Assembly (NCBI RefSeq): GCF_014203355.1
Contig: NZ_JACHIR010000004.1
Location: 1-64,000 of the forward strand
Origin: Kutzneria kofuensis
Lineage (GTDB): Bacteria > Actinomycetota > Actinomycetes > Mycobacteriales > Pseudonocardiaceae
Reading direction: 5' to 3'
DNA length: 64,000 nt
Shown here piece by piece: positions 1 through 64,000 of the stretch. The position numbers and the translations under genes are program-made. Each line of letters opens with the position of its first letter. Position 1 is the stretch's first letter. The notes beneath the pieces were generated by a model that saw only the letters and a list, made by a program, of their open reading frames with translations, made no database searches and had not been told where the DNA came from.

Positions 1-313
1 CGGGCTCCGTGCTGAGGTCGAGTACGGGCAGGTCGACGGGGCGGGGCGCGTCGACCTGGACCCGCACCTCGTCCTCGGCCGGCACGTACCGGGACCGCAG
101 CACGTCATGCCGCCGCACGACGGCCGTGAGTGCGTCGGCGAGGGCGGTCACGTCAAGGGGACCGACGATCGTGTAGCTCTGCTGAAGGGTGTGCGCCGCA
201 TTGCCGGGCACCAGTCCGTCGAGGAACCAGAACCGCTCCTGCGCGAACGAGGGCATGGTCTCGCGATACTGCGCACCGGCGGCTTCCGGCACAACCAGAT
301 CATCAGTCGCCAT
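1..313 (-). CDS. Nonribosomal peptide synthetase, N-terminal condensation domain (partial)
   Basis: The gene runs off the left edge, so only the first ~104 residues are visible. The frame from the ATG at 313 gives a typical condensation-domain start: the C1-like motif SFAQERFWFLDGL at residues ~22-34 and the C2-like motif RRHDVLRSRY at ~67-76. Condensation domains join the acyl or peptidyl group on an upstream carrier protein to the amino acid on the downstream one. Having C as the first domain means this protein receives a preformed acyl chain rather than loading its own starter. The DegT-type aminotransferase gene lies 78 bp upstream on the same strand, so the two are probably co-transcribed. 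The 78-bp gap shows no strong hairpin. Domains beyond the edge cannot be judged. Confidence 0.85.
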   Translation of the reverse strand, partial: MATDDLVVPEAAGAQYRETMPSFAQERFWFLDGLVPGNAAHTLQQSYTIVGPLDVTALADALTAVVRRHDVLRSRYVPAEDEVRVQVDAPRPVDLPVLDLSTEP

Positions 314-391
314 ATGTTGTACTCCATGCTCGAACACCCCTCCGCGTCTTGTCCCATGAAAAAGGGACAGGGCCCGGAATGACACCGACGG

Positions 392-1621
392 TCACGCCCT
401 GGCGCCGGCCAGCGCTTTGTCGAGGGCGGCGACGAGGCGCTCGAGGTGAATGTCGGTCAGCGCGGGGTGGCACGGCAGGTTGAGCTGACTTCCGAACCAC
501 AGCCGCTCCGCCGTCGGGCATTCGCCGAAATCATGTCCCCGGCTGCGCCATTCGGGCAGCAGGTGCAGCGGGAAATAACGCAGCCACATTTCGACGCCGA
601 GGTCCTCCAGCGACCGGATCAGCGCGTTGCGGTCTATTCCGCTGCCGGGCTCGACAAAACACGTGTACAGGTGCCGGCCGTGCACGACGTCGGGCGGGAC
701 CGCCTGGATCCTGATGTCGTCGCGGTCGCGCAGGTGGTCGTCCAGCACGCCGGCCACGTGGCGGCGGCGGGCGCTCAGCTCGGCCAGCCGGCCCAGCTGC
801 ACCAGGCCGACGGCGGCCGCCGGCTCCCCCATCGTGGCGTTGGTGCCCGGGTCGCGGACGGTCACGCACTCGTGGGTGTGCGCCAGCCCCGGGTAGAGCG
901 CCTTGGGCACCTCGTCGAACCGCGCGGTCGCGGCCCGGTACACGCCGTCGCAGTCGTTGCCGCGGATCCGAGCCACCCGCTCGGCCCAGTCGTCCCGGTC
1001 GAACGTGATCATCCCGCCCTCGCCGAGGGTGGTGATGGTCTTGGACGAGTGGAAGCTGAAGCAGCCGATGTCGGCCAGCGCGCCCGGCCGCCGGCCGCGG
1101 TAGGACGCGCCCAGCGCGTGCGCGCAGTCCTCGACCACCACGATGCCCCGGGGCCGGGTGATCGCCATGATCTCGTCCATGGGCGCGGGCAGCCCGCCGT
1201 AGTGCACCAGCATGACGGCCCGGGTGCGCGGGGTGACCAGCTCGGCCATCCGGGCCACGTCGATGTTCAGCGAGTTGGCGTCGATGTCACAGAACCGGAC
1301 GGTCACCGGCAGGCCGAGCAGGGCGTGCACGGTGGCCTGGAAGGTCTGCGGGGTGGCGATCACCTCGTCGCCCGGCTGCAGGTCCAGCAGCCGGACCGCC
1401 ATCTCCAGGGCGACCGTGCCGCTGGTCACCGTCAGCGCGTGCCGCGCCCCGACGTGGTCGGCGAACGCCCGCTCGAACCGGTCGCGCCACTGCCCCTGGG
1501 AGAGCCGGTCGCCCGACCGCAGCACCTCGCCGAGCACCGCCAGCTCGGGCTCGTCGAGCACGCCGCCGAGCATCGGGAACGGCACCTCGGCGGCGGCCGC
1601 CCGGCTCATTCCTGTCGACAT
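392..1621 (-). CDS. DegT/DnrJ/EryC1/StrS-family PLP aminotransferase
   Basis: A 409-residue fold-type I PLP enzyme, normal length for the family. It has the cofactor-binding TSGTVALEMA segment (~66-75), the conserved Asp in VEDCAHALGA (~D165) and the Schiff-base lysine in SFHSSKTITTLGEGG (~K194). The family usually aminates keto-sugars but also includes AHBA synthases and other amino-acid enzymes. Because a NikD-like oxidase and a mu-crystallin-like enzyme lie next door, I infer a possible lysine 2-aminotransferase role that supplies piperideine-2-carboxylate, as NikC does in nikkomycin biosynthesis. This rests on context, not on a diagnostic residue. The start could be the ATG at 1621 or at 1609; neither has a strong ribosome site. 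It is divergent from the nikD-like operon and upstream of the NRPS. Confidence 0.85.
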   Translation of the reverse strand: MSTGMSRAAAAEVPFPMLGGVLDEPELAVLGEVLRSGDRLSQGQWRDRFERAFADHVGARHALTVTSGTVALEMAVRLLDLQPGDEVIATPQTFQATVHALLGLPVTVRFCDIDANSLNIDVARMAELVTPRTRAVMLVHYGGLPAPMDEIMAITRPRGIVVVEDCAHALGASYRGRRPGALADIGCFSFHSSKTITTLGEGGMITFDRDDWAERVARIRGNDCDGVYRAATARFDEVPKALYPGLAHTHECVTVRDPGTNATMGEPAAAVGLVQLGRLAELSARRRHVAGVLDDHLRDRDDIRIQAVPPDVVHGRHLYTCFVEPGSGIDRNALIRSLEDLGVEMWLRYFPLHLLPEWRSRGHDFGECPTAERLWFGSQLNLPCHPALTDIHLERLVAALDKALAGARA

Positions 1622-2029
1622 TTCACGGCGAGTGGCGAGAGCATTCCGCCGGCGGGCGCCGTGAATTCACCCGGCGAGCCCGTCGGCAATCCGGCGGAAC
1701 AGGACCCCGCCGCCGACGACCACTGGTCACGGTCGACGGGATGTGACATTTCCAGGCGCACGATCTCCCCCGAAACATCTCGATTGATTTCGCCAGACGC
1801 GCGAATCCGCATATTCGCCGAAACCGTTCCTGGCGACGGTGCCGACCGGACGTTCGGCCACGCTACCAGCTGTGTGCCGAAAGGCAAGCAGCGCGGACTC
1901 GACACGGATCGCTCCTGGCGGCCCGTTGGTTTCCGTGGCATGCTGCTGGAATCATCGCCGAGGCGCCGATGTGCGGTGGCGACCGACCGCACGGGGGAAT
2001 CCGACGGGCCCGATAGCCGGGAGGGCGCG
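1622..2029. promoter_or_regulatory. Divergent control region with a palindrome
   Basis: A 408-bp gene-free region between the aminotransferase (minus) and the NikD-like gene (plus). It is less GC-rich around 1740-1830. An inverted repeat with arms GCGAAT (1801-1806) and ATTCGC (1813-1818) around a 6-bp spacer is a candidate operator for a regulator that is not in the window. I saw no convincing small gene. The ribosome site GGGAGG at 2019-2024 sits 5 bp ahead of the ATG at 2030. Promoter hexamers cannot be assigned with confidence. Confidence 0.4.
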
Positions 2030-3220
2030 ATGCTGGACGCTGAATTCTTCGACCTGACCGTGGTCGGCGGCGGCCCGGTGGGCCTGGCCGCCGCCGGGGC
2101 GGCCGCCGCGCGCGGGCTGTCGGTTCTGGTCGTGGAGCGGTTCGACTTCCACGGCGGGCACGGCAGCTCGGGCGGGGCCGAACGGCAGTGGCGGCTCCAG
2201 TACGCCGAGACCGATCTGTCCGCGCTGACGCTGCATGCCCGCACCGCTTGGCGCGACTTGGCGGCGCGCACCCGGCGCCGGGTGGTGCACGAGACCGGCA
2301 GCCTGTGGTTCGGCGACACCACGCAGAGCAGCTCGGAGGGTCAGATCGAGGCGGCCGTGGCCGTGCTGGACGAGCTGGAGATCGCCTACCAGCGGGTGGA
2401 CAACGACGAGCTGCGCACCCGCTACGGGTTCCATGACCTGCCCGCGGACTACCACGGCATCCACCAGCCGCAGGGCGGCGTGCTGGACGTCGCCGCGGCG
2501 CGCTGGGCGCTGCTGGACTCGGCCGCCGGCCTCGGATGTGCCTTGCACAGCGGCGAAACGGTGCTCGACATCGCGCCGGACGGCAACGGCGTCACCGTCC
2601 ACACCGACCGCGGCCGCTATCGCTGCGGGCACGTGGTGGTCACCGCGGGCGCGTGGACTCCCGCGGTGCTCGACCGGATCGGCGTGTCGGTCGACCTCAC
2701 GCTGTACGAGCTGACCCAGGCGCACTTCCGGCTGCGCACGGACCGGGACTACCCGACCTGGTTCGCCTTCCAGAACGCCACCGACACCGACAGCAACCTG
2801 TTCTACGGCTTCGGCCGCACCCCGTGGGCCGACGACGACCTGGTCCAGGTGTCGCCGCTGTTCGAGGCCGACCCGATCGCCGACCCGGCCGCCGCGCGCC
2901 GCGCTCCCCGTGAGCACGATCTGCGCCGCGTGACCGAATGGGTCCGCGACCACATGCCTGATCTGGAGCCACAACCGCTGCACGCGGGCACGTGCGTCGC
3001 CGCGCTGCCCACCGACCACGGCCGGCAGTTCTACCTCGGCTCCGCCGCCGGCCTGGTGCCCGACGGCGAGCGCGTGGTGGTCTGCGCCGGCGGCTGGGGC
3101 TTCAAGTTCGTGCCCGTGTTCGGCGAGGCGTGCGTGCAGCTGGCGCTGGACGGCCGCACCCGGTACGGGTTGGAGCGCAGCGGGCTCACCGCGACGTCGG
3201 TGACCGGCGCGACCGCATAG
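2030..3220 (+). CDS. NikD-like FAD oxidase (sarcosine-oxidase family), probable piperideine-2-carboxylate oxidase
   Basis: 396 residues from the ATG at 2030. The Rossmann FAD motif VVGGGPVGLA is at ~11-20, followed by an SGGAERQWRLQY block at ~47-58. From memory of the NikD sequence, the GSLWFGD block (~90-96), WFAFQ, NLFYGFG, LPTDHGRQFYLG and GGWGFKFVPVFG all align closely. The cysteine in GTCVAALPTD is residue 322 and the tryptophan in GGWGFKF is residue 356. NikD carries its covalent FAD on Cys321 and has a key Trp355. NikD oxidises piperideine-2-carboxylate by four electrons to picolinate. The gene starts a three-gene plus-strand operon (35-bp gap to the next gene). A pipecolate or N-methyl amino acid oxidase is the main alternative. 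Confidence 0.85.
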   Translation: MLDAEFFDLTVVGGGPVGLAAAGAAAARGLSVLVVERFDFHGGHGSSGGAERQWRLQYAETDLSALTLHARTAWRDLAARTRRRVVHETGSLWFGDTTQSSSEGQIEAAVAVLDELEIAYQRVDNDELRTRYGFHDLPADYHGIHQPQGGVLDVAAARWALLDSAAGLGCALHSGETVLDIAPDGNGVTVHTDRGRYRCGHVVVTAGAWTPAVLDRIGVSVDLTLYELTQAHFRLRTDRDYPTWFAFQNATDTDSNLFYGFGRTPWADDDLVQVSPLFEADPIADPAAARRAPREHDLRRVTEWVRDHMPDLEPQPLHAGTCVAALPTDHGRQFYLGSAAGLVPDGERVVVCAGGWGFKFVPVFGEACVQLALDGRTRYGLERSGLTATSVTGATA

Positions 3221-3255
3221 CAGAAACCACGTCCAGCGAGCGGGAGACAGCGACC

Positions 3256-4230
3256 GTGCAGATCAAGGTCATCAGCGGCAGCACCGTGCGGCGGTTGGTC
3301 ACCCTGGCCGACCTGGCCGGGCCGATGCGCGACGCGCTGGTCGGGTTCAGCGCCGGCACGGTGTACCAGCACCCCCGGGTGACCGCCGAGCCGAGCGACG
3401 GCGACTACGTGCTGATCATGCCGGCCGGCGGGGGCGGCAAGGTCGGCCTGAAGGTCCTCACCATGTTCGCCGCCAGCACCCAGCACGGCCTGCCCAGCGT
3501 CCAGGGCCTGGTGGTGCTGGTGGACGGCACGACCGGGCAGCCGCTGGCCCTCGTGGACGGCACGGTGATCACCGAGCTGCGCACGGCCGCGGTGTCGGCG
3601 CTGGCCACCGAACGGCTGGCGCGGGCGGACGCCCGGACGCTGGCCGTGATCGGCGCGGGTGTCCAGGCCACCGCGCATCTGGAGGCCTTGCAAGGCGTTC
3701 GCGAGTGGGACGACGTCCGGGTGCACAGCCGGACGCCCGAACGCGGCCAGCAGCTGGTGAAGCAGGCCGAGGCGTGGGGGCTGCCGGTGCGGTGGGCGCC
3801 GTCCGCCGCCGAGGCGGCCGACGGCGCGGACGTGATCTGCACCGCGACGTCCTCGTGCTCGCCGGTGATCCCGTCGGACGCGGTCGGGCCGGGCACGCAC
3901 ATCACCGCGGTGGGCGCTTTCGGGGCCACCTGCCGCGAGCTGCCGACCGAGGTCGTCGTGCGGGCGACGCTGTTCGCCGACAGCCACGCCTCGGTGCTGG
4001 CCGAGGCGGGCGACGTGCTGATCCCGATCGGTGAGGGCCGGCTGCCGGCCGACCCGCCGCTGACCGAGATCGGCCGGGTGCTCGCCGGCGACCATCCCGG
4101 CCGCACGGACGACGACGAGGTCACGGTGTTCAAGTCGCTGGGGCTGCCGGTGGAGGACGTGGCGGCGTGCACGCTCGTGTACGACCGCGCCCTGGCCGCG
4201 GGCGCCGGCCAGGACGTGGACTTCGACTGA
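3256..4230 (+). CDS. Ornithine cyclodeaminase / mu-crystallin family enzyme, probable ketimine reductase
   Basis: 324 residues from a GTG with GGGAGA at 3242-3247. It has the family lysine in VGLKVLTM (~K66), the arginine of ITELRTAAVSA, the dinucleotide motif VIGAGVQATAHL and an Asp in FADSHASVLAEAGD near the usual catalytic Asp. The family contains ornithine and lysine cyclodeaminases, alanine dehydrogenases and mu-crystallin-type ketimine reductases. The VGLKV and LALVDGTVITELRTAA segments look more like the ketimine-reductase side than like lysine cyclodeaminases such as PipA, but this is a judgement by eye. Beside the NikD-like enzyme it would give a second outlet for piperideine-2-carboxylate, namely reduction to L-pipecolate. 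It is 20 bp ahead of the P450. Confidence 0.8.
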   Translation: MQIKVISGSTVRRLVTLADLAGPMRDALVGFSAGTVYQHPRVTAEPSDGDYVLIMPAGGGGKVGLKVLTMFAASTQHGLPSVQGLVVLVDGTTGQPLALVDGTVITELRTAAVSALATERLARADARTLAVIGAGVQATAHLEALQGVREWDDVRVHSRTPERGQQLVKQAEAWGLPVRWAPSAAEAADGADVICTATSSCSPVIPSDAVGPGTHITAVGAFGATCRELPTEVVVRATLFADSHASVLAEAGDVLIPIGEGRLPADPPLTEIGRVLAGDHPGRTDDDEVTVFKSLGLPVEDVAACTLVYDRALAAGAGQDVDFD

Positions 4231-4250
4231 ACGGACGGATCGGCATCCCG

Positions 4251-5510
4251 ATGAGCGCGCCCAGCCAGCCGGCCGCGACCGGCGCGGAACTGTTCGCCCG
4301 GCTGATCGACCCGGCCCGCCGGCACGACCCGTACCCGGTGTACGCCGAGATCCGCCGGCGCGGTCCACTGTGGATAGAGCACATGCCGGCGGTCGCGGTG
4401 GGCTCGTACCACGACTGCGAAGCCCTGATGCGCGACCCACGGCTGAGCGCGGAGCGGTGGCGGTACGCCGGGGCGACGTCGAACCACGAGCGGCTGCCGA
4501 TCGACGCGCCGACGTCACTGTGGCAACCGTCCTTCCTCTCGCTGGACCCGCCGGACCACACCCGGCTGCGCCGGCTGGTGACCAAGGCCTTCACCGTGCA
4601 CACGGTGACCAGGCTCGAACCGGCCATCGCCGACCTGGTGGACCGGTTGGTCGACGAGGCCGCCGACCGCGACACGTTCGACGTCATCGCCGACCTGGCC
4701 TACCCGCTGCCGGTCACGGTGATCTGCCGGATGCTGGGCGTGCCCGCCGCCGACGAGCACCTGTTCCACCGGTGGTCCTCGCAGCTCGCCCGGTTCGTCG
4801 ACGGGCTCGCGCTGGCCGCCGCGGGCAGCGACGACAAGTTCGACTGGATGTCGGGCACCATCGAGATGCACCGGTACATCGAGGACCTGGTGGCACTGCG
4901 GCGCGTCGACCCCCGTGACGACCTGGTGTCGGACCTGATCGCCATCGAGGACGCCGGTGACGTGCTGACCGCCGACGAGCTGGTGTCGACGATCGTGCTG
5001 CTCCTGGTCACCGGGCACGAGACCACGATGAACCTCATCGGCAACTGCGTGCTCGCGCTGCTGCGGCACCCCGAGCACCTGGCGGCCGTGCGCGCCGACC
5101 CGACGCTGGTGCCGGCGGTCATCGAGGAGACCGTGCGCTACGACCCGCCGGTGCACCTGAGCGCCCGGGTCGCCAAGGAGGCCATGGACATCGGCGGGAC
5201 CGCGGTGCCCGAGGGTGGCCTGGTGTTCCTGCTTCTGGCGGCGGCGCACCGGGACCCCGCGATGTATCCCGACCCGGACCGGTTCGACCCGACCCGAGCG
5301 CAGCCCGGACACCTCGGTTTCGGCGTCGGCATCCACTACTGCGTCGGCGCCGCGCTGGCCAAGACCCAGACCAGGCTGGCGCTGACCAGCCTGCTCCGGC
5401 GGCTGGTCGACCCGGTGCTGGCCCAGGACCCGCCGCCCTACCGGGAACACGTGAACCTGCACGGACCGAGCGCCCTTCCCTTGGCCCACAAGGGGATCAG
5501 GCCTCGGTGA
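4251..5510 (+). CDS. Cytochrome P450
   Basis: 419 residues, typical of a soluble actinobacterial class I P450. The I-helix oxygen-activation motif is TGHETT (~254-259), the ExxR motif is ETVR (~293-296), and the heme loop FGVGIHYCVGAAL has the thiolate Cys at ~364. The ATG at 4251 was chosen because the conserved N-terminal segment (LIDPARRHDPYPVYAEI) follows it directly. Last gene of the NikD-like/OCD-like/P450 operon, so it probably hydroxylates a building block or the product; 3-hydroxylation of picolinate is one speculative option. Ferredoxin and reductase must come from elsewhere. Its last 14 bp overlap the end of the convergent LanB-like gene. Confidence 0.95.
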   Translation: MSAPSQPAATGAELFARLIDPARRHDPYPVYAEIRRRGPLWIEHMPAVAVGSYHDCEALMRDPRLSAERWRYAGATSNHERLPIDAPTSLWQPSFLSLDPPDHTRLRRLVTKAFTVHTVTRLEPAIADLVDRLVDEAADRDTFDVIADLAYPLPVTVICRMLGVPAADEHLFHRWSSQLARFVDGLALAAAGSDDKFDWMSGTIEMHRYIEDLVALRRVDPRDDLVSDLIAIEDAGDVLTADELVSTIVLLLVTGHETTMNLIGNCVLALLRHPEHLAAVRADPTLVPAVIEETVRYDPPVHLSARVAKEAMDIGGTAVPEGGLVFLLLAAAHRDPAMYPDPDRFDPTRAQPGHLGFGVGIHYCVGAALAKTQTRLALTSLLRRLVDPVLAQDPPPYREHVNLHGPSALPLAHKGIRPR

Positions 5511-7740
5511 CCACCCGGTCCGCGGCGGTGGCGCGGACCGCCACCATCCGCAGCTCGGCCGGGTACCGCCGGCCGGCGGGATCGCGCAGCCAGAGCTGGT
5601 CCGGTCCGGGCAGCATCTCGGTGACGGTGACCGGCAGGCCCTCGCGCGCGGCCGCCCGGACCAGGCGGGCCATGTCGTCCAGCAGCGCGGGGGCGGTGAA
5701 GTCCACGTACACCGGCTTGACCTCACGCGGGGTGTGCACGAACACGTGCCGCGGCATGCCGTGCCGGCCGGCCCACTCCCGCAGGCACCGGTAGGTGTGG
5801 TCCTGCGGACGTGACCGCGGCAGCGGCACGTCGGTCGCCGGGACATGCCAGCTCTCCCGGCACACCACCACCTCGTCGATCAGCACCCGCGGCGCCCACG
5901 CGCGGCGCGCTCGCAGCGTGAACATGTTGACGCACAAGGAGGTCAGGAACTCGCCGAAGAACTCCGCGACCGGGGCCCGCCACCCGTCGGTCACGCCGAC
6001 GAGCACGCCGTCGCGTTCCACCACCCGCACCGCGGTGGCCGGCACGGCGGCGACGCCGTGTTCGTGCCCGTGGTCCGCGCCGAACGACCAGTAGTGGAAT
6101 CCGCCCGGCGGGTCCAGCGCCGGCGGCGGGTAGGTGCGGGAGTTGTTGGCCACGCCGTCGTGCGGGTACAGCGGCACCACCCGACCGGCCGCGAAGTCCC
6201 GCGCCGTCGCGTCCACAAGGGACGGACGGTCGGCGCACTGCGTCGCGAACAGCCGGCTCTCCAAGGTGTTCAGCGCGACGTGCAACTCGCCGAGCACCCA
6301 GAGATGGCCGCCGTCGGGCTGCCGGGCCAGCATCAGGTCGGGGGTGTGGTGCCGGGCGGCGGCCCAGCACGGCGTCCGTTCCGGGAACAGGGCGTCGACG
6401 AGACCGCGCAGTCCCGCCGTGGTCAGGCGGACCGGCCCGGTCGCGGCGTCCGGCAGGATCTCCGCCCAGCGCAGCTGGAAGTCCTCGTGTACGGCGGCGA
6501 CGATGTCGTTGCCGGGAACCAGCACGTCGGTGACCGCGGCCTGGAGCTCGGCCAGTGTGACCACTTCGCGGCGCATCGCGTGCAACGCCTTGGCCATGTG
6601 CCTCTCGACCACGTCGCCGACCTCCGCGGCGACCCAGTCGGCGGCGCGCAGCAGCAGACCGAGCGGGCCGGCGAGCGCTGCCAGCAGCGGCTCGCCCAGC
6701 TCGACGTCCAGGTCCCGCCGGCAGTCCAGGTACACCGAGGTCCGGCCGAGGTCGTGACGGGAGATGGTCCGGGTGGCGGTGCCGCCCGCGGCCCGGACGG
6801 CTGTGGCCAGCTCCCCCATCGCCGCGTGCAGCTGCGCGGGGGCCGTGGCCGTCGCGGCCACCCTGGCCCGGGCGGCGTCCAACTCGTCCAACCGGACCAG
6901 GAGATCGCCGCGGACCCGGCCGTCCGGGATCTCGGCCACCTGCTCGCGCAGGCGCCGCTCGGGGTGTTCGTCGAACGGGATCAGGAACCCGACCTGGAGC
7001 ACGCCGGCCGCGCACAGCTCCTCGGCGGCCTCGGTGAGCGTGGACGCGGCGAGACCGCTCGTCGCGGCGGCGTCGGCGACCAGCATCGAGAGTGTCTGCT
7101 TCGGCGCGAGCGCGGCGAGCAGCGCGGCCGCCGCCCCGTCGAGGTTCCGGGGCGGCCGGCGCGGCCGCAGCAGCCGCCCATAGTCCACAGTGGACGCCGG
7201 ATGCAGTCGGACCGGCAGGTGCGGCCGGACTTCCGGCCGCTCACCCCACGACCGGGCCAGTTCGACGATCGCCCACACCTCGAAGGAGACCGTGCTGTCC
7301 CGCAGGCCGAGCGTGCCCCGCCAGGACAGCGGGGCCGCCGCGTCGGTGAACGTTCCCCACGCGACCGGCCCGAAGAAGCCGATGGACTCGTTCTTCGTCG
7401 CGTAGCGCTGGGCGTACCGGGCGATCACCCGTTCCCGTTCGTTGCGCCGGGAAAGGGGTGGGCGTTCGCCGCTTCGGGCCAGTGCCGCCAGCCGGTGCGC
7501 CCAGGTGTCGACCACCGACGGGTTCTGCCAGGTCAGCGCGGCCATGAACGTGTCGTCCGCCAACGCGGACCACACCGCCTCGGTGGTCGCCGCCCGCGCC
7601 GCCGGCTCGTCGTCGGGCCGGTCGACGGCGAACGTGTCGACGAACTCCACCGGCAGGCCGGTGCTGCGCACGGCGTACCGCCGCCACAGTGACCACCGGC
7701 CGTCCAGCGGCACCAGATGACTGTCCACTTCAGACTGCAC
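5497..7740 (-). CDS. LanB-like protein: lantibiotic dehydratase glutamylation domain only
   Basis: 747 residues matching the tRNA-dependent N-terminal domain of LanB dehydratases (Lant_dehydr_N). Typical segments include NESIGFFGPVAWG (~116-128), the core PDLMLARQPDG...LGELHVALNTLESRLFATQ, and the C-terminal LWLRDPAGRRYPAELR. In LanB this domain transfers glutamate from Glu-tRNA to Ser/Thr side chains. Stand-alone relatives (PEARLs) add amino acids from aminoacyl-tRNA to peptide C-termini. There is no SpaB_C elimination domain, and I found no LanC, LanM or precursor peptide nearby. The GTG start at 7740 lies inside the last codons of the PKS gene (stop at 7730), so the two are translationally coupled and probably act on the same product. 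Whether it acylates a small molecule or a carrier-bound chain is unknown. Confidence 0.85.
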   Translation of the reverse strand: MQSEVDSHLVPLDGRWSLWRRYAVRSTGLPVEFVDTFAVDRPDDEPAARAATTEAVWSALADDTFMAALTWQNPSVVDTWAHRLAALARSGERPPLSRRNERERVIARYAQRYATKNESIGFFGPVAWGTFTDAAAPLSWRGTLGLRDSTVSFEVWAIVELARSWGERPEVRPHLPVRLHPASTVDYGRLLRPRRPPRNLDGAAAALLAALAPKQTLSMLVADAAATSGLAASTLTEAAEELCAAGVLQVGFLIPFDEHPERRLREQVAEIPDGRVRGDLLVRLDELDAARARVAATATAPAQLHAAMGELATAVRAAGGTATRTISRHDLGRTSVYLDCRRDLDVELGEPLLAALAGPLGLLLRAADWVAAEVGDVVERHMAKALHAMRREVVTLAELQAAVTDVLVPGNDIVAAVHEDFQLRWAEILPDAATGPVRLTTAGLRGLVDALFPERTPCWAAARHHTPDLMLARQPDGGHLWVLGELHVALNTLESRLFATQCADRPSLVDATARDFAAGRVVPLYPHDGVANNSRTYPPPALDPPGGFHYWSFGADHGHEHGVAAVPATAVRVVERDGVLVGVTDGWRAPVAEFFGEFLTSLCVNMFTLRARRAWAPRVLIDEVVVCRESWHVPATDVPLPRSRPQDHTYRCLREWAGRHGMPRHVFVHTPREVKPVYVDFTAPALLDDMARLVRAAAREGLPVTVTEMLPGPDQLWLRDPAGRRYPAELRMVAVRATAADRVVTEA

Positions 7741-10700
7741 GGGCGTCGCGCACCAGGGCGGCCAGCGCGTCGACGGTCGGGTGGTCGAAGACCGCGCCGA
7801 TGCCGAACTCGATCTTGAACACGTCCCGGATGCGGCCCATCAGCTGCACCGCGCTCATCGAGTCGCCGCCGAGGTCGAAGAAGTCGCCGCCGGCGTCGAA
7901 CGACGCCACGCCGAGCACCTCGGCCCACAGCTCGCGTAGCCGATTCTCGACCGACTCCCCGTCGGGCGCCGGCACCGCCGCCACGGGCGCGGGCACGACC
8001 GGGGCGGCCGACGGCTTCGCGGCCGCCGCCAGCACCTGCGCCGGCGATGCCACCTCGGCCGCGCCGGCGTCGACGCGGGCCAGCGGCACCGGCGTGTCGT
8101 TCTCGAACGGCCGGACGAGCACATGTGCCGGCGTCCGGGCAGACAGCAGGTCCAGCAGGAGCCGGACGCCCTGCTCCGGGGCCAGGCCGCGGCCGGTGCC
8201 CGGCACGGGGGCGACCCGAGCCGGTGGCGCCTCCGGGGCGGTCGCCGGCGTCCGCGTGGCGAAGGAATGCCGGTCGGCCCGGCGCATGGTGAAGCCCTCG
8301 ATCTCGCCGATCACCGTGCCGTCCGGTCCGATCAGGTCGATGTCGCCGACGATCGTGCGGTCGGTGCCCTCCCGGCGGTGGATCCGGCTGTGCATGACGC
8401 CGGGCAGCGGCGCGTGCACCGTGAACCGGCGGTACATGAACGGCAGGTGCAGCCCGTCCTGGTCGGGGTCGCGCATGATCGAAGTAGCCAGGTCGAGCAG
8501 CGCGGGGTGCAGCGGGTGCACGGCCAGATCCGGCCGGAACGGCTCCGGCAGCGACAGGCTGACCAGCTTGGCCGACCCGGCCGCCCAGACCCCGGTCATG
8601 CTGTCCCAGCGCGGGCCGAGGTTGAACATGCGGGTGCTGGACATCACCACGTTCGGGATCTCCTGCTGGTCGAGCGCGGCGCGGACCTCGTCCACCGCGA
8701 CCGTGCGGCCCGACCCGGCCGCCCCGGCCGGCGCCGAGACGAATCCGCTGGTGTGGTCCTGCCACGGCTCGTCCGAGCCAGCCGCGCGGGAGGCGACGGT
8801 GAACCGGCGCCGGTCCCCGTCCTCGACGAACCGGACCCGGACCTCCTGCTCACGGCGCACCGCGAGCGGCTGGCCGAGCGTCACGTCCTCGAACACGACC
8901 GTGCCGTCCGGCCGGAGGTCGAACACCTCGCGGAAGGCGCGGATGACGAGGTCGAGCTGGCCGGTGCCGGGCAGCACCGGCCGGCCGTCCACGCGGTGCT
9001 CGTCCAGCGCCCAGCAGCGGTCCGGAGCCAGCGTGGTGAGGTGATCGCGGGTGCCGGCCGGCGGCTCGTCACCGGACGGGCCCACCAGCGCCTTCGCCAT
9101 GCCGACGGTGCGCCAGGCCGGCCAGCCGATGCTCAGCACGCGCTCGCCGCCCCGGCCCCACCGGCTGGCGGCGTACGCGTCGAGGAACGCGTTGGCCGCC
9201 GCGTAGTCGCCGTTGCCGACCATGCCGGCCAGCGCGGACCGGCTGGAGAAGGAGACGAGGAAGTCCAGCGGGGCCCGGCCGGCGAACGCCTCGGCCAGCG
9301 CCAGCACGCCCTGCACCTTCGGCCGGCAGACCCGCTGCACGTCGGCCCGGTCGCGGACGGCCAGCATGCCGCCGCCGGGCACGCCGGCCAGGTGCAGCAC
9401 GCCGTTGACCGGACCGAAGTGGGCGGTCGTGATGTCGAGCATGCGGGCCAGCGCCCGTGCGTCGGCGATGTCGCACGCGTGCACCCGCACCTGCGCGCCC
9501 AGCGCCTCCATCTCCGCGATCGCCGCCGCCGTGCCGTCCTCGTCGGACGGCAGGCCGGACCGCCCGGCCAGCACCAGGCGGGGCCGCAGCCCGGTGCCCG
9601 CCAGGCCCTTGGCGACCGCCACGCCCAGCCCGCCCAGGCCACCGGTGATCAGGTACACCCCGCCGCGGCGCAGCGAGGTCCCGTCGGGTCGGGGCTGCCA
9701 GGGCAGTTCGCGCGGCACCCAGCGCCGCCCGGCCCGCAGCGCGACGACGACCTCGTCGGGCTCGGCGCCGAGTTCGTCGACCAGGTCCTCCTCGCCGACC
9801 GGCGCGATGTCGAGCAGCCGGCAGGCCACGCCGGGCATCTCCGCGGCGAGCGTGCGCAGGTGCGCCGGCAGGACCGCCTTCGCCGGATGTGCGCCCTCAC
9901 CGCCGGAGACATCCACCGCACCGTTCGTCACGACGAGCACGCCGGGCAGCCGGCCGTCGGTGTCCGGCGCCGCGCCGGCCGCGTTGACCAGTGCCTGCAA
10001 CGAGTGGAACGCCAAGTCCAGTTGGGCGGTCGCGTTGTCGACGCCGACCGGCTCCCACTCGCCCAGCGCCCAGCCGTGCACCAGCAGTCGGGGCGAGCGG
10101 CCGGTCGCGGCCAGCGCGGCAACGACGGCCGCCAGATCCGCCTGCTCGCCCGGGCGGACGTGGAACTCGGTGTCACCGGCCACGAAGCCGCTGCCCGGCC
10201 GTACCCGGACGACCTGGTAGCCGCGTCGCTGCAGGGCCAGGACCAGGGGCAACGCCGTCGCCTGGTCCTCGGGCACCAGGGCGAGCGCGCACTGGCCCGT
10301 GGCCGGATCGACCGGCCGGCCCGCCCGCGCCCGTTCCGTCCAGGTGACGGTCGCATACGGCGACGCCTCCGCCGGCGTGCCGGTGGCCACCGGGACCGTA
10401 TCGTCCGATGTGGACGGTTCGGACTCGGTCGGCGGCTGGTACGGGGCGGCCGGTCCGGTCTTGGGGTCGATCCAGTACCGGCTGCGCTGGTACGGGTATC
10501 CCGGGACGGGCACCCGCCGCAGCGGCTCGTCCGGCCGCAGCGCCGCCCAATCCGGCTGCTGGCCCAGCTCCCACAACGCCGCGAGGGCGTCGAGGAACGA
10601 GCGTTCGTCGTCACGCACCGAGCGGTCGCCGCGCGGCAGCAACGCCCGCACCGTCGAGTCGCCCTGCCGCACCGCATCGTGCTTGCGCACCACACCCGTG

Positions 10701-13075
10701 AGCACCTGGTTCGGCCCGACCTCCAGCAGGACGTGCATGCCGCTGGCCACCGCCGAGCCGACCGCCTCGTCGAACCGCACCGGCTCGACCAGCTGGCGCG
10801 CCCAGAACTCGGGGTCGGTCGCCTCCGGCGCGGTCAGTTCCCGTCCGGTCGCCGCGGAGTACAGCGTGATCGCCGGCTCGTTCAGGGTCACCCCGTCAAA
10901 ACCGGCGACGAACGGCGCCACGGCGCCGCGCATGGCCTCGCTGTGGAAGGCGTGCGAGGTGGGCACGACGGTGACCGTCAGGCCGGCCGCCCTCAGCGCG
11001 TCCACTGCCGGCGTCGGGTCGGCGGGGCCGGCGAGCACCAACTGCTGGGGACCGTTCACCACCGCGACGGTGAATCCCTCGGGCAGCAGCGGGGTGACGG
11101 TGGCCTCGTCGGCCCGGACCGCGATCATGGCGCCGGCCGGCTGGTCCTGCATGAGCTTGCCGCGCAACGCGGTCAGCCGGAGCGCGTCCTCCACGCCGAT
11201 CACGCCCGCGACGGTGGCAGCGACCAGCTCGCCGACGCTGTGGCCGAGCACGGCCCGCGGCCGGATACCCGACTCGATGAGCGTCCGCGCGAGCGAGTAC
11301 TCCACGGCGAAGAGCAACGGCTGTGCGTACGCGGTGGGGCGCAACGCTTCGTCGTCGCCTTCCAGCCACAACTGCGCGAGCCGGGGGCCGTCGTCCAAAG
11401 CGGCCAGGCAGCGGTCCATCTCTGCGGTGAACACGGCGTTCTGCCGGTAGAGCCCGGCGGCCATCCGCGCGTGCTGGGAACCCTGTCCGGGGAACATGAA
11501 CACTACGTCACGGGGCAGCGGCGCCGTCTCGGGCGACCGCGCCAGCCGCAGTGCCTCGGCCGCCTCGGCCCGGCTGGCCGCCACCACCGCGGCCCGCACC
11601 GGATGGGCGGTCCGTCCCTGCTGCAGCGTCGCCACGGCGTCGGCGAACAGGTCGTCCGGCGCGTCGGCGAGGAAGTCCGCGAGCCTGGTCCGGCTCTCCT
11701 CGGCGGCCGCGGCGTTGCGCGCCGACCACACGACGATCCTCGGCCGGCCGCGGTCCGGCGTGCGCATCCGCGCCGGTCCCTCGCCGATCACCAGGTGCGC
11801 GTTCGCGCCGCCGACGCCGAACGAGCTGATCCCCGCGTACCGGGGCTTGTCCGGGTCGCGCGGCCACGCCCGCAGCTCACTGTTGACGTAGAACGGGGTC
11901 TTGTCCAACTCCAGCCGCGGATTGGGCTCGGTGAAGTTGATGCTCGGCGGCAGCTCCTCGGCGTCCAGCGCCATCGCCAGCTTGATCAGCCCGGCCACGC
12001 CGGAGGTGGGCACGGTGTGCCCGATGTTGCCCTTGACCGAGCCGATGCCGATCGAGCCGGGGGCCAGCTCACTGTCCGACAGCGACCGGTACGCCCGGTT
12101 CAGCGCCGTGACCTCGATCGGGTCGCCGACCGCGGTCGCCGTGCCGTGCGCCTCCACGTACGAGATGTCCGCGGGGGTCAGCCCGGCGACGCTCATCGCC
12201 TGGACGATCGCCGCCGACTGGCCGGTGACGCTCGGCGCGCTGAAGCTCATCTTGTCGCGGCCGTCGTCGTTCAGCGCGGTCCCGTGGATCACCGCGCGGA
12301 TGTGGTCGCCGTCGGCCACCGCGTCCGACAACCGTTTGAGGACCACCATCCCGGCGCCGTTGGTGAAGATGGTGCCGTTGGCCGCCGCGTCGAACGGCCG
12401 GCAGTGCCCGTCCCGCGACCGCACGCTGCCCGGTCCCCAGCGGTACCCGTGACCGTAGGGCAGCTCGACGTTCGCGGCACCGGCGAGTGCCATGTCGCAC
12501 TCCCCCATCACCAGCGACTGGCACGCCAGGTGCACCGCCACCAGCGAGCTGGAGCAGGCGGTCAGCACGGTCAGCGCCGGGCCGTGCAGGTCGAGGTTGT
12601 ACGAGGTGTAGGTGGTGATGTAGTCGGGGTTGTTGAACACCACGTTCGTCGCGTCGTGCTGCTGCAGGCGCCCGTTGATGTACAGGTCGGTGTACCGGGT
12701 CAGGCCGGTCGCCCCGAACACGCCCACGTCCCGGGTCATCGTGGTCGGGTCCAGCCCCGCGTCCTCGAGCGCGGCGTGGCTGACCTCCAGCGTCAGCTTC
12801 AGCTGCGGGTCGCTGAACCGCGCCTCGCGGGCCGTCATCCCGAAGAAGTCCGCGTCGAAGTCCCGCACGTGCGGGACCAGGCCCGCGGCCCGCACGTAGT
12901 ACTCGTCGGCCACTTCCGCCGGCGTCGCGCCCTCGGCGAGCAGCTCCTGCTCGGACAGCTGGGTGATGGACTCGGTGCCCGCTCGGAGGTTGCGCCAGTA
13001 CTCCCGGGCGTCCCGCGCGCCGGGCAACCGGGCGCCGACGCCGATGATCGCGATCGCCTCGAGGGAATCGTCCAC
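7730..13075 (-). CDS. Type I polyketide synthase, one module: KS-AT-KR-DH-ACP
   Basis: 1781 residues from the GTG at 13075 (VDDSLEAIAIIG); the frame stays open upstream to 13270 but only the GTG abuts the KS start. KS (~1-430) has Cys174 in TACSSS, EAHGTATAVGDP and KGNIGH. AT (~525-830) has GQGSQ, the nucleophile GHSVG (~S613) and HAFH (~708-711), the signature for malonyl-CoA. KR has TGGLGGLG (~1144-1151), Tyr ~1291 and Asn ~1295 and lacks the LDD motif of B-type KRs. A DH-like domain follows with HRVDGRPVLPG (His ~1360) and HPALLD (Asp ~1528). The ACP has GGDSM (Ser ~1739). DH after KR reverses the usual order. There is no thioesterase and no docking helix that I recognise. It is coupled to the LanB-like gene. 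Confidence 0.93.
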   Translation of the reverse strand: MDDSLEAIAIIGVGARLPGARDAREYWRNLRAGTESITQLSEQELLAEGATPAEVADEYYVRAAGLVPHVRDFDADFFGMTAREARFSDPQLKLTLEVSHAALEDAGLDPTTMTRDVGVFGATGLTRYTDLYINGRLQQHDATNVVFNNPDYITTYTSYNLDLHGPALTVLTACSSSLVAVHLACQSLVMGECDMALAGAANVELPYGHGYRWGPGSVRSRDGHCRPFDAAANGTIFTNGAGMVVLKRLSDAVADGDHIRAVIHGTALNDDGRDKMSFSAPSVTGQSAAIVQAMSVAGLTPADISYVEAHGTATAVGDPIEVTALNRAYRSLSDSELAPGSIGIGSVKGNIGHTVPTSGVAGLIKLAMALDAEELPPSINFTEPNPRLELDKTPFYVNSELRAWPRDPDKPRYAGISSFGVGGANAHLVIGEGPARMRTPDRGRPRIVVWSARNAAAAEESRTRLADFLADAPDDLFADAVATLQQGRTAHPVRAAVVAASRAEAAEALRLARSPETAPLPRDVVFMFPGQGSQHARMAAGLYRQNAVFTAEMDRCLAALDDGPRLAQLWLEGDDEALRPTAYAQPLLFAVEYSLARTLIESGIRPRAVLGHSVGELVAATVAGVIGVEDALRLTALRGKLMQDQPAGAMIAVRADEATVTPLLPEGFTVAVVNGPQQLVLAGPADPTPAVDALRAAGLTVTVVPTSHAFHSEAMRGAVAPFVAGFDGVTLNEPAITLYSAATGRELTAPEATDPEFWARQLVEPVRFDEAVGSAVASGMHVLLEVGPNQVLTGVVRKHDAVRQGDSTVRALLPRGDRSVRDDERSFLDALAALWELGQQPDWAALRPDEPLRRVPVPGYPYQRSRYWIDPKTGPAAPYQPPTESEPSTSDDTVPVATGTPAEASPYATVTWTERARAGRPVDPATGQCALALVPEDQATALPLVLALQRRGYQVVRVRPGSGFVAGDTEFHVRPGEQADLAAVVAALAATGRSPRLLVHGWALGEWEPVGVDNATAQLDLAFHSLQALVNAAGAAPDTDGRLPGVLVVTNGAVDVSGGEGAHPAKAVLPAHLRTLAAEMPGVACRLLDIAPVGEEDLVDELGAEPDEVVVALRAGRRWVPRELPWQPRPDGTSLRRGGVYLITGGLGGLGVAVAKGLAGTGLRPRLVLAGRSGLPSDEDGTAAAIAEMEALGAQVRVHACDIADARALARMLDITTAHFGPVNGVLHLAGVPGGGMLAVRDRADVQRVCRPKVQGVLALAEAFAGRAPLDFLVSFSSRSALAGMVGNGDYAAANAFLDAYAASRWGRGGERVLSIGWPAWRTVGMAKALVGPSGDEPPAGTRDHLTTLAPDRCWALDEHRVDGRPVLPGTGQLDLVIRAFREVFDLRPDGTVVFEDVTLGQPLAVRREQEVRVRFVEDGDRRRFTVASRAAGSDEPWQDHTSGFVSAPAGAAGSGRTVAVDEVRAALDQQEIPNVVMSSTRMFNLGPRWDSMTGVWAAGSAKLVSLSLPEPFRPDLAVHPLHPALLDLATSIMRDPDQDGLHLPFMYRRFTVHAPLPGVMHSRIHRREGTDRTIVGDIDLIGPDGTVIGEIEGFTMRRADRHSFATRTPATAPEAPPARVAPVPGTGRGLAPEQGVRLLLDLLSARTPAHVLVRPFENDTPVPLARVDAGAAEVASPAQVLAAAAKPSAAPVVPAPVAAVPAPDGESVENRLRELWAEVLGVASFDAGGDFFDLGGDSMSAVQLMGRIRDVFKIEFGIGAVFDHPTVDALAALVRDARAV

Positions 13076-13309
13076 AGCCAAGCCCCATTCCCCATCGTCC
13101 TCATGCGACAGCGGGGTGATCCGGCCGTGCGGGCGACGAACCGCGGCCGCCGAGGTCGACGCCGTCCGTTCCCGCGCGACGGCGCCGCACCCGTACGGAC
13201 CGGACACCACTACCCAGTGCCGCATCCCGTAGGTCTCGAACCCCGACCCTATACAAGCCCCTCGCAGCAAAGGGAAAACGCGCTGTCCCCAAAAAAAATG
13301 ACAGCGCCG

Positions 13310-13621
13310 GCTTCGTACCCGCCTCGGCGAGGGGCGCGAGCAGGCGGTCGTAACCCGCTCCGAACTCCTCCACGGGGATCACCTGCCCTTCGGGTCCAGC
13401 GTGTGCCAGCCCATGTCGTCGACCCCGACGAGGATCGACACCACGTCCGGGCCCCGGAAACCCCAGGCCCGCCCGGCGACCTCGGCGGCGACGCGGGTCT
13501 TGCCGGCCCCCGCCGGTCCCGTGACCAACACGAGCCCACCCCGGCCGGCGCGGGCGCGATCCAGTGCGGCGCCGAGCTCGGTGAGCACGGCACTACGGCC
13601 GGTGAACGGAAGCGCCTCCAC
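13310..13621 (-). pseudogene. Gene debris: AAA-ATPase regulator N-terminus joined to an SGNH-hydrolase fragment
   Basis: From the ATG at 13621 about 50 residues look like the start of a LuxR/LAL-type or AfsR-type ATPase regulator: FTGRSAVLTELGAAL, then Walker A GPAGAGKTR. Around 13460 the reading changes to a segment resembling block III of SGNH/GDSL hydrolases (PDVVSILVGVDDMGWHTLDP). Near 13383 this stops, but it resumes in another frame as QVIPVEEFGAGYDRLLAPL, which matches the same hydrolase family. So two unrelated truncated genes appear joined, with a frameshift. A run of eight A's near 13291 follows. None of it can make a working protein. It lies between the PKS and the GH15 gene. Confidence 0.6.
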
Positions 13622-13711
13622 CGTCGATCCTCTCGCCGCCGTCGAGCGTAGGCGCGATCCGCCGCCGCGGCACCGTGGCCGCGCCGGTTTCGAGTGGGCG
13701 GACGAGCGCGT

Positions 13712-15640
13712 TCAGGTTTTCGGGTTCACGACAACCCCCGCGGTCTCTTTCCGCGCCGGTAAGGCTGACGGATCGTCCGCCACGGCGGTCGGGCGCGTCG
13801 ATGCCGCAGGTGGGTGGAGGTCCAACTGCCGGTCGAGAGTGATGGCGGCGTCGATGAGGGCGAGGTGGGTGAACGCCTGGGGGAAATTGCCGATCTGTTC
13901 GCCGGTGAGGGCGATCTCCTCCGAGTACAGGCCGAGGTGGTTCGCGTAGGTGAGCATCTTCTCGAAAACGACGCGGGCCTTGTCGAGCCGGCCGGCGCGC
14001 GCGAGGGAGTCGACGTAGGCGAAGGTGCACAGGGAGAACGTGCCCTCCGAGCCGCGAAGCCCGTCCGGTGAGGCCGCGGGGTCGTACCGGTACACCAGAC
14101 TGTCGGTGACGAGCTCGCGGTCCATCGCGTCCAACGTGGACAGCCACATCGGGTCGGTCGGGGCGATGAACCCGACCGCGGTCATCCGCAGCAGCGACGC
14201 GTCGAGCACATCGGTCTCGTAGTGCTGGCGGAACGCCTGCCGGCTGGCACTCCAGCCTCGATCCATGACCTGGTCGTAGATCGCGTCGCGCTGCTCGCGC
14301 CAGCGGTCCACCGGGGCCGGTCGTCCGTGTTCGGTGGCGAGCCGGATGCCACGATCGAGTGCCACCCAGTTCATGAGCCGGCCGTAGGTGAAGTCCTGGC
14401 GTCCGCCCCGGGTCTCCCAGATGCCTTCCTCGGCCTGATCCCAGTTCTCGCTGACCCAGTTCAGGATGTCGGACACCACCCGCCATCCGTGGTGGCCGGT
14501 GAGGATGCCGTGCCGGTCACCGACCCAGATGCTGTCGAGCGCCTCGCCGTAGATGTCGAGCTGCAACTGGTCGGCCGCGTCATTGCCGATGCGGACCGGC
14601 GCCGAGCCACGGTAACCCTCCCAGTCGGCAAGGATTTCCTCGGTGAGATCCGAGGAACCGTCGACGCGGTACATGACCTTCAACGGCCGGCCGGCACCGG
14701 CCTGCTCGTCGACACGGTGCGCCAGCCAGCGTCCCAGGGCGGCGGCTTCCTCGGAGAAACCGAGCCCGAGCAGCGAGTAGACCGAGAACGACGCATCCCG
14801 GACCCAGGTGTAGCGATAGTCCCAGTTCCGTTCACCGCCGATCTGTTCCGGCAGTCCCGCCGTGGGCGCGGCCACGAACGCGCCGCTCGGCGCATAGGTC
14901 ATCAGCTTCAGCGTGATCGCGGAGCGGTTCAGCGCCTCGCGCCACCTGCCCCGGTATGTCGACCGGCCGATCCACGACTTCCAGAAGTCCACCGTCTCCT
15001 CGAGCAGCCGCCACGCCTCGGCCACCGGGATCTGACGGATCGGGCCGGCGACCCCGGTCTCCAGCACCAGACCCCGCGTCAGCCCGGCTCGCAGGGTGGC
15101 CTCCCCGTGCACGTTGCCGTGGTCGTCCACACGCGCCCGTGCGAGGTACTCGTCCTCGGGATCCCTGATCAAGTTCGCCGTCATCGACGTTCCGGTCCTG
15201 CCCTCGAAGACCGCGCCGTCCGGCATCAGCCGCGTCTCGTGCGGCTCGCGTCCGTAATCGAACCGCGGCGCGATGTCGAAGGAGAAGGTCATCTCCCCAC
15301 GGACACAGCGCAGCAACCGAACCAGCTGGTGGCGAGCCGTGGCCACCGTGCCGGTGACCGGCATGAAGTCGATGACCTCGCCCACCCCGGCCTCGGTCAT
15401 GAAGCGGGTGACCAGAACCGCGGTGTCCGGGTAGTAGAGCTGCTTGCTGGTGAACACCTTGACGGTGGGACGGATCCGGCAGTGCCCGCCGCGACGCTGG
15501 TCGAGCAGGGCCCCGAAGGTGCTGGGCGAGTCGAACCGAGGGGCGCAGAACCAGTCGACCGTGCCATCGGTGGCCACCAGCGCGGAGGTCTGCAGGTCGC
15601 CGATGAGGCCGTGGTCGGCGATCAGCGGGTAGTCGGACAT
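13712..15640 (-). CDS. Glycoside hydrolase family 15 (trehalase/glucoamylase-like)
   Basis: 642 residues, cytoplasmic (no signal peptide). The ATG at 15640 is chosen because AAAGGA lies ahead of it and because MSDYPLIADHGLIGDLQTSALV is the normal start of this family. The N-terminal beta-sandwich is followed by an (alpha/alpha)6 barrel. Signature segments are NWDYRYTWVRDASFSVY, EEGIWETRGG with a likely catalytic Glu, and GSEGTFSLCTFAYVD near the C-terminus. Actinobacterial and mycobacterial members of this group are usually trehalases that give glucose from trehalose; glucoamylase or isomaltose activity is the alternative. It is followed (minus-strand order) only by debris, and the membrane-protein gene lies 166 bp upstream, so it may be monocistronic. 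Confidence 0.9.
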   Translation of the reverse strand: MSDYPLIADHGLIGDLQTSALVATDGTVDWFCAPRFDSPSTFGALLDQRRGGHCRIRPTVKVFTSKQLYYPDTAVLVTRFMTEAGVGEVIDFMPVTGTVATARHQLVRLLRCVRGEMTFSFDIAPRFDYGREPHETRLMPDGAVFEGRTGTSMTANLIRDPEDEYLARARVDDHGNVHGEATLRAGLTRGLVLETGVAGPIRQIPVAEAWRLLEETVDFWKSWIGRSTYRGRWREALNRSAITLKLMTYAPSGAFVAAPTAGLPEQIGGERNWDYRYTWVRDASFSVYSLLGLGFSEEAAALGRWLAHRVDEQAGAGRPLKVMYRVDGSSDLTEEILADWEGYRGSAPVRIGNDAADQLQLDIYGEALDSIWVGDRHGILTGHHGWRVVSDILNWVSENWDQAEEGIWETRGGRQDFTYGRLMNWVALDRGIRLATEHGRPAPVDRWREQRDAIYDQVMDRGWSASRQAFRQHYETDVLDASLLRMTAVGFIAPTDPMWLSTLDAMDRELVTDSLVYRYDPAASPDGLRGSEGTFSLCTFAYVDSLARAGRLDKARVVFEKMLTYANHLGLYSEEIALTGEQIGNFPQAFTHLALIDAAITLDRQLDLHPPAASTRPTAVADDPSALPARKETAGVVVNPKT

Positions 15641-15806
15641 GGTTCTCGTGTCCTTTCGGTTCGCTGCCGGAAAACCGCGTCGATGGGGAAAGATTGCGGA
15701 GAGCGCGCTTCGGGCCAGTGTCGAAGTGGCATCACCACGGCACCTCACCCGGGGGAGATGAGACCGGACAGTGTCCAGCTGGGCGAGATGGACCGCTCCG
15801 CGCCCT

Positions 15807-16307
15807 TCAGTGCAGGTGAACCAGAACGAAGTTCTTCATCAGGATCATGACCACGCCGAGCAGCCCGGCCGCACACGTCGCCCCGATCAGCTTCGGCCCA
15901 CGAAGCCGGGCGACCCGTGCGGCCGACCACGCGTGGTACACCAGCAGCACGACCGCCGCGGCGAGCCCGGCGTTGGCCGCGGTCACCGGCGAGGCGCCGG
16001 CCAGCCGGACCAGCAGCAGCACGGCGAGCGGGACGTAGGAGGCCGTCACCATGGGCCAGGTGGCGCGCAGCTCCGCGACAACCTGCGCCGTCCCGGGGAA
16101 CTTTCCGTCGTGGACGTGCGCGCCCAGCAGTTCCGCGTATTCCTCGGCCGTCCAGTAGACCAGGAGCGTGACCACGACCGCGACCGCGAGGGGCAGAGTG
16201 GGCAGCTGCCCGCCCGCGGCGGTCAGGATGGCCGCGGTGACGATCGCTCCGTAGATTCCCGCCGCCCGGCGCCGCCCCGCGATCCGTTCAGCCGTTTGAT
16301 CGGCCAC
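15807..16307 (-). CDS. Small multi-pass membrane protein of unknown function
   Basis: 166 residues from the GTG at 16307, which has a near-perfect AGGAGG 6 bp upstream. Four hydrophobic stretches can be seen: GIYGAIVTAAILTAAG, LPLAVAVVVTLLVYW, ASYVPLAVLLLVRLAG with the following AANAGLAAAVVLLVYHAW, and a C-terminal GATCAAGLLGVVMILM. A conserved-looking EEYAELLGAHVHDG segment lies between helices 2 and 3. I do not recognise a named family. It sits upstream of the GH15 gene on the same strand with a 166-bp gap, so a functional link is not shown. Confidence 0.7.
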   Translation of the reverse strand: MADQTAERIAGRRRAAGIYGAIVTAAILTAAGGQLPTLPLAVAVVVTLLVYWTAEEYAELLGAHVHDGKFPGTAQVVAELRATWPMVTASYVPLAVLLLVRLAGASPVTAANAGLAAAVVLLVYHAWSAARVARLRGPKLIGATCAAGLLGVVMILMKNFVLVHLH

Positions 16308-16621
16308 GTGTCGCCTCCTCTGTCCGAAGTGGACGAATAGCGATGGAGGCTCGGTCCGGGACACGAATGTCGCCGGCGGGTCCCCACCGCCCGGTGTGAC
16401 CGTGGGCCCGAGGCTCCTTCACGGGTGCGAGGCTAGGGCGGCGGCACCGCGCCCTGCTCATCCCGGCGGGGTGGCCGGAACGGCGAGTTCCTCATCCGGC
16501 CGGGGTGATACGACTTCCGCCCGGTTGAGTTCTCGAGGCCCGTCAAGACTCGTGGGTAGGGTATTTCGAACGCTTCGACGCCGCTCGAATCGAGGTCCGC
16601 ACAGTGTGGCCGGCCCGAGGC

Positions 16622-16651
16622 TTGACCACCCACCACACCGGAACTTACTGT
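16622..16651 (+). promoter_or_regulatory. Sigma70-like promoter of the double-GH43 gene
   Basis: TTGACC at 16622-16627 and TACTGT at 16646-16651 are separated by 18 bp. This predicts transcription from about 16658, just ahead of the palindrome at 16666-16685. The preceding stretch 16308-16621 holds no gene that I can support. Confidence 0.5.
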
Positions 16652-16665
16652 CAACGTGCCCTCCA

Positions 16666-16685
16666 TTGTGTTAGCGCTAACACAA
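16666..16685. promoter_or_regulatory. Perfect 20-bp LacI-type operator
   Basis: TTGTGTTAGCGCTAACACAA is a perfect palindrome centred on the CG step typical of LacI/GalR-family operators. It lies 43 bp ahead of the GH43 start codon, just downstream of the predicted transcription start, where a bound repressor would block transcription. No LacI-family gene is in the window, so the regulator is encoded elsewhere. Confidence 0.75.
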
Positions 16686-16727
16686 CGGCATCCCGCGGGC
16701 GGTTCGGCGAGAAGAAAGACGACAACG

Positions 16728-19700
16728 ATGAAGTTGTTCTCATTACGCCGTGTCGGCGTCGTACTGGTCGTGATGGCCGCCGTCCTGCCGTTGGGCGGTG
16801 TGAGTGCCGGCGCGGCGCCCCGGCCCGCCGTTCGAACCGAGGGGTATTCACCCGCTCGGAGCGCGGCGAACTCGTTGTCCCTGCCGAACATCGATGACGT
16901 CCGCGGCAACATGACGCTGCCGACCGCCGGCCCGAACGGCTCGACCGTCACGTGGACGTCGTCCGACCGCAAGGTGATCACGCCGACCGGCGAGGTCACT
17001 CGCCCGCCCACCGGTGGCAAACCGGCCAAGGTCGTGCTGACCGCGACGGTGCGCCTCGGGCACGACAGCGCCACCCGGCGGTTCACCGCCACCGTCGTGC
17101 CGCTCCCGCCGAAGGAGCCGCTGGCGGGCTACAGCTTCTTCTACTTCACCGGCGAGGGCACCTCGAACGGCGAACAGATCTACTCCGCCGCCAGCAAGGG
17201 CAACGACCCGCTGAACTGGACCGAGCTCAACAACGGCCAGCCGGTGCTCAAGTCGAGCCTGGGCGAACTGGGCGTGCGCGACCCGTTCGTGATGCGCTCC
17301 CCCGACGGCGACAAGTTCTACCTGCTCGCCACCGACCTGAAGATCTACGGCGGCCGCGGCTGGGACGCCGAGCAGCGCACCGGCAGCCGGTCGATCATGA
17401 TCTGGGAGTCCGACGATCTCACCCACTGGTCGCGGCAGCGCAGCGTGCAGGTGGCGCCGGCGACCGCCGGCAACACCTGGGCGCCGGAAGCCTTCTGGGA
17501 CGCCAAGCGCGGTGACTACGTCGTCTTCTGGGCATCCAAGCTGTACGCGGACAACGACCCCGGCCACACCGGCGACAGCTACAACCGCATGATGTACGCC
17601 ACCACCCGCGACTTCGTCACCTTCAGCGCGCCCAAGGTGTGGATCGACCCGGGCTACTCGGTGATCGACTCGACGGTCATCCAGAACAACGGCACCTACT
17701 ACCGGTTCACCAAGGACGAGCGGAACAACACGTCGTCGTCGCCGTGCAGCAAGTACATCCTGGAGCAGAAGGCCACCGACCTGCTCGACCCGGACTACGA
17801 CTTCGTCGCCGAGTGCATCGGCAAGGCCACCGCGACCAGCCCCGGCCTGTCCGCCGGAGAGGGCCCGACCGGGTTCAAGTCCAACACCGAGAACAAGTGG
17901 TACCTGTTCATCGACGAGTACGGCGGCCGCGGCTACGTCCCGTTCGAGACCACGGACCTCGACTCGGGCAAGTGGACGATGTCCACCGGCGCGCACCTGC
18001 CCGCGTCGCCGCGGCACGGCACGGTCCTCCCCGTCACCCAGGCCGAACTGAACCGGCTGACCGCTCCCCCGGCCCCGGTCGAGGCCGACCGCAACGGCCT
18101 GGTCGCGCACTGGCCGCTCGACGCGAAGTCGGGCCAGGTCGCCGCCGACACCACCGGCCACGGCTACGACGCCGCCCTCGCCGGCGACGTGAGCTGGACC
18201 GACGGCGCGCTGTCCTTCGGCGGCACGAACGGCCATGTCCAGCTGCCCAACAACCTTCTGACCGGCGCGAGCGCCGCCACGGTGTCCGCTGACGTCCTCG
18301 TCGACCCGAAGCAACAGACGCCTTACTTCCTCTACGACTTCGGCAACACCGCACCGTCCGGCGTCGGCAACGGCTACCTGTTCGCCACCGGCGGCACGGC
18401 CGACAGCGGCCTGCGAGGCGCGATCGCGACCGGCAACTGGACCACCGAACAACAGGCGGCGTCCAGCGGCGGACTTCCACGCGGGGTCTGGAAGAACGTG
18501 GCCCTGACCGTCGGCAACGGCGTGGAGGTGCTGTACCTGGACGGCGTCGAGGTGGGCCGCAACACCAACGCCACGATCAAGCCGTCGGACATCGGCGGTG
18601 GCGTCACCGCGGCGAACTACCTGGGCCGCTCGGCGTACGCGGCGGACAACTACTTCACGGGCAAGATGAAGGACGTCCGGCTCTACGACCGGGCGCTGTC
18701 CGGGGACGAGGTCGCCGCCCTGCCGTCGAACAGCACCCTGATCCGTTCCGTCGACCTGGCGTCCCTCAAGGTCCCGGCGGTGATCGACGCGAGCGCGGGC
18801 ACCGTCGTGCTGCCCGTCAAGCCGGGCACCGACCTGCGCAGGCTCGCGCCGACGTTCGGGCTCGCACCGGGCTCGAGGATCACGCCGGCCAACGGCCGCA
18901 CGGTCGATCTGCGCAGCCCCAAGAAGTTCACCGTCACCGGACCGGAGGGCCGCAGTCGCGTGTGGACGGTCGAGGCGCACGAGATGCGCAGCCCGGTGTT
19001 GCCGGGGTTCAACGCCGACCCGAACATCGTGGCGTTCGGCGACACGTACTACATCTACCCGACCACGGACGGCTTTCCCGGCTGGAGCGGCACCACGTTC
19101 TCGGCCTGGTCGTCCAAGGACCTCGTCAACTGGACGAACCGAGGCGTCGTGCTCGACCTCGGGCCCGACGTGAGCTGGGCCGACAAGAACGCGTGGGCGC
19201 CGACCATCGCCGAGCACAACGGCAAGTACTACTTCTACTACTGCGCCGAGGCCAAGATCGGGGTCGCGGTCGGCGACTCGCCGGTCGGGCCGTTCAAGGA
19301 CTCCGGCAAGCCCCTGATCGCCTCGAACCCCGACGGTGGCCAGGCCATCGACCCCGCCGTGTTCGTCGACCCCAGCGGGCAGCCCTACCTGTACTGGGGC
19401 AACGGAAACGCCTACGTCGTGCCGCTCGACGACGACATGGTCTCCTACGACCCGGCCAAGATCACGCACCTCACCGGCCTGGCCGACTTCCGCGAGGGCC
19501 TGTTCATGGTCGAGCGCCGGGGCACCTACTACCTCAGCTGGTCGATCGACGACACCCGCAGCCAGGACTACCGCGTCGGCTACGCCACCTCGTCCAGCCC
19601 GACCGGCCCCTTCACCAACCACGGCGTGATCCTGAGCAAGGACACCAGGCTCGGCATCGTGGGCACCGGCCACAGCTCGATGCTGCAGGTGCCCGGCACC

Positions 19701-19886
19701 GACGACTGGTACATCGCCTACCACCGCTTCGCCATTCCCGGCGGGGACGGCATGCACCGGGAGACCACCATCGACAGGATGACCTTCAACCCGGACGGCA
19801 CCATCGCCCCGGTCAAGCCCACGCTGGAAAGCGTGGAGCCGCAGCGGATCCCGCCCCGGCACTGCGGCCGGAACCGGTACGTCTGA
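16728..19886 (+). CDS. Secreted protein with two GH43-type domains and a LamG domain
   Basis: 1052 residues. The signal peptide covers ~1-31, with an AGAAP cleavage region. Then come a Big/atrophied Ig-like domain (~45-125, TVTWTSSDRKVITP), a first five-bladed GH43-type domain (~130-440, GVRDPFVM, TWAPEAFWD, STVIQNNGTYY), a LamG/concanavalin-like domain (~460-660, LVAHWPLDAKSG), a short Ig-like linker, and a second GH43 domain (~745-1050) with FNADPNIV, AIDPAVF and FREGLFMVE that match the Asp/Asp/Glu catalytic triad. GH43 enzymes remove arabinose or xylose from arabinans and arabinoxylans; exact specificity cannot be read. The upstream ATG at 16656 overlaps the operator and lacks a signal peptide directly after it, so 16728 is preferred. 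It stands alone behind a LacI operator. Confidence 0.9.
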   Translation: MKLFSLRRVGVVLVVMAAVLPLGGVSAGAAPRPAVRTEGYSPARSAANSLSLPNIDDVRGNMTLPTAGPNGSTVTWTSSDRKVITPTGEVTRPPTGGKPAKVVLTATVRLGHDSATRRFTATVVPLPPKEPLAGYSFFYFTGEGTSNGEQIYSAASKGNDPLNWTELNNGQPVLKSSLGELGVRDPFVMRSPDGDKFYLLATDLKIYGGRGWDAEQRTGSRSIMIWESDDLTHWSRQRSVQVAPATAGNTWAPEAFWDAKRGDYVVFWASKLYADNDPGHTGDSYNRMMYATTRDFVTFSAPKVWIDPGYSVIDSTVIQNNGTYYRFTKDERNNTSSSPCSKYILEQKATDLLDPDYDFVAECIGKATATSPGLSAGEGPTGFKSNTENKWYLFIDEYGGRGYVPFETTDLDSGKWTMSTGAHLPASPRHGTVLPVTQAELNRLTAPPAPVEADRNGLVAHWPLDAKSGQVAADTTGHGYDAALAGDVSWTDGALSFGGTNGHVQLPNNLLTGASAATVSADVLVDPKQQTPYFLYDFGNTAPSGVGNGYLFATGGTADSGLRGAIATGNWTTEQQAASSGGLPRGVWKNVALTVGNGVEVLYLDGVEVGRNTNATIKPSDIGGGVTAANYLGRSAYAADNYFTGKMKDVRLYDRALSGDEVAALPSNSTLIRSVDLASLKVPAVIDASAGTVVLPVKPGTDLRRLAPTFGLAPGSRITPANGRTVDLRSPKKFTVTGPEGRSRVWTVEAHEMRSPVLPGFNADPNIVAFGDTYYIYPTTDGFPGWSGTTFSAWSSKDLVNWTNRGVVLDLGPDVSWADKNAWAPTIAEHNGKYYFYYCAEAKIGVAVGDSPVGPFKDSGKPLIASNPDGGQAIDPAVFVDPSGQPYLYWGNGNAYVVPLDDDMVSYDPAKITHLTGLADFREGLFMVERRGTYYLSWSIDDTRSQDYRVGYATSSSPTGPFTNHGVILSKDTRLGIVGTGHSSMLQVPGTDDWYIAYHRFAIPGGDGMHRETTIDRMTFNPDGTIAPVKPTLESVEPQRIPPRHCGRNRYV

Positions 19887-19888
19887 GC

Positions 19889-19920
19889 GGGTGGTGCCCG
19901 GTCCGCGCCGGGCACCACCC
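19889..19920 (+). terminator. Strong hairpin after the double-GH43 gene
   Basis: GGGTGGTGCCCGG (19889-19901) and CCGGGCACCACCC (19908-19920) form a 13-bp perfect stem with a 6-bp loop, starting 3 bp after the stop codon. There is no U-tract, as is usual in actinomycetes. Confidence 0.75.
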
Positions 19921-19981
19921 ACGGCACGCCGTTGTAGAGTACGGACCATGCTGGCCAGCCCCCACGCCGCGGTGCCGTGCC

Positions 19982-21580
19982 ATGGCCGGCCCTGACGCGC
20001 CGACCGTCACCGACCTGCTGCTGGCCAGAGCGGCTGATGATCGCCCGGGCCTGCGGTTCGAGGACGACACCTGGTCCTGGGCCGCCCACATCCGGTGCTC
20101 GGCCGCCTACGCGGCGGCCCTCACCGCCCTGCGCCGGCCCGGAATGCCGTTCCACGTCGGCATTCTGGCCGACAACCTGCCGGAGTTCTCCTTCGCGCTC
20201 GCCGGCGCGGCACTGGCCGGCGCGGTCCTGGTCGGGCTGAACCCGACCCGGCGCGGCGCCGCCCTGGCCAGGGACGTGCGGCTGGCCGACTGCCAACTGA
20301 TCCTCACCGAGTCCCGGCACGCGGGCCTGCTGGCCGGACCGGACCTCGCCGTCGGCCCCGACCGGATCATCGACCTGCACTCCGCCGCCTGGCGGGAGCT
20401 CGTGGCCGCGCACGCGGACGCGCCGCTGGCCCCGGCGCCGGCCACCCCGGGCGACCTGCTGATGCTGATCTTCACCTCCGGCACCAGCGGTGACCCCAAG
20501 GCGGTGCGCTGCACGCACGGCAAGATCGCGTTTCCCGGCCGGATGCTGGCCGACCGGTTCGGCCTGTCCACATCGGACACCGTCTACCTGTCGATGCCGA
20601 TGTTCCACTCCAACGCCATCATGGCCGGCTGGTCGGTCGGACTCGCGGCCGGCGCCACCCTCGCGTTGCGCCGCCGGTTCTCCGCATCCGGCTTCCTCGC
20701 CGACGTGCGCGCCTACGGCGCCACCTACGCCAACTACGTCGGCCGCCCGCTGTCCTACGTCCTCGCCACCCCGGAACGCGAGGACGACGCGGACAACCCC
20801 CTGCGCATCGTGTACGGCAACGAGGGCGCCGAGGCGGACATCGCCCGGTTCGCCGAGCGGTTCGGCTGCCGGGTGATCGACGGATTCGGCTCGACCGAGG
20901 GCGGCGTGGCAATCGTCAGGAGCCCGGACACCCCACCCGGCGCGCTCGGCCGGCTCACCGACGGCACCGTGGTACTCGATCCGAACACCGGAAAACCCTG
21001 CCCGCCGGCCGAGATCGGCCCGGACGGCCGGCTGCGCAACGCCGAGCAGGCCGTCGGCGAGTTGGTGAACACCGCCGGGGCGGGCTGGTTCGCCGGGTAC
21101 TACGGCGATCCCGAGGCGGACGCGTCCCGGCTGCGCAACGGCTGGTATCACAGCGGGGACCTCGGCTATGTCGACGAGGACGGCTACTGCCACTTCGTCG
21201 GTCGCACCGGTGACTGGATGCGGGTCGACGGCGAGAACCTCGGCACCGCGCCGATCGAGCGGATCATTGCCCGGCATCCGGATATCGCCGAGGTCGCCGT
21301 CTACGGGGTGCCCGATCCGACCGTCGGCGACCAGGTGATGGCGGCGGTGGTGCTTCGGCCCGGGGCAGTGCTCGATCCGAGCGGCTTCGCCGCGTTCCTC
21401 GCCGCGCAGCCCGATCTCGGCCCCAAGCAACTGCCCCGCTACGTGCGGATCACCACCGCCCTGCCGCGCACCGCGACGTACAAGGTCGTGAAGCGCACGC
21501 TCACCGCGCAGGGCGTCGACTGTGCCGATCCGGTCTGGCACCGGCCGGGCTCCGACGCGGTGTTCCACCCGTTGACGTAG
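19982..21580 (+). CDS. FadD17-like fatty acyl-CoA/AMP ligase
   Basis: 532 residues of the ANL adenylating superfamily. The P-loop is FTSGTSGDPKAVRC (~164-177), the A5-type motif is GFGSTEGGVAIV, and the hinge region is YHSGDLGYVDEDGYCHFVGRTGDWM. The segments VGILADNLPEFSFAL and MFHSNAIMAGWSVGLAAGATL resemble mycobacterial FadD17, so it probably activates a medium- or long-chain acid to the acyl-CoA. The final catalytic lysine is probably in TATYKVVKR. ATG 19982 is the only sensible in-frame start; its ribosome site is weak. Its end is 3 bp from the convergent ptsI end. No carrier protein or other lipid gene adjoins it, so its pathway is not shown. Confidence 0.88.
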   Translation: MAGPDAPTVTDLLLARAADDRPGLRFEDDTWSWAAHIRCSAAYAAALTALRRPGMPFHVGILADNLPEFSFALAGAALAGAVLVGLNPTRRGAALARDVRLADCQLILTESRHAGLLAGPDLAVGPDRIIDLHSAAWRELVAAHADAPLAPAPATPGDLLMLIFTSGTSGDPKAVRCTHGKIAFPGRMLADRFGLSTSDTVYLSMPMFHSNAIMAGWSVGLAAGATLALRRRFSASGFLADVRAYGATYANYVGRPLSYVLATPEREDDADNPLRIVYGNEGAEADIARFAERFGCRVIDGFGSTEGGVAIVRSPDTPPGALGRLTDGTVVLDPNTGKPCPPAEIGPDGRLRNAEQAVGELVNTAGAGWFAGYYGDPEADASRLRNGWYHSGDLGYVDEDGYCHFVGRTGDWMRVDGENLGTAPIERIIARHPDIAEVAVYGVPDPTVGDQVMAAVVLRPGAVLDPSGFAAFLAAQPDLGPKQLPRYVRITTALPRTATYKVVKRTLTAQGVDCADPVWHRPGSDAVFHPLT

Positions 21581-21583
21581 GCG

Positions 21584-23200
21584 TCACTCCCCTTGGGGCC
21601 GGGCCGTCTCCGGATCAGTGGCGGCCAGCGCGGCCTTCGCGCGGTCACGGCACGCGTTCAGGTCGACCCCGGCCAGGGCCGCGCCCACCGGCGGGAGCGC
21701 CACGGGGTTCATCGACAGGCTGGTCAGCCCGAGCCCGGCCAACACCGGGGCGAGCGCGGGATCCGCCGCGGCCTCCCCGCAGACCCCGGCGGGCTTGCCG
21801 GCCTTCGCCGCTGCCTCGGCGACCATCGCGACCAGCCGGAGCAACGCCGGCTGCCACGGGTCGTTCAGCGCGGCCACGGCGCCGAGTTGCCGATCCGCGG
21901 CGAACACGTACTGGGCGAGGTCGTTGGTGCCGATCGAGACGAAGTCGACCGCCGCGAGGATCTCGGTGGCGGCCAGTGCCGCCGCCGGAACCTCGATCAT
22001 CACCCCGATCCGGGCGATGCCCGCGTGCCGGGCCCGCTCGGCGAACCAGCGGGCTTCGGCGGCGGTGGCGACCATCGGGGCCATCACGGACACCTCCGCG
22101 CCGGTGTCCGCCGCCGCGGCGGCCACGGCGGCCAGCTGGCGGTCGATCAGGTCGGGACGCTGGAACGCCACTCGCAGGCCGCGGACGCCGAGGGCCGGGT
22201 TGGGCTCGTCCGTCGCGGGCAGGAACGCCAACGGCTTGTCCGATCCGGCATCCAGCGTCCGGACGACGACGGGCTTTCCGGCGAACGGCGCGAGCACCGC
22301 GGCGTAGGCCGCGCGCTGGGCGGCGACCGTCGGTTCGTCGGTGGCGGCGAGGTAGCAGAACTCCGTGCGGAACAAGCCGATTCCCTCGGCTCCCGCCGCC
22401 GCGGCCGCGTGGGCGTCGGCCGCGGATCCGACGTTGGCCAGCAGCTTGATCGGGTGGCCGTCGGCCAGCCTGCCGACGCCGTCCCACTGCTGCCGTGACC
22501 CGCGCCCGGCGGCCCGCACGGTTCCGTCGGAGATGTCGACCGTGCCGGCGTTTCCGTCGACCGCCAGGCCCGGGGCGTCGAGACCGAGCACGCCGGCGCA
22601 CGCGACGACGGCCGGGATGCCCAGTGCCCGAGCCAGGATCGCGGTGTGGCTGGTCGGCCCGCCCTCCTCGGTCACCAGGGCGAGGACCAGGGTCGGGTCC
22701 AGCCCGGCGGTGTCGGCCGGGGCGAGGTCCCGCGCGACGAGCACGCTGGGCGCGGTCAGCTCGGGCACGCCGGGCGGGGTCACGCCGAGCAGCTCGGCGA
22801 TGATCCGATCGCGGACGTCCGCGACGTCGCGCACCCGCTCGGCCAGGTAGCCGCCGGCGCCGCGCAGCGCGGCGATGAACTGTCCGGCCGCCTCCCACAC
22901 CGCCCGGGGAGCGGGCAGGCCGCGTTCGGTCACGAGCCGCTCGGCGGCCTGGACCAGGGCCGGGTCCTCGGCCATCGCCGCGGTGGTCGCCAGCACCGAC
23001 CGGGCGTCACCGGACACGGAACGGGCACGATCGGACAACCGGGCGGCCACCTTCGCCGCCGCCGGCCCGATCCTGCCCGCTTCGGCCGCGAGGTCGCCGG
23101 GCGCCGGCCCGGAGGCGGGTTCCGGCAGGTCAGCGGCCACGACCGCGACCGGCCCCCGGGCTCGACCGGGGCTGACTCCGACTCCACGCAGACCTGTCAC
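21584..23200 (-). CDS. ptsI: Phosphotransferase system enzyme I
   Basis: 538 residues, slightly short but complete. The GTG at 23200 has GGAGG 6 bp upstream. The phosphorylated histidine is in EEGGPTSHTAILAR (~H185). The PEP-binding barrel has GIGLFRTEFCYLA, LDAGSDKPL, MAPMVATAAEARW, SIGTNDLAQYVFAADR and the catalytic Cys in GVCGEAA. Enzyme I moves phosphate from PEP to HPr, the first step of all PTS sugar uptake. It is divergent from the fruR-fruK-EIIA-EIIBC-ptsH operon over a 100-bp region with two operator-like repeats. The same layout is known in Corynebacterium, so it probably belongs to one fructose regulon. Confidence 0.96.
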   Translation of the reverse strand: MTGLRGVGVSPGRARGPVAVVAADLPEPASGPAPGDLAAEAGRIGPAAAKVAARLSDRARSVSGDARSVLATTAAMAEDPALVQAAERLVTERGLPAPRAVWEAAGQFIAALRGAGGYLAERVRDVADVRDRIIAELLGVTPPGVPELTAPSVLVARDLAPADTAGLDPTLVLALVTEEGGPTSHTAILARALGIPAVVACAGVLGLDAPGLAVDGNAGTVDISDGTVRAAGRGSRQQWDGVGRLADGHPIKLLANVGSAADAHAAAAAGAEGIGLFRTEFCYLAATDEPTVAAQRAAYAAVLAPFAGKPVVVRTLDAGSDKPLAFLPATDEPNPALGVRGLRVAFQRPDLIDRQLAAVAAAAADTGAEVSVMAPMVATAAEARWFAERARHAGIARIGVMIEVPAAALAATEILAAVDFVSIGTNDLAQYVFAADRQLGAVAALNDPWQPALLRLVAMVAEAAAKAGKPAGVCGEAAADPALAPVLAGLGLTSLSMNPVALPPVGAALAGVDLNACRDRAKAALAATDPETARPQGE

Positions 23201-23236
23201 GACGACCTCCGACCGGAGTGATCCAGCAACTGGGGA

Positions 23237-23282
23237 TTGACAGTAAGGTAACAACGGGCAGAATCAAATGACAACAGGCAGA
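23237..23282 (+). promoter_or_regulatory. fruR-operon promoter with two direct operator-like repeats
   Basis: TTGACA at 23237-23242 and CAGAAT at 23259-23264 (16-bp spacer) form a plausible promoter. ACAACGGGCAGA (23251-23262) and ACAACAGGCAGA (23271-23282) are 11/12 identical direct repeats exactly 20 bp apart, on the same helix face. One covers the -10 region and the other the predicted start. This is the arrangement expected for DeoR-family autorepression. The same sites could also control ptsI on the other strand. Confidence 0.6.
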
Positions 23283-23300
23283 CACCGGAGAGGAACGGGC

Positions 23301-24062
23301 ATGTACGCGGCCGAACGGCATCAACTGCTGGCGCAGCGGGCACGGCGGGACGGCCGGGTCGACGTGGCCGACCTGGCCGCCGAACTGGGCGTCGCGCCCG
23401 AGACGATCCGCCGCGACCTGGGCACGCTCGAACGCCAGGGCCTGGTGCGGCGCGTCTACGGCGGCGCGGTCGCGATCGACCGGCTGGACTTCGAACCCGA
23501 GGTGGCCCAGCGCGACCAGACCAACGCCGCCGAGAAGGACGCGATCGCCCGCGCCGCCGTGGACCTGCTGCCCGACCGCGGTTCGGTGCTGCTCGACGCC
23601 GGCACGACCACCAGCCGGCTGGCCACGCTCCTGCCCACCGACCGCGAGCTGACCGTGATCACCAACTCGATCCCGATCGCCTCGATCCTGGCCACCCGTC
23701 CCGGCGTCACCCTGCACATGCTGGGCGGACGCGTCCGCGGCACCACGCTCGCCGCCGTCGAGTCCTGGACCCTGCACGCGCTCGGCGGTCTGCTCGTCGA
23801 CGTCGCTTTCCTCGGCACCAACGGTTTTTCGGTCGAGCACGGCTGCACGACCCCCGACATCGCCGAGGCGGCGGTCAAGGCGGCCGCGGTCACCGCCGCC
23901 CGCCAGCGCGTCGTGCTCGCCGACCACAGCAAGTACGGCGCCGACCAGCTCAGCCGCTTCGCCACGCTCGCCGAGATCGACGTGCTGGTCACCGACCGCG
24001 GCCTGGACGCGGGCGCCGTCTCCGAACTGGAGGACGGCGGCCCGCGGGTGGTGCTCGCATGA
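23301..24062 (+). CDS. fruR: DeoR-family transcriptional repressor of the fructose PTS operon
   Basis: 253 residues. The N-terminal winged helix-turn-helix is RVDVADLAAELGVAPETIRRDL, with the DeoR signature continuing into ERQGLVRRVYGGA. The C-terminal DeoRC sensor domain has DAGTTTSRLATLL, ITNSIPIASIL and VVLADHSKYG. Homologues bind fructose-1-phosphate or a similar sugar phosphate as inducer. The ATG at 23301 follows GAGAGGAAC. It overlaps the fruK start by four bases (ATGA), and two direct repeats lie in its promoter, so it is probably autoregulated and controls the whole divergent locus. Confidence 0.92.
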   Translation: MYAAERHQLLAQRARRDGRVDVADLAAELGVAPETIRRDLGTLERQGLVRRVYGGAVAIDRLDFEPEVAQRDQTNAAEKDAIARAAVDLLPDRGSVLLDAGTTTSRLATLLPTDRELTVITNSIPIASILATRPGVTLHMLGGRVRGTTLAAVESWTLHALGGLLVDVAFLGTNGFSVEHGCTTPDIAEAAVKAAAVTAARQRVVLADHSKYGADQLSRFATLAEIDVLVTDRGLDAGAVSELEDGGPRVVLA

Positions 24063-25003
24063 TCGTCACGCTGACTCCGAACCCCAGCCTCGACCGCACG
24101 GCGACGGTGCCCGAGCTGCGTCGCGGCGAGGTCCTGCGCGCCTCCCGTGTGCGGCTCGATCCCGGCGGCAAGGGCGTGAACGTCGCCCGCGCGCTCACCG
24201 CGGCCGGCACCCCGACCGTCGCACTGCTGCCCGCGGGCGGCACGGTCGGCGAGCGGCTGGCCGCTCTCCTCGCGCCCGAGGGCGTCGCCGTCGTCGCGGT
24301 GCCGATCGCCGGCACGACCCGCAGCAACATCACCGTCGTCGAGGCCGACGGGACCACAACGAAGATCAACGAGCCGGGCCCGGAGATCTCCCCCGCCGAA
24401 CTCGCCGCGCTGGAACGCCGCGCCGTCGAACTGGCCGGCCGGGACAGCTGGCTGGTCTGCTGCGGCAGCCTGCCCGCCGGCGTGCCGGACGACTTCTACG
24501 CCCGCCTGACCCGGCTGGCCCACGACGCCGGGGCCAAGGTCGCCGTCGACTCCTCGGGCGCGCCGCTGGCCGCCGCCTGCGCCGGCGGGCCGGACCTGCT
24601 CAAGCCCAACCTCGACGAGCTGACCGAACTCGCCGGCCGGCCGCTGCCGCTGCTCGGCGACGTCGTCGACTTCTGCCGCGAACTCGTCGCCGGCGGCGTC
24701 GGCAGCGTGCTGGTCAGCCTCGGCGCCCGCGGCGCGGTGCTGGTCGACGCGGCCGAAACCCACCACGCCGCCGGGCCGTTGGTCGCCGTGCGCAGCACCG
24801 TCGGCGCCGGAGACGCCGCTCTCGCCGGATTCCTGCACGCGGGCGGATCCGGCCCGCAGGCCCTGCGCACCGCGGTCGCCTACGGCACCGCCGCGGTCGC
24901 CCAGGAGGGCAGCCGCATGCCCACCCCACAGGACGTGCACGCGGACGCGGTCCGCCTGTTCGCCGCCGACCCCACCGTCAACCTCAGCGGAGCCGCCGCA
25001 TGA
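24059..25003 (+). CDS. fruK: 1-phosphofructokinase
   Basis: 314 residues of the PfkB/ribokinase family. It starts with TLTPNPSLDRT, which is typical of FruK/LacC. The signature motifs are GGKGVNVARAL (~40-50) and the C-terminal VGAGDAALAGFLHAGG, whose Asp is the catalytic base. It phosphorylates fructose 1-phosphate, made by the EII complex encoded just downstream, to fructose 1,6-bisphosphate. It overlaps fruR by four bases and the EIIA gene start by four bases, which shows tight translational coupling. Tagatose-6-phosphate kinase is a possible alternative but is not supported by the neighbours. Confidence 0.94.
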   Translation: MIVTLTPNPSLDRTATVPELRRGEVLRASRVRLDPGGKGVNVARALTAAGTPTVALLPAGGTVGERLAALLAPEGVAVVAVPIAGTTRSNITVVEADGTTTKINEPGPEISPAELAALERRAVELAGRDSWLVCCGSLPAGVPDDFYARLTRLAHDAGAKVAVDSSGAPLAAACAGGPDLLKPNLDELTELAGRPLPLLGDVVDFCRELVAGGVGSVLVSLGARGAVLVDAAETHHAAGPLVAVRSTVGAGDAALAGFLHAGGSGPQALRTAVAYGTAAVAQEGSRMPTPQDVHADAVRLFAADPTVNLSGAAA

Positions 25004-25452
25004 CCATCACCGACCTGATCAGCGCCGACCTGGTCGACCTCGCGCTCGACGCCCCGGACCGACACGCCGCCGTCCGCTCGCTCGCCGAGCGCCTCGTCCG
25101 CGCCGGCCGGGTGACCGACCTGGAGTTGTTCCTCACCGACATCGAGGCGCGCGAGGCGCAGATGGCGACCGGACTCGAAGGGGGCATCGGCATCCCGCAC
25201 TGCCGCTCGGCCGCGGTCACCGCGCCGACCCTCGCCTTCGGCCGCAGCCCGGCCGGCGTCGACTTCGGCGCGCCGGACGGCCCGGCAAAGCTGATCTTCC
25301 TCATCGCCGCGCCCGAGGGCGGCGGCGCCGAGCACCTCACCGTCCTCGCCGCGCTCGCCCGCCGCCTGGTGCGCGCGGAGTTCAAGCAGACCCTGCTCGA
25401 CGCCACCGACCCGGCGGCGGTCGCCGGCTATGTCAGCCAGGAGGTGTCCTGA
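25000..25452 (+). CDS. PTS fructose-specific EIIA component
   Basis: 150 residues matching the PTS_IIA_2 (fructose/mannitol) domain. The phosphorylated histidine is in GIGIPHCRSAAV (~H67). FGAPDGPAKLIFLIAAP and HLTVLAALARRLV are the other conserved blocks. EIIA takes phosphate from HPr and hands it to the EIIB cysteine of the next protein. In many organisms these domains are one FruA polypeptide; here EIIA is separate. The start overlaps the fruK end (ATGA) and the EIIBC start lies 1 bp after the stop. Confidence 0.94.
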   Translation: MTITDLISADLVDLALDAPDRHAAVRSLAERLVRAGRVTDLELFLTDIEAREAQMATGLEGGIGIPHCRSAAVTAPTLAFGRSPAGVDFGAPDGPAKLIFLIAAPEGGGAEHLTVLAALARRLVRAEFKQTLLDATDPAAVAGYVSQEVS

Positions 25453-25453
25453 C

Positions 25454-26914
25454 ATGAAGTTCGTCGCCATCACCGCGTGCCCCACCGGCATCGCCCACAC
25501 CTACATGGCCGCCGAGTCCCTGGAGCAGACCGCGAAGGCCAACGGGGACACCATCGTCGTCGAGACCCAGGGCTCGGCCGGGTCGACCCCGCTGTCGGCG
25601 GAGGACATCGCGACCGCCGACGCGGTCATCTTCGCCGCCGACCTCGCCGTGCAGGGCCGGGACCGGTTCGCCGGCAAGCCGATCGTCGAGGCGCCGGTCA
25701 AGCAGGCCATCAACGACGCGGCCGGGCTGTTCGAGCGGGCCAGGGCCGCGGCCGCGGCGGGCTCGCCGTCGCCCGCCGCGCCGGCCGCCGGCCCCGAACT
25801 GACCACGAAGGTCGGCGCCAACGACCGGCTCGGCACCCGGATCCGGCAGTGGCTGATGACCGGCGTCAGCTACCTCATCCCGTTCGTCGCCGCGGGCGGG
25901 CTGCTGATCGCGCTGAGCTTCGCGCTCGGCGGCTACCAGATCGCGAGCGCGCCGAAGGTCACCGAGCACTTCGACGCCGGTTCGGTGGCCGGCTGGGCCG
26001 CGCTGATGTTCCAGATCGGCAGCGCCGCGTTCAGCTTCCTGGTGCCGGTGCTGGCCGGCTTCATCGCCTTCGCGATGGCCGACCGGCCGGCCATCGCGCC
26101 CGGGTTCGTCGGCGGGGCGATCGCGGTGACCGTCGGCGCCGGGTTCCTCGGCGGCCTCGTCGCCGGCCTGCTCGCCGGTGGCGTGGTGATGGCGCTCAAG
26201 CGCGTCCAGGTGCCCAAGGCCATGCGCGGCATCATGCCGGTGGTGGTCTACCCGCTGCTCGGCTCGATCGTCGTGGGCGTGCTGATGTACGTGGTCGTCG
26301 GCAAGCCGATGGCGGCCGCGACCGACGGGCTCACGCACTGGCTGAACAGCCTCAGCGGGGTGAGCGCGGTCCTGCTCGGCGCGCTGCTCGGCCTGATGAT
26401 GGCCTTCGACATGGGCGGCCCGGTCAACAAGGCGGCCTACACGTTCGCCGTCGGCGGCCTGACCACCGGCACCGGGGCGTCGCTGCAGATCATGGCCGCG
26501 GTGATGGGCGCCGGCATGGTGCCGCCGCTGGCGCTGGCGCTCGCGTCGACCGTGCGCAGGAAGCTGTTCACCGAGGCCGAACGCGAGAACGGCCGGGCGG
26601 CATGGCTCCTCGGCGCGTCGTTCATCACCGAGGGCGCGATCCCGTTCGCCGCGGCCGACCCGTTCCGCGTCATCCCGTCGATGATGCTCGGCTCGGCCGT
26701 CACCGGCTCGCTGTCGATGGCCTTCGGCGCCACGCTGCGGGCACCGCACGGTGGGATCTTCGTGCTGCCCCTGATCGGCCGCCCGCTGCTGTTCACGCTC
26801 GCGCTGCTGGTCGGGACCGCGGTCTCCGCCGCGGCCGTCATCCTGCTCAAGCAGCTGCGGCTGCGGACCTCCGACACCGCCGCCGCCGTCACCGCCAGTC
26901 CGGTCAACGCCTGA
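25454..26914 (+). CDS. fruA: PTS fructose-specific EIIBC component
   Basis: 486 residues. The N-terminal EIIB domain (~1-100) has the phosphocysteine at residue 9 in ITACPTGIAHTYMAAE. A proline/alanine-rich linker (~105-125) leads into the EIIC permease (~130-475) with about nine or ten membrane helices and fructose-family segments such as GGPVNKAAYTFAVGG, SFITEGAIPFAAADP and RAPHGGIFVLP. It imports fructose as fructose 1-phosphate. A ribosome site in the EIIA end (GAGGTG, 25441-25446) precedes the ATG at 25454. The downstream HPr gene follows after 9 bp. Confidence 0.95.
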   Translation: MKFVAITACPTGIAHTYMAAESLEQTAKANGDTIVVETQGSAGSTPLSAEDIATADAVIFAADLAVQGRDRFAGKPIVEAPVKQAINDAAGLFERARAAAAAGSPSPAAPAAGPELTTKVGANDRLGTRIRQWLMTGVSYLIPFVAAGGLLIALSFALGGYQIASAPKVTEHFDAGSVAGWAALMFQIGSAAFSFLVPVLAGFIAFAMADRPAIAPGFVGGAIAVTVGAGFLGGLVAGLLAGGVVMALKRVQVPKAMRGIMPVVVYPLLGSIVVGVLMYVVVGKPMAAATDGLTHWLNSLSGVSAVLLGALLGLMMAFDMGGPVNKAAYTFAVGGLTTGTGASLQIMAAVMGAGMVPPLALALASTVRRKLFTEAERENGRAAWLLGASFITEGAIPFAAADPFRVIPSMMLGSAVTGSLSMAFGATLRAPHGGIFVLPLIGRPLLFTLALLVGTAVSAAAVILLKQLRLRTSDTAAAVTASPVNA

Positions 26915-26923
26915 GGAGTCCTC

Positions 26924-27202
26924 GTGTACCGACGCCGAACCGCCGTCGCCGCCCGGATCGGGCTGCACGCCCGCCCGGCCGGGCTGCTCGCCCAGGAAGC
27001 CGCGAAGTCCCCGGCCCGCGTCCGGATCGCCAAAGTCGTCGACGGCACCGCGGGCGAGCCGGTCGACGCGGCCAGCGTGCTCAGCCTCATGACGCTGGCC
27101 GCCGGCCACGGCGACGAGGTCGAACTCAGCGCGGACGGTGATCACGCCCGCGAAGCCGTCGACGCGCTCGTCGCGCTGCTCGAGCAGGATCTCGACGCCT
27201 GA
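26924..27202 (+). CDS. ptsH: Phosphocarrier protein HPr
   Basis: 92 residues from a GTG preceded by GAGGAG. The phosphorylated histidine is His15 in RIGLHARPAGLL, and the regulatory-serine region is ASVLSLMTLAAGHGDEV (~Ser51, equal to Ser46 of other HPr proteins). It passes phosphate from enzyme I to EIIA. As the last gene of the fructose operon, the general carrier and the sugar-specific genes are co-expressed. It is convergent with the GH43-ricin gene across a 74-bp gap with no clear hairpin. Confidence 0.95.
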   Translation: MYRRRTAVAARIGLHARPAGLLAQEAAKSPARVRIAKVVDGTAGEPVDAASVLSLMTLAAGHGDEVELSADGDHAREAVDALVALLEQDLDA

Positions 27203-27276
27203 CCGGCAGCCTTCCGACGTTGACCGCGTCGGTCCTGCCGATGCCGGCGCGGTCGTGACGGGCGCGGGCGATCACG

Positions 27277-28743
27277 TCATCGGGACAGTGTCCAGGTCTG
27301 GTTGCTGCCGCCGTTGGTGGTCCACTGGACGACGGGAGCTCCGGCACTGGCGGAGCCGCCGGAGACGTCAGCGACCCAACCGCTGCCGAGGTTGACGAAG
27401 AGGTAGCTGGCATCGGCCGACGAGGCGTAGTCGCCAACGGCGTCGAGGGCCCATTGCTGGCCGGCGCCACCGTCGCAGGTCCGCTGGTCGAGCTGGGTGC
27501 CCTGGGCGGTGGAGCCGGCCGGGTCGTCGAGACACTTGCCACTGCCGGCGTTGACGACGGTGTACACGTTGCCGGCGCGCTGGGTCAGAGTCCAACGCTG
27601 GTTGCCGGCCTGGTGGTCGGTCCACTGGATGATCTTCCCGCCATCGGCGGTCGACGCGTCGCTGACGTCCATGACCAAGCCGCTGTTGGCGTTGGTGAGC
27701 GTGCGCGTGCCGGCAGGCGGGTTCGACGAGCCCGCCGACCACGTTCCCGCGGCCGGGTCGAGACTCCAGGAGTTCTGCCACCCGACGGTCACCGTGGTGC
27801 CGGCGATCGTCATCGGCAGCCAGACCGCCGGGGACGCGCCGAGATTACCCGTGGTCCACCGATCCCCCGCGTAGACGTAGGTCGTGCCGGCGCTGCCTTG
27901 CACGGGGATGATGTTGGCGGTCTGGCTGTTGTACGTGTTGGTGCCGGCCGGGGCGAAGGGCCGGAACGGCGCCCACGGGCCGCCCAGTGAGGTCGCGGTC
28001 GAGTACACGTTGTCGTTGGCGCCCCAACCGGTCAGGCGCGAGCCGAGCAGGTAGTACCGGCCGTTGTCCTTCACCATGGCCGGTGCTTCGTAGTCCGGCA
28101 GGACGGCGACAGCGGAGTCGACCGAGAGGTAGTCGGCGGACAGCCGATCGATGCGCAGTCCGTTGGCGCGGTCCTCGCTGAGGAGGTAGCCGGTGCCGTC
28201 GCTGTCCTGGAACAGCCCGAGATCCCGGCTCAGCTGTCCCAACGGCCGAAAACTGCCGCGGTAGGTGTAGGGGCCGCACGGCGTGCCGCTGGTGGCCACG
28301 CCGACCTTGGCATCGCCGTAGGACGGGCTGTCGATGTGCAGGTACATCACGTACGTCCGGGTGGAGGCGTTGTAGAGCACCTTCGGCCGCTCCACGACGC
28401 GGTTCGGACCGAGGTCACCGCTCGCCTGCCGGACCAGGGCGCGTCCCCGCGGCGTCCAGTTCGCCAGGTCCGTGCTGGCGTAGCAGGGAATGTCCTGGAA
28501 CGACGTGTCGGCGGAGCTTTCGCCGGTCTTGTCCTCGCCGAAGCCGTACCAGGTGGCGCCGACCTTCACGATGCCCAGGCCGTGCAACTGGAGTGCGGCG
28601 CCGCTGGTGTCCTGCCACGCCTTCCCCGGGGTGAATCCGACGGTCGCGGCCCGCGCCGGCACCGCGATCAGCACGGCGCCCAGCACCGCCGCCAGCACGG
28701 CGACCGCGCCGGCCCGGACACGCATCCCGATCCACTGAGACAT
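27277..28743 (-). CDS. Secreted GH43-type enzyme with C-terminal ricin-type lectin domain (CBM13)
   Basis: 488 residues. The ATG at 28743 follows AAGGAA and begins a signal peptide (~1-33, cut near ARAATVG). The catalytic beta-propeller (~35-330) starts with LQLHGLGIVKVGATWYGFGEDK, as in GH43 subfamilies 24/34 of exo-beta-1,3-galactanases; RPKVLYNASTRTYVMYLH and ATSLGGPW follow. The last ~130 residues are a ricin B lectin domain with QxW repeats (GNQRWTL, GQQWAL, SNQTWTL). It probably acts on arabinogalactan side chains. An IS110 element begins within about 40-60 bp upstream and may have cut it off from its promoter. Confidence 0.88.
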   Translation of the reverse strand: MSQWIGMRVRAGAVAVLAAVLGAVLIAVPARAATVGFTPGKAWQDTSGAALQLHGLGIVKVGATWYGFGEDKTGESSADTSFQDIPCYASTDLANWTPRGRALVRQASGDLGPNRVVERPKVLYNASTRTYVMYLHIDSPSYGDAKVGVATSGTPCGPYTYRGSFRPLGQLSRDLGLFQDSDGTGYLLSEDRANGLRIDRLSADYLSVDSAVAVLPDYEAPAMVKDNGRYYLLGSRLTGWGANDNVYSTATSLGGPWAPFRPFAPAGTNTYNSQTANIIPVQGSAGTTYVYAGDRWTTGNLGASPAVWLPMTIAGTTVTVGWQNSWSLDPAAGTWSAGSSNPPAGTRTLTNANSGLVMDVSDASTADGGKIIQWTDHQAGNQRWTLTQRAGNVYTVVNAGSGKCLDDPAGSTAQGTQLDQRTCDGGAGQQWALDAVGDYASSADASYLFVNLGSGWVADVSGGSASAGAPVVQWTTNGGSNQTWTLSR

Positions 28744-28779
28744 GACGTTCCTTATCTTCTGAGTCGGGTCGGTTCTGGT

Positions 28780-28974
28780 CAGTCGTAAGATCAGGAAGGC
28801 CCGGGGACCTCGGGTGTGGCTGTCATGACGGAGCCGTTGGTGTGGCTGGGAAGGATTGGCCGCCCGGGGTCCTGCGACGACTCGGCCGCTGATTGGGATG
28901 AGCGAAACAATCGCTGCATAAGGACGTGACGGCGAGGTCGTCTGCTGGGTGTCTGGCACGAACGACGACGGGAG
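28780..28974 (+). ncRNA. Candidate bridge RNA region of the IS110 element
   Basis: About 195 bp of non-coding left end upstream of the transposase, on the same strand. In characterised IS110-group elements such as IS621 this region encodes the bridge RNA whose two loops pair with donor and target DNA. Here the segment has no protein reading frame of its own, is rich in G-runs and short inverted pairs, and contains a 9-mer (28849-28857) complementary to the right-end sequence at 30226-30234. I cannot fold it, so its boundaries and loops are not assigned. Confidence 0.4.
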
Positions 28975-30180
28975 GTGGCCGTGCCGCAACTGTGGGCCGG
29001 TGTGGACGCGGGCAAAGCCCACCACCACTGCGTGGTGATCAACGCCGAGGGCGACAAGATCCTGTCCCGGCGAGTGCCCAACAACGAGGCCGAACTGCTG
29101 GAGCTGATCGCCGATGTCCGAGCGCTGTCGCCCGACGTGCTGTGGGCGATCGATCTCAACGCCGGCGGCGGCGCGCTGCTGATCGCCCTGTTGGTCAACC
29201 ACGACCAGGCCCTGCTCTACATCCCCGGCCGCACCGTCCACCACGCCTCGGCCGGCTACCGAGGATCGGGCAAAAGTGACGCCAAGGACGCGTTCATCAT
29301 CGCCGACCAGGCCCGCATGCGCCGCGACCTGCACCCGATGACCGCCGGCGACGAGATCGCCGTGGACCTGCGGATCCTGACCGCCCGCCGCTACGACCTG
29401 ACCGCCGACCGCACGAGGGCGATCAACCGGCTGCGCGCCCAGATCCTGGAGTACTTCCCCGCCCTGGAACGAGCCTTTGACTACAGCTCCTTCAAAGCCG
29501 CGCTGGTGCTGTTGACCGGCTTTCAGACTCCCGCCGCGCTGCGGGAGTGCGGCCAGGCCGAGCTGGCCACCTGGCTGCGGGCCCGCAAGGTCCGCAACGG
29601 CGCCGCAATCGCCGCGACCGCGATCGCCGCAGCCCGGGCCCAGCTCACCGCCGTTCCCGGACAGTCCACTGCCGCGGCCATGACGGCGCGGCTGGCCAAG
29701 GGGGTGATGGCCCTGGATGAGGAGATCGCGGAGACCGACGCCCTGATCGAGGGCCGGTTTCGCCAGCACCGGCACGCCGCCGTGATCCTGAGCATGCCCG
29801 GCATCGGGCCGTTGCTCGGGGCCGAGATCATCGCTCTGACCGGCGGGGATCCGGCCGCGTTCGGCAGCGTTGACCGGCTGGCCGGTGTCGCCGGCCTGGC
29901 GCCGGTCCCGCGTGACTCCGGCCGGGTTCAGGGCAACCTGCGCCGTCCGCGCCGCTACAACCGGCGGCTGCTGCGGGCGTTCTACCTGTCCGCGCAGTAC
30001 GCCATCGTCCGGTGTCCGGAGTCGAAGGCCTTCTACGAACGCAAACGGCACGAGGGCAAGGTCCACAAGCAGGCCGTACTGGCCCTGGCGCGTCGACGCC
30101 TCAACGTCGTGTGGGCGCTCGTCCGCGACGAACGAACGTTCCAGCCCCACGTGCCACGACCAGGCAGCGCAGCAGCCTGA
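28975..30180 (+). CDS. IS110-family transposase
   Basis: 401 residues, full length. The N-terminal DEDD (RuvC-like) domain starts GVDAGKAHHHCVVI and carries KSDAKDAFIIADQAR with two acidic residues. The second acidic site lies in WAIDLNAGGGALL, where most members have a Glu. The C-terminal transposase_20 domain has SMPGIGPLLGAEIIALTGG, DRLAGVAGLAPVPRDSG and the serine-recombinase-like region that includes the nucleophilic serine in this family. The GTG at 28975 follows GGGAGG directly, and a second GTG at 28981 is possible. No internal stop or frameshift, so it could still be active. It belongs to a group common in actinomycetes. Confidence 0.95.
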   Translation: MAVPQLWAGVDAGKAHHHCVVINAEGDKILSRRVPNNEAELLELIADVRALSPDVLWAIDLNAGGGALLIALLVNHDQALLYIPGRTVHHASAGYRGSGKSDAKDAFIIADQARMRRDLHPMTAGDEIAVDLRILTARRYDLTADRTRAINRLRAQILEYFPALERAFDYSSFKAALVLLTGFQTPAALRECGQAELATWLRARKVRNGAAIAATAIAAARAQLTAVPGQSTAAAMTARLAKGVMALDEEIAETDALIEGRFRQHRHAAVILSMPGIGPLLGAEIIALTGGDPAAFGSVDRLAGVAGLAPVPRDSGRVQGNLRRPRRYNRRLLRAFYLSAQYAIVRCPESKAFYERKRHEGKVHKQAVLALARRRLNVVWALVRDERTFQPHVPRPGSAAA

Positions 30181-30450
30181 CAGGCTCACCGCCTATCACC
30201 GCTACCGCTTGACAACGTCATTGGGAATCCTTCCACGACTGTGCGCAGCACCGACAGCGGTACCCATCCGTCGCGGCGGGTGTCAAGGCGCCGCGGCGCC
30301 GTCCCGGATCGTCCGAGGTGGCAGGCTCCACCGGCGCGTCGTCCGTGTGAAACCTTCACGGAGCCGCCACCAGATCCGCGCGCAGATCCCAGACCGAGGC
30401 CGGCACGCCGGCCCACAGCGTGGTGTCCGAAGCGGACGATCATCAGCGAT

Positions 30451-30461
30451 ACATCATATGT
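30451..30461. promoter_or_regulatory. Palindrome ahead of the larA-like operon
   Basis: ACATCATATGT: arms ACAT and ATGT around a 3-bp centre, extended by one more matched pair to AT-ACAT and ATGT-CT with a mismatch. It lies 41 bp ahead of the larA start in an AT-rich pocket. The FCD-type GntR regulator encoded at the end of the operon is the obvious candidate binder. The rest of 30241-30450 holds no gene that I can support. Confidence 0.4.
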
Positions 30462-30501
30462 CTGTTAGCGTGTGACGACGCCGCCGGGGACAGGAGCAGC
30501 G

Positions 30502-31785
30502 ATGACCGACACCGTCCGCCTGGCCTACGGCGACACGGGCCTCGACCTCGCCGTCGATCCGGCGATCACGACCGTGGTCGTCCCCGCCCATCACCCGCCG
30601 GTCGAGTCCCCGCGCGCGTGCCTGCTCGCGGCCCTACGCGATCCGGTGGCGGGACCGCCACTGAGAGCGCGGGTGCGTCCGGGCCAGACCGTGGCGATCT
30701 CCGCATGCGACGGCACGCGCCCGCAGCCGCGCGAGCACATGATTCCGGCCATCCTCGAGGAGCTGGACGGCATCGTCCGGCTTGATGACGTCGTCGTCCT
30801 CGTCGCCACCGGCACCCATCGCGGCAACACGGACGCGGAGCTCCGCGCGATGTTCGGTGACGACGTCGTCGACTCGGTCCGCATCGTCAACCACGACGCC
30901 CGGGAGCGGGACAGCCTGGCCTGGGTCGGCCGCCTCGGCGACGACGTCCCGGTGTGGCTCAACCGGACCTGGCTCGACGCCGACGTGCGCATCACCACCG
31001 GTTTCGTGGAACCGCACTTCTTCGCCGGCTTCTCCGGCGGCCCCAAGCTCGTCGCCCCGGGGCTGGCCGCGCTGGAGACGGTCCTGACCCTGCACGACGC
31101 ACGCCGGATCGGCCACCCCCGTGCGACCTGGGGCGTGCTCGACGGCAATCCGGTGCACGACGACATCCGGTCGATCGCCGCGGCCACCGGCGTGACGTTC
31201 GCCCTGGATGTGATCCTCAACCGGGACAAGGAAATCGTCGCCGCCTTCGGCGGCGACCTCGACCCGATGCACCGGGCCGCAGTCCGCACCGCGCGGGCCG
31301 TCGCGATGCGCCCGGTGCCCGACCGCTTCGACGTGGTGGTCACCACCAACTCCGGCTATCCGCTCGACCAGAACCTCTACCAGGCGGTCAAGGGCATGTC
31401 CGCGGCCCACAAGGTCGCCAAGCCCGGCGCCACCATCGTCTGCGCCGCCGAGTGCCGCGACGGCTTCCCCGACCACGGGTCGTACCGGGACGTGCTGGCG
31501 TCGGCCGGCTCACCGCGACAGCTGCTCGCGGACATATCGGCCCGTGACACGACGGTGCCGGACCAGTGGCAGGTGCAGATCCAGGCCAAGATCCAGTCCG
31601 ACTGCCGCGTGGTGATGCACACGTCCTACCTCAGCGACGCTGATCTCGCCGCCGCCCACCTGACCCAGACCGACGACATCGCCGGCACGGTCGCCGAGGT
31701 GGTCCGCGGCGTCGGCCCACGGGCGCGTGTGTGCGTGCTCCCGGAGGGCCCACTGACCATCCCCTACGTCGACGGTGAGCACTGA
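30502..31785 (+). CDS. LarA-like nickel-pincer-dependent racemase/epimerase
   Basis: 427 residues, full length for the LarA family. The ATG at 30502 has AGGAGC 6-7 bp upstream. Conserved segments are SACDGTRPQP, LVATGTHRGNTDAELRAMFG with the family histidine, EPHFFAGFSGGPKLVAPGLA with the lysine that carries the pyridinium nickel-pincer cofactor, and VTTNSGYPLDQNLYQAVKG. LarA itself racemises lactate; relatives act on malate, short hydroxy acids, gluconate and other sugar acids. A coupled larB stump and an FCD-domain GntR regulator follow, which suggests a hydroxy- or sugar-acid pathway. No larC or larE is in the window, so the cofactor must be made from genes elsewhere. Confidence 0.88.
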   Translation: MTDTVRLAYGDTGLDLAVDPAITTVVVPAHHPPVESPRACLLAALRDPVAGPPLRARVRPGQTVAISACDGTRPQPREHMIPAILEELDGIVRLDDVVVLVATGTHRGNTDAELRAMFGDDVVDSVRIVNHDARERDSLAWVGRLGDDVPVWLNRTWLDADVRITTGFVEPHFFAGFSGGPKLVAPGLAALETVLTLHDARRIGHPRATWGVLDGNPVHDDIRSIAAATGVTFALDVILNRDKEIVAAFGGDLDPMHRAAVRTARAVAMRPVPDRFDVVVTTNSGYPLDQNLYQAVKGMSAAHKVAKPGATIVCAAECRDGFPDHGSYRDVLASAGSPRQLLADISARDTTVPDQWQVQIQAKIQSDCRVVMHTSYLSDADLAAAHLTQTDDIAGTVAEVVRGVGPRARVCVLPEGPLTIPYVDGEH

Positions 31786-31994
31786 TGACACGGGGCTCCA
31801 CCGACGCCGCGAGCGCCGACCTGGGATTCGCGCGGATCGACCTTGACCGCGAGGGCCGCCAGGGACTGCCCGAGGTCGTGTACGGACCGGGCAAGGAACC
31901 CGCCGACATCGCCGCGGTCACCCGGAGGTCGTGCAGGGCGGTGACACAGCACATGTCCGACAGCGGCGCGCGAACACGAGGAGGGAAGCCGTGA
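31785..31994 (+). pseudogene. Truncated larB (N-terminal stump)
   Basis: Starts in the larA stop (TGATG) and reads DLGFARIDLDREGRQGLPEVVYGPGKEPADI. This closely resembles the start of LarB, where I recall a DLGFAKVD...GFPEVVYGQGKTPDQI arrangement. LarB carboxylates and hydrolyses nicotinic acid adenine dinucleotide in cofactor synthesis and is normally ~240 residues with a PurE-like domain. Here only ~45 residues match. The frame then runs through unrelated sequence and ends at 31994, overlapping the GTG of the GntR gene by four bases. The catalytic part is absent. The stump may persist only as a translational coupler. Confidence 0.75.
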
Positions 31995-32716
31995 CGGGGT
32001 CACTGACGGACCAGGCGATCGACCGCATCCGAGAGTTCGTCCGGTCCGGCCGCTTCCCGGCCGGATCCAAGCTCCCGCCGGAGAACGCGCTCGCGACCGA
32101 GCTGGGCATCTCCCGCAGCCCGACCCGGGAGGCGGTGAAGGCGCTCACGCTGGCCCGGGTGTTGGAGATCCGCCGGGGCGACGGCACCTACGTGACCAGT
32201 CTCGCGCCGAGCCTGCTGCTCGAGGGTCTTGAGAGCGCTGTGTCCCTGATGAGCGGCAACACGATCACGGAGCTCACCGAGGTGCGTCGCCTGCTGGAGC
32301 CGTCGGCCACCGCGCTGGCCGCGTCCCGCATCACCGACGAACAGCTCGCCGTGGTGCGCGGACACCTGGACGCGATGCACGAGGCGGTCGACGACATCGA
32401 GCAGCTGACCGTCCTGGACGCGGCCTTTCATCGCGCGGTCGTGGACGCGACCGGCAACGAGACGCTCGCGACGCTGCTGGACGGGATCTCCTCACGCACC
32501 CTCCGTGCCCGGATCTGGCGCGGCACGGCCGAACGCGGTGTCACAGCGGTGACCGTGGCGCAGCACACCGCCATCTACGAGGCGCTCGCCAACCGAGATC
32601 CCCTGGTGGCCAGCGCCGCGGCGCTGATGCATGTGGACACGTCCGAGCGATGGCTGCGCGACCACATCGGCGACGAGGACGTCCCGACCGATGTCGTGAC
32701 CGGCGAAAGACCGTGA
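31991..32716 (+). CDS. GntR-family (FadR/FCD subfamily) transcriptional regulator
   Basis: 241 residues. The GTG at 31991 follows GAGGAGGGAA. The winged helix-turn-helix has FPAGSKLPPENALATELGISRSPTREAVKAL, then VLEIRRGDGTYV. The all-helical FCD ligand domain follows (~75-230) with EVRRLLEPSATALAA and DAAFHRAVVDATGNE, whose Asp and His residues bind metal in this family. FCD regulators sense small organic acids, which fits the LarA-like racemase. It is coupled through the larB stump to larA and probably acts on the palindrome at 30451-30461. Confidence 0.9.
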   Translation: MTGSLTDQAIDRIREFVRSGRFPAGSKLPPENALATELGISRSPTREAVKALTLARVLEIRRGDGTYVTSLAPSLLLEGLESAVSLMSGNTITELTEVRRLLEPSATALAASRITDEQLAVVRGHLDAMHEAVDDIEQLTVLDAAFHRAVVDATGNETLATLLDGISSRTLRARIWRGTAERGVTAVTVAQHTAIYEALANRDPLVASAAALMHVDTSERWLRDHIGDEDVPTDVVTGERP

Positions 32717-32758
32717 CCGTCAACCGATCCGGAGCCGACCCCGCCGTCCACATCGCCG

Positions 32759-32833
32759 ATGTCCATGATCGCCTACGCCGAGCAGACCTGCCACGGCGAT
32801 CCCGACCAGGTGTACGTCACCGGCAGTTCCTGA
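32759..32833 (+). pseudogene. Remnant of a secreted CE1/PHB-depolymerase-type esterase
   Basis: A 24-codon stretch reads MIAYAEQTCHGDPDQVYVTGSS and then stops. It matches the segment just before the nucleophile Gly-x-Ser-x-Gly of the LpqC/feruloyl-esterase family. Neither end of the gene is present. An intact member of a related family is encoded at 34989-36251, but this piece is not a copy of it. Confidence 0.55.
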
Positions 32834-32869
32834 ACGGCAGCGCCTGCGCCAGCGGGTAGTCCCCCAGCG

Positions 32870-32902
32870 TTCTGCCGCCTCGCTCGGCGCGAGGCGGCAG
32901 AA
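32870..32902. terminator. Bidirectional-looking hairpin between the GntR and GH12 genes
   Basis: TTCTGCCGCCTCGC (32870-32883) and GCGAGGCGGCAGAA (32889-32902) form a perfect 14-bp stem with a 5-bp loop. It lies between two convergent transcription units, 43 bp past the GH12 stop, and would serve both strands. Confidence 0.8.
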
Positions 32903-32944
32903 CCGTCAGGACCTGGAGGGGTGGTTCGCCGGTGGGGGTCAGGG

Positions 32945-34309
32945 TCAGATCGTGGTGCAGGTCAGCGTGGGCGGCGGATTGGCCCCCGAGTAGCCGGCCT
33001 GGAACCCGAAGGACGTGTTGCCGCCGGGCGCTATCGCGCCGTTGTATCCCGCGTTCGTGACGGTCTCGCTTTGGCCGCTGCGGCTTTCCACGCCGTTCCA
33101 GACGCTGGCGATCTGCTGGTTGCCGCCCCAGGTCCAGGTCACCTTCCAGCCGGTGGTGGCCGTGGTCCCGGTGTTCGCCACCGTCACGTTGGCGGTGAAC
33201 CCGGTGCTCCACTGGTTGGTCACCGCGTAGGTCGCCGTGCACCCGCCCCCTCCCCCGCCGCCCGGGGACGTCGTGGCGGTTACTCCCGCGGACTGGGCCG
33301 AGACGTTGCCGGCCGCGTCGTAGGCGGCGACCGTGTACGTGTGCCGCGAAGCGGCGGACAACCCGGTGTCGGTGAACGTGGCCCCGGTGGGCGTGCCGAC
33401 CTGGACGCCGTCCCGGTACACCCGGTACCCGGCCACGCCCACGTTGTCCGTGGCCGGCGACCACGACAGGGAGACCGAGGAACTCGTCACGCCGGTGGCC
33501 GCGAGGTTCGCCGGCACGGACGGCGCGGTGGTGTCCCCGCTGCCGCCGGCTGTGGTCGTGACCGAGAAGCTGTTGGTGGCCAGGCCCTGCCCGCCCTGCC
33601 AGATCTCGAATCCGGCCTCGACGTCGATCAAGTAGTGCGAGGGGTTGATGGAGCCGCGGGCCACGGCGTCGTTGATCAGCGACTTGAGGTCGAGGTTCGT
33701 CACGGACGTGGCGCCCGGGTCCAACACGTACGAGATGATCTTCCACGAGGTCTGCTGGCCCGTCCACACGGCCCAGTTCATGCCGGCGGCGCCGGAGGTA
33801 CCGGTGCGGGAGCCGAACGGCTGCACCCCGCCGCGGCTGTTGAGCCAGATCATCACCTCGGTGCCGTCGGGCTGGCCGGTCGTGGTGGGCGCGGAGTTGA
33901 ACCAGATGTCATAGGCCACGTCGTAGGCGCCGGAAGCGGGCTGGACGGTGCTCCACGACGTGGTGGCGCTGCCCAGTTTGCTCACCTGGATCGGCATTCC
34001 GCTGTTGGCGGTGCACATACCCCAGTGACATCCCTTGTAGATGGACGGGTAGGTGGCCGGCGCGCCGCCGCTGAGGTTGAAGTTGGCGGTGCTCACCGAC
34101 CACGCGGTCCCGCCGGTGTAGGTGAGGCACTGCCGGTCGGTCGAGTTCCACTCGTTGGCCTGAATCAGGTAGTCCCCGGCCGGGATCGTGCCCGTTCCGG
34201 AGCAGGTGGTCGTGTCGGCGTGCGCCGCCGGGGCGATCGCGAAGGCCGCCCCGACGGCGGCCGCGAGCGCCACCGCGAACACGCGGAGCCGAGGGAATGC
34301 TCGGAACAT
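32945..34309 (-). CDS. Secreted GH12 endoglucanase/xyloglucanase with FN3 and CBM2
   Basis: 454 residues. The ATG at 34309 follows AAGGAG and begins a signal peptide (~1-31, APAAHAD). The GH12 beta-jelly roll (~32-250) contains GTEVMIWLNSRGGVQPFG with the nucleophile Glu and SHYLIDVEAGFEIWQGG with the acid/base Glu. A fibronectin type III domain (~265-345, SVSLSWSPATDNVGVAGYRVYRDG), a Gly-rich linker and a CBM2 cellulose-binding domain (~355-454, with VTNQWSTGFTANVTVANTG) follow. It cleaves beta-1,4-glucan or xyloglucan outside the cell. It is divergent from the CE1-GH11-GH3 genes, and the shared upstream region contains two GAAA-N-TTTC sites. Confidence 0.95.
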   Translation of the reverse strand: MFRAFPRLRVFAVALAAAVGAAFAIAPAAHADTTTCSGTGTIPAGDYLIQANEWNSTDRQCLTYTGGTAWSVSTANFNLSGGAPATYPSIYKGCHWGMCTANSGMPIQVSKLGSATTSWSTVQPASGAYDVAYDIWFNSAPTTTGQPDGTEVMIWLNSRGGVQPFGSRTGTSGAAGMNWAVWTGQQTSWKIISYVLDPGATSVTNLDLKSLINDAVARGSINPSHYLIDVEAGFEIWQGGQGLATNSFSVTTTAGGSGDTTAPSVPANLAATGVTSSSVSLSWSPATDNVGVAGYRVYRDGVQVGTPTGATFTDTGLSAASRHTYTVAAYDAAGNVSAQSAGVTATTSPGGGGGGGCTATYAVTNQWSTGFTANVTVANTGTTATTGWKVTWTWGGNQQIASVWNGVESRSGQSETVTNAGYNGAIAPGGNTSFGFQAGYSGANPPPTLTCTTI

Positions 34310-34988
34310 GGAACTGTCGCTCCTTCGGAAGTCCGCCGTGTTCCCACGGCGGAAAGGCTTGCGGCGAACCGCAGGAGGACTGCAGGAGGGTCTGGCAGCC
34401 GCCGACACTAGCCACGCCCCTGCGACGGCCCAAGGACGATCGCGACGAAGCCCATGTCGAGCCGGAGTCATGAAAGGAAAGTTTCACGGGGCGCTCGATT
34501 CCGACGAACGGCTCGCCCGTGGGCCGCCTACCTGGGCCGGCCCGTCGTCGGCGGCGATACCAATGAAACTTTCACCCTCGGCGCTGCCGCAAGCCGTGCC
34601 ACCCGCGGCGGCCGATCATCCACCCGCGGCCGGCTCCGGCGACGCCACGGCCCGAGTTCGGCCCGCATAGGACGGGTTCATCACCGCAGGAAGACCCCTA
34701 CGCAAGATGATCAATCATGTCCACCGCCCACCGCAGCGGCGGATAAGCCCACCTATATCGGACCGACCGGCGACACCGGATACGCGGAGCAGCTGTTTGC
34801 CACCAGGCAGATCCGCTGCTATCGATGGTGGTCGACCAGGCCAGGATCACGCCGAAACCGGAACTCATGAGTGCTGCTGATCCCAGCACATAGGTGTTAC
34901 TTCCCGAGCGGCTTCCACGGAACGGACAGAGCCGCCGGAACCGCCCGGGCGGGCGGCGTCAACCGACATCGGACGGCGGAGGGTGTGG
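34310..34988. promoter_or_regulatory. Divergent control region of the hemicellulase genes with two operator-like sites
   Basis: A 679-bp gene-free stretch. GAAAGTTTC at 34477-34485 and GAAACTTTC at 34565-34573 are odd palindromes with the same half-sites, 88 bp apart. The second extends to TGAAACTTTCA. They resemble the CGAAACTTTCG elements I recall from Streptomyces xylanase promoters. ATGATCAATCAT at 34707-34718 is a further inverted repeat. Around 34700-34900 the sequence is AT-richer, and a 63-codon minus-strand reading there has no recognisable family. GGAGGG at 34978-34983 is the ribosome site for the CE1 gene. Confidence 0.5.
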
Positions 34989-36251
34989 ATGTCCGGACAC
35001 AGAGCCGTTTTCGTTCCCGTTGCGCTACTGGCAGCCCTCATCGCCGTCCTGGGCGGCCTGGCGGTGAGCGGCCTCGGCATGACCGCGGCGGCCTCGGTCG
35101 GCGCCCACCTCGCGGGCACCGCCGGTTGTGGCAAGGCCCCCACCCTGGCCAGCGGCACACACACCATCCAAAGCAGCGGCCAAAACCGCAACTACATCCT
35201 CCGAATCCCCACCAACTACGACAACAACCACCCCTACCGACTCATCTTCGGCTTCCACTGGGTCGGCGGCACCGCCAACGACGTCGACTCCGGCGGCACC
35301 GACGGCTACAACTGGTCCTACTACGGACTCCGACGCCTCGCCGACAACGCCGGCAACACCACCATCTTCGTCGCCCCCCAAGGCAACAACAACGGCTGGG
35401 CCAACCCCGGCGGCCAAGACATCACCTTCGTCGACGACATGATCCGCCAACTCGAAGCCGGCCTGTGCATCGACACCACACAACTGTTCTCCACCGGCTT
35501 CAGCTACGGCGGCGCCATGACCTACGCCCTAGCCTGCGCCCGAGCAACCGTCTTCCGCGCCGTCGCCGTCTACTCCGGCGCCAACCTCAGCGGCTGCAAC
35601 GGCGGCACCCAACCCATCGCCTACATGGGACTCCACGGCCTCCGCGACAACGTCCTGCCCATCTCCAACGGACGAGCACTACGCGACACCTTCGTCCGCG
35701 CCAACGGCTGCACCCCGCAGAACCCGCCGGAGCCGGCGCAGGGCAGCCTCACCCACATCGTCACCACCTACTCCGGCTGCAAAGCCGGCTATCCCGTGGT
35801 CTGGGCCGCGTTCGACGGAGCCGGACACGACCCCGGCCCCATCGACGGCTGCACCTGCGACGGCTGGCACACCTGGACCTCCGGCGAAGTCTGGAAGTTC
35901 TTCACCCAGTTCGACTCCAGCACGCCTCCGCCGCCCACGTCGACCACCCCGCCGCCCAGCGGCGCGTGCACCGCCAGCTATCGGACGGTCAACTCGTGGC
36001 AGGGCGGCTTCCAGGGCGAAGTCACGGTGACGGCCGGCAGCGCGGCGGTCAACGGCTGGACCGTCCGATGGACGCTCGACGGCCAGACCATCACTCAGGT
36101 GTGGAACGGCACCCTGACCGCAACCGGTTCGTCCGTGTCGATCAGCAACGCCTCGTACAACGGTTCACTCCCGGCAGCCGGGTCGACCACCTTCGGCTTC
36201 CTCGCCAACGGCACGCCGCCGACCTCCGCGCCGAGCTGCACCAGCCCGTAG
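34989..36251 (+). CDS. Secreted CE1-type (feruloyl/acetylxylan) esterase with CBM2
   Basis: 420 residues from the ATG at 34989, 5 bp after GGAGGG. The signal/anchor segment is ~8-38. The alpha/beta-hydrolase domain (~45-300) has the nucleophile in FSTGFSYGGAMTY, GANLSGCNGG and the His region AAFDGAGHDPGP; many Cys residues suggest disulfides. A PPPPTSTTPPPS linker leads to a CBM2 domain (~320-420, SWQGGFQGEVTVTAGSAAVNGW). It would remove ferulate or acetate from xylan and so helps the GH11 xylanase encoded 39 bp downstream. Codon choice in ~35140-35700 (CAA, CGA, CTA, GGA) differs sharply from all neighbours. Confidence 0.9.
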   Translation: MSGHRAVFVPVALLAALIAVLGGLAVSGLGMTAAASVGAHLAGTAGCGKAPTLASGTHTIQSSGQNRNYILRIPTNYDNNHPYRLIFGFHWVGGTANDVDSGGTDGYNWSYYGLRRLADNAGNTTIFVAPQGNNNGWANPGGQDITFVDDMIRQLEAGLCIDTTQLFSTGFSYGGAMTYALACARATVFRAVAVYSGANLSGCNGGTQPIAYMGLHGLRDNVLPISNGRALRDTFVRANGCTPQNPPEPAQGSLTHIVTTYSGCKAGYPVVWAAFDGAGHDPGPIDGCTCDGWHTWTSGEVWKFFTQFDSSTPPPPTSTTPPPSGACTASYRTVNSWQGGFQGEVTVTAGSAAVNGWTVRWTLDGQTITQVWNGTLTATGSSVSISNASYNGSLPAAGSTTFGFLANGTPPTSAPSCTSP

Positions 36252-36290
36252 CGCGTCCCCGCCAAGCCTGACCGAGAAAGGAGCACCCAC

Positions 36291-37421
36291 GTGCACCCTG
36301 TCCATGCCGAACGCCGCAACGGACTCAGACGGCGCGGCAGGCTGCTCGTCGGCGCCGTCCGCACCGTCGCGGTGGCCGCGGCACTCACCCTGGTGGCGAT
36401 CATCATGCCCGGCACCGCCAACGCCGCCGGGACGATCTGTTCGAGCCAGACCGGCAACAGCAACGGCTACTACTACTCGTTCTGGACCGCGGGCGGCGGA
36501 TCGGCCTGTATGACCCTCGGCTCCGGCGGGAACTACAGCACGTCGTGGAGCAACGTCAACAACTTCGTCGCCGGCACCGGTTGGGCCAACGGCGCGCGCA
36601 TGACGGTGAACTACTCCGGTTCCTTCAACCCTTCCGGCAACGCCTACCTGTCGCTGTACGGCTGGACCTCCAACCCGCTGGTCGAGTACTACATCGTCGA
36701 CAACTGGGGCAGCTACCGGCCGACCGGCACGTACAAGGGCACGGTCACCAGCGACGGCGGCACGTACGACATCTACGAGACCACCCGCTACAACGCCCCG
36801 TCGGTCGAGGGGAACCGGACGTTCAACCAGTACTGGGCCGTCCGCCAGGCCCGGCGCACCGGTGGCAGCATCACCACCGGCAACTTCTTCGACGCCTGGG
36901 CCAGCCACGGCATGAACCTGGGCAGCTTCAACTACTACATGATCCTGGCCACCGAGGGCTACCAGAGCAGCGGCAACTCCAACATCGTCCTCGGCGGTTC
37001 CGGCGGGGGTGGCGGCGGAGGCGGCACCACGGGAGCCGTGCACGCGGTGGGCGCGGGCAAGTGCCTGGACGTGCCGAACGCCTCGACAACGCCGGGAACC
37101 CAGCTGCAGATCTACTCCTGCTGGGGCGGCGCCAACCAGACCTGGACCCGCACCTCCAGCGGCCAGCTGACGACCACCCTGAACGGCACCACCCTCTGTC
37201 TGGACGCCTACGACAACCAGACCAGCCCCGGCACCAAGGTGGAGACCTGGTCCTGCAACGGCGGCGCGAACCAGCAGTGGAACCTCAACTCCGACGGCAC
37301 CATCAGAGGAGTCCAATCCGGACTGTGCCTGGACGTGGTCGGCGGCTCCACGGCCGACGGCGCGCTGGTCGACCTGGCGGCCTGCAACGGCCAGAGCAGC
37401 CAGCGCTGGTCCCTCGGGTGA
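36291..37421 (+). CDS. Secreted GH11 endo-1,4-beta-xylanase with CBM13
   Basis: 376 residues from a GTG preceded by AAAGGAG. The signal peptide is ~1-46, long and with several Arg residues (NGLRRRGR), possibly Tat. The GH11 jelly roll (~47-235) has the nucleophile Glu in [16 protein letters not shown], the thumb region and the acid/base Glu in [14 protein letters not shown] run of glycines links to a ricin-type CBM13 (~250-376) with three QxW-like repeats (ANQTWTR, ANQQWNL, SQRWSLG). It cuts the xylan backbone at internal sites. It lies between the CE1 esterase and the GH3 gene, all on one strand and probably one operon. Confidence 0.96.
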
Positions 37422-37470
37422 CCGCCGGCCAGTCCCGCAGCGCCACCGACCAACTGTGACGGAGTTCTTG

Positions 37471-40400
37471 ATGCCCTTGATCCACTCCCGCCGGCGGCGA
37501 GCGCGACTCGTCGCCGGCAGCCTGCTCGCCGCGGCCGCGCTCGTCCCGTCCACGTGGGCGGCCGCGTCGGCGCAGCCGACCGCGACCGCGGTGCCGATCT
37601 ACCGCGACACCCACCACAGCTTCGCGGAACGGGCCGCCGATCTGGTCTCCCGCATGACGCTCGCCGAGAAGGTGCTGCAGCTGCACACCAACAGCGCGCC
37701 GGCCATTCCCCGGCTCGGCGTGCAGCAGTACACGTACTGGAGCGAGGGCCAGCACGGGCTCAACACGCTCGGCGCGAACACCGATCACGGCACCGTCGGC
37801 GGCGGCGTGCACGCGACGAGCTTCCCGACCAACCTGGCCAGCACCATGTCGTGGGATCCGGACCTGATCTACCAGGAGACCACGGCGATCTCCGACGAGG
37901 CCCGCGGCATGCTGGACAAGTCGTTGTGGGGTGTCGCGCAGAACAACATCGGCCCGGACAAGAACGGCTACGGCTCCCTGACCTACTGGGCCCCGACGGT
38001 GAACATGGACCGGGATCCCAGGTGGGGCCGCACCGACGAGGGGTTCGGCGAGGACCCGTACCTGGTCGGCCGGATGGCCGGCGCGTTCGTGAACGGCTAC
38101 CAGGGCCAGACCCCGTCCGGCCGGCCGATGACGCCCTACCTCAAGGTCGCGGCCACGGCCAAGCACTACGCGCTCAACGACGTGGAGAACGACCGGCACG
38201 CGGACTCCTCGGACACCACGGACGCCAACCTCCGTGACTACTACACCGCGCAGTTCCGGGACCTGATCCAGAACGCCCACGTGTCCGGCCTGATGACCTC
38301 GTACAACGCGATCAACGGCACGCCGGCGCCGGCCGACACGTACACCGCGAACGAACTGGCCCAGCGGACCTACGGCTTCGACGGATACACCACGTCCGAC
38401 TGCGGCGCGGTCGGCGACGTCTACGCGCCGGGCAGCCACAACTGGGCGCCGCCGGGCTGGACCACGGCCACCGCCAACGGCGCGACACAGTGGACGAACA
38501 CCGGTACCGGACAACAGGTTTCCGGCGCCGCCGGCGGCCAGGCGTACGCGCTGCGCGCGGGCACCCAGCTCAACTGCACGGGTGCGGAGGACACCCTGGC
38601 CAACATCCAGGAAGCCATCAAGGCCGGGGTGCTGTCCGAGGGCGTCATCGACGACGCCCTGGTGCACCTGTTCACCATGCGCATGCAGACCGGCGAGTTC
38701 GACCCGCCGGACCAGGTGGCCTACACGAAGATCACCAAGGACCAGATCCAGAGCCCCGCGCACCAGGCGCTGGCCGAGAAGGTCGCGGCGAACTCGTTGG
38801 CACTGCTGAAGAACGACCCCGTGCCCGACACCAAGGCGCCGCTGCTGCCGGCCGATCCGGCCAAGCTCGACAACGTGGTGGTCGTCGGCGACCTGGCCGG
38901 CACGGTCACCCTCGGCGACTACTCCGGCGAACCGGCCGTCCAGGTGAGCGCGGTGCAGGGCATCACCGCCGGGGTGAAGGCGGCCAACCCGAAGGCGACG
39001 ATCACGTTCGACGCCTGCGGCACGTCCACCGGCGCGACCACGACGGCGAGTTGCTCGGCGGCCACCCTGGCCGCGATCAAGACCGCCGACCTGGTCGTGG
39101 TGTTCGTCGGCACCGACACGAGCGTGGCCACCGAGGGCAAGGACCGCGGCACCATCGCCATGCCGGGCAACTACAACTCGCTGATCGACCAGGTCCACGC
39201 GGTCGGCAACCCGCGGACGGCGCTGGCCATCCAGGCCGGCGGCCCGGTCGCCATCGACGACGTCAAGGGCGACTTCCCGGCCATCGTGTTCAGCGCATAC
39301 AACGGGGAGAGCCAGGGCACCGCGCTGGCCGACGTGCTGTTCGGCAAGCAGAACCCCAGCGCGCGGCTGGACTTCACCTGGTACGCCGACGACTCGCAGC
39401 TGCCGGGGGTGAAGAACTACGGCCTCACCCCGTCGCAGACCGGCGGCCTCGGGCGCACCTACCAGTACTTCACCGGCACACCGACGTATCCGTTCGGCTA
39501 CGGCCTGTCCTACACCAGCTTCGCCTACTCGCACGTGCGCGCCGACCGCAAGTCCGTCAACGCGGACGGGCAGGTGACCGTGCACCTGGACGTGACCAAC
39601 ACGGGCCACACGGCCGGCGCCACCGTCGCCCAGCTGTACGTGTCCACGCCGTTCACCGTGCCCGGCGTGGAACTGCCGCGCGAACGGCTGGCCGGGTTCC
39701 GGAAGACGACCGTGTTGGCCCCCGGACAGACCCAGCACCTGTCCATCCCGGTGCGGATCAGCGATCTGGCGTTCTGGGACGAGGGCCAGCACCGCGACGT
39801 GGTGTACAACGGCCCCTACCGGTTCGGTGTGGGCACCGACGCCGATCACATCGTCGGCGACAGCACGGTGAAAGTCACCGGCTCCATCACCCCGAAGACG
39901 CGGTATGTCACCGTGCAGCCCGATCAGGTGGTGTTCGCGCCGGGCCAGAGCATCGACCTGACCGCCCGGAACCCGTGGATCGCCGACGACACCGCGCAAG
40001 CCGCCCAGCACGTCCGGGCCGACCGCGTCGTGGAGGCGGTGAACAACGACGAGACGTTCGTCGACCTGGCCCACACCCGGGTCAGCTACCGCAGCAGCGA
40101 TCCTCGGGTGGCCGAGGTGAGCCGAACCGGCAAGGTGACCCTCGTGGCGCCTGGCGTCGCGACCATCAGCGTCACGGTCAACGGGGTCACCGGCTCGACG
40201 CCGGTCGTGGTCAAGCAGCCGTTCACGCTCAGCGCGCCGGCCCAGGTGCAACCGGGCGCCACGTTCACCGCCACCACCACGCTGCCCAACCCGGCGGGCG
40301 CTCGGCCACTGCGCGACGTGGCCCTGACGCTCAACGCGCCCGCAGACTGGACCGTCAAGGCCACCTCGCCGTCCACCTTCGCCACCGTGGCCGCCGGGCA

Positions 40401-41127
40401 GACGGTCAGCACCACCTGGCAGGTGACCGTGCCGGCCTCGGCGCAACCCAGCAAGTTCGCCGTGTCGGCGCAGGCGACGTTCACCTCCGCCAACGGGCCG
40501 GGCAGCTCGGCGGATGCGACCACCGTGCTGCTGCCCCATGCGCCGTACCCGTCGTTGGCGGCGGCGTACAACAACGTCGGCATCAGCGACGACGCCAGTC
40601 CGGGCTCGGGCGATTTCGACGGCGGCAACGCCAGCTTCTCGGCCCAGGCCCTGGCCAACGCCACGCCCAGCCTCACCCCGGGGGCGACGTTCACCCATGA
40701 CGGCTTGACGTTCACCTGGCCGGACGCCCAACCCGGCACCCAGGACAACGTCGTCGCCGGCGGGGTGGCCGGCGGGCAGACCATCGCGATCTCCGGCTCC
40801 GGCCACACGCTCGGCCTGATCGGCGCCGGTGACTACGGCAGCCCGACCGGGACCGCGACGGTGACCTACACCGACGGCACCACCGAGTCCCACACCGTCA
40901 GCTTCGCGGACTGGTGGGCCAACGCGGCGACCGGTGGCGACATCGTCGTCACGGTGCCGTACCTCAACAACGGCAGCGGGCGGACGAACCAGCAGGTGAG
41001 CCTGTACTACGCCCCGATACCGCTGCAGGCCGGCAAGACCGTGCGGTACGTGACCCTGCCGGACATCAGCGACGGCGCGGTCAGCGGCACGGCGGCGATG
41101 CACATCTTCAGCATCGCCATCGGCTGA
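37471..41127 (+). CDS. Large secreted GH3 beta-xylosidase/glucosidase with C-terminal Ig-like domains
   Basis: 1218 residues from the ATG at 37471 (GACGGAG 6 bp upstream). The signal peptide is ~1-33. The GH3 N-terminal barrel has TYWSEGQHGLN, APTVNMDRDPRWGR, KHYALNDVEN and the nucleophile Asp in GYTTSDCGAVGDVY. The GH3 C-terminal domain (FVGTDTSVATEGKDRGTIAMPG) and an Fn3-like domain follow. A Big_2-like segment (SSDPRVAEVSRTGKVTLVAPG), an NPCBM/NEW3-like Ig domain and a final ~190-residue beta domain complete it. Plain GH3 enzymes are ~750-850 residues, so ~350 residues are accessory. The DRDPRWGR type suits xylosidases that finish the work of the GH11 enzyme. Confidence 0.92.
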   Translation: MPLIHSRRRRARLVAGSLLAAAALVPSTWAAASAQPTATAVPIYRDTHHSFAERAADLVSRMTLAEKVLQLHTNSAPAIPRLGVQQYTYWSEGQHGLNTLGANTDHGTVGGGVHATSFPTNLASTMSWDPDLIYQETTAISDEARGMLDKSLWGVAQNNIGPDKNGYGSLTYWAPTVNMDRDPRWGRTDEGFGEDPYLVGRMAGAFVNGYQGQTPSGRPMTPYLKVAATAKHYALNDVENDRHADSSDTTDANLRDYYTAQFRDLIQNAHVSGLMTSYNAINGTPAPADTYTANELAQRTYGFDGYTTSDCGAVGDVYAPGSHNWAPPGWTTATANGATQWTNTGTGQQVSGAAGGQAYALRAGTQLNCTGAEDTLANIQEAIKAGVLSEGVIDDALVHLFTMRMQTGEFDPPDQVAYTKITKDQIQSPAHQALAEKVAANSLALLKNDPVPDTKAPLLPADPAKLDNVVVVGDLAGTVTLGDYSGEPAVQVSAVQGITAGVKAANPKATITFDACGTSTGATTTASCSAATLAAIKTADLVVVFVGTDTSVATEGKDRGTIAMPGNYNSLIDQVHAVGNPRTALAIQAGGPVAIDDVKGDFPAIVFSAYNGESQGTALADVLFGKQNPSARLDFTWYADDSQLPGVKNYGLTPSQTGGLGRTYQYFTGTPTYPFGYGLSYTSFAYSHVRADRKSVNADGQVTVHLDVTNTGHTAGATVAQLYVSTPFTVPGVELPRERLAGFRKTTVLAPGQTQHLSIPVRISDLAFWDEGQHRDVVYNGPYRFGVGTDADHIVGDSTVKVTGSITPKTRYVTVQPDQVVFAPGQSIDLTARNPWIADDTAQAAQHVRADRVVEAVNNDETFVDLAHTRVSYRSSDPRVAEVSRTGKVTLVAPGVATISVTVNGVTGSTPVVVKQPFTLSAPAQVQPGATFTATTTLPNPAGARPLRDVALTLNAPADWTVKATSPSTFATVAAGQTVSTTWQVTVPASAQPSKFAVSAQATFTSANGPGSSADATTVLLPHAPYPSLAAAYNNVGISDDASPGSGDFDGGNASFSAQALANATPSLTPGATFTHDGLTFTWPDAQPGTQDNVVAGGVAGGQTIAISGSGHTLGLIGAGDYGSPTGTATVTYTDGTTESHTVSFADWWANAATGGDIVVTVPYLNNGSGRTNQQVSLYYAPIPLQAGKTVRYVTLPDISDGAVSGTAAMHIFSIAIG

Positions 41128-41132
41128 CCGGT

Positions 41133-41171
41133 CCGGGTGTCCCGTCGGCACGACGTCGGCGGGACACCCGG
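41133..41171 (+). terminator. Hairpin after the GH3 gene
   Basis: CCGGGTGTCCCG (41133-41144) and CGGGACACCCGG (41160-41171) form a perfect 12-bp stem 5 bp after the GH3 stop. The convergent sigma-factor gene ends at 41176, so it can serve both strands. Confidence 0.75.
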
Positions 41172-41175
41172 CCGC

Positions 41176-42048
41176 TCACGCCGGGCTCGGCAGGTCCATC
41201 GACCCGAGCCGGACCGGATCGGTCAGGATCGCGATGCCGGCTACGCGGCCGTCCACGACGGTGAACGAGACGACCGAGAGCGGGGAACCGTCCTCCCGCC
41301 AGGAGACGATCCCGGGACGACCGTCGACCAGCACCGCTCGCCCTCGCGCGGCAGCGCCGGCAGCCAGTTGCGCCCCGGCGGCCACCTTGGTCGCACCGAG
41401 CGTGACGACCACGCCGTCGGCCGTGTCGACGGTCAGCCGCACCTCGGGGTCCAGCACCCGCAGCAGGCCCTCGAAGTCGCCACCGCGAGCCGCCGCGAGG
41501 AACGCCTGGACCACCTCGCGCTCCTCGCGTAGGGCCGCCGGTCGCCTGGTCTCCCGGACCTTCCTGCGGGCCCGGCTGGCGAGCATCTTGGTCGCGGCGG
41601 TGGACTTGCCGAGGATCTGGCCGATCTCGTCGAAGGGCACCGCGAACAGGTCGTGCAGCACGAACGCCAGCCGCTCGCTCGGCCCGAGCGAGTCGAGGAC
41701 GACCAGGAGCGCCAGCCCGACCGAGTCGGCGAGCGCCGCCTCGTCCTCCGGCGCCGGGTCGTCGACCGTCACGACGAACTCGGGCAGCCCGTCGCCGACG
41801 GAGGCCTCGGGGCGGGTCTGCCGCGACCACAGGACGTCCAGGCTGAGCCGGCCGACCACCGTGGTCAGCCAGCCGGCCAGGTTCTCGATGGTCGCCGTGT
41901 CCTGCCGGGACAGCCGCAACCACGCCTCCTGCACCACGTCCTCGGCATCGGCGTGCGATCCGAGCACGCGGTAGGCGACGGCACGCAGCCGGTCGCGGTG
42001 GGCCTCGAACGCCTCAGCCACCAGGTCCGACCGGCCGGTGTCGGTCAT
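41176..42048 (-). CDS. ECF41-type RNA polymerase sigma factor with SnoaL-like C-terminal domain
   Basis: 290 residues from the ATG at 42048 (GAGGAGG upstream). Sigma region 2 has YRVLGSHADAEDVVQEAWLRL, and region 4 has LGPSERLAFVLHDLFAVPFDEIGQILG. A linker with DGLPEF takes the place of the WLPEP motif of ECF41 factors. The ~100-residue SnoaL_2-like tail has DFEGLLRVLDPEV and GIAILTDPVRLG. In ECF41 factors the tail replaces an anti-sigma factor and tunes activity. The VOC gene lies 28 bp upstream and may be its target. I saw no clear TGTCACA-type ECF41 promoter. Confidence 0.9.
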   Translation of the reverse strand: MTDTGRSDLVAEAFEAHRDRLRAVAYRVLGSHADAEDVVQEAWLRLSRQDTATIENLAGWLTTVVGRLSLDVLWSRQTRPEASVGDGLPEFVVTVDDPAPEDEAALADSVGLALLVVLDSLGPSERLAFVLHDLFAVPFDEIGQILGKSTAATKMLASRARRKVRETRRPAALREEREVVQAFLAAARGGDFEGLLRVLDPEVRLTVDTADGVVVTLGATKVAAGAQLAAGAAARGRAVLVDGRPGIVSWREDGSPLSVVSFTVVDGRVAGIAILTDPVRLGSMDLPSPA

Positions 42049-42076
42049 CGTGTCACCCTCCTCGCACACTGCCCGG

Positions 42077-42469
42077 TCACCGGCGGCGCTGCTGGCGCAG
42101 CGAGATGCGGTTGCCGTCCGGGTCCAGCGCCTCGATGCGCACGCCGAACGGATAGTCCTCCGGTTCGGGCTGGACGAAGGTCACGCCTCGTTCGCGCAGC
42201 ACCTCGAAGTCCCTCCGCAGGTCGTCCGACTCGAGGATGAGCGGACCGGGCGTGGCCCCCGGGCGCGCCTCGACCGGCTGGCCCGCGCCGGGTGCGTGCG
42301 ACCACAGGATGATCTCGACGGGACTGCCGCCGGCGCGGACGGTCAGGAAGCGCCCGTCGGGCCCCGAATAGTCGATGCGCTTCTCCAGGCCGAGCCCTTC
42401 CGTGTAGAACTTCAGCGCGCGGTCCTGATCGGTGACATACACGGTCACAAACATGATGTTCGTCAGCAT
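42077..42469 (-). CDS. VOC/glyoxalase-fold protein
   Basis: 130 residues with two beta-alpha-beta-beta-beta units of the vicinal oxygen chelate fold. The opening VTVYVTDQDRALKFYTEGLGL and the closing FGVRIEALDPDGNRISLRQ are typical of small glyoxalase/bleomycin-resistance family proteins. Metal ligands are not obvious enough to assign enzyme activity. It is immediately upstream of the ECF41 sigma gene, on the same strand, and probably shares its transcript. Confidence 0.85.
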   Translation of the reverse strand: MLTNIMFVTVYVTDQDRALKFYTEGLGLEKRIDYSGPDGRFLTVRAGGSPVEIILWSHAPGAGQPVEARPGATPGPLILESDDLRRDFEVLRERGVTFVQPEPEDYPFGVRIEALDPDGNRISLRQQRRR

Positions 42470-42485
42470 GCCCGTATGACGCGAG

Positions 42486-42515
42486 CCGGCCGGAAAAGGT
42501 AACGGGATCGGCCGG
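42486..42515 (-). terminator. Hairpin between the GH38 gene and the VOC gene
   Basis: CCGGCCG (42486-42492) and CGGCCGG (42509-42515) form a 7-bp GC stem just past the GH38 stop and upstream of the VOC start. It is a weak, short candidate. Confidence 0.4.
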
Positions 42516-42523
42516 TGCTGCTG

Positions 42524-45500
42524 TCACCGCACCACGTGAACGGCTACCGCCGGCGTGTAGTACAGCCGGCCGTGGCAGGCGACTCGCACCAAAGCCCACC
42601 AGTGCGAGCCGACTCGCGCCGTGGCCGCCGCCCGGGCGCTGAAGGAGATCGAGGCCGTGCCACCGGCGGCGATCGTGAACGGCTGGGTGCGCGGGTCGAT
42701 GCGCACGTCGTCGGACCAGGTCCCGTGCGGGCTGATCAGCGTGGCCTCGCCCCGGATCTCGCTCTGGGCATGGTTGCGCAGCGACACCGGTAGTTCCACG
42801 ACGTGCCCGGCGACCAGTTCCAGCCCGTCCGCGCCCAGCAGCAGGGACACGAGGCTGTCGTCCGCGGGCGGTTCACCGACGACGACCTCGCTGGTGTCCT
42901 CGAGGACTTGGCCGAGATCGTCCCGGATGCGGACGGCGAGCAGGCGACGCCCCGGCAGCGTGCCGCGCACCGTCAACCTGAACGCGGCGAACCCGTCGGG
43001 GGTCAGATCGTAGGCCAGGCCGTCCGGCGATTCGGCGACGAGCCCGGGTGGCATCGAGAGTTCGACGGCACCGGATGCGGGGCGTCCGCTACAGCTGACC
43101 GTGACCCGTACCTCGGCCGTCGCGCCGACGTCGAGGTGCAGGCGCGCCGGGCTGACGTGCACGCTCACCGGGAGGTTGCCGAGCGGCGCCGGTCCGGCGT
43201 TGTGCCGCCAGTAACGGGTGAACACCGGCTGCACCGGCTCCTGGCCGCGAGCCAGCCGGGCACCGGAGTGGGCCGACACGGCGGACGGCTTGAGGCGCAC
43301 GGTGGCCACGTCCGCCGCGGCCAGCCCGACCCGCGCCTGGCCACTGTGGACGGTGAGTGGCTCGATGTTCTTCTCCTCCAACACATCCGTCCGACAAGCG
43401 GTCGTCAACCCGCCGTGCAGGCCGACCGTGGCGGTCACCGGTGTGCCGGTGGTCTCGTAGATCCGCACGGTGATCCCGTCGGCCGGGGACCCCTCGGCCG
43501 CGGCCCCGGAGGCGAGCGGATTGCCGGCCGGTTTGACCGCGGTGAGCAGCACCTCGGCCGGCGACACCGTGATGAGGCTGAGCTCCGGCGGCAGGGCGCC
43601 GGGTGCGCTGGGCACCTGAAGCGCGCGCACCGGGTGGTTGACGTCCTGTCCGGCTCGGGTGAAGCCGGCCTGCCGCCAGTCGCCGGCGCCGGACACCAGG
43701 CTCAGGTCGAAGGTGTGCGACCAGTGCTGCCAGGCGAAGCTGGAACCATCCGGGGCGGTACGGCGTTCGCCGTCGATCCACACCCCGCACGGCCAGCCGC
43801 TGCACGACCGCATCAGCGAGACGTGCAGCGTGCCGTCGGGAGCGACGACGAATCCGGGCGTGCCGCGGTTCACCACGGCGACGGAGTGGTCCACGGCCGG
43901 CTCGGACGTCCCCGCCAGGCCGCCGGGCACGTCGACCTCCACCCGTGCGTCGGCGAGGTCGGCGATCAGCGCGTCGAGATCGTGACCGGCGACGATCAGC
44001 ATTGGCAGGTCCCGGGGCCCGCGAAGATCCGCGTCGGGTGTCCACACCTCTTGTCGAGTCCGTAGCGCCGGCACGAAAACCCGACCGTGCCGGTCCAGCG
44101 CCCGCCGGTACGGGTCGCCCGCCCCGGCCAGCACCTCGTCGGCGAACACGGTGCCGGCCACGGCGATGCGCACATCGGGCAGATTCGAGTCGACATCCAG
44201 CGAGCCGTACCGCGGCCCTTCCGGCAGTGTGCGCGTCGCGGTCACTCCCTTCGCCACCAACGCCACGAGCAACTCGCGCACCAGACGCTCGTCCTCGGCG
44301 GCCACCACCTCGGCCACTCCGACGCAGTGGTCCCCGACGCGGCCGTCCTGGTGTCGCAGCCGCAGCCGAACCGGACTCGACAGCCCGGCCCAGGTGTGCG
44401 CGGGGCTGTCCAGCGTCCAGAGATGCTCGGCGGCATCCACGTCGGGGAAGCCGAAGGACCGCCCCACCGCCGCGAAACCGACCTCCGCCACCGGCAGCGT
44501 GCCGGGCAGGTCCAAGGCGAATCTCGCGCGCAGCAGGTGGTCCTGCCCGACGGAGCCGTCCACGAAGCACCGGATGTCCACTCTGGACAATCCGTGCCAG
44601 AGCACGGTGTGCTGGGTGATCCGCAGCCCGTCGAGCGTCGTGCTGCTGACGATCCGCTCGCCCAGCGGGCTCGTCTCCACGCGAACCTCGGCCGGCGCCT
44701 CGCCGCTGCCCCGGCCGGGCCCGGCCGGCAGCAGATGCCACGGCCCCTCCTCCCACACCGGGTGCTGCGCATGCTCGGACTGCAACACCAGCTCCGCGGC
44801 CAAGCCGCCGTCTCGCACGAGCTCCCGGCCACTCCGCCGGTCGTGCACCCGGGACAGCGCGCCGCCCCGGACGGGATCGGCCTCGACCAGGAAGGAGTCG
44901 TTCTCGATCGGCCGTTGTGCCGCTTCGGCGGACCAGGCCTGAGGCACGGTGTCGGCTTCCACCGCTCGGTACACGCGGTATCCGCAGGCGGGCACCTGCC
45001 GGGCGAGAAAGGACAGGCTGACTTCGGCCAGGGTGCCGTCCGGTCGCCGTTGGACCCCGTCCGTCGCGGCTGGCACGGATTCCCCGTGCGGATCGACGAT
45101 TTCGACGCCACGGGCGCGGGGCGGCAGATCGCGCAGGGTCACCGACACCACTGCGTCCCTGGCGAAGGACAGGGTGTTGACCGCGATCACCGCCAGGCCC
45201 GGACCCGCGGTGTCCACCCGCGACGCCAGGTGGTCGACGGCGCCGGTGAGCACCTCGCGGCCCAACTCGTCGGCCTCCCGCCAGCCGGCGACCAGGTCCA
45301 GGTAGACCTGGTCGGACTCGGTGCCCGTGATCGCGTCGTGGTGCGCGCCGTACACGAGCTGCCGCCAGGCCTTGTCCAGGGCCTCGGCGGGAAAGCGGGC
45401 GCCGAGCAGCGAGGCGAGCGTCGCCACCCGCTCACCGTCCAGCACGGACACCTCGGCGGCGCGCTGCGCCTGCTTGGTGTCCACATAGGAGACGTCCTTG

Positions 45501-46738
45501 CCGGTGTAGACCGGGTTCATGTCCCGGGTCTGCGGCGAGAACACGATCGAGCGCTCGGCGGCGTCGGCGCGCACCGCGGCGAAGAACTCGCGGGGCAGGC
45601 CCACCACGAACCTGGGCCACACGTATCTCGCGTTCCACTCGCGGTGGATCTGCGTGCAGAACCGGGACGGGACGTTGTGGTCGTGGCCGACCGGCAGCAG
45701 CACGTTGCGGGTCGCCGCCACCTGACGCAGCGAGCTGAACTGCCGGTACGCCTCGGCCATCGCCTCGTCCACAGTGGACTTTCGCTCGATGTCCCAGCCG
45801 GCGACGTAGTGGTCGGCGAGGTAGGCGGTGAGCAGGCCGCGCCCGGTGGGTGCGATCCACTCGAACTCGGACGGGAACTGCATCCGGGTGATGTCGCCGG
45901 TGTGCCGCTTCGCGCCGACGTGGTGCCACGGCCCGCGCGCCCAGACACTGGAATCGAGCCCCGCGTCGGCCATCAGCCCCGGATACGCCGGATCGTGCCC
46001 GAACACGTCCAGCATCCACGCCGACCGGGGGTCGCCGCCGAGCACGTCCCGCTGGTAACCCACGCCGTGGACGGCGTTGCGGATGGTCGACTCGGGGTGG
46101 GTGAGGTTGGTGTTGGCCTCGTTGTAGTTGCCGCCGACCAGTTCGACGCGGCCGCCCCGGACGAACTCGCGCAGGTCGCGGCGGTCCTCGGGGAACGCGT
46201 CCCAGTGCGGCTTGAGGTAGTCGACCTCGGCCAGCACGAACCGGTAGTCCTCGTCCCGGCGGGCGGCGTCCAGGTGGGCCCGCACCAGGTCGAACGCGGA
46301 GAGCTGGAACGGCATCCGCTTCTCCTGCGCGCCGGGCAGGTCCAGCCAGGTGTCGGTGAAGCCGGCCTGGGTGTTCCACCACACCGGGTCGTAGTGGAAG
46401 TGCGAGACCATCCACATGGTCCAGCCGGTCTCCGCGGCGGTCACGGCCGTGTCCGAAACGGACACCCGGATTCCGTCGTCGGGCCGCTCGACGAGCACGG
46501 TCGCCGGATAGGCCACGCCGGGCGAGGTCGGCGCGCCGAACACGACGCCGACCTCCACCACGACCTCGCCGTCTCCGCTCGGCACGACCGCCGGCTCCGG
46601 CGTGCGGACCAGCGGACCGGCCAGCCTGACCAGCAGCGGCGCCGGCCGCGGGCCGGCGAGGGTCACCCGCACGACCTGGCGCGGCGCCGCCGCCGGCCCG
46701 ACGAACAGATCCGTGTCCCGCACACCGGTGATCCGCAT
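42524..46738 (-). CDS. GH38 alpha-mannosidase with long C-terminal beta domains
   Basis: 1404 residues from the ATG at 46738, 11 bp after the binding-protein gene, with GAGGA as ribosome site. No signal peptide, so cytoplasmic. A ~110-residue N-terminal beta domain precedes the GH38 barrel with metal ligands in VSHFHYDPVWWNTQ, the nucleophile Asp in WMLDVFGHDPAYPG, and AHHDAITGT with a ligand His. The middle and lectin-like mannosidase domains follow, then an unusual ~350-residue tail of NEW3/Ig-like repeats (LHLDVGATAEVRVTVSC, LELVAGHVVELPVSLRNHA). Classic members are ~1000 residues. It would trim alpha-mannosides brought in by the upstream ABC permeases. Last gene of that operon. Confidence 0.93.
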   Translation of the reverse strand: MRITGVRDTDLFVGPAAAPRQVVRVTLAGPRPAPLLVRLAGPLVRTPEPAVVPSGDGEVVVEVGVVFGAPTSPGVAYPATVLVERPDDGIRVSVSDTAVTAAETGWTMWMVSHFHYDPVWWNTQAGFTDTWLDLPGAQEKRMPFQLSAFDLVRAHLDAARRDEDYRFVLAEVDYLKPHWDAFPEDRRDLREFVRGGRVELVGGNYNEANTNLTHPESTIRNAVHGVGYQRDVLGGDPRSAWMLDVFGHDPAYPGLMADAGLDSSVWARGPWHHVGAKRHTGDITRMQFPSEFEWIAPTGRGLLTAYLADHYVAGWDIERKSTVDEAMAEAYRQFSSLRQVAATRNVLLPVGHDHNVPSRFCTQIHREWNARYVWPRFVVGLPREFFAAVRADAAERSIVFSPQTRDMNPVYTGKDVSYVDTKQAQRAAEVSVLDGERVATLASLLGARFPAEALDKAWRQLVYGAHHDAITGTESDQVYLDLVAGWREADELGREVLTGAVDHLASRVDTAGPGLAVIAVNTLSFARDAVVSVTLRDLPPRARGVEIVDPHGESVPAATDGVQRRPDGTLAEVSLSFLARQVPACGYRVYRAVEADTVPQAWSAEAAQRPIENDSFLVEADPVRGGALSRVHDRRSGRELVRDGGLAAELVLQSEHAQHPVWEEGPWHLLPAGPGRGSGEAPAEVRVETSPLGERIVSSTTLDGLRITQHTVLWHGLSRVDIRCFVDGSVGQDHLLRARFALDLPGTLPVAEVGFAAVGRSFGFPDVDAAEHLWTLDSPAHTWAGLSSPVRLRLRHQDGRVGDHCVGVAEVVAAEDERLVRELLVALVAKGVTATRTLPEGPRYGSLDVDSNLPDVRIAVAGTVFADEVLAGAGDPYRRALDRHGRVFVPALRTRQEVWTPDADLRGPRDLPMLIVAGHDLDALIADLADARVEVDVPGGLAGTSEPAVDHSVAVVNRGTPGFVVAPDGTLHVSLMRSCSGWPCGVWIDGERRTAPDGSSFAWQHWSHTFDLSLVSGAGDWRQAGFTRAGQDVNHPVRALQVPSAPGALPPELSLITVSPAEVLLTAVKPAGNPLASGAAAEGSPADGITVRIYETTGTPVTATVGLHGGLTTACRTDVLEEKNIEPLTVHSGQARVGLAAADVATVRLKPSAVSAHSGARLARGQEPVQPVFTRYWRHNAGPAPLGNLPVSVHVSPARLHLDVGATAEVRVTVSCSGRPASGAVELSMPPGLVAESPDGLAYDLTPDGFAAFRLTVRGTLPGRRLLAVRIRDDLGQVLEDTSEVVVGEPPADDSLVSLLLGADGLELVAGHVVELPVSLRNHAQSEIRGEATLISPHGTWSDDVRIDPRTQPFTIAAGGTASISFSARAAATARVGSHWWALVRVACHGRLYYTPAVAVHVVR

Positions 46739-46749
46739 GTCGTCCTCGG

Positions 46750-48060
46750 CTACTTGGCGCTGGCCAGCGCGGACTTGGCGGTGGTGAAGAACTGGCTGAC
46801 GCCGTCGGCGATGGACAGCTTGCCGAAGGCGATCTGCTTGGCGGCGGCGTCCAGCGCCGTCTTGACGTCCTGGTAGCCCGGCGGCGCCGTCGGCGCGGCC
46901 GGCAGCCCCTCCTTGGCCACCTGCTGGGCCACGTACTGGCCGTAGGTGACGTCCCGCTTGTCGGCGGCGTTCAGGGACGGCATCAGGATGTTCAGCGCCT
47001 TGTCCGACGGCGGGAAGCCGCGCTGGATGCCCATGTCCTTGATGGCGTCGGCGTCGCTGACGAACAGGTCGATCAGCTTGGCCGCGCCGTCCGGGTTGCG
47101 GCTCTTCGCCGGGATGCACAGCAGCACGCCGCCGCTGAGCGCCTGGCCGGTCTTGCCGTCCTTGCCCCGGGGCACCACCACGATGTCCAGGGTGTGCTGG
47201 GTCAGCGGCTGCATCTGGGCCAGTCCCCACCCGGTCGTCATCACGATCTGGCCGGCGATCAGCGGGTGGGTCCCGCTGGCCTCGCCGGCGTTGGCCAGCA
47301 GGTCCGGCGGCGTGACGGCGCCGCTGCGGCGCAGCCCGGCCCAGTAGGTGAACCACTCGGCCAGCTCGTCGACGCCGAAGCCGATCTCCCCGGTGGCGGT
47401 GTAGAGGTCCTTGCCGCGCTGGCGCAGCCAGGGCTGCAGCGCGCCGGAGTCGTCGAAGGACGAGTCCAGCGCCCCGTACTTGCCCGACCCCAGCGCCTTG
47501 GAGATCTCGGCGGTGACGGTCGCGAAGTCGTCCCAGGTCCAGCCGTCGGACGGCGGCGTGATCTTCAGCTGGTCCAGCACGGTCTTGTCGTAGAGGACGG
47601 GGGCGTAGCCGGAGCCCGACGGCACGCCGTAGGGCTTGCCGTCGACCGTCCCCGCCGCCCGCACGGCCGGGTAGAGCGTGTCCAGGTGGATGGTGCCGGG
47701 GATGTAGGCGGACAGGTCGGTCAGCACGCCCTTGGCCGCGTAGGTGCTCACCAGCGCGGTGTCCATCTGGAAGATGTCGGGCGGGTTGCCGCCGGCGAAC
47801 TCGGTGTTGAGCTTGTCGAAGTAGCCGTCGTAGCCGGAGTACTGGGTCGTGACCGAAATGCCGGTCTTCTTCGTGAACAGCTGCAGCGCCGCCTGGTACG
47901 CCTTGTTCCGGGCGTCACCACCCCACCAGCGGAACGTCAGCGAGTTGTTCGACGACGAGCTGCTGCTGGGAGGCGCGAAGCCGCAGCCGGTCAGCGCGGT
48001 CGCCGCGACGCCGCCGGCCGCGAGGCCGAGGAACCCTCTCCTGGACAGGTTGTCGGGCAT
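46750..48060 (-). CDS. Sugar ABC transporter substrate-binding lipoprotein
   Basis: 436 residues. The N-terminus has a twin-Arg (SRRGFLGLAAGG) and the lipobox LTGC with Cys26, so it is probably exported by Tat and lipid-anchored, followed by a serine-rich linker (SSSSSSNNS). The rest is a family-1 solute-binding protein (SBP_bac_1) starting LTFRWWGGDARNKAYQAALQLF, with GSGYAPVLYDK and SDGWTWDDF motifs. It delivers an oligosaccharide or glycoside to the permeases encoded just upstream. The GH38 gene that follows suggests an alpha-mannoside ligand; specificity cannot be read from sequence. Confidence 0.93.
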   Translation of the reverse strand: MPDNLSRRGFLGLAAGGVAATALTGCGFAPPSSSSSSNNSLTFRWWGGDARNKAYQAALQLFTKKTGISVTTQYSGYDGYFDKLNTEFAGGNPPDIFQMDTALVSTYAAKGVLTDLSAYIPGTIHLDTLYPAVRAAGTVDGKPYGVPSGSGYAPVLYDKTVLDQLKITPPSDGWTWDDFATVTAEISKALGSGKYGALDSSFDDSGALQPWLRQRGKDLYTATGEIGFGVDELAEWFTYWAGLRRSGAVTPPDLLANAGEASGTHPLIAGQIVMTTGWGLAQMQPLTQHTLDIVVVPRGKDGKTGQALSGGVLLCIPAKSRNPDGAAKLIDLFVSDADAIKDMGIQRGFPPSDKALNILMPSLNAADKRDVTYGQYVAQQVAKEGLPAAPTAPPGYQDVKTALDAAAKQIAFGKLSIADGVSQFFTTAKSALASAK

Positions 48061-48105
48061 GGCTGCTCTCCTTCTGTGCTGGGCTGCGCCGAACGCGGCG
48101 CGTGA

Positions 48106-48966
48106 TCACTTGATCCCGGTGTTGGCGACGCCGTCGACGAGGCGCCGCTGCGAGATCAGGAAGACCGCGATGGTGGGCACGAGGGTGACGACGGACATCG
48201 CGAGCATGCCGCCGTAGCTGGACCCGCTGGCCTTGTCGATGAACGAGTTCAGCCCGAGCGGCACGGTGTAGCGGCTGTTGTCGGACAGGTAGACCAGCTG
48301 GCGCAGGAAGTCGTTGAACGTCCAGATGAAGGTCAGCACGCCGGTCGTGATCAGCGCCGGCCGCAGCAGCGGCACGATGATGGTGAAGAACACCCGCACG
48401 TGGCCGGCGCCGTCCAGCGCGGCCGCCTCGTCCAGCTCGCGCGGGATGCCGCGGATGAACTGCACCATCAGGAAGATGAAGAACGCGTCGTAGGCCAGGA
48501 AGTACGGCACCACCAGCGGCAGGAACGTGTTGATCCAGTTCAGCCGGTAGAAGATCGTGTACTGCGGGATGAGCGTGGCCTGGAACGGCAGCATGAGCGT
48601 GCCCAGCATCAGCCCGAACCACATCCTGCGCAGCGCGAAGTCCAGCCGCGCGAACGCGTAGGCGGCCAGCGAGCACGAGATCAGGTTGCCCACCACCACG
48701 CACACCGAGACCGTCACCGAGTTGGCCAGGTACACGGTGAACGAGGTGCCGGTGGCGGTCCACCCGCTGACGTAGTTGCCGAAGGTGAACTGGAACGGCA
48801 GCGGGTTGACCGTGGTGAAGATCTGGTTCTCCGGCTTGAACGACGCGCCGACCAGCCACACCAGCGGGTAGATCATCACGACCAGGGTCACCAGCAGCAC
48901 GGTGTGGGCGCGCCAGTGGAACCGGACTCGGCGCCGGCCGGGCCGGGACGGGGCAGGGGCCGTCAT
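48106..48966 (-). CDS. Sugar ABC transporter permease, MalG type
   Basis: 286 residues from the ATG at 48966 (GAGGAG upstream). Six membrane helices start at HTVLLVTLVVMIYPLVWLVG. The EAA loop that docks on the ATPase is ELDEAAALDGAGHVRVFFTIIVPLLRPA. It pairs with the MalF-type permease encoded 14 bp upstream. No ATPase gene is present, so a shared ATPase of the MsiK type, common in actinomycetes, probably powers it. Confidence 0.94.
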   Translation of the reverse strand: MTAPAPSRPGRRRVRFHWRAHTVLLVTLVVMIYPLVWLVGASFKPENQIFTTVNPLPFQFTFGNYVSGWTATGTSFTVYLANSVTVSVCVVVGNLISCSLAAYAFARLDFALRRMWFGLMLGTLMLPFQATLIPQYTIFYRLNWINTFLPLVVPYFLAYDAFFIFLMVQFIRGIPRELDEAAALDGAGHVRVFFTIIVPLLRPALITTGVLTFIWTFNDFLRQLVYLSDNSRYTVPLGLNSFIDKASGSSYGGMLAMSVVTLVPTIAVFLISQRRLVDGVANTGIK

Positions 48967-48980
48967 CACGGCGTCTCCTC

Positions 48981-49937
48981 TCACTCGGCGTAGTTGACCC
49001 AGCGGCGCGCGGACCAGAAGTAGACGGCGGTGAACGCGCCGATCACCAGGAACAGCACCCATGCCATCGCCGAGGCGTAGCCCATCTGCAGGCTGCCGAA
49101 GCCCTTGAGGTACAGGTAGAGCGTGTAGAGCAGCGTCGAGTCGATCGGGCCGCCGGTGCCGCTGGACACCACGAAGGCCGGCGTGAAGGTCTGGAAGGCG
49201 TTGATCGTCTCCAGCACCAGGTTGAAGAACACCATCGGGGACAACAGCGGGAGGGTGATCGTGAAGAAGACCCGCACCCGGCCGGCGCCGTCCAGCGCCG
49301 CGGCCTCGTAGAGGTCCTGCGGCAGTTGCTTGAGGCCGGCCAGGAAGATCAGCATCGGCGTGCCGAACTGCCAGCCGGACAGCAACACCAGCGTCCACAG
49401 CGCGTACCTCGGGTCGCCGATCCAGTCCGCGCCCCGGACCCCGAACCAGCTCAGGAACTCGTTGAGCAGCCCCTGCTGGGAGAAGATCTGCCGCCACATC
49501 ACCGAGACCGCGACGCTCGCGCCGAGCAGCGACGGCAGGTAGAACACGGACCGGTAGAAGCCCAGCGCCGTCAACCCGCGATTGAGCGCGACCGCGACCA
49601 GCAGCGCCAGCGCCAGCTTCAGCGGCACGGACGTCACCACGTAGATCAGGGTGACCTTGACCGCCTGCAGATAACGCTGGTCGTGCAGGAGGTTCAGGTA
49701 GTTGTCGATACCTGTCCACTGTGGAGCGGTGAGCAGGTTGAACTTGGTCAACGACAGGTACAGCGAGTACACCATCGGGATCAGCGTGAAGCCGAAGATG
49801 CCGACCAGCCAGGGCGCGATGAAGCCGTAGCCGGCGAGATTGTGCTTGTGCCGCTTGCGCCTGTTCACCCGGACCGGTTCGGGCGGCGGTGGCGGCACGG
49901 GCACGACGGCCGGGGCGGCGACCGTGTTCTCCGACAT
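48981..49937 (-). CDS. Sugar ABC transporter permease, MalF type
   Basis: 318 residues. The ATG at 49937 is preferred because AGGAG lies 8 bp ahead; the in-frame GTG at 49946 would leave no spacing. A proline-rich cytoplasmic N-terminus (VVPVPPPPPEPV) leads to six helices, the first being YGFIAPWLVGIFGFTLIPMV. The EAA motif is YEAAALDGAGRVRVFFTITLPLLSP. It is the first gene of the permease-permease-binding protein-GH38 operon, driven by the promoter and palindrome at 50066-50113. Confidence 0.94.
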   Translation of the reverse strand: MSENTVAAPAVVPVPPPPPEPVRVNRRKRHKHNLAGYGFIAPWLVGIFGFTLIPMVYSLYLSLTKFNLLTAPQWTGIDNYLNLLHDQRYLQAVKVTLIYVVTSVPLKLALALLVAVALNRGLTALGFYRSVFYLPSLLGASVAVSVMWRQIFSQQGLLNEFLSWFGVRGADWIGDPRYALWTLVLLSGWQFGTPMLIFLAGLKQLPQDLYEAAALDGAGRVRVFFTITLPLLSPMVFFNLVLETINAFQTFTPAFVVSSGTGGPIDSTLLYTLYLYLKGFGSLQMGYASAMAWVLFLVIGAFTAVYFWSARRWVNYAE

Positions 49938-50065
49938 GGGTGACACTCCTGGGACGTCGGTGCTGCTTGCCGTTCGGGCGAGGGGTCGCGACGCGACTCC
50001 TCCGCCCGGAGTGGACAGTGTGTTCTGTTCCCACGCGGCGCCGTGCCCAGTCCGTCCCAGGGATC

Positions 50066-50113
50066 TGGAATGCGCTTTCCAAGACGGTAGGGGCGTCCCG
50101 GTTCGGCTGTCAA
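50066..50113 (-). promoter_or_regulatory. Promoter and palindromic operator of the ABC/mannosidase operon
   Basis: On the minus strand TTGACA (50113-50108) and TACCGT (50089-50084) are 18 bp apart. Directly after the -10, TGGAATGCGCTTTCCA (50066-50081) is a palindrome with one mismatched pair, very close to TGGAAAGCGCTTTCCA. It covers the expected transcription start. The CG-centred form looks like a LacI-family site rather than a ROK site. Confidence 0.7.
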
Positions 50114-50132
50114 CGGTAAGTGACCTAGACGA

Positions 50133-51257
50133 TTAGAGCGCGACAACGGCCCGTCGCACCCCCTGCTCCCGGGCCAGCCGCGCGGCGCCGAGCACCGTGG
50201 CCCGGTCCCCCAGCCTGCTGACGACCACCTCGGTGGGCCAGCTCAATCCGGCCAGCGTTTCGACGACTCCCGGCGTGAGCAGCGGGTTGGCTCCCACGCC
50301 GCCGCCCAGGACGACCAGGCCGGGATCGAGCACGGCGCTCAGCGACGCGGCCAGCTTGCCCACTTCCAGCGAGTGCTCCCGGACCAGGCCGGCGGCGGTC
50401 GAATGCCCCCGCTCGGCCAGCGCGAACAGGGCGGCCGCGTCCCGCGGCAGCGGTCCGTCCGCGGTGGACCAGCGTGCCCGCACCCGGCGCAGCAGGCCCG
50501 GGGATCCGAGCCGGGCTTCCAACGCCTCATGGCCGGCCGGCCGGTCGTCCGCCCACGGATACGCCAGCCGCGCGAGTTCGCCCGCGGCCCCGTTCTCGCC
50601 GCGCACCAACCGACCGTTGACCACGATCCCGGCCCCGATGCCGACGCCGACCTGGAGGTAGACGAAGGTGTCCCGGCTACCGGCCGCCCCCTCGCGCAGC
50701 TCGGCGATGGCCGCACAGTTGACGTTGTTCTCGGTCAGGACGGGCGCGGCCGCCGGCAGCCCGAGCCCGTCGACCGCGGCCCGCACCCGTTCGTCCACGG
50801 CCGGGTCGCCGACCCGCCCGGCGGGCGTCACCACATCGGACACCGCGACCACAACCGCGCGCAACGGGCCGCTACGGCGACGTCTGCGCAGTGCCGCCCG
50901 GACCATCGCCCGCGCTTCGGACGGGGTTCCGGTGTGCGCCTCGTCGAGCAGGCGCCCGTCGAGGGCGACCGCCCGGAACGAGACCTGAGTGGAGCCGTGG
51001 TCCACGGCGAGCACGTACCCGGCGGCCGGACCGAGCCGGTACACCGCGGCCGTACGACCAATTGTTCCGTGCGCCGCACCATTGCGTTCGATTAATTCGA
51101 TGCCCTCCAATTCGGACACCGCCGCGGAAACCGTAGGCTTGGACAGCCCGCAGTCGACGGCCAATTGTGGACGAGTAGCCTTCGCCCGCGCGGAGAGCGC
51201 GATGAAAACCGCCTGAGCACTGGCCGACAGGCTCACCGTGCCGACACCCACCTTCAT
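50133..51257 (-). CDS. ROK-family transcriptional repressor
   Basis: 374 residues from the ATG at 51257; the GTG at 51251 is better spaced from GAGG and may be the true start. The N-terminal winged helix-turn-helix is TRPQLAVDCGLSKPTVSAAVSELEG. The ROK sugar-sensor domain follows with AVDHGSTQVSFRAV, NNVNCAAIAEL, GVGIGAGIVVNGRLVRGENGAAGEL and VVLGGGVGANPLL. The typical zinc-binding CxCGxxGC motif is absent, which suggests a pure regulator rather than a kinase. It is divergent from the BadF-type kinase operon and upstream of the ABC operon, so it probably controls both. Confidence 0.9.
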   Translation of the reverse strand: MKVGVGTVSLSASAQAVFIALSARAKATRPQLAVDCGLSKPTVSAAVSELEGIELIERNGAAHGTIGRTAAVYRLGPAAGYVLAVDHGSTQVSFRAVALDGRLLDEAHTGTPSEARAMVRAALRRRRRSGPLRAVVVAVSDVVTPAGRVGDPAVDERVRAAVDGLGLPAAAPVLTENNVNCAAIAELREGAAGSRDTFVYLQVGVGIGAGIVVNGRLVRGENGAAGELARLAYPWADDRPAGHEALEARLGSPGLLRRVRARWSTADGPLPRDAAALFALAERGHSTAAGLVREHSLEVGKLAASLSAVLDPGLVVLGGGVGANPLLTPGVVETLAGLSWPTEVVVSRLGDRATVLGAARLAREQGVRRAVVAL

Positions 51258-51293
51258 CCTCGTGCCGACCGCTAACAGTTCGCACCGTACCTC

Positions 51294-51330
51294 TTGACAG
51301 GCGACCCCGTTAGTAAGTTGACTGCTTAAC
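51294..51330 (+). promoter_or_regulatory. Divergent ROK/kinase promoter with an imperfect palindrome
   Basis: TTGACA at 51294-51299 is a good -35 for the plus-strand operon, but the -10 is unclear. GTTAGTAAGTTGACTGCTTAAC at 51309-51330 has arms that match at 7 of 11 positions (GTTA at the ends). The TTAGTAAG-type half-site resembles operators that I recall for actinomycete ROK repressors. Confidence 0.5.
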
Positions 51331-51445
51331 GAACGGAGCGGGTCCCAGCCGCTTTCCGCGTTCCCTCCGAACGCGAGCATCAATCATGAGGCAGTGCGGT
51401 TCCCACGCGCCGCGCGAGCCCGACCACTTCCGGAAAGGAACCCGC

Positions 51446-52351
51446 GTGCCGGACCTGTTCTCCGGCGTTCGGGTCGGAATCGACGTCGGCGGCACCAAGA
51501 CACACCTGCGCGCCGTCCGCGGCGGCCAGGTGCTGGCCGACCGCGTCGTATCGAGCGAGGGCTGGCGGCCGGCCGACGCCGCGTCGGCGGCCGCGTTCCT
51601 CACCGACCTGATCGCCACCACCCTGCCCGACGCCGCCGTGGACGCGGTCGCCGTAGGCGCCCATGGTTGCGACAGCTCGCGGGCGTGTGACGCCCTGGCC
51701 ACCGAGCTGGTGCGTCGGCTGCCCGCCGCGAAGTGCCTGGTGCGCAACGATGCCGAGCTGCTGGTGCCGGCATGCGGCCTGGCGGCCGGAGTGGGCGTGG
51801 TGGCCGGCACCGGCTCGGTGGCCGTCGCCCGCGACCGCCGGGGCGAGCCGGTTTTCATGGGCGGCTGGGGTTGGCTGATCGGCGACGAGGGCAGCGCGCC
51901 GGGGCTCCTCCGGGAGGCGGTGCGGGCCAGCATGGCCGCCCGGGACCGGGGTGAGCCGCCGGATCTCCTCGCGACCGCGCTGATGGGCTCCTACGGCGTG
52001 GGCGAAGTGGCCGATCTGCCGGAGGCGATGGCCGGCGAGGCCGGGGCCGCCAGCTGGGGCCGCCGCGCCGAGCTGGTGTTCGAAGCCCTGCACGGAGGTT
52101 CCGCGCTCGCCCGTGCCGTAGTCGACGACGCGGCCGACGCGCTTGCCTCGCTCGTCACCGGCATGGCCGGCCGGGACGTCGACGTGGACGACGTCGTGGT
52201 GGCCGGCGGGGTGATCCTCAACCAGCCCAGCCTGTTCGACGCCTTCGCCCGCAAGCTGGCGGCGGTCGCCCCGGTGAGCACCGTGCACCGGTTGACGGTC
52301 GATCCGGTCGTCGGCGCGGTGCGGCTGGCCGAGTGTCTGGTGGCGAGCTGA
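51446..52351 (+). CDS. BadF/BadG-family sugar kinase (N-acetylglucosamine-kinase-like)
   Basis: 301 residues from the GTG at 51446 (AAAGGAA upstream). The ASKHA ATPase fold shows phosphate-1 motif GIDVGGTKTHLRAV, RNDAELLVPACGL with the likely catalytic Asp, phosphate-2 motif VAGTGSVAVARD, GGWGWLIGDEGSAPGLLREAV and the adenosine motif VVVAGGVILN. Eukaryotic-type N-acetylglucosamine kinases share this layout. It phosphorylates a hexose or amino sugar, but which one is not shown. The Gfo/Idh/MocA gene follows after 1 bp, the start of a four-gene operon with overlapping ends. Confidence 0.88.
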   Translation: MPDLFSGVRVGIDVGGTKTHLRAVRGGQVLADRVVSSEGWRPADAASAAAFLTDLIATTLPDAAVDAVAVGAHGCDSSRACDALATELVRRLPAAKCLVRNDAELLVPACGLAAGVGVVAGTGSVAVARDRRGEPVFMGGWGWLIGDEGSAPGLLREAVRASMAARDRGEPPDLLATALMGSYGVGEVADLPEAMAGEAGAASWGRRAELVFEALHGGSALARAVVDDAADALASLVTGMAGRDVDVDDVVVAGGVILNQPSLFDAFARKLAAVAPVSTVHRLTVDPVVGAVRLAECLVAS

Positions 52352-52352
52352 G

Positions 52353-53495
52353 GTGGCGGATCTCGTCGTGCCCAGGGTGGCCCTGATCGGCATGCACGGC
52401 CACGGGCGGGTGCACCTGGACGGTCTACTCGACCGCGACCGGGCCGGGCGGCTGGTCCTGTGTGGGGTGGCCGACGTGCGCGAGCCCGTCGGCGCGGACG
52501 CGGACCTGGTGGCAGGCAGCGTGTTCGACACGAACGCGGTCCGCCTGCTCGAACGGGTGCGTCCCGACATCGTGGTCATCACCTCCCCCGCCCACACGCA
52601 CCTGCACCTCGCCGAACGGGCCATGCTGCTCGGAGCGCACGTCCTGCTGGAGAAGCCGCCGGTGACCAGCCTCGCCGATCACGACCGCCTGCTGGCCGTC
52701 GCCGAGCGGACGCGCCGGCACTGCCAGGTGGGATTTCAGGCATTCGGCTCCGCGGTGGTGCGGGAGTTGTTGCGCCGCAACCAATCCGGCGAGTTCGGCG
52801 AGTTGAGTCGGGTGAGCGTCGTCGGCTGCTGGAGTCGGGACACGGACTACTACACCCGTTCGGACTGGGCGGGCCGCCGCACGGTCGCCGGTGTCGTGGT
52901 GGCCGACGGCGCGCTCATCAACCCGTTCGCTCACGGCGTCGCACTCGCGCTGCGCCTGGCCGCACCACAATCGAACGGGTCGGTGCGGGTGCGCGCGGAG
53001 GCGTACCACGCCTATCCGATCGAAGGTGACGACACGATCAGCGCGCGGATCGAGCCGGACGGCGCAGCGCCGGTCACCGCGGCTGTGACGTTGTGTGCCG
53101 AGCGCGAGTTCGAGCCGTACGTGCGGGTGTTCGGCGCTGAGGGCCAGGCGACCGTGTGGTACACCGAGGACCGCGCGCGGATCGAGGTCGGCGGTCGTGT
53201 CGAGGAGCTGGCGGGCGATCGGGTCGCGCTGATCGACGATCTGATCGCGAACCTGTCCGAGGACCCGGCCGGCGACGTGTTGTGCAGCCCGCTGCGCGAC
53301 ACCCGATCGTTCACCGCCGTGCTGGCCGCGATCGTCGCCGGCCCCGCTGTCAAGCCCATACCGGCGCGCCATCTCCGGATCACCCCTACGCGGCGCACCA
53401 TTCCCGGCATCGAAGACGCCGTGGTGGCGGCCGGCGAACGTGGCGTGCCGTTCTCCGAACTGGACCTGCCCTGGGCGACCGAGGAGTGCCCATGA
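52353..53495 (+). CDS. Gfo/Idh/MocA-family NAD(P)-dependent oxidoreductase
   Basis: 380 residues from a GTG right after the kinase stop. The N-terminal Rossmann domain starts RVALIGMHGHGRVHL, an unusual variant of GxGxxG. IVVITSPAHTHLHLAERAMLLGAHVLLEKPPVTS contains the family EKP motif with the catalytic Lys. The C-terminal alpha/beta domain has DGALINPFAHGVALAL, where the His is in the usual catalytic position. The family oxidises or epimerises sugars and inositols. It overlaps the next gene by four bases (ATGA), so it works with the uncharacterised 665-residue protein. Confidence 0.88.
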   Translation: MADLVVPRVALIGMHGHGRVHLDGLLDRDRAGRLVLCGVADVREPVGADADLVAGSVFDTNAVRLLERVRPDIVVITSPAHTHLHLAERAMLLGAHVLLEKPPVTSLADHDRLLAVAERTRRHCQVGFQAFGSAVVRELLRRNQSGEFGELSRVSVVGCWSRDTDYYTRSDWAGRRTVAGVVVADGALINPFAHGVALALRLAAPQSNGSVRVRAEAYHAYPIEGDDTISARIEPDGAAPVTAAVTLCAEREFEPYVRVFGAEGQATVWYTEDRARIEVGGRVEELAGDRVALIDDLIANLSEDPAGDVLCSPLRDTRSFTAVLAAIVAGPAVKPIPARHLRITPTRRTIPGIEDAVVAAGERGVPFSELDLPWATEECP

Positions 53496-55489
53496 CCCCG
53501 GTGTACCTGCCGAGCCAGCACGCGAGTCTGCACGACCTGCCCGACGATCCCGACACCCTGCGCACGGTGCTGGCCGACGCCGTCACGAAGGCCATCGTCG
53601 GCCAGCGACCGGACGGCAACCTGGAAGACCCGTCGGCCGATGACGACATCGGCGACATGACCCTCGGCGTCGTGTCGCTGTTCTGCCTGGCCTGGCACCG
53701 GGACGACCGCCGGGACGCCGAACTGGTGGGCGCCGCCCGTCGCGGTGTCGACTTCTTCCTGGCCCACCGGGTGTTCCGCACCGACAACCCGGGGGAGCCG
53801 TTCCTGCGGGTGCGGGACAGCGGCCTGCCCTACGTCCGCTATCTGCCCGCCGCCGGGGAACATCCGTTCGGCGACTGGCCGAGCACCGTGTGGGCCCTGC
53901 TGCACGCCGTCAACGTGCTCGATCTCGGGCGGGCACTGCTGACCGACCAGCAGTACGCCGAGCTGACCGAAGTGGCGGTCGGATTCTGGCGGTGGCTGAC
54001 CGAGGCGAGCCTGTTCAATCCGCAGCAGACCGCCAACCAGGCCATCGGCGCGGTGGTGGGCGGGCTGACGCTCGGCCGACACCTGCGTGCACGGTCCGGC
54101 GCCCAGGACGGCGACCGGATCATTGCCGAGGCGATGTCCTGGTACGACACCGAGATCCGGTCGTCGCGGCTGGTCGACCGGGGCCTGCGGCTGCCGGCCG
54201 AGCACGGCGCCGGACACGACCAGAACTACCTTCCGATCTCGCTGACGTTCCTGGCCCGGGCGTTCCAGGTCAGCGGCGAGCAGTGCTTCCTCGACGACGG
54301 TGACGAGATCGCCCGGTATCTTCAGGGCCGACTGTCCAGCCGAGGCTTCGACTTCGGCGGGCCCCGTTACAGCGAACAGCATTGCGGCTGCGAGGGGATG
54401 CTCGGGCTGCGCCTGTTCAGCACCAGGATCGGCGCGGACATCGGCCGCTACCTCGGCGACCGAAGGGTCGCGTACTACTGCGCGACCACCGCCGGTGTCC
54501 CGAGTGGACATTTCGCCTTCGCGACGGTGTGGTTCTGGCTGGACGACCACCGGTGGCATCGCGGCGCGACGGACGCCGTCGTGCACACGCGACATTCGCT
54601 GCGTCAGGGCCGGACCTCGGTGTCGCTGACCGACCAGTTGACGCCGTACCTGATCGACGCGGGTGACACCGCCGTAATCGAGTCCATTGTGGACCATCAG
54701 CACGGCATCGGGCCACTCGTACGGTACCCGGACGGCCAGCGCGTGCTGCTCACCCGCCCGCTCGGACCGATGCGCACCCGTGAGTGCACCGGCGACCGAC
54801 TGGGGGCCAAGCTGGTGACCAAGGCGGTGGTCACCAGGGACCAAGTCATGCTTGCCGTGCAACAGCTGTTCGTGTCCGACGGCAGCGGTCTGCACGTGGT
54901 GACCGTTCTCGACCGCACGGCGCTGCCCGCCGACACCGAGGTGACGTTCCTGGCCGGACTGCCCTATGCGACCGCCGAGGGCGCTCGACAGCGCAAGATC
55001 GTCGAGGTGGTCGAACCCGGCGGAGTGCCGTTCGACCTCGGACGCCCCGACCAGGTGCTGACGACCACCGGCGCGCTGGTGGCCGGCGGCATGGCCGTCA
55101 CCGCGGGTTCCGGGCTGCGGGTGATCAATCCGCCGGCCGGCCGGGCCCACGTCAACAGCCCACAGACCATTGGACTCACCCAGGAACAGGTCGCGTTCGA
55201 CCTGACCGACGACCCGCGTGGCTACGGCAATCCGGACGCCGGCTGGCGGCGCGTCGCCCTCACCAACCTGGTGCTCGCCGACCGGATCGCGGACGCACCG
55301 GCGGACCTCGCGGTCTTCGTCGTGCGCTACGGGCCGGCCGCCGACGTGACCGAGGCTCGACCGCTCCCCTGCTCCGCTCGGCGAACAGCCGACGGAGTGC
55401 TGGTGCGGACCCGCGACTTCACCGCACTGATCGGCGACCCGGCCGGCGACGCGCAAGGCGAGCCGGTCCTGCGGGTGACCACGCCATGA
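53492..55489 (+). CDS. Uncharacterised 665-residue protein, probable alpha/alpha-toroid plus beta-sandwich carbohydrate-active enzyme
   Basis: I do not recognise a named family. Residues ~1-330 are helix-rich with regularly spaced W/H/Y residues like an (alpha/alpha) toroid (DIGDMTLGVVSLFCLAWH, FGDWPSTVWALLHAVNVL, AEHGAGHDQNYLPISLTFL, YSEQHCGCEGMLGLRLF). Residues ~350-665 are beta-rich, as in heparinase-II-like lyases and some glycoside hydrolases. Candidate catalytic residues are His/Asp/Tyr in GHDQNY and the Glu/His/Cys cluster in SEQHCGCEG. There is no signal peptide, so it acts in the cytoplasm. It overlaps both neighbours by four bases and therefore belongs to the kinase-Gfo/Idh-DUF6807 pathway. 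Confidence 0.75.
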   Translation: MTPVYLPSQHASLHDLPDDPDTLRTVLADAVTKAIVGQRPDGNLEDPSADDDIGDMTLGVVSLFCLAWHRDDRRDAELVGAARRGVDFFLAHRVFRTDNPGEPFLRVRDSGLPYVRYLPAAGEHPFGDWPSTVWALLHAVNVLDLGRALLTDQQYAELTEVAVGFWRWLTEASLFNPQQTANQAIGAVVGGLTLGRHLRARSGAQDGDRIIAEAMSWYDTEIRSSRLVDRGLRLPAEHGAGHDQNYLPISLTFLARAFQVSGEQCFLDDGDEIARYLQGRLSSRGFDFGGPRYSEQHCGCEGMLGLRLFSTRIGADIGRYLGDRRVAYYCATTAGVPSGHFAFATVWFWLDDHRWHRGATDAVVHTRHSLRQGRTSVSLTDQLTPYLIDAGDTAVIESIVDHQHGIGPLVRYPDGQRVLLTRPLGPMRTRECTGDRLGAKLVTKAVVTRDQVMLAVQQLFVSDGSGLHVVTVLDRTALPADTEVTFLAGLPYATAEGARQRKIVEVVEPGGVPFDLGRPDQVLTTTGALVAGGMAVTAGSGLRVINPPAGRAHVNSPQTIGLTQEQVAFDLTDDPRGYGNPDAGWRRVALTNLVLADRIADAPADLAVFVVRYGPAADVTEARPLPCSARRTADGVLVRTRDFTALIGDPAGDAQGEPVLRVTTP

Positions 55490-56286
55490 CCCCCGTCGTC
55501 CTGCGTGTCGGGGATTCGGCCGTGGCCGAGTACGTCATCGAGCCCCAGGTCGATCCGACCCTGGCGCCCAGGCCGTACCTGCATCCGATCCGCACCGCCG
55601 CCGGCACCGTGGTCACCGACCTGCTGCCCGCCGACCATCGCTGGCACCTGGGCGTCAGCCTGGCCGTGCCCGACGTGGCCGGCGCCAATCTGTGGGGCGG
55701 GCGCACCTATGTGCACGGGCGGGGTTACGTGGAACTGCCCGACCACGGACGCATCGAGCACCTCCGCTGGTGGGAACGGACTTCCGGTGCGCTGGGCCAC
55801 GAACTGGCCTGGAAGGGACCTCATGGCAACACATTGCTGGTCGAGCGGCGCACCGTCCGGGCCGACGCGACCGCCCGCGGCTGGCGGCTCACCATCGGCA
55901 CGCAGCTGACCAACCCGGGCGAGGCCGCCGTCGCCCTCCGCAGCCCCGCCGTCAACGGACGCGGCGACGGCGCCGGTTACGGCGGCTTCTTCTGGCGCCT
56001 GCCGCCGACCACCGATCCGGTGCTCGCGGCGGGCCCACTGCGCGATGAACGTGAGATCAACGGATCGGCCTGGCCCGAGCTCACCGTCAGCGGCACGGCC
56101 GCCGGCGGTCGATACGCGTTGACCTTCAGCGGCCTCGCCCGTGACGACCGCTGGTTCGTGCGGATGGCCGAGTACCCGGCCGTCGGGGTGGCTTTCGCAT
56201 TCGAGCGGCCCCTGGTGATCGCGCCGTCGGGGACGATCGAGCGGACCTACTCCGTCGTGGTCAGCGACGACGAGATCCCGACCTGA
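55486..56286 (+). CDS. DUF6807 (PmoA-like) family protein
   Basis: 266 residues. The conserved blocks RPYLHPIRTAAGTVVTDLLPADHRWHLGVSLAVPDVAGANLWGG, GRIEHLRW and VNGRGDGAGYGGFFWRLP fit the DUF6807 family (annotated PmoA in some databases), whose function is not established. It is often encoded with Gfo/Idh/MocA dehydrogenases in sugar loci. The many His, Trp and Asp residues in the first block suggest a sugar or metal site. No signal peptide. Its start overlaps the preceding stop (ATGA), and it is the last gene of the plus-strand operon. Confidence 0.8.
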   Translation: MTPVVLRVGDSAVAEYVIEPQVDPTLAPRPYLHPIRTAAGTVVTDLLPADHRWHLGVSLAVPDVAGANLWGGRTYVHGRGYVELPDHGRIEHLRWWERTSGALGHELAWKGPHGNTLLVERRTVRADATARGWRLTIGTQLTNPGEAAVALRSPAVNGRGDGAGYGGFFWRLPPTTDPVLAAGPLRDEREINGSAWPELTVSGTAAGGRYALTFSGLARDDRWFVRMAEYPAVGVAFAFERPLVIAPSGTIERTYSVVVSDDEIPT

Positions 56287-56328
56287 GGGTGGATGGCGTC
56301 GGCCGCCCGTTCATCCGCCTGCCACCGG

Positions 56329-57483
56329 TCACCGCGGCGATGCCTGGTCGAACATGCGGCCGGCGAAGGTGAGCAGGTACGGCAGGCTCGCGCGGGCGGT
56401 GTGCCAGGTGTGGTTGAACCCACGTTCCATGCGCACGACGACGTTCTGCCCACGGGCCTGCAAGGCCGCCGCGACACGGTTGGCGGTCGCGGCGTCGGTG
56501 GGCGCGCCCGTGCCGGCGGTGAGCATGACCGAAACCTTGTGCGGGAACGGCATCGTGGGCAGGTACTCCCGAGGAGTGTTGGCGGTGACCAGGTTCCGGT
56601 TCCCGCCGAGCAGACCTTCGTTGCCGTCCAACGTGTCGTACGGCAGGGAGATCAGCAGCGCGCCGAACTCGTCGAGGTGGTGCAGGCCGATGTTCAGCGC
56701 GGCGAACCCGCCGCCGGACATGCCGCCCAGCGCCCGGTGGTCCCGGTCGGCGCTGGTGCGGTAGCGGTGGTCTACGGTCGGCACGACCGTGCGCGCCAGG
56801 TAGGTCTCCAGCTGGGGGCCGCCCGGGACGTCGAGCCCGTCCCAGGCGCGGCTGGCGTTGCCGGCGGTGAGATCGACGCTGACGACGATCGTCGGCGAGA
56901 GGGCATGGTGCTGGTACAGCCCCCGCAACGTGCCCGGGGCATCGCCGGCGGACAGCCAGTCGTCGGGGCTGCCGTAGGGATAGCCGTGCACGAGGTAGAC
57001 GACCGGGTACCGCCGGTTGGCGTTGGCGGGAGCGTCGTAGCCCGGCGGCAGCAGGACGAACGTCCGCCCGGACGGCACGGCGTGCGCCGGGTCGGCGATG
57101 TCGATCCGGTCGACGGTCGGTGCGTTCGGGTCGGCGGGATTGCCGACGTCGGCCGAACCTCTCTCGTCCCCGCTGTCGACGGCCTCCCCGAGGGTGCGCA
57201 ACGGGCCGCCGCCACGTTCGAGGAGCATGGCCAGATCGTGCCTGGTGCGGACGTAGCCGACGTAGCTGTTCAGGCCGGTGATGCCGGCCAACAGCGACAA
57301 GCACACCACGACGGCGGTCCCGATCCGCCGGGCGCGGCGGCGTCGACGGAACCAGACCGTGGCCGCCAGGGCCACCGCGGCCAGCACGCCGAGCGTCAGC
57401 CAGATCCACGGCGACTCCAGCGGACCCACCTGCCTGGCGTGATCCGCCACGTCGTCGGGGACCGTGACGTCGGACGCGCTCAT
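56329..57483 (-). CDS. Membrane-anchored esterase (esterase D/antigen 85-like alpha/beta hydrolase)
   Basis: 384 residues from the ATG at 57483; its ribosome site is weak. Two N-terminal membrane helices (~23-43 SPWIWLTLGVLAAVALAATV and ~53-75 GTAVVVCLSLLAGITGL) flank an RRRRRARR loop, so the enzyme domain is probably outside the cell. The alpha/beta-hydrolase domain (~130-380) has YPVVYLVHGYPYGSPDDWL, the nucleophile in ALGGMSGGGFAALNIG and a C-terminal His in FNHTWHTARASLPYL. The PF00756 family includes mycolyltransferases, carboxylesterases and feruloyl esterases. Substrate unknown. It is convergent with the DUF6807 operon. Confidence 0.87.
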   Translation of the reverse strand: MSASDVTVPDDVADHARQVGPLESPWIWLTLGVLAAVALAATVWFRRRRRARRIGTAVVVCLSLLAGITGLNSYVGYVRTRHDLAMLLERGGGPLRTLGEAVDSGDERGSADVGNPADPNAPTVDRIDIADPAHAVPSGRTFVLLPPGYDAPANANRRYPVVYLVHGYPYGSPDDWLSAGDAPGTLRGLYQHHALSPTIVVSVDLTAGNASRAWDGLDVPGGPQLETYLARTVVPTVDHRYRTSADRDHRALGGMSGGGFAALNIGLHHLDEFGALLISLPYDTLDGNEGLLGGNRNLVTANTPREYLPTMPFPHKVSVMLTAGTGAPTDAATANRVAAALQARGQNVVVRMERGFNHTWHTARASLPYLLTFAGRMFDQASPR

Positions 57484-57707
57484 CGTCTGATCACCACTGG
57501 TCGTCGCCGTCCATCGGACTCCCTTCCGCCCGCCGCCCATGCTCCGCGCGGCCGGCCGCGTCGGACACCGGTTGACCGGCCTGTAACACCCGCCACCTGG
57601 CTGGTTGACGCCAGCTGGTCGACCGGTCCGGCCCTGCCGAGCCCCGGATGGAGGCTTTACGCGGTGGCGGCGAGACTGAGTCGGGTCGAGTCCGGGAGGA
57701 TGCGAGC

Positions 57708-58367
57708 ATGATTCGGGTGGTGGTCGTCGACGACGAGGAGCTGGTGCGGTCGGGGTTCCGGCTCATCCTGGAGGCGGCCGGCGACATCGAGGTGGTGGCG
57801 ACCGCGACCGGCGCGCAGGCCGTGCGCGAGGTCGGCCTGCACCAGCCCGACGTCGTGCTGCTGGACATCCGGATGCCCGATGTGGACGGGCTGACGATCC
57901 TGCGTCAGCTGCGCGGACTGCGCCGGCCGCCGGTGGTGGCCATGCTGACGACGTTCGACTCCGACGAGTACATCGCCACCGCGCTGCGCTCGGGGGCGGC
58001 CGGATTCATCCTCAAGGACACCGGTCCGGACCAGCTGGCCCAGGTCGTCCGGACGCTCGCGGCCGGCGGTGTCGTGCTCTCGCCGAAGGTCACCAGGACG
58101 GTCGTGGACGGCTACCTCGACTCCGGCGCCGGCTCGGCCGCCGCCGGCCAGGTCAGCCAGCTCACCGAGCGGGAGCGCGCGGTGCTCGTGCTGATCGCGG
58201 ACGGACTGTCCAACACCGACATCGGGGCCCGCATCCACGTCAGCGTAGGCACGGTCAAGGACCACGTCAGCGCCATCCTGACCAAGCTCGGCGTGGGCAG
58301 CCGGGTGCAGGCGGCCCTGGTCGCGCAGCGCGCCGGCCTGCTCGACTGCGACGAGCGCCGGCCGTGA
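57708..58367 (+). CDS. NarL/LuxR-type response regulator
   Basis: 219 residues. The ATG at 57708 follows GGGAGGA. The receiver domain has VVVVDDEELVRSGF, the phosphorylated Asp in DVVLLDIRMPDVDGL (~D53), and Lys in FILKDTGPDQL. The LuxR-type helix-turn-helix is LTERERAVLVLIADGLSNTDIGARIHVSVGTVKDHVSAILTKLG. It overlaps the histidine-kinase start by four bases (GTGA), so kinase and regulator form one system. The upstream 224-bp gap to the divergent esterase gene shows no clear operator; the esterase may be a target. Confidence 0.95.
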   Translation: MIRVVVVDDEELVRSGFRLILEAAGDIEVVATATGAQAVREVGLHQPDVVLLDIRMPDVDGLTILRQLRGLRRPPVVAMLTTFDSDEYIATALRSGAAGFILKDTGPDQLAQVVRTLAAGGVVLSPKVTRTVVDGYLDSGAGSAAAGQVSQLTERERAVLVLIADGLSNTDIGARIHVSVGTVKDHVSAILTKLGVGSRVQAALVAQRAGLLDCDERRP

Positions 58368-59455
58368 CCCGGTCGCGGATGCTCGGGTTGCTCGCCGAGG
58401 CGTCGCTGCTCGGCGTCGCCGCCGTCGATGCCGGCCTCAACGCCGCACCGGCGTGGGACGAGACCGCATATGCGGCGCTTGCCGTGCTGGCGCTGCTGGT
58501 CCGCCGGCGCTGGCCGGTCCCGGTGTTCCTGGCGACGCTGCCGGCACTGGCCGTGTCGGGATCGGTCATCGCCACGCTCATCGCCCTGTACACCGTCGCC
58601 ACCCGCAGCTCCAACCGCTGGCTGCTCGCCGGTTGCGGCGTGCTGGCCGCCACCGGCTACCTCTTTCCCGGCCAGGACTTCGACCTGTTCAGCATCGACG
58701 TGGTGCTCGGCGTGATCTACGCGACCATGACCGCGGCCGCGCCGATCTTCCTCGGCCAGTTCGTGCGGACCCATCGCGAGCTGACGCTGCGGCTGGCGGA
58801 CATCGAGCAGGCGCGGGAGCACGAGCGGCGGCTGGACGCCCAGGCCGTGCTGGCCAAGGAGCGCAACCAGCTCGCCCGCGAGATGCACGACGTGGTGTCG
58901 CACCAGGTCAGCCTGATCGCGGTGCAGGCGGGCGCGCTCCAGGTCAGCACCATCGATCCGACGGCCAGGACCGTGGCGGAGAACATCCGCCGGCTGTCCG
59001 TCGACACGCTCGACGAACTGCGGCACATGGTGAACCTGCTCCGGGCCGCCGGAACTCCCGCGACCGAGCTCACCCCCCAGCCGACCCTGTCCGACCTGGA
59101 GCGCCTGGTGAACGGCAGCGGGATCGAGACCCGGCTGGTCGGTGACGCCCCGGAGGGCATGGACGCGCCGGTGCAGCGCACCATCTACCGCACCATCCAG
59201 GAAGCCCTGACCAACGTCCGCAAGCATGCGCCCGGCGGTGTCGCCACGGTCGAGTTCACACGCGACGACACCGATCTCACCGTCACCGTCACGAACACGC
59301 CGCCCACCAGGCCGACGCTCACGCTGCCCAGCGCGCGGCACGGACTCGTCGGTCTCCGGGAACGCGCGGCGCTGCTCGGTGGCACCGTCCACGCGGCCCC
59401 GACGTCGAACGGCGGATTCGAACTCCAGCTGCGCCTGCCGATCGCCGACCGATAG
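58364..59455 (+). CDS. NarL/DesK-type sensor histidine kinase
   Basis: 363 residues from the GTG at 58364. About five membrane helices occupy residues 5-135 with almost no extracellular domain, so the signal is probably sensed in or at the membrane. A coiled-coil (~138-165) leads to the HisKA_3 dimerisation domain with the phosphorylated His in AREMHDVVSHQVSLIAVQAG (~H175). The HATPase domain has EALTNVRKHAPGG (N box) and ARHGLVGLRERAALLGG (G box). This is the usual DesK layout in actinomycetes. Signal unknown. Confidence 0.95.
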   Translation: MTRSRMLGLLAEASLLGVAAVDAGLNAAPAWDETAYAALAVLALLVRRRWPVPVFLATLPALAVSGSVIATLIALYTVATRSSNRWLLAGCGVLAATGYLFPGQDFDLFSIDVVLGVIYATMTAAAPIFLGQFVRTHRELTLRLADIEQAREHERRLDAQAVLAKERNQLAREMHDVVSHQVSLIAVQAGALQVSTIDPTARTVAENIRRLSVDTLDELRHMVNLLRAAGTPATELTPQPTLSDLERLVNGSGIETRLVGDAPEGMDAPVQRTIYRTIQEALTNVRKHAPGGVATVEFTRDDTDLTVTVTNTPPTRPTLTLPSARHGLVGLRERAALLGGTVHAAPTSNGGFELQLRLPIADR

Positions 59456-59731
59456 TCGATCTTCCACCGGCCCACCACGAAGCCGCTTCGGGGCGACGCC
59501 CCGGCTCCCGGCGGCACACCGATGCCGACGTTTCCGCTGGTCAAGCCCGCGCCGCCCCGTTCCCGTCCCGCCTGTTGACCGGCTTCGCAGCCGGCTGAGG
59601 CCGTGGGCGCAGGGCCGGCCGTTCCCCGGAGCGGGCGGCCCTGCCCCGTGTTCGCCACACTGTGTCAGCCGGGACGAACGCAGCGTCCATGGTGGTGGTC
59701 TTCGCGTGGCTCACCCGCGGCTCGCCGCTGT

Positions 59732-61057
59732 TCACCTCTCCCGTCGGCTACGTGCCATCGCCAGCGGGTCGCCGTCGGGCCGTGGAATCTCGAGGTCACC
59801 GAACAGCTCCCGCTGCTCCGCCGGGGACAAGGTCGGATCCGACGACGGCTGCTCGGACCCGCGGGTTCGCTCCGGCGAGGCCTGACGCTGCCGTTGTTCC
59901 CCACGGGCTGCCTGTTCACGGTCCGGCTCTGGCTGGTCCGGCTGCTGCCTGCGGCCCCACCACCGGCGGCTCGGCTCCCGGTCGACCGGCTCGCGACGGC
60001 CGGCCTGCCGCTGGTCCGGCTGCTGCCGTTGAGGTTCCGCCTGGTGGACCGGCTCACGGTTGCCCACCGCCCGCTGGGCCGCTTCGAGCAGGGCAGCCTC
60101 ACGCTGCGCCGCTTCCCGCTGGGCCATCTCACGCTGGGCCAGCTCGCGCTCGACCGCCTCCCGTTGGGCCATCTCACGCTGCGCCGCTTCCCATTGGGCC
60201 GCTTCCCACTGAGCCGCCTCACGCCGGGCCGCCTCACGCTCAGCGGCCTCGCGCTGCGCCGCTTCACGTTGGGCCGCCTCACGTTGGGCCGCCTCGCGTT
60301 GGGCCGCCTCCCACCGGGCCACTTCACTTCGGGCTATCGGCTGGGAATGCGGCACCGGCGCGTGCGGGCTCGGCGCCGGGCCCCAGCCCGACTCCCTGGC
60401 GACCAGCTCCCGGAACTCCTCGTCCCACTGGTCCGGCTCCCATTCGGCCGACGCCCGCTGAGGCCGCTCGACCCGCGGTCGCTCATACCGGCCCGACCGC
60501 TGTTGGGCGGCCTGCCGCAACCGCGCGCCGTCCATCACCTGCGTGGCATCCACCGGGGCGGCCTCGGAGTGGGCCGCTTCCTGGGGTCGCGCATGCTGGC
60601 CCGACCGTTGTTGGGCGGCCTGCCGCAACCGTGCGGCGTCCATCACCTGCGTGGCATCCACCGGGACATCCTCGGGTGCGGCCGCCTCCCGCCGGCTGCG
60701 AGCCCGACCCGCGGGAGCCGCACCTCGCTGCTGGTGTCGGACCTGCCCGCTGTCGACGGGCCACATCTCGTCGCCGACCGTGCGCCGTGCGTCGGCACGG
60801 CTGGCGAACTTCTCGACGTAGTCGATCCACCGGGCGTACGAGTTCGACTGCTCCCACTCCGCCAGGGAGCTCTCGCCGTCGAAACGGTAGAAGATCTGCC
60901 AGTCGCGGCCGGTCGACACGGTGCCAAGGATCCCGGCGCCCAGGTAGCCCGGCTGCCGCGCCGCCATGCCGAGCAGCGCTGTGGCCGACATGGAGAACTG
61001 GCCCGCACGTCCGCGACGCACCTGGTAGCTCAGAGTGACAGTGATCGGCCCGCTCAT
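59732..61057 (-). CDS. ABM-fold-like protein with duplicated motif and long pentapeptide-repeat helix
   Basis: 441 residues. The first ~100 resemble an antibiotic-biosynthesis-monooxygenase (ABM) domain: PITVTLSYQVRRGRAGQFS, PGYLGAGILGTVSTGRDWQIFYRFD, LAEWEQSNSYARWIDYVEKFA. Two copies of VDATQVMDxARLRQAAQQRSG follow at ~133-153 and ~169-189. Residues ~246-330 are 17 tandem pentapeptides of the type AQREA. The tail is rich in Q, R, E and P. A continuous, highly charged helix is expected, possibly a rigid spacer or coiled coil. The N-terminus may bind a small ligand or quinone, or may only dimerise. Cytoplasmic, monocistronic, no known partner. The 59456-59731 gap downstream holds only a small GC hairpin (~59489-59503). 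Confidence 0.7.
   Translation of the reverse strand: MSGPITVTLSYQVRRGRAGQFSMSATALLGMAARQPGYLGAGILGTVSTGRDWQIFYRFDGESSLAEWEQSNSYARWIDYVEKFASRADARRTVGDEMWPVDSGQVRHQQRGAAPAGRARSRREAAAPEDVPVDATQVMDAARLRQAAQQRSGQHARPQEAAHSEAAPVDATQVMDGARLRQAAQQRSGRYERPRVERPQRASAEWEPDQWDEEFRELVARESGWGPAPSPHAPVPHSQPIARSEVARWEAAQREAAQREAAQREAAQREAAEREAARREAAQWEAAQWEAAQREMAQREAVERELAQREMAQREAAQREAALLEAAQRAVGNREPVHQAEPQRQQPDQRQAGRREPVDREPSRRWWGRRQQPDQPEPDREQAARGEQRQRQASPERTRGSEQPSSDPTLSPAEQRELFGDLEIPRPDGDPLAMARSRRER
60068..60322 (-). repeat. 17 tandem 15-bp coding repeats
   Basis: In-frame minisatellite of unit length 15 bp inside the ABM-like gene, encoding AQREA-type pentapeptides. Variants include AQWEA, AQREM, VEREL and AEREA. 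Unit identity is high at the DNA level, so slippage between strains is likely. Confidence 0.85.
60491..60661 (-). repeat. Two copies of a 63-bp coding motif at 108-bp spacing
   Basis: Copies at about 60599-60661 and 60491-60553 encode VDATQVMDAARLRQAAQQRSG and the same with Gly for the second Ala. The near-identity points to a recent in-frame duplication within the ABM-like gene. Confidence 0.8.
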
Positions 61058-61159
61058 GTCCGCGGCGCACCCCCTTCAGGAATCCGGGCGTGAATACGCG
61101 ATCTCACCGGGACAGGTTCAACCCTTCGGCAAGCCGTTTCCGCGGCCGCGCCGGCCGGG

Positions 61160-61999
61160 TCACCGGAAGAAGCCGCCGCCGGACTTCTTGCCGAGCCTGC
61201 CCTCCCGGACCATGCCGACCAGCAGCTCGCAGGGGGTGAACCGGTCGTCGCCGGTGGTCTCCAGCAGCACGTGCAGGGTGTCGAGGATGGTGTCCAGCCC
61301 GATCAGGTCGGCGGTCCGCAGCGGCCCCATCCGATGCCCGAAGCAGTCCTCGAAGACCTTGTCCACGGTGGCCGGGTCGGCGGTGCCCTCCTGCACCACG
61401 GTGGCCGCGTCGTTGATCGTGGACATCAGCACCCGGTTGGAGACGAACCCGGGCGCGTCGCGCACCACGATGCCCCGTTTGCCCATGCCGGCCAGCAGCT
61501 CGTCGGCCCGGCGCAGGGTGTCCGCCCCGGTCTGCTCGGTGCGGGCCACCTCGACCACCGGTTTGAGCGGGGCAGGGTTCATGAAGTGCATGCCCAGCAC
61601 CAGTTCCGGCCGGCCGGTGCAGGCGGCGAGCAGCCCGATCGGGATGGCCGAGGTGCACGAGGCGAGAACGGCGTCCGGTGGGCACACCGCGTCCAGCATC
61701 CGGAACAGCTCCTGCTTCAGCGGGATGCGCTCCGGCCCGCACTCCACCACGAACTGGACGTCGTCCAGGTCCTTTTCCACGGCCGTCCACCGCACCGAGG
61801 ACAGCACCTCGGCATGGTCGCCGCTGAACCGCCCGAGCAGCTTCGCCAGCCGCAGGCCGTCCCGCAGCCGATCACTGCCGGTGGCCCGCACCTGGTCCGC
61901 CGGATCCAGCACGACGACCGGGTGCCCGGCGGTGGCCAGACTCTGCGCCACACCGAGTCCCATCGTGCCACCGCCGACCACGCCGACCGGCCTGTCCAT
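61160..61999 (-). CDS. 3-hydroxyacyl-CoA-dehydrogenase-like enzyme of extender-unit biosynthesis (FkbK type)
   Basis: 279 residues from the ATG at 61999 (AAGGGGAAGG upstream); a GTG at 62014 overlapping the fkbH-like stop is also possible. The NAD motif is VGVVGGGTMGLGVAQSLA. The catalytic His region is LVLGMHFMNPAPLKPVVEV, with SCTSAIPIG and RDAPGFVSNRVLMSTINDA as in the HCDH family. In FK520/ansamitocin-type clusters this enzyme oxidises the glyceryl-ACP hydroxyl on the way to (hydroxy/methoxy)malonyl-ACP. It is the last gene of the visible three-gene operon, which supports that role over fatty-acid oxidation. Confidence 0.88.
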   Translation of the reverse strand: MDRPVGVVGGGTMGLGVAQSLATAGHPVVVLDPADQVRATGSDRLRDGLRLAKLLGRFSGDHAEVLSSVRWTAVEKDLDDVQFVVECGPERIPLKQELFRMLDAVCPPDAVLASCTSAIPIGLLAACTGRPELVLGMHFMNPAPLKPVVEVARTEQTGADTLRRADELLAGMGKRGIVVRDAPGFVSNRVLMSTINDAATVVQEGTADPATVDKVFEDCFGHRMGPLRTADLIGLDTILDTLHVLLETTGDDRFTPCELLVGMVREGRLGKKSGGGFFR

Positions 62000-62010
62000 G
62001 CCTTCCCCCT

Positions 62011-63033
62011 TCACGACAACAGCCTCACGTGTTCCGGCTGGGCCGGCGGCTGGTCCCCGGCGTAGCCGAGCAGCAACCGGTCGCCATCCCGGTCGGTCAC
62101 CTCGAAGCCGCCGAAGCGCAGGGTCACCAACATGATCCGGTTCACCTCAGTGGACACGAACTCCGCCATCGGACGGCGGCCGGCGGCCAGCGCACGGGTG
62201 ACGACGTGGTTGAGCAGCAGGGCGCCGACGCCTCGGGACATCACCCGGCACGACATGAGCAGCAGCTTGAGCACACTGCGTCCGTCGCCGATCTCGCTCA
62301 CGGCCAGGCCGATCGTGCCGTACGGGCCGAACCTGTCGCGCAGGCTCGCCACGAGCACCTCGTGGGCCGGCGACCGGCTCAGCCTGCGCAGCTCGGCCAG
62401 ATCGGCGGTCCAGCCGGTGGTGTTGAGCTGGTGCGTGCGCAGGGTCAGTTCGTGCGCCCGCACCAGGTCCTCCTCGCCGGCCCGCCGCACGGTCATCTCC
62501 AGTTCCAGCGAGGCGAGGAACTCCGCCGACGGCCCGGAATGCCGTTGCTCAGCCTGCTTCCTGGCCGCTTCCACCCGGTACATGTGCCGGCGCTGCCGGG
62601 ACTCGGCGGTGACGAACTCCGGTTGGAACTCGGCGAGCCGGGGCAGCCTGGCGATCTCGGCGGCCGGGTAGCAGCGCACCATCGGCAGCGCCTGCGCCAC
62701 CTCGGCCCGTTCCAACGGGTCGTTGTCCACGAACGCGACGGTGTCCAGGCCGATGTTGAGCGCATCGGCCACCATCCGGACCGAGTCCGACTTGGCGCCC
62801 CAGTTGACCTGCACCACGCTGAACATGTCCGCCAGCCCGCGTGCGGCCAGATGGGCCGCGGCGATCTCGGGTTCGCCCCGGCTGGCCACCGCGTGCAGGA
62901 TGCCGCGCTGGTCCAAGGTGTGCAGCGTGGACACGGCGACCGGGAACGGATCGGGATCGTCGCCTTCCAGCACCACACCGTCCCACAGCGTGTCGTCCAG
63001 GTCCCACACCAGGCACTTGACCGTGTTCGTCAT
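62011..63033 (-). CDS. FkbH-like HAD-IIIC glyceryl-ACP synthase
   Basis: 340 residues. The N-terminal HAD domain begins VKCLVWDLDDTLWDG with nucleophile Asp11 and Asp13, followed by AVASRGEPEIAAAHL, NWGAKSDSVRMVADALNIG and FVDNDPLERAEV. The C-terminal half (~185-320) is GNAT-like (LTLRTHQLNTTGWT, GTIGLAVSEI). FkbH enzymes load the glyceryl group of 1,3-bisphosphoglycerate onto a dedicated ACP. It overlaps the acyl-CoA dehydrogenase by four bases (ATGA) and is followed directly by the HCDH-like gene. The ACP and O-methyltransferase are not in view. Confidence 0.92.
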   Translation of the reverse strand: MTNTVKCLVWDLDDTLWDGVVLEGDDPDPFPVAVSTLHTLDQRGILHAVASRGEPEIAAAHLAARGLADMFSVVQVNWGAKSDSVRMVADALNIGLDTVAFVDNDPLERAEVAQALPMVRCYPAAEIARLPRLAEFQPEFVTAESRQRRHMYRVEAARKQAEQRHSGPSAEFLASLELEMTVRRAGEEDLVRAHELTLRTHQLNTTGWTADLAELRRLSRSPAHEVLVASLRDRFGPYGTIGLAVSEIGDGRSVLKLLLMSCRVMSRGVGALLLNHVVTRALAAGRRPMAEFVSTEVNRIMLVTLRFGGFEVTDRDGDRLLLGYAGDQPPAQPEHVRLLS

Positions 63034-64000
63034 GTCCTCCTCCGGTGCTCGCGCAGCACGTGGTCGGCGATGTGCAGTTCGGCCACCTGGTCGGCGCCCT
63101 CGATGATGCGCATCACCTTGGCGTCGCGGTAGAACCGGCCGGCCCGGCTGTCCGGGGCGACACCGGCCGAGCCGAGGATCTGCACCGCGTCCGCACTGAC
63201 GGTCGCCGCGGCCCGGGACGCGGTGTACTTGGCCATGATCGTCCGCGCGATGGCGTCGGGAGAACAGTCCATTCTGGACTGCGCGGCCGCCGTACAGGAG
63301 AGCCGGGCGTTGTCGGCCGCCACCGCGGCGCGGGCCACCATCGACCGCACCAGTTGGTGATCCGCCAGTGGAACACCGGCCTGCACCCGGATCATCGCGT
63401 GCTCGGCGGCGTCCCGGAGACACGCCTCGGCCATGCCGACGCACCCCCAGGCCACCGTGAAGCGCCCGTGGTCCAAGGCCGTCGCGACCACATGGGACAG
63501 TCCGAAACCGGCCGGCGCGACCAGGTTCTCCCGAGGTACCCGAACCTGGTCGAACCGGACGTCGGCGATGTGCGCGGCCCGCATGCCCAGCTGGTCGTGC
63601 ACCGGTTCGAGGCACACGCCGGCGCGGTCGGTTTCCACGAGCACGGTCGCCGGCTTGCCATCCAGCACACCGAGCACCAGCAGGACGGTGGCAATCCGTC
63701 CGCAGGTGACCCAGCGCTTCTCGCCGTTGATCGTCAGCCCGCCGGGTCCCGCGTCGATGGTGGTGCCGACCGCGGCCAGGTCGGTGCCGGCGCCGGACTC
63801 CGTGGCCGCGAAGCCGGCGATCTCCTCGCCAGCGGCCAGTCGGGGCAGCCAGTGCTCCCGCTGGTCCGCCGTTCCCCACCGGGACAGCGCGGCCGACACC
63901 ATGCCCTGCACCGTGACCAATCCGCGCAGCGAGCTGCACACCGCGCCGACCTCGGCGCAGAACTCCCCCAGCTCCAGCGGGGATCCGCCGAGCCAGTCCC
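63030..64000 (-). CDS. Acyl-CoA-dehydrogenase-like enzyme of extender-unit biosynthesis (FkbI type), partial
   Basis: 323 residues are visible, and the 5' end lies beyond the right edge; the GTG at 63941 is internal. FAD/substrate-site motifs are IAGFAATESGAGTDL, LTINGEKRWVTCG, and the C-terminal VQILGSAGVAPDSRAGRFYRDAKVMRIIEGADQV, where a Glu sits in the usual catalytic region. FkbI-type dehydrogenases oxidise glyceryl-ACP species in methoxymalonyl-ACP synthesis. It is coupled to the fkbH-like gene by a four-base overlap. Confidence 0.92.
   Translation of the reverse strand, partial: DWLGGSPLELGEFCAEVGAVCSSLRGLVTVQGMVSAALSRWGTADQREHWLPRLAAGEEIAGFAATESGAGTDLAAVGTTIDAGPGGLTINGEKRWVTCGRIATVLLVLGVLDGKPATVLVETDRAGVCLEPVHDQLGMRAAHIADVRFDQVRVPRENLVAPAGFGLSHVVATALDHGRFTVAWGCVGMAEACLRDAAEHAMIRVQAGVPLADHQLVRSMVARAAVAADNARLSCTAAAQSRMDCSPDAIARTIMAKYTASRAAATVSADAVQILGSAGVAPDSRAGRFYRDAKVMRIIEGADQVAELHIADHVLREHRRRT

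Follow-up and report, generated by a model that had tools for sequence, protein, structure and literature searches.

A putative PEARL-like amide-forming enzyme encoded beside a polyketide synthase module in a truncated hybrid NRPS-PKS cluster

Threonine addition in one NRPS-PKS pathway requires a LanB-like protein, SnaE, encoded in its cluster (Yu and van der Donk 2024, PMC11212132), and the name "threopeptin" appears in that article and in its preprint. The same study counted about two thousand NRPS/PKS clusters that carry LanB-like genes and reports such clusters to have no precursor genes (PMC11212132). SnaE resembles P0001, the protein examined here, in being a stand-alone LanB-like protein without an elimination domain, in belonging to an NRPS-PKS cluster without a precursor peptide, and in the amide formation, dependent on ATP and aminoacyl-tRNA, that has been proposed for it (PMC11212132). 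The sna cluster differs in having a ureido-forming condensation domain, marked by the motif EHHxxHDG, that leaves a carboxylate, and a PKS of the order KS-AT-T (PMC11212132).

The PEARLs of RiPP pathways (TglB, BhaB7 and AmmB2) also consist of a glutamylation-like domain alone. In the portions of the PEARL papers available they act on ribosomal scaffold peptides, whereas for P0001 no such peptide was found in the first 13,900 bases analysed. The class I dehydratases and split LanBs NisB, MibB and TbtB share with P0001 the fold and the Pfam family PF04738; unlike them, P0001 has PEARL-type residues and lies on a contig with neither a PF14028 partner nor LanC. On the PKS side, the available text on the barnesin A NRPS-PKS describes KS-AT-KR-DH PKS modules behind NRPS modules as making vinylogous amino acids (PMC13096860). 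A comparable order, with an adenylation domain ending shortly before a KR/DH-bearing PKS, is seen in 6 of 15 close relatives of our locus (among the matches listed), but BrnF of the barnesin A system ends, by that text, in a thioesterase (PMC13096860), whereas the PKS studied here, P0002, is instead followed by the PEARL-like P0001 and has no NRPS gene adjoining it in the window.

The initial annotation of this DNA proposed an undescribed system and an unusual use of the LanB fold. That proposal has been overtaken, as the same general use was shown for SnaE in 2024 (PMC11212132). In the literature outside most subscription journals we recognised no description of a PKS-coupled clade like that of P0001. 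The kind of enzyme is therefore already described, and the novelty appears to lie in a separate clade, coupled to a PKS, whose visible flanks lack the chain-reversal signature.

The locus and the PKS-LanB gene pair

The window, meaning the whole stretch of 64,000 nucleotides that was analysed, corresponds to bases 1-64000 of contig C4 (228,532 bp) in a genome of 10.4 Mb on 5 contigs. The features of its left end are:

2..385, minus strand: NRPS condensation domain, N-terminal part, cut at the contig end (PF00668 positions 8-88 of 456)
392..1621, minus strand: DegT/DnrJ/EryC1 aminotransferase family protein (PF01041, E 3.8e-92)
2030..3220, plus strand: FAD-dependent amine/amino-acid oxidase family protein (PF01266, E 1.2e-38; start read from the frame)
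2992..4230, plus strand: ornithine-cyclodeaminase/mu-crystallin family protein (PF02423, E 7.3e-79; domain from about 3280)
4167..5510, plus strand: cytochrome P450 (Pfam; heme motif FGVGIHYCVG; likely start ATG 4251)
5497..7740, minus strand: P0001, PEARL-like (LanB glutamylation-domain-like) protein of 747 aa (start GTG 7740, possibly GTG 7728)
7730..7740, minus strand: overlap of the P0002 stop and the P0001 start, read from the sequence
7730..13270, minus strand: P0002, polyketide synthase, KS-AT-KR-DH-ACP (Pfam and catalytic motifs)

Base 1 of the window is base 1 of contig C4 and falls inside an NRPS condensation-domain gene. The cluster is thus truncated, and we read the locus as part of a hybrid NRPS-PKS cluster. 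The remainder of the cut condensation domain was found at no other contig end (52 matches checked), and a circular contig was rejected, the two ends having no 15-30-base words in common and different genes being cut at either end. The FAD oxidase, ornithine-cyclodeaminase-family and P450 genes, all on the plus strand, are convergent to the P0002-P0001 pair, and the P450 gene, which converges directly on that of P0001, overlaps its 3' end by 14 bases. For the ornithine-cyclodeaminase-family protein, all NCBIfam matches remained under their cut-offs. Immediately past the right edge of the window, a large NRPS region (G000:C4:65612-78999, minus strand) contains several condensation domains.

The start codon of P0001 (GTG 7740-7738) and the stop codon of P0002 (TGA 7732-7730) place the two open reading frames in an 11-base overlap, which confirms the earlier observation that the PKS stop lies within the first codons of a 747-residue LanB-like frame. 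The accompanying description of the two as "translationally fused" does not hold: the frames are separate, with a stop codon between them, and a fused PKS-LanB protein is ruled out. P0002 and P0001 would accordingly be two proteins, translationally coupled at most, and coupled translation would keep them in step. As a further in-frame GTG is found at 7728, one base past the P0002 stop, the true start of P0001 may not overlap P0002 at all.

In P0002 the domains are placed at 11780-13060 (KS), 10586-11503 (AT), 9110-9661 (KR), 8264-9037 (DH) and 7751-7942 (ACP). The conserved KS begins at about 13060, and the true start of the protein is probably close to 13075. Its catalytic motifs are present, including HxxxGxxxxP in the DH and HAFH in the AT, the latter presumably indicating malonyl. 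No thioesterase domain was found in P0002 by Pfam, and the window showed neither an NRPS loading module adjoining P0002 nor a thioesterase match. Upstream of P0002, a small frame at 13379-13621 (minus strand) is similar to the N-terminal part of an ATP-binding regulator and carries a Walker-type GPAGAGKT; it has matches in L087, L109 and L138 and appears to be a remnant.

A class I lanthipeptide gene was ruled out, since PF14028, the elimination domain, and the LanC-like family have 7 and 5 matches in the genome, respectively, and none on the whole 228,532 bp of contig C4. The missing LanC of the initial annotation is thereby extended from its surroundings to the entire contig, and no elimination partner was found on the rest of that contig either. 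Outside the main genes, window positions 1-13900 contain 12 small ORFs (22-130 codons), two of which match related loci at E<=0.01, one being antisense to the start of P0002 and the other a regulator fragment. No conserved scaffold-like small ORF was detected in this interval, in line with the earlier remark that no precursor is visible, the cluster being cut at window base 1.

Fold and active-site residues of P0001

With Pfam, P0001 yields a single family, PF04738 (best stretch residues 62-365, E 7.5e-23); PF14028 is not matched, so that the earlier reading of a glutamylation-type domain kept without the elimination domain stands. No NCBIfam family was found for it at E<=0.1, and a search of solved structures with its sequence returned no relative. 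An AlphaFold2 model built from a 78-row alignment reached a mean pLDDT of 93.5 and a pTM of 0.93, and when it was compared with the PDB by Foldseek all 11 matches at E<=0.001 were LanB-type (TbtB, MibB, MadB, NisB and GodF, the last of which we take to be a LanB-type enzyme). The strong matches of the model, all to LanB-type structures, NisB and TbtB included, support the assignment of P0001 to this fold. Rank 12 was human glutathione synthetase (E 0.013), a match too weak to count alone; glutathione synthetase belongs to the ATP-grasp family, which the available part of one paper proposes as the ancestor of PEARLs (PMC11117183).

For the PEARL BhaB7, the available portions of the papers name 15 residues for ATP/Mg or tRNA, which we mapped onto P0001 by motif and spacing; 12 of them are the identical letter. 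These are Arg34 (R25 in P0001), Tyr205 (Y109), Arg208 (R112), Arg429 (R333), Asp558 (D468), Glu575 (E485), His577 (H487), Arg715 (R628), Phe755 (F667), Lys763 (K675), Glu813 (E729) and Arg815 (R731). Several spacings are the same in both proteins, namely Asp-Glu 17, Glu-His 2, Glu-Arg 2, Tyr-Arg 3 and Phe-Lys 8. The ATP-site set in P0001 would comprise D468, E485, H487, R628, F667, K675, E729 and R731, as placed by motif and spacing rather than by alignment to BhaB7. Those named for the tRNA 3'-CCA end, Tyr205, Arg208 and Arg429, correspond to Y109, R112 and R333 with identical spacings of 3 and 221. Three named residues are unmatched at the same spacing: Tyr426 falls on D330, Gln201 on V105 and Arg197 on E101, with R102 adjacent. 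The tRNA-related residues named for BhaB7 are retained in part, Y109, R112 and R333 being kept and Gln201 and Arg197 having no match at the same spacing.

Across the 78 rows, R112, R333, D468, E485, H487, R628, E729 and R731 are invariant. The column of K675 holds Lys in 64 rows and Arg in 14, that of R25 holds Arg in 64, the other 14 having a gap there, and the Tyr426-equivalent column, where P0001 has D330, is Tyr in 47 of the 78.

PEARLs differ from the split LanB TbtB, according to the part of the text available, in the equivalents of an Asp and an Arg (TglB 542 and 803) (PMC11117183). Alanine exchanges are reported to have separated the half-reactions of TglB. The control consisted of two true LanBs from this genome, each carrying PF04738 and PF14028. 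Aligned with MAFFT, neither has the P0001 letter at D468, E485, H487, R628, K675 or E729, and the R731 column is Arg in both; differing letters at E485, H487 and R628 were likewise obtained from profile alignments (hhalign probability 93.5 and 94.7). TbtB is reported, in the same available text, to keep an Arg and a Glu of the PEARL ATP site (PMC11117183), and as these differ in both control LanBs, the C-terminal columns of the control are unsure. The comparison with the two genomic LanBs is therefore a partial control.

Relatives of P0001 and their neighbourhoods

A scan of a species-level genome collection with P0001 alone found no relative. The same collection scanned with alignment A1 yielded at least 422 among its candidate stretches, from which 79 distinct loci were kept; a further alignment, A2, consisted of 46 hand-chosen rows. 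Two loci, L093 (with a domain map nearly equal to that of L092) and L121 (at a contig end), were excluded from alignment A3 as well as from the tree and from the neighbourhood counts, for which n = 77. All the counts that follow hold among the matches listed. A PKS or NRPS domain occurs in the fetched flanks of 70 of the 77 related loci. Fifteen loci (L064-L078) form a set of close relatives at 41-49% identity to P0001, the others having no more than 37%, and an NRPS domain is present in the flanks of each of the 15.

In 10 of the 15 close relatives vs 1 of the 62 others, the LanB-like gene directly follows the end of a KR/DH-bearing PKS (Fisher p 2.8e-8, kinship ignored), so the adjacency of PKS and LanB-like genes is more than chance. 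The two ORFs overlap at 7 of the 10 junctions (L064, L072, L073, L074, L076, L077 and L078), the gaps at the remaining ones being 1 base (L065, from Dactylosporangium roseum), 6 bases (L071, from Micromonospora chokoriensis) and 11 bases (L067). The close relatives without a PKS directly upstream are L066, L068, L069, L070 and L075; in L070 such a PKS ends about 1.1 kb upstream, and in L075, a locus cut by a contig end, an ACP lies just upstream. By Pfam, the upstream PKSs of L065, L078, L133 and the genome's own paralogue have the domain order of P0002. In 6 of the 15 close loci the KS of the upstream PKS is preceded, at a distance of no more than 900 bp, by the end of an adenylation domain, and a thioesterase match is present in the flanks of 9. 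Further NRPS/PKS genes follow the LanB-like gene in several of them, and a simple release role would therefore not be general.

The same genome encodes a second PKS-LanB pair (C1:8326837-8332182 and 8332184-8334397), 41-44% identical and situated behind NRPS genes. About 18-25 kb upstream of this paralogous pair lie two synthetase-type genes:

G000:C1:8306695-8308383 (L023:4396-6084), plus strand: class I lysyl-tRNA-synthetase-like gene, the sole match in the genome over the PF01921 cut-off
G000:C1:8309582-8311471 (L023:7283-9172), minus strand: glutamyl-tRNA-reductase-like part joined to a class II aminoacyl-tRNA-synthetase-like core

With the first of these two genes, the paralogous cluster might, speculatively, charge a tRNA for its own use. 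When 298 genomes of the order were searched with the reductase-synthetase fusion, the genome that encodes it was the 1 genome with a match at E<=1e-60. A general association of aminoacyl-tRNA synthetases with the family was not upheld: with both synthetase-type genes as seeds, the paralogous locus gave matches and 0 of the 79 others did.

A quick maximum-likelihood tree was built from 79 rows, with SH-aLRT support only and the deepest forks open; in it P0001, its paralogue and the 15 close loci form a clade of 17 rows (SH-aLRT 99). A PKS stands directly upstream in 12 of the 17, P0001 and the paralogue having been labelled by hand. Compared with sna as described, this clade is set apart by the upstream KS-AT-KR-DH-ACP PKS of these 12 rows and by the want of EHHxxHDG in the visible flanks; these were scanned for the motif over about 10 kb, and 0 of the 15 close loci have it, the window's own condensation domain being cut before the motif. 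None was found in 50 kb around the paralogue either. Among all 79 loci, 4 carry the motif in their flanks (L081, L099, L125 and L127), three of which belong to a separate 15-row clade (support 100) and the fourth to another clade. Near the LanB-like gene of L099 there is an acyl-CoA-dehydrogenase match, a gene type also present in the sna (threopeptin) cluster of Stackebrandtia nassauensis (PMC11212132).

Other gene arrangements were observed in the family. FemAB-like genes, from a family of which some members use aminoacyl-tRNA, are found in the flanks of four close relatives (L068, L069, L072 and L074). In a different clade, two LanB-like genes flank an adenylation-domain gene (L089, L094, L112, L118, L123, L132, L138, L139, G006 and G022), some of these loci also having an ornithine-carbamoyltransferase-like gene, of which there is a match in 8 of the 77 loci. 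In a third clade (L086, L096, L100, L107, L110, L116, L136 and L137), a KS and a TE lie directly upstream of the LanB-like gene, after which come A and C domains and then a PKS with KS-AT-KR, to which DH and ACP are added where the flank is long enough.

Proposed function and its alternatives

We propose, with a probability of about 0.7, that P0001 is a PEARL-like amide-forming enzyme of the truncated NRPS-PKS cluster, acting with ATP and aminoacyl-tRNA on a carboxylate of the product; the retention of ATP-type residues makes the PEARL route the best reading. According to this proposal, which draws on sequence, a predicted model and analogy, the NRPS and the KS-AT-KR-DH-ACP module would, to judge from their domains, produce an alpha,beta-unsaturated chain. 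P0001 would then phosphorylate a free carboxylate with ATP, as its retained residues and the precedent of PEARLs and SnaE suggest, the carboxylate lying either at the end that the PKS releases or at the other end of the chain, the latter as for SnaE. In turn, the amine of the aminoacyl-tRNA would attack the acyl phosphate and the tRNA would be hydrolysed off, resulting in one extra, amide-linked amino acid. Since adenylation domains precede the KS in 6 and thioesterase matches accompany 9 of the 15 close loci (among the matches listed), it is plausible that the acceptor in relatives is an enoyl acid that a thioesterase releases before an amino acid is added to it as a cap.

The initial annotation had an amino acid pass from tRNA to an assembly-line intermediate or product. 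Its general outline, built on the LanB fold, the tie to the PKS and the absence from the contig of an elimination partner, is supported, but an ACP-bound chain is the less likely acceptor, as most PEARL-type ATP-site residues are kept and point to a free carboxylate. Were the aminoacyl-tRNA amine to attack the ACP-bound PKS thioester directly, P0001 would release or extend the chain without ATP. Such a transfer would suit both the PKS gene ending in an ACP that directly adjoins, and often overlaps, the P0001-type gene, and the lack of a TE in P0002 itself. We nevertheless consider it unlikely, because most PEARL-type ATP-site residues are kept, which argues for ATP activation of a free carboxylate and for which a thioester route would have no need. 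In addition, the thioesterases near close loci could free the acid, the homologues in L066, L068 and L069 have no PKS directly upstream, and other NRPS/PKS genes come after the LanB-like gene in several loci. P0001 could also aminoacylate a hydroxyl, such as that of the KR product, in the manner of a LanB ester transfer, the amino acid serving as a protecting group or an elimination aid. The fold of P0001 is indeed common to glutamylation domains, but contig C4 carries no elimination domain, P0002 has its own DH with HxxxGxxxxP and the PEARL-type Asp and Arg are kept, all of which render this improbable.

Least probable of all would be an ordinary PEARL working on a ribosomal scaffold peptide whose gene lies in the lost portion of the cluster, with the PKS adjacency incidental. 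The first-described PEARLs do act on scaffold peptides, by the available portions of their papers, and window base 1 is where the cluster breaks off. Yet the visible part holds no conserved scaffold-like small ORF, homologues have NRPS/PKS genes in 70 of 77 loci (among the matches listed), and such clusters are reported without precursor genes (PMC11212132). A chain reversal like that of SnaE is not favoured at this locus either, there being no EHHxxHDG condensation domain near the P0001 clade in about 10 kb flanks of 15 loci (among the matches listed).

With the amide-forming reading in mind, one may tentatively go further, at well below even odds, and speculate that the P0001 clade is a separate class: a tRNA-fed ligase that is the fixed partner of a KS-AT-KR-DH-ACP PKS and adds an amino acid to its alpha,beta-unsaturated carboxylate, so that the forward end of the assembly line would be prolonged from the translation pool with no reversal of the chain as in SnaE. 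Where relatives have an NRPS module ahead of the PKS, the carboxylate would, in this proposal, be that of a vinylogous amino acid.

If true, this would be a second setting in modular biosynthesis for PEARL-like enzymes, in which a compact PKS-ligase pair is present in several actinomycete families. The pair would help to find electrophilic (enoyl) peptides that carry an amino acid unexplained by NRPS adenylation domains. As one residue would come from a tRNA, prediction of the product from domain order would fail in PKS-ligase clusters.
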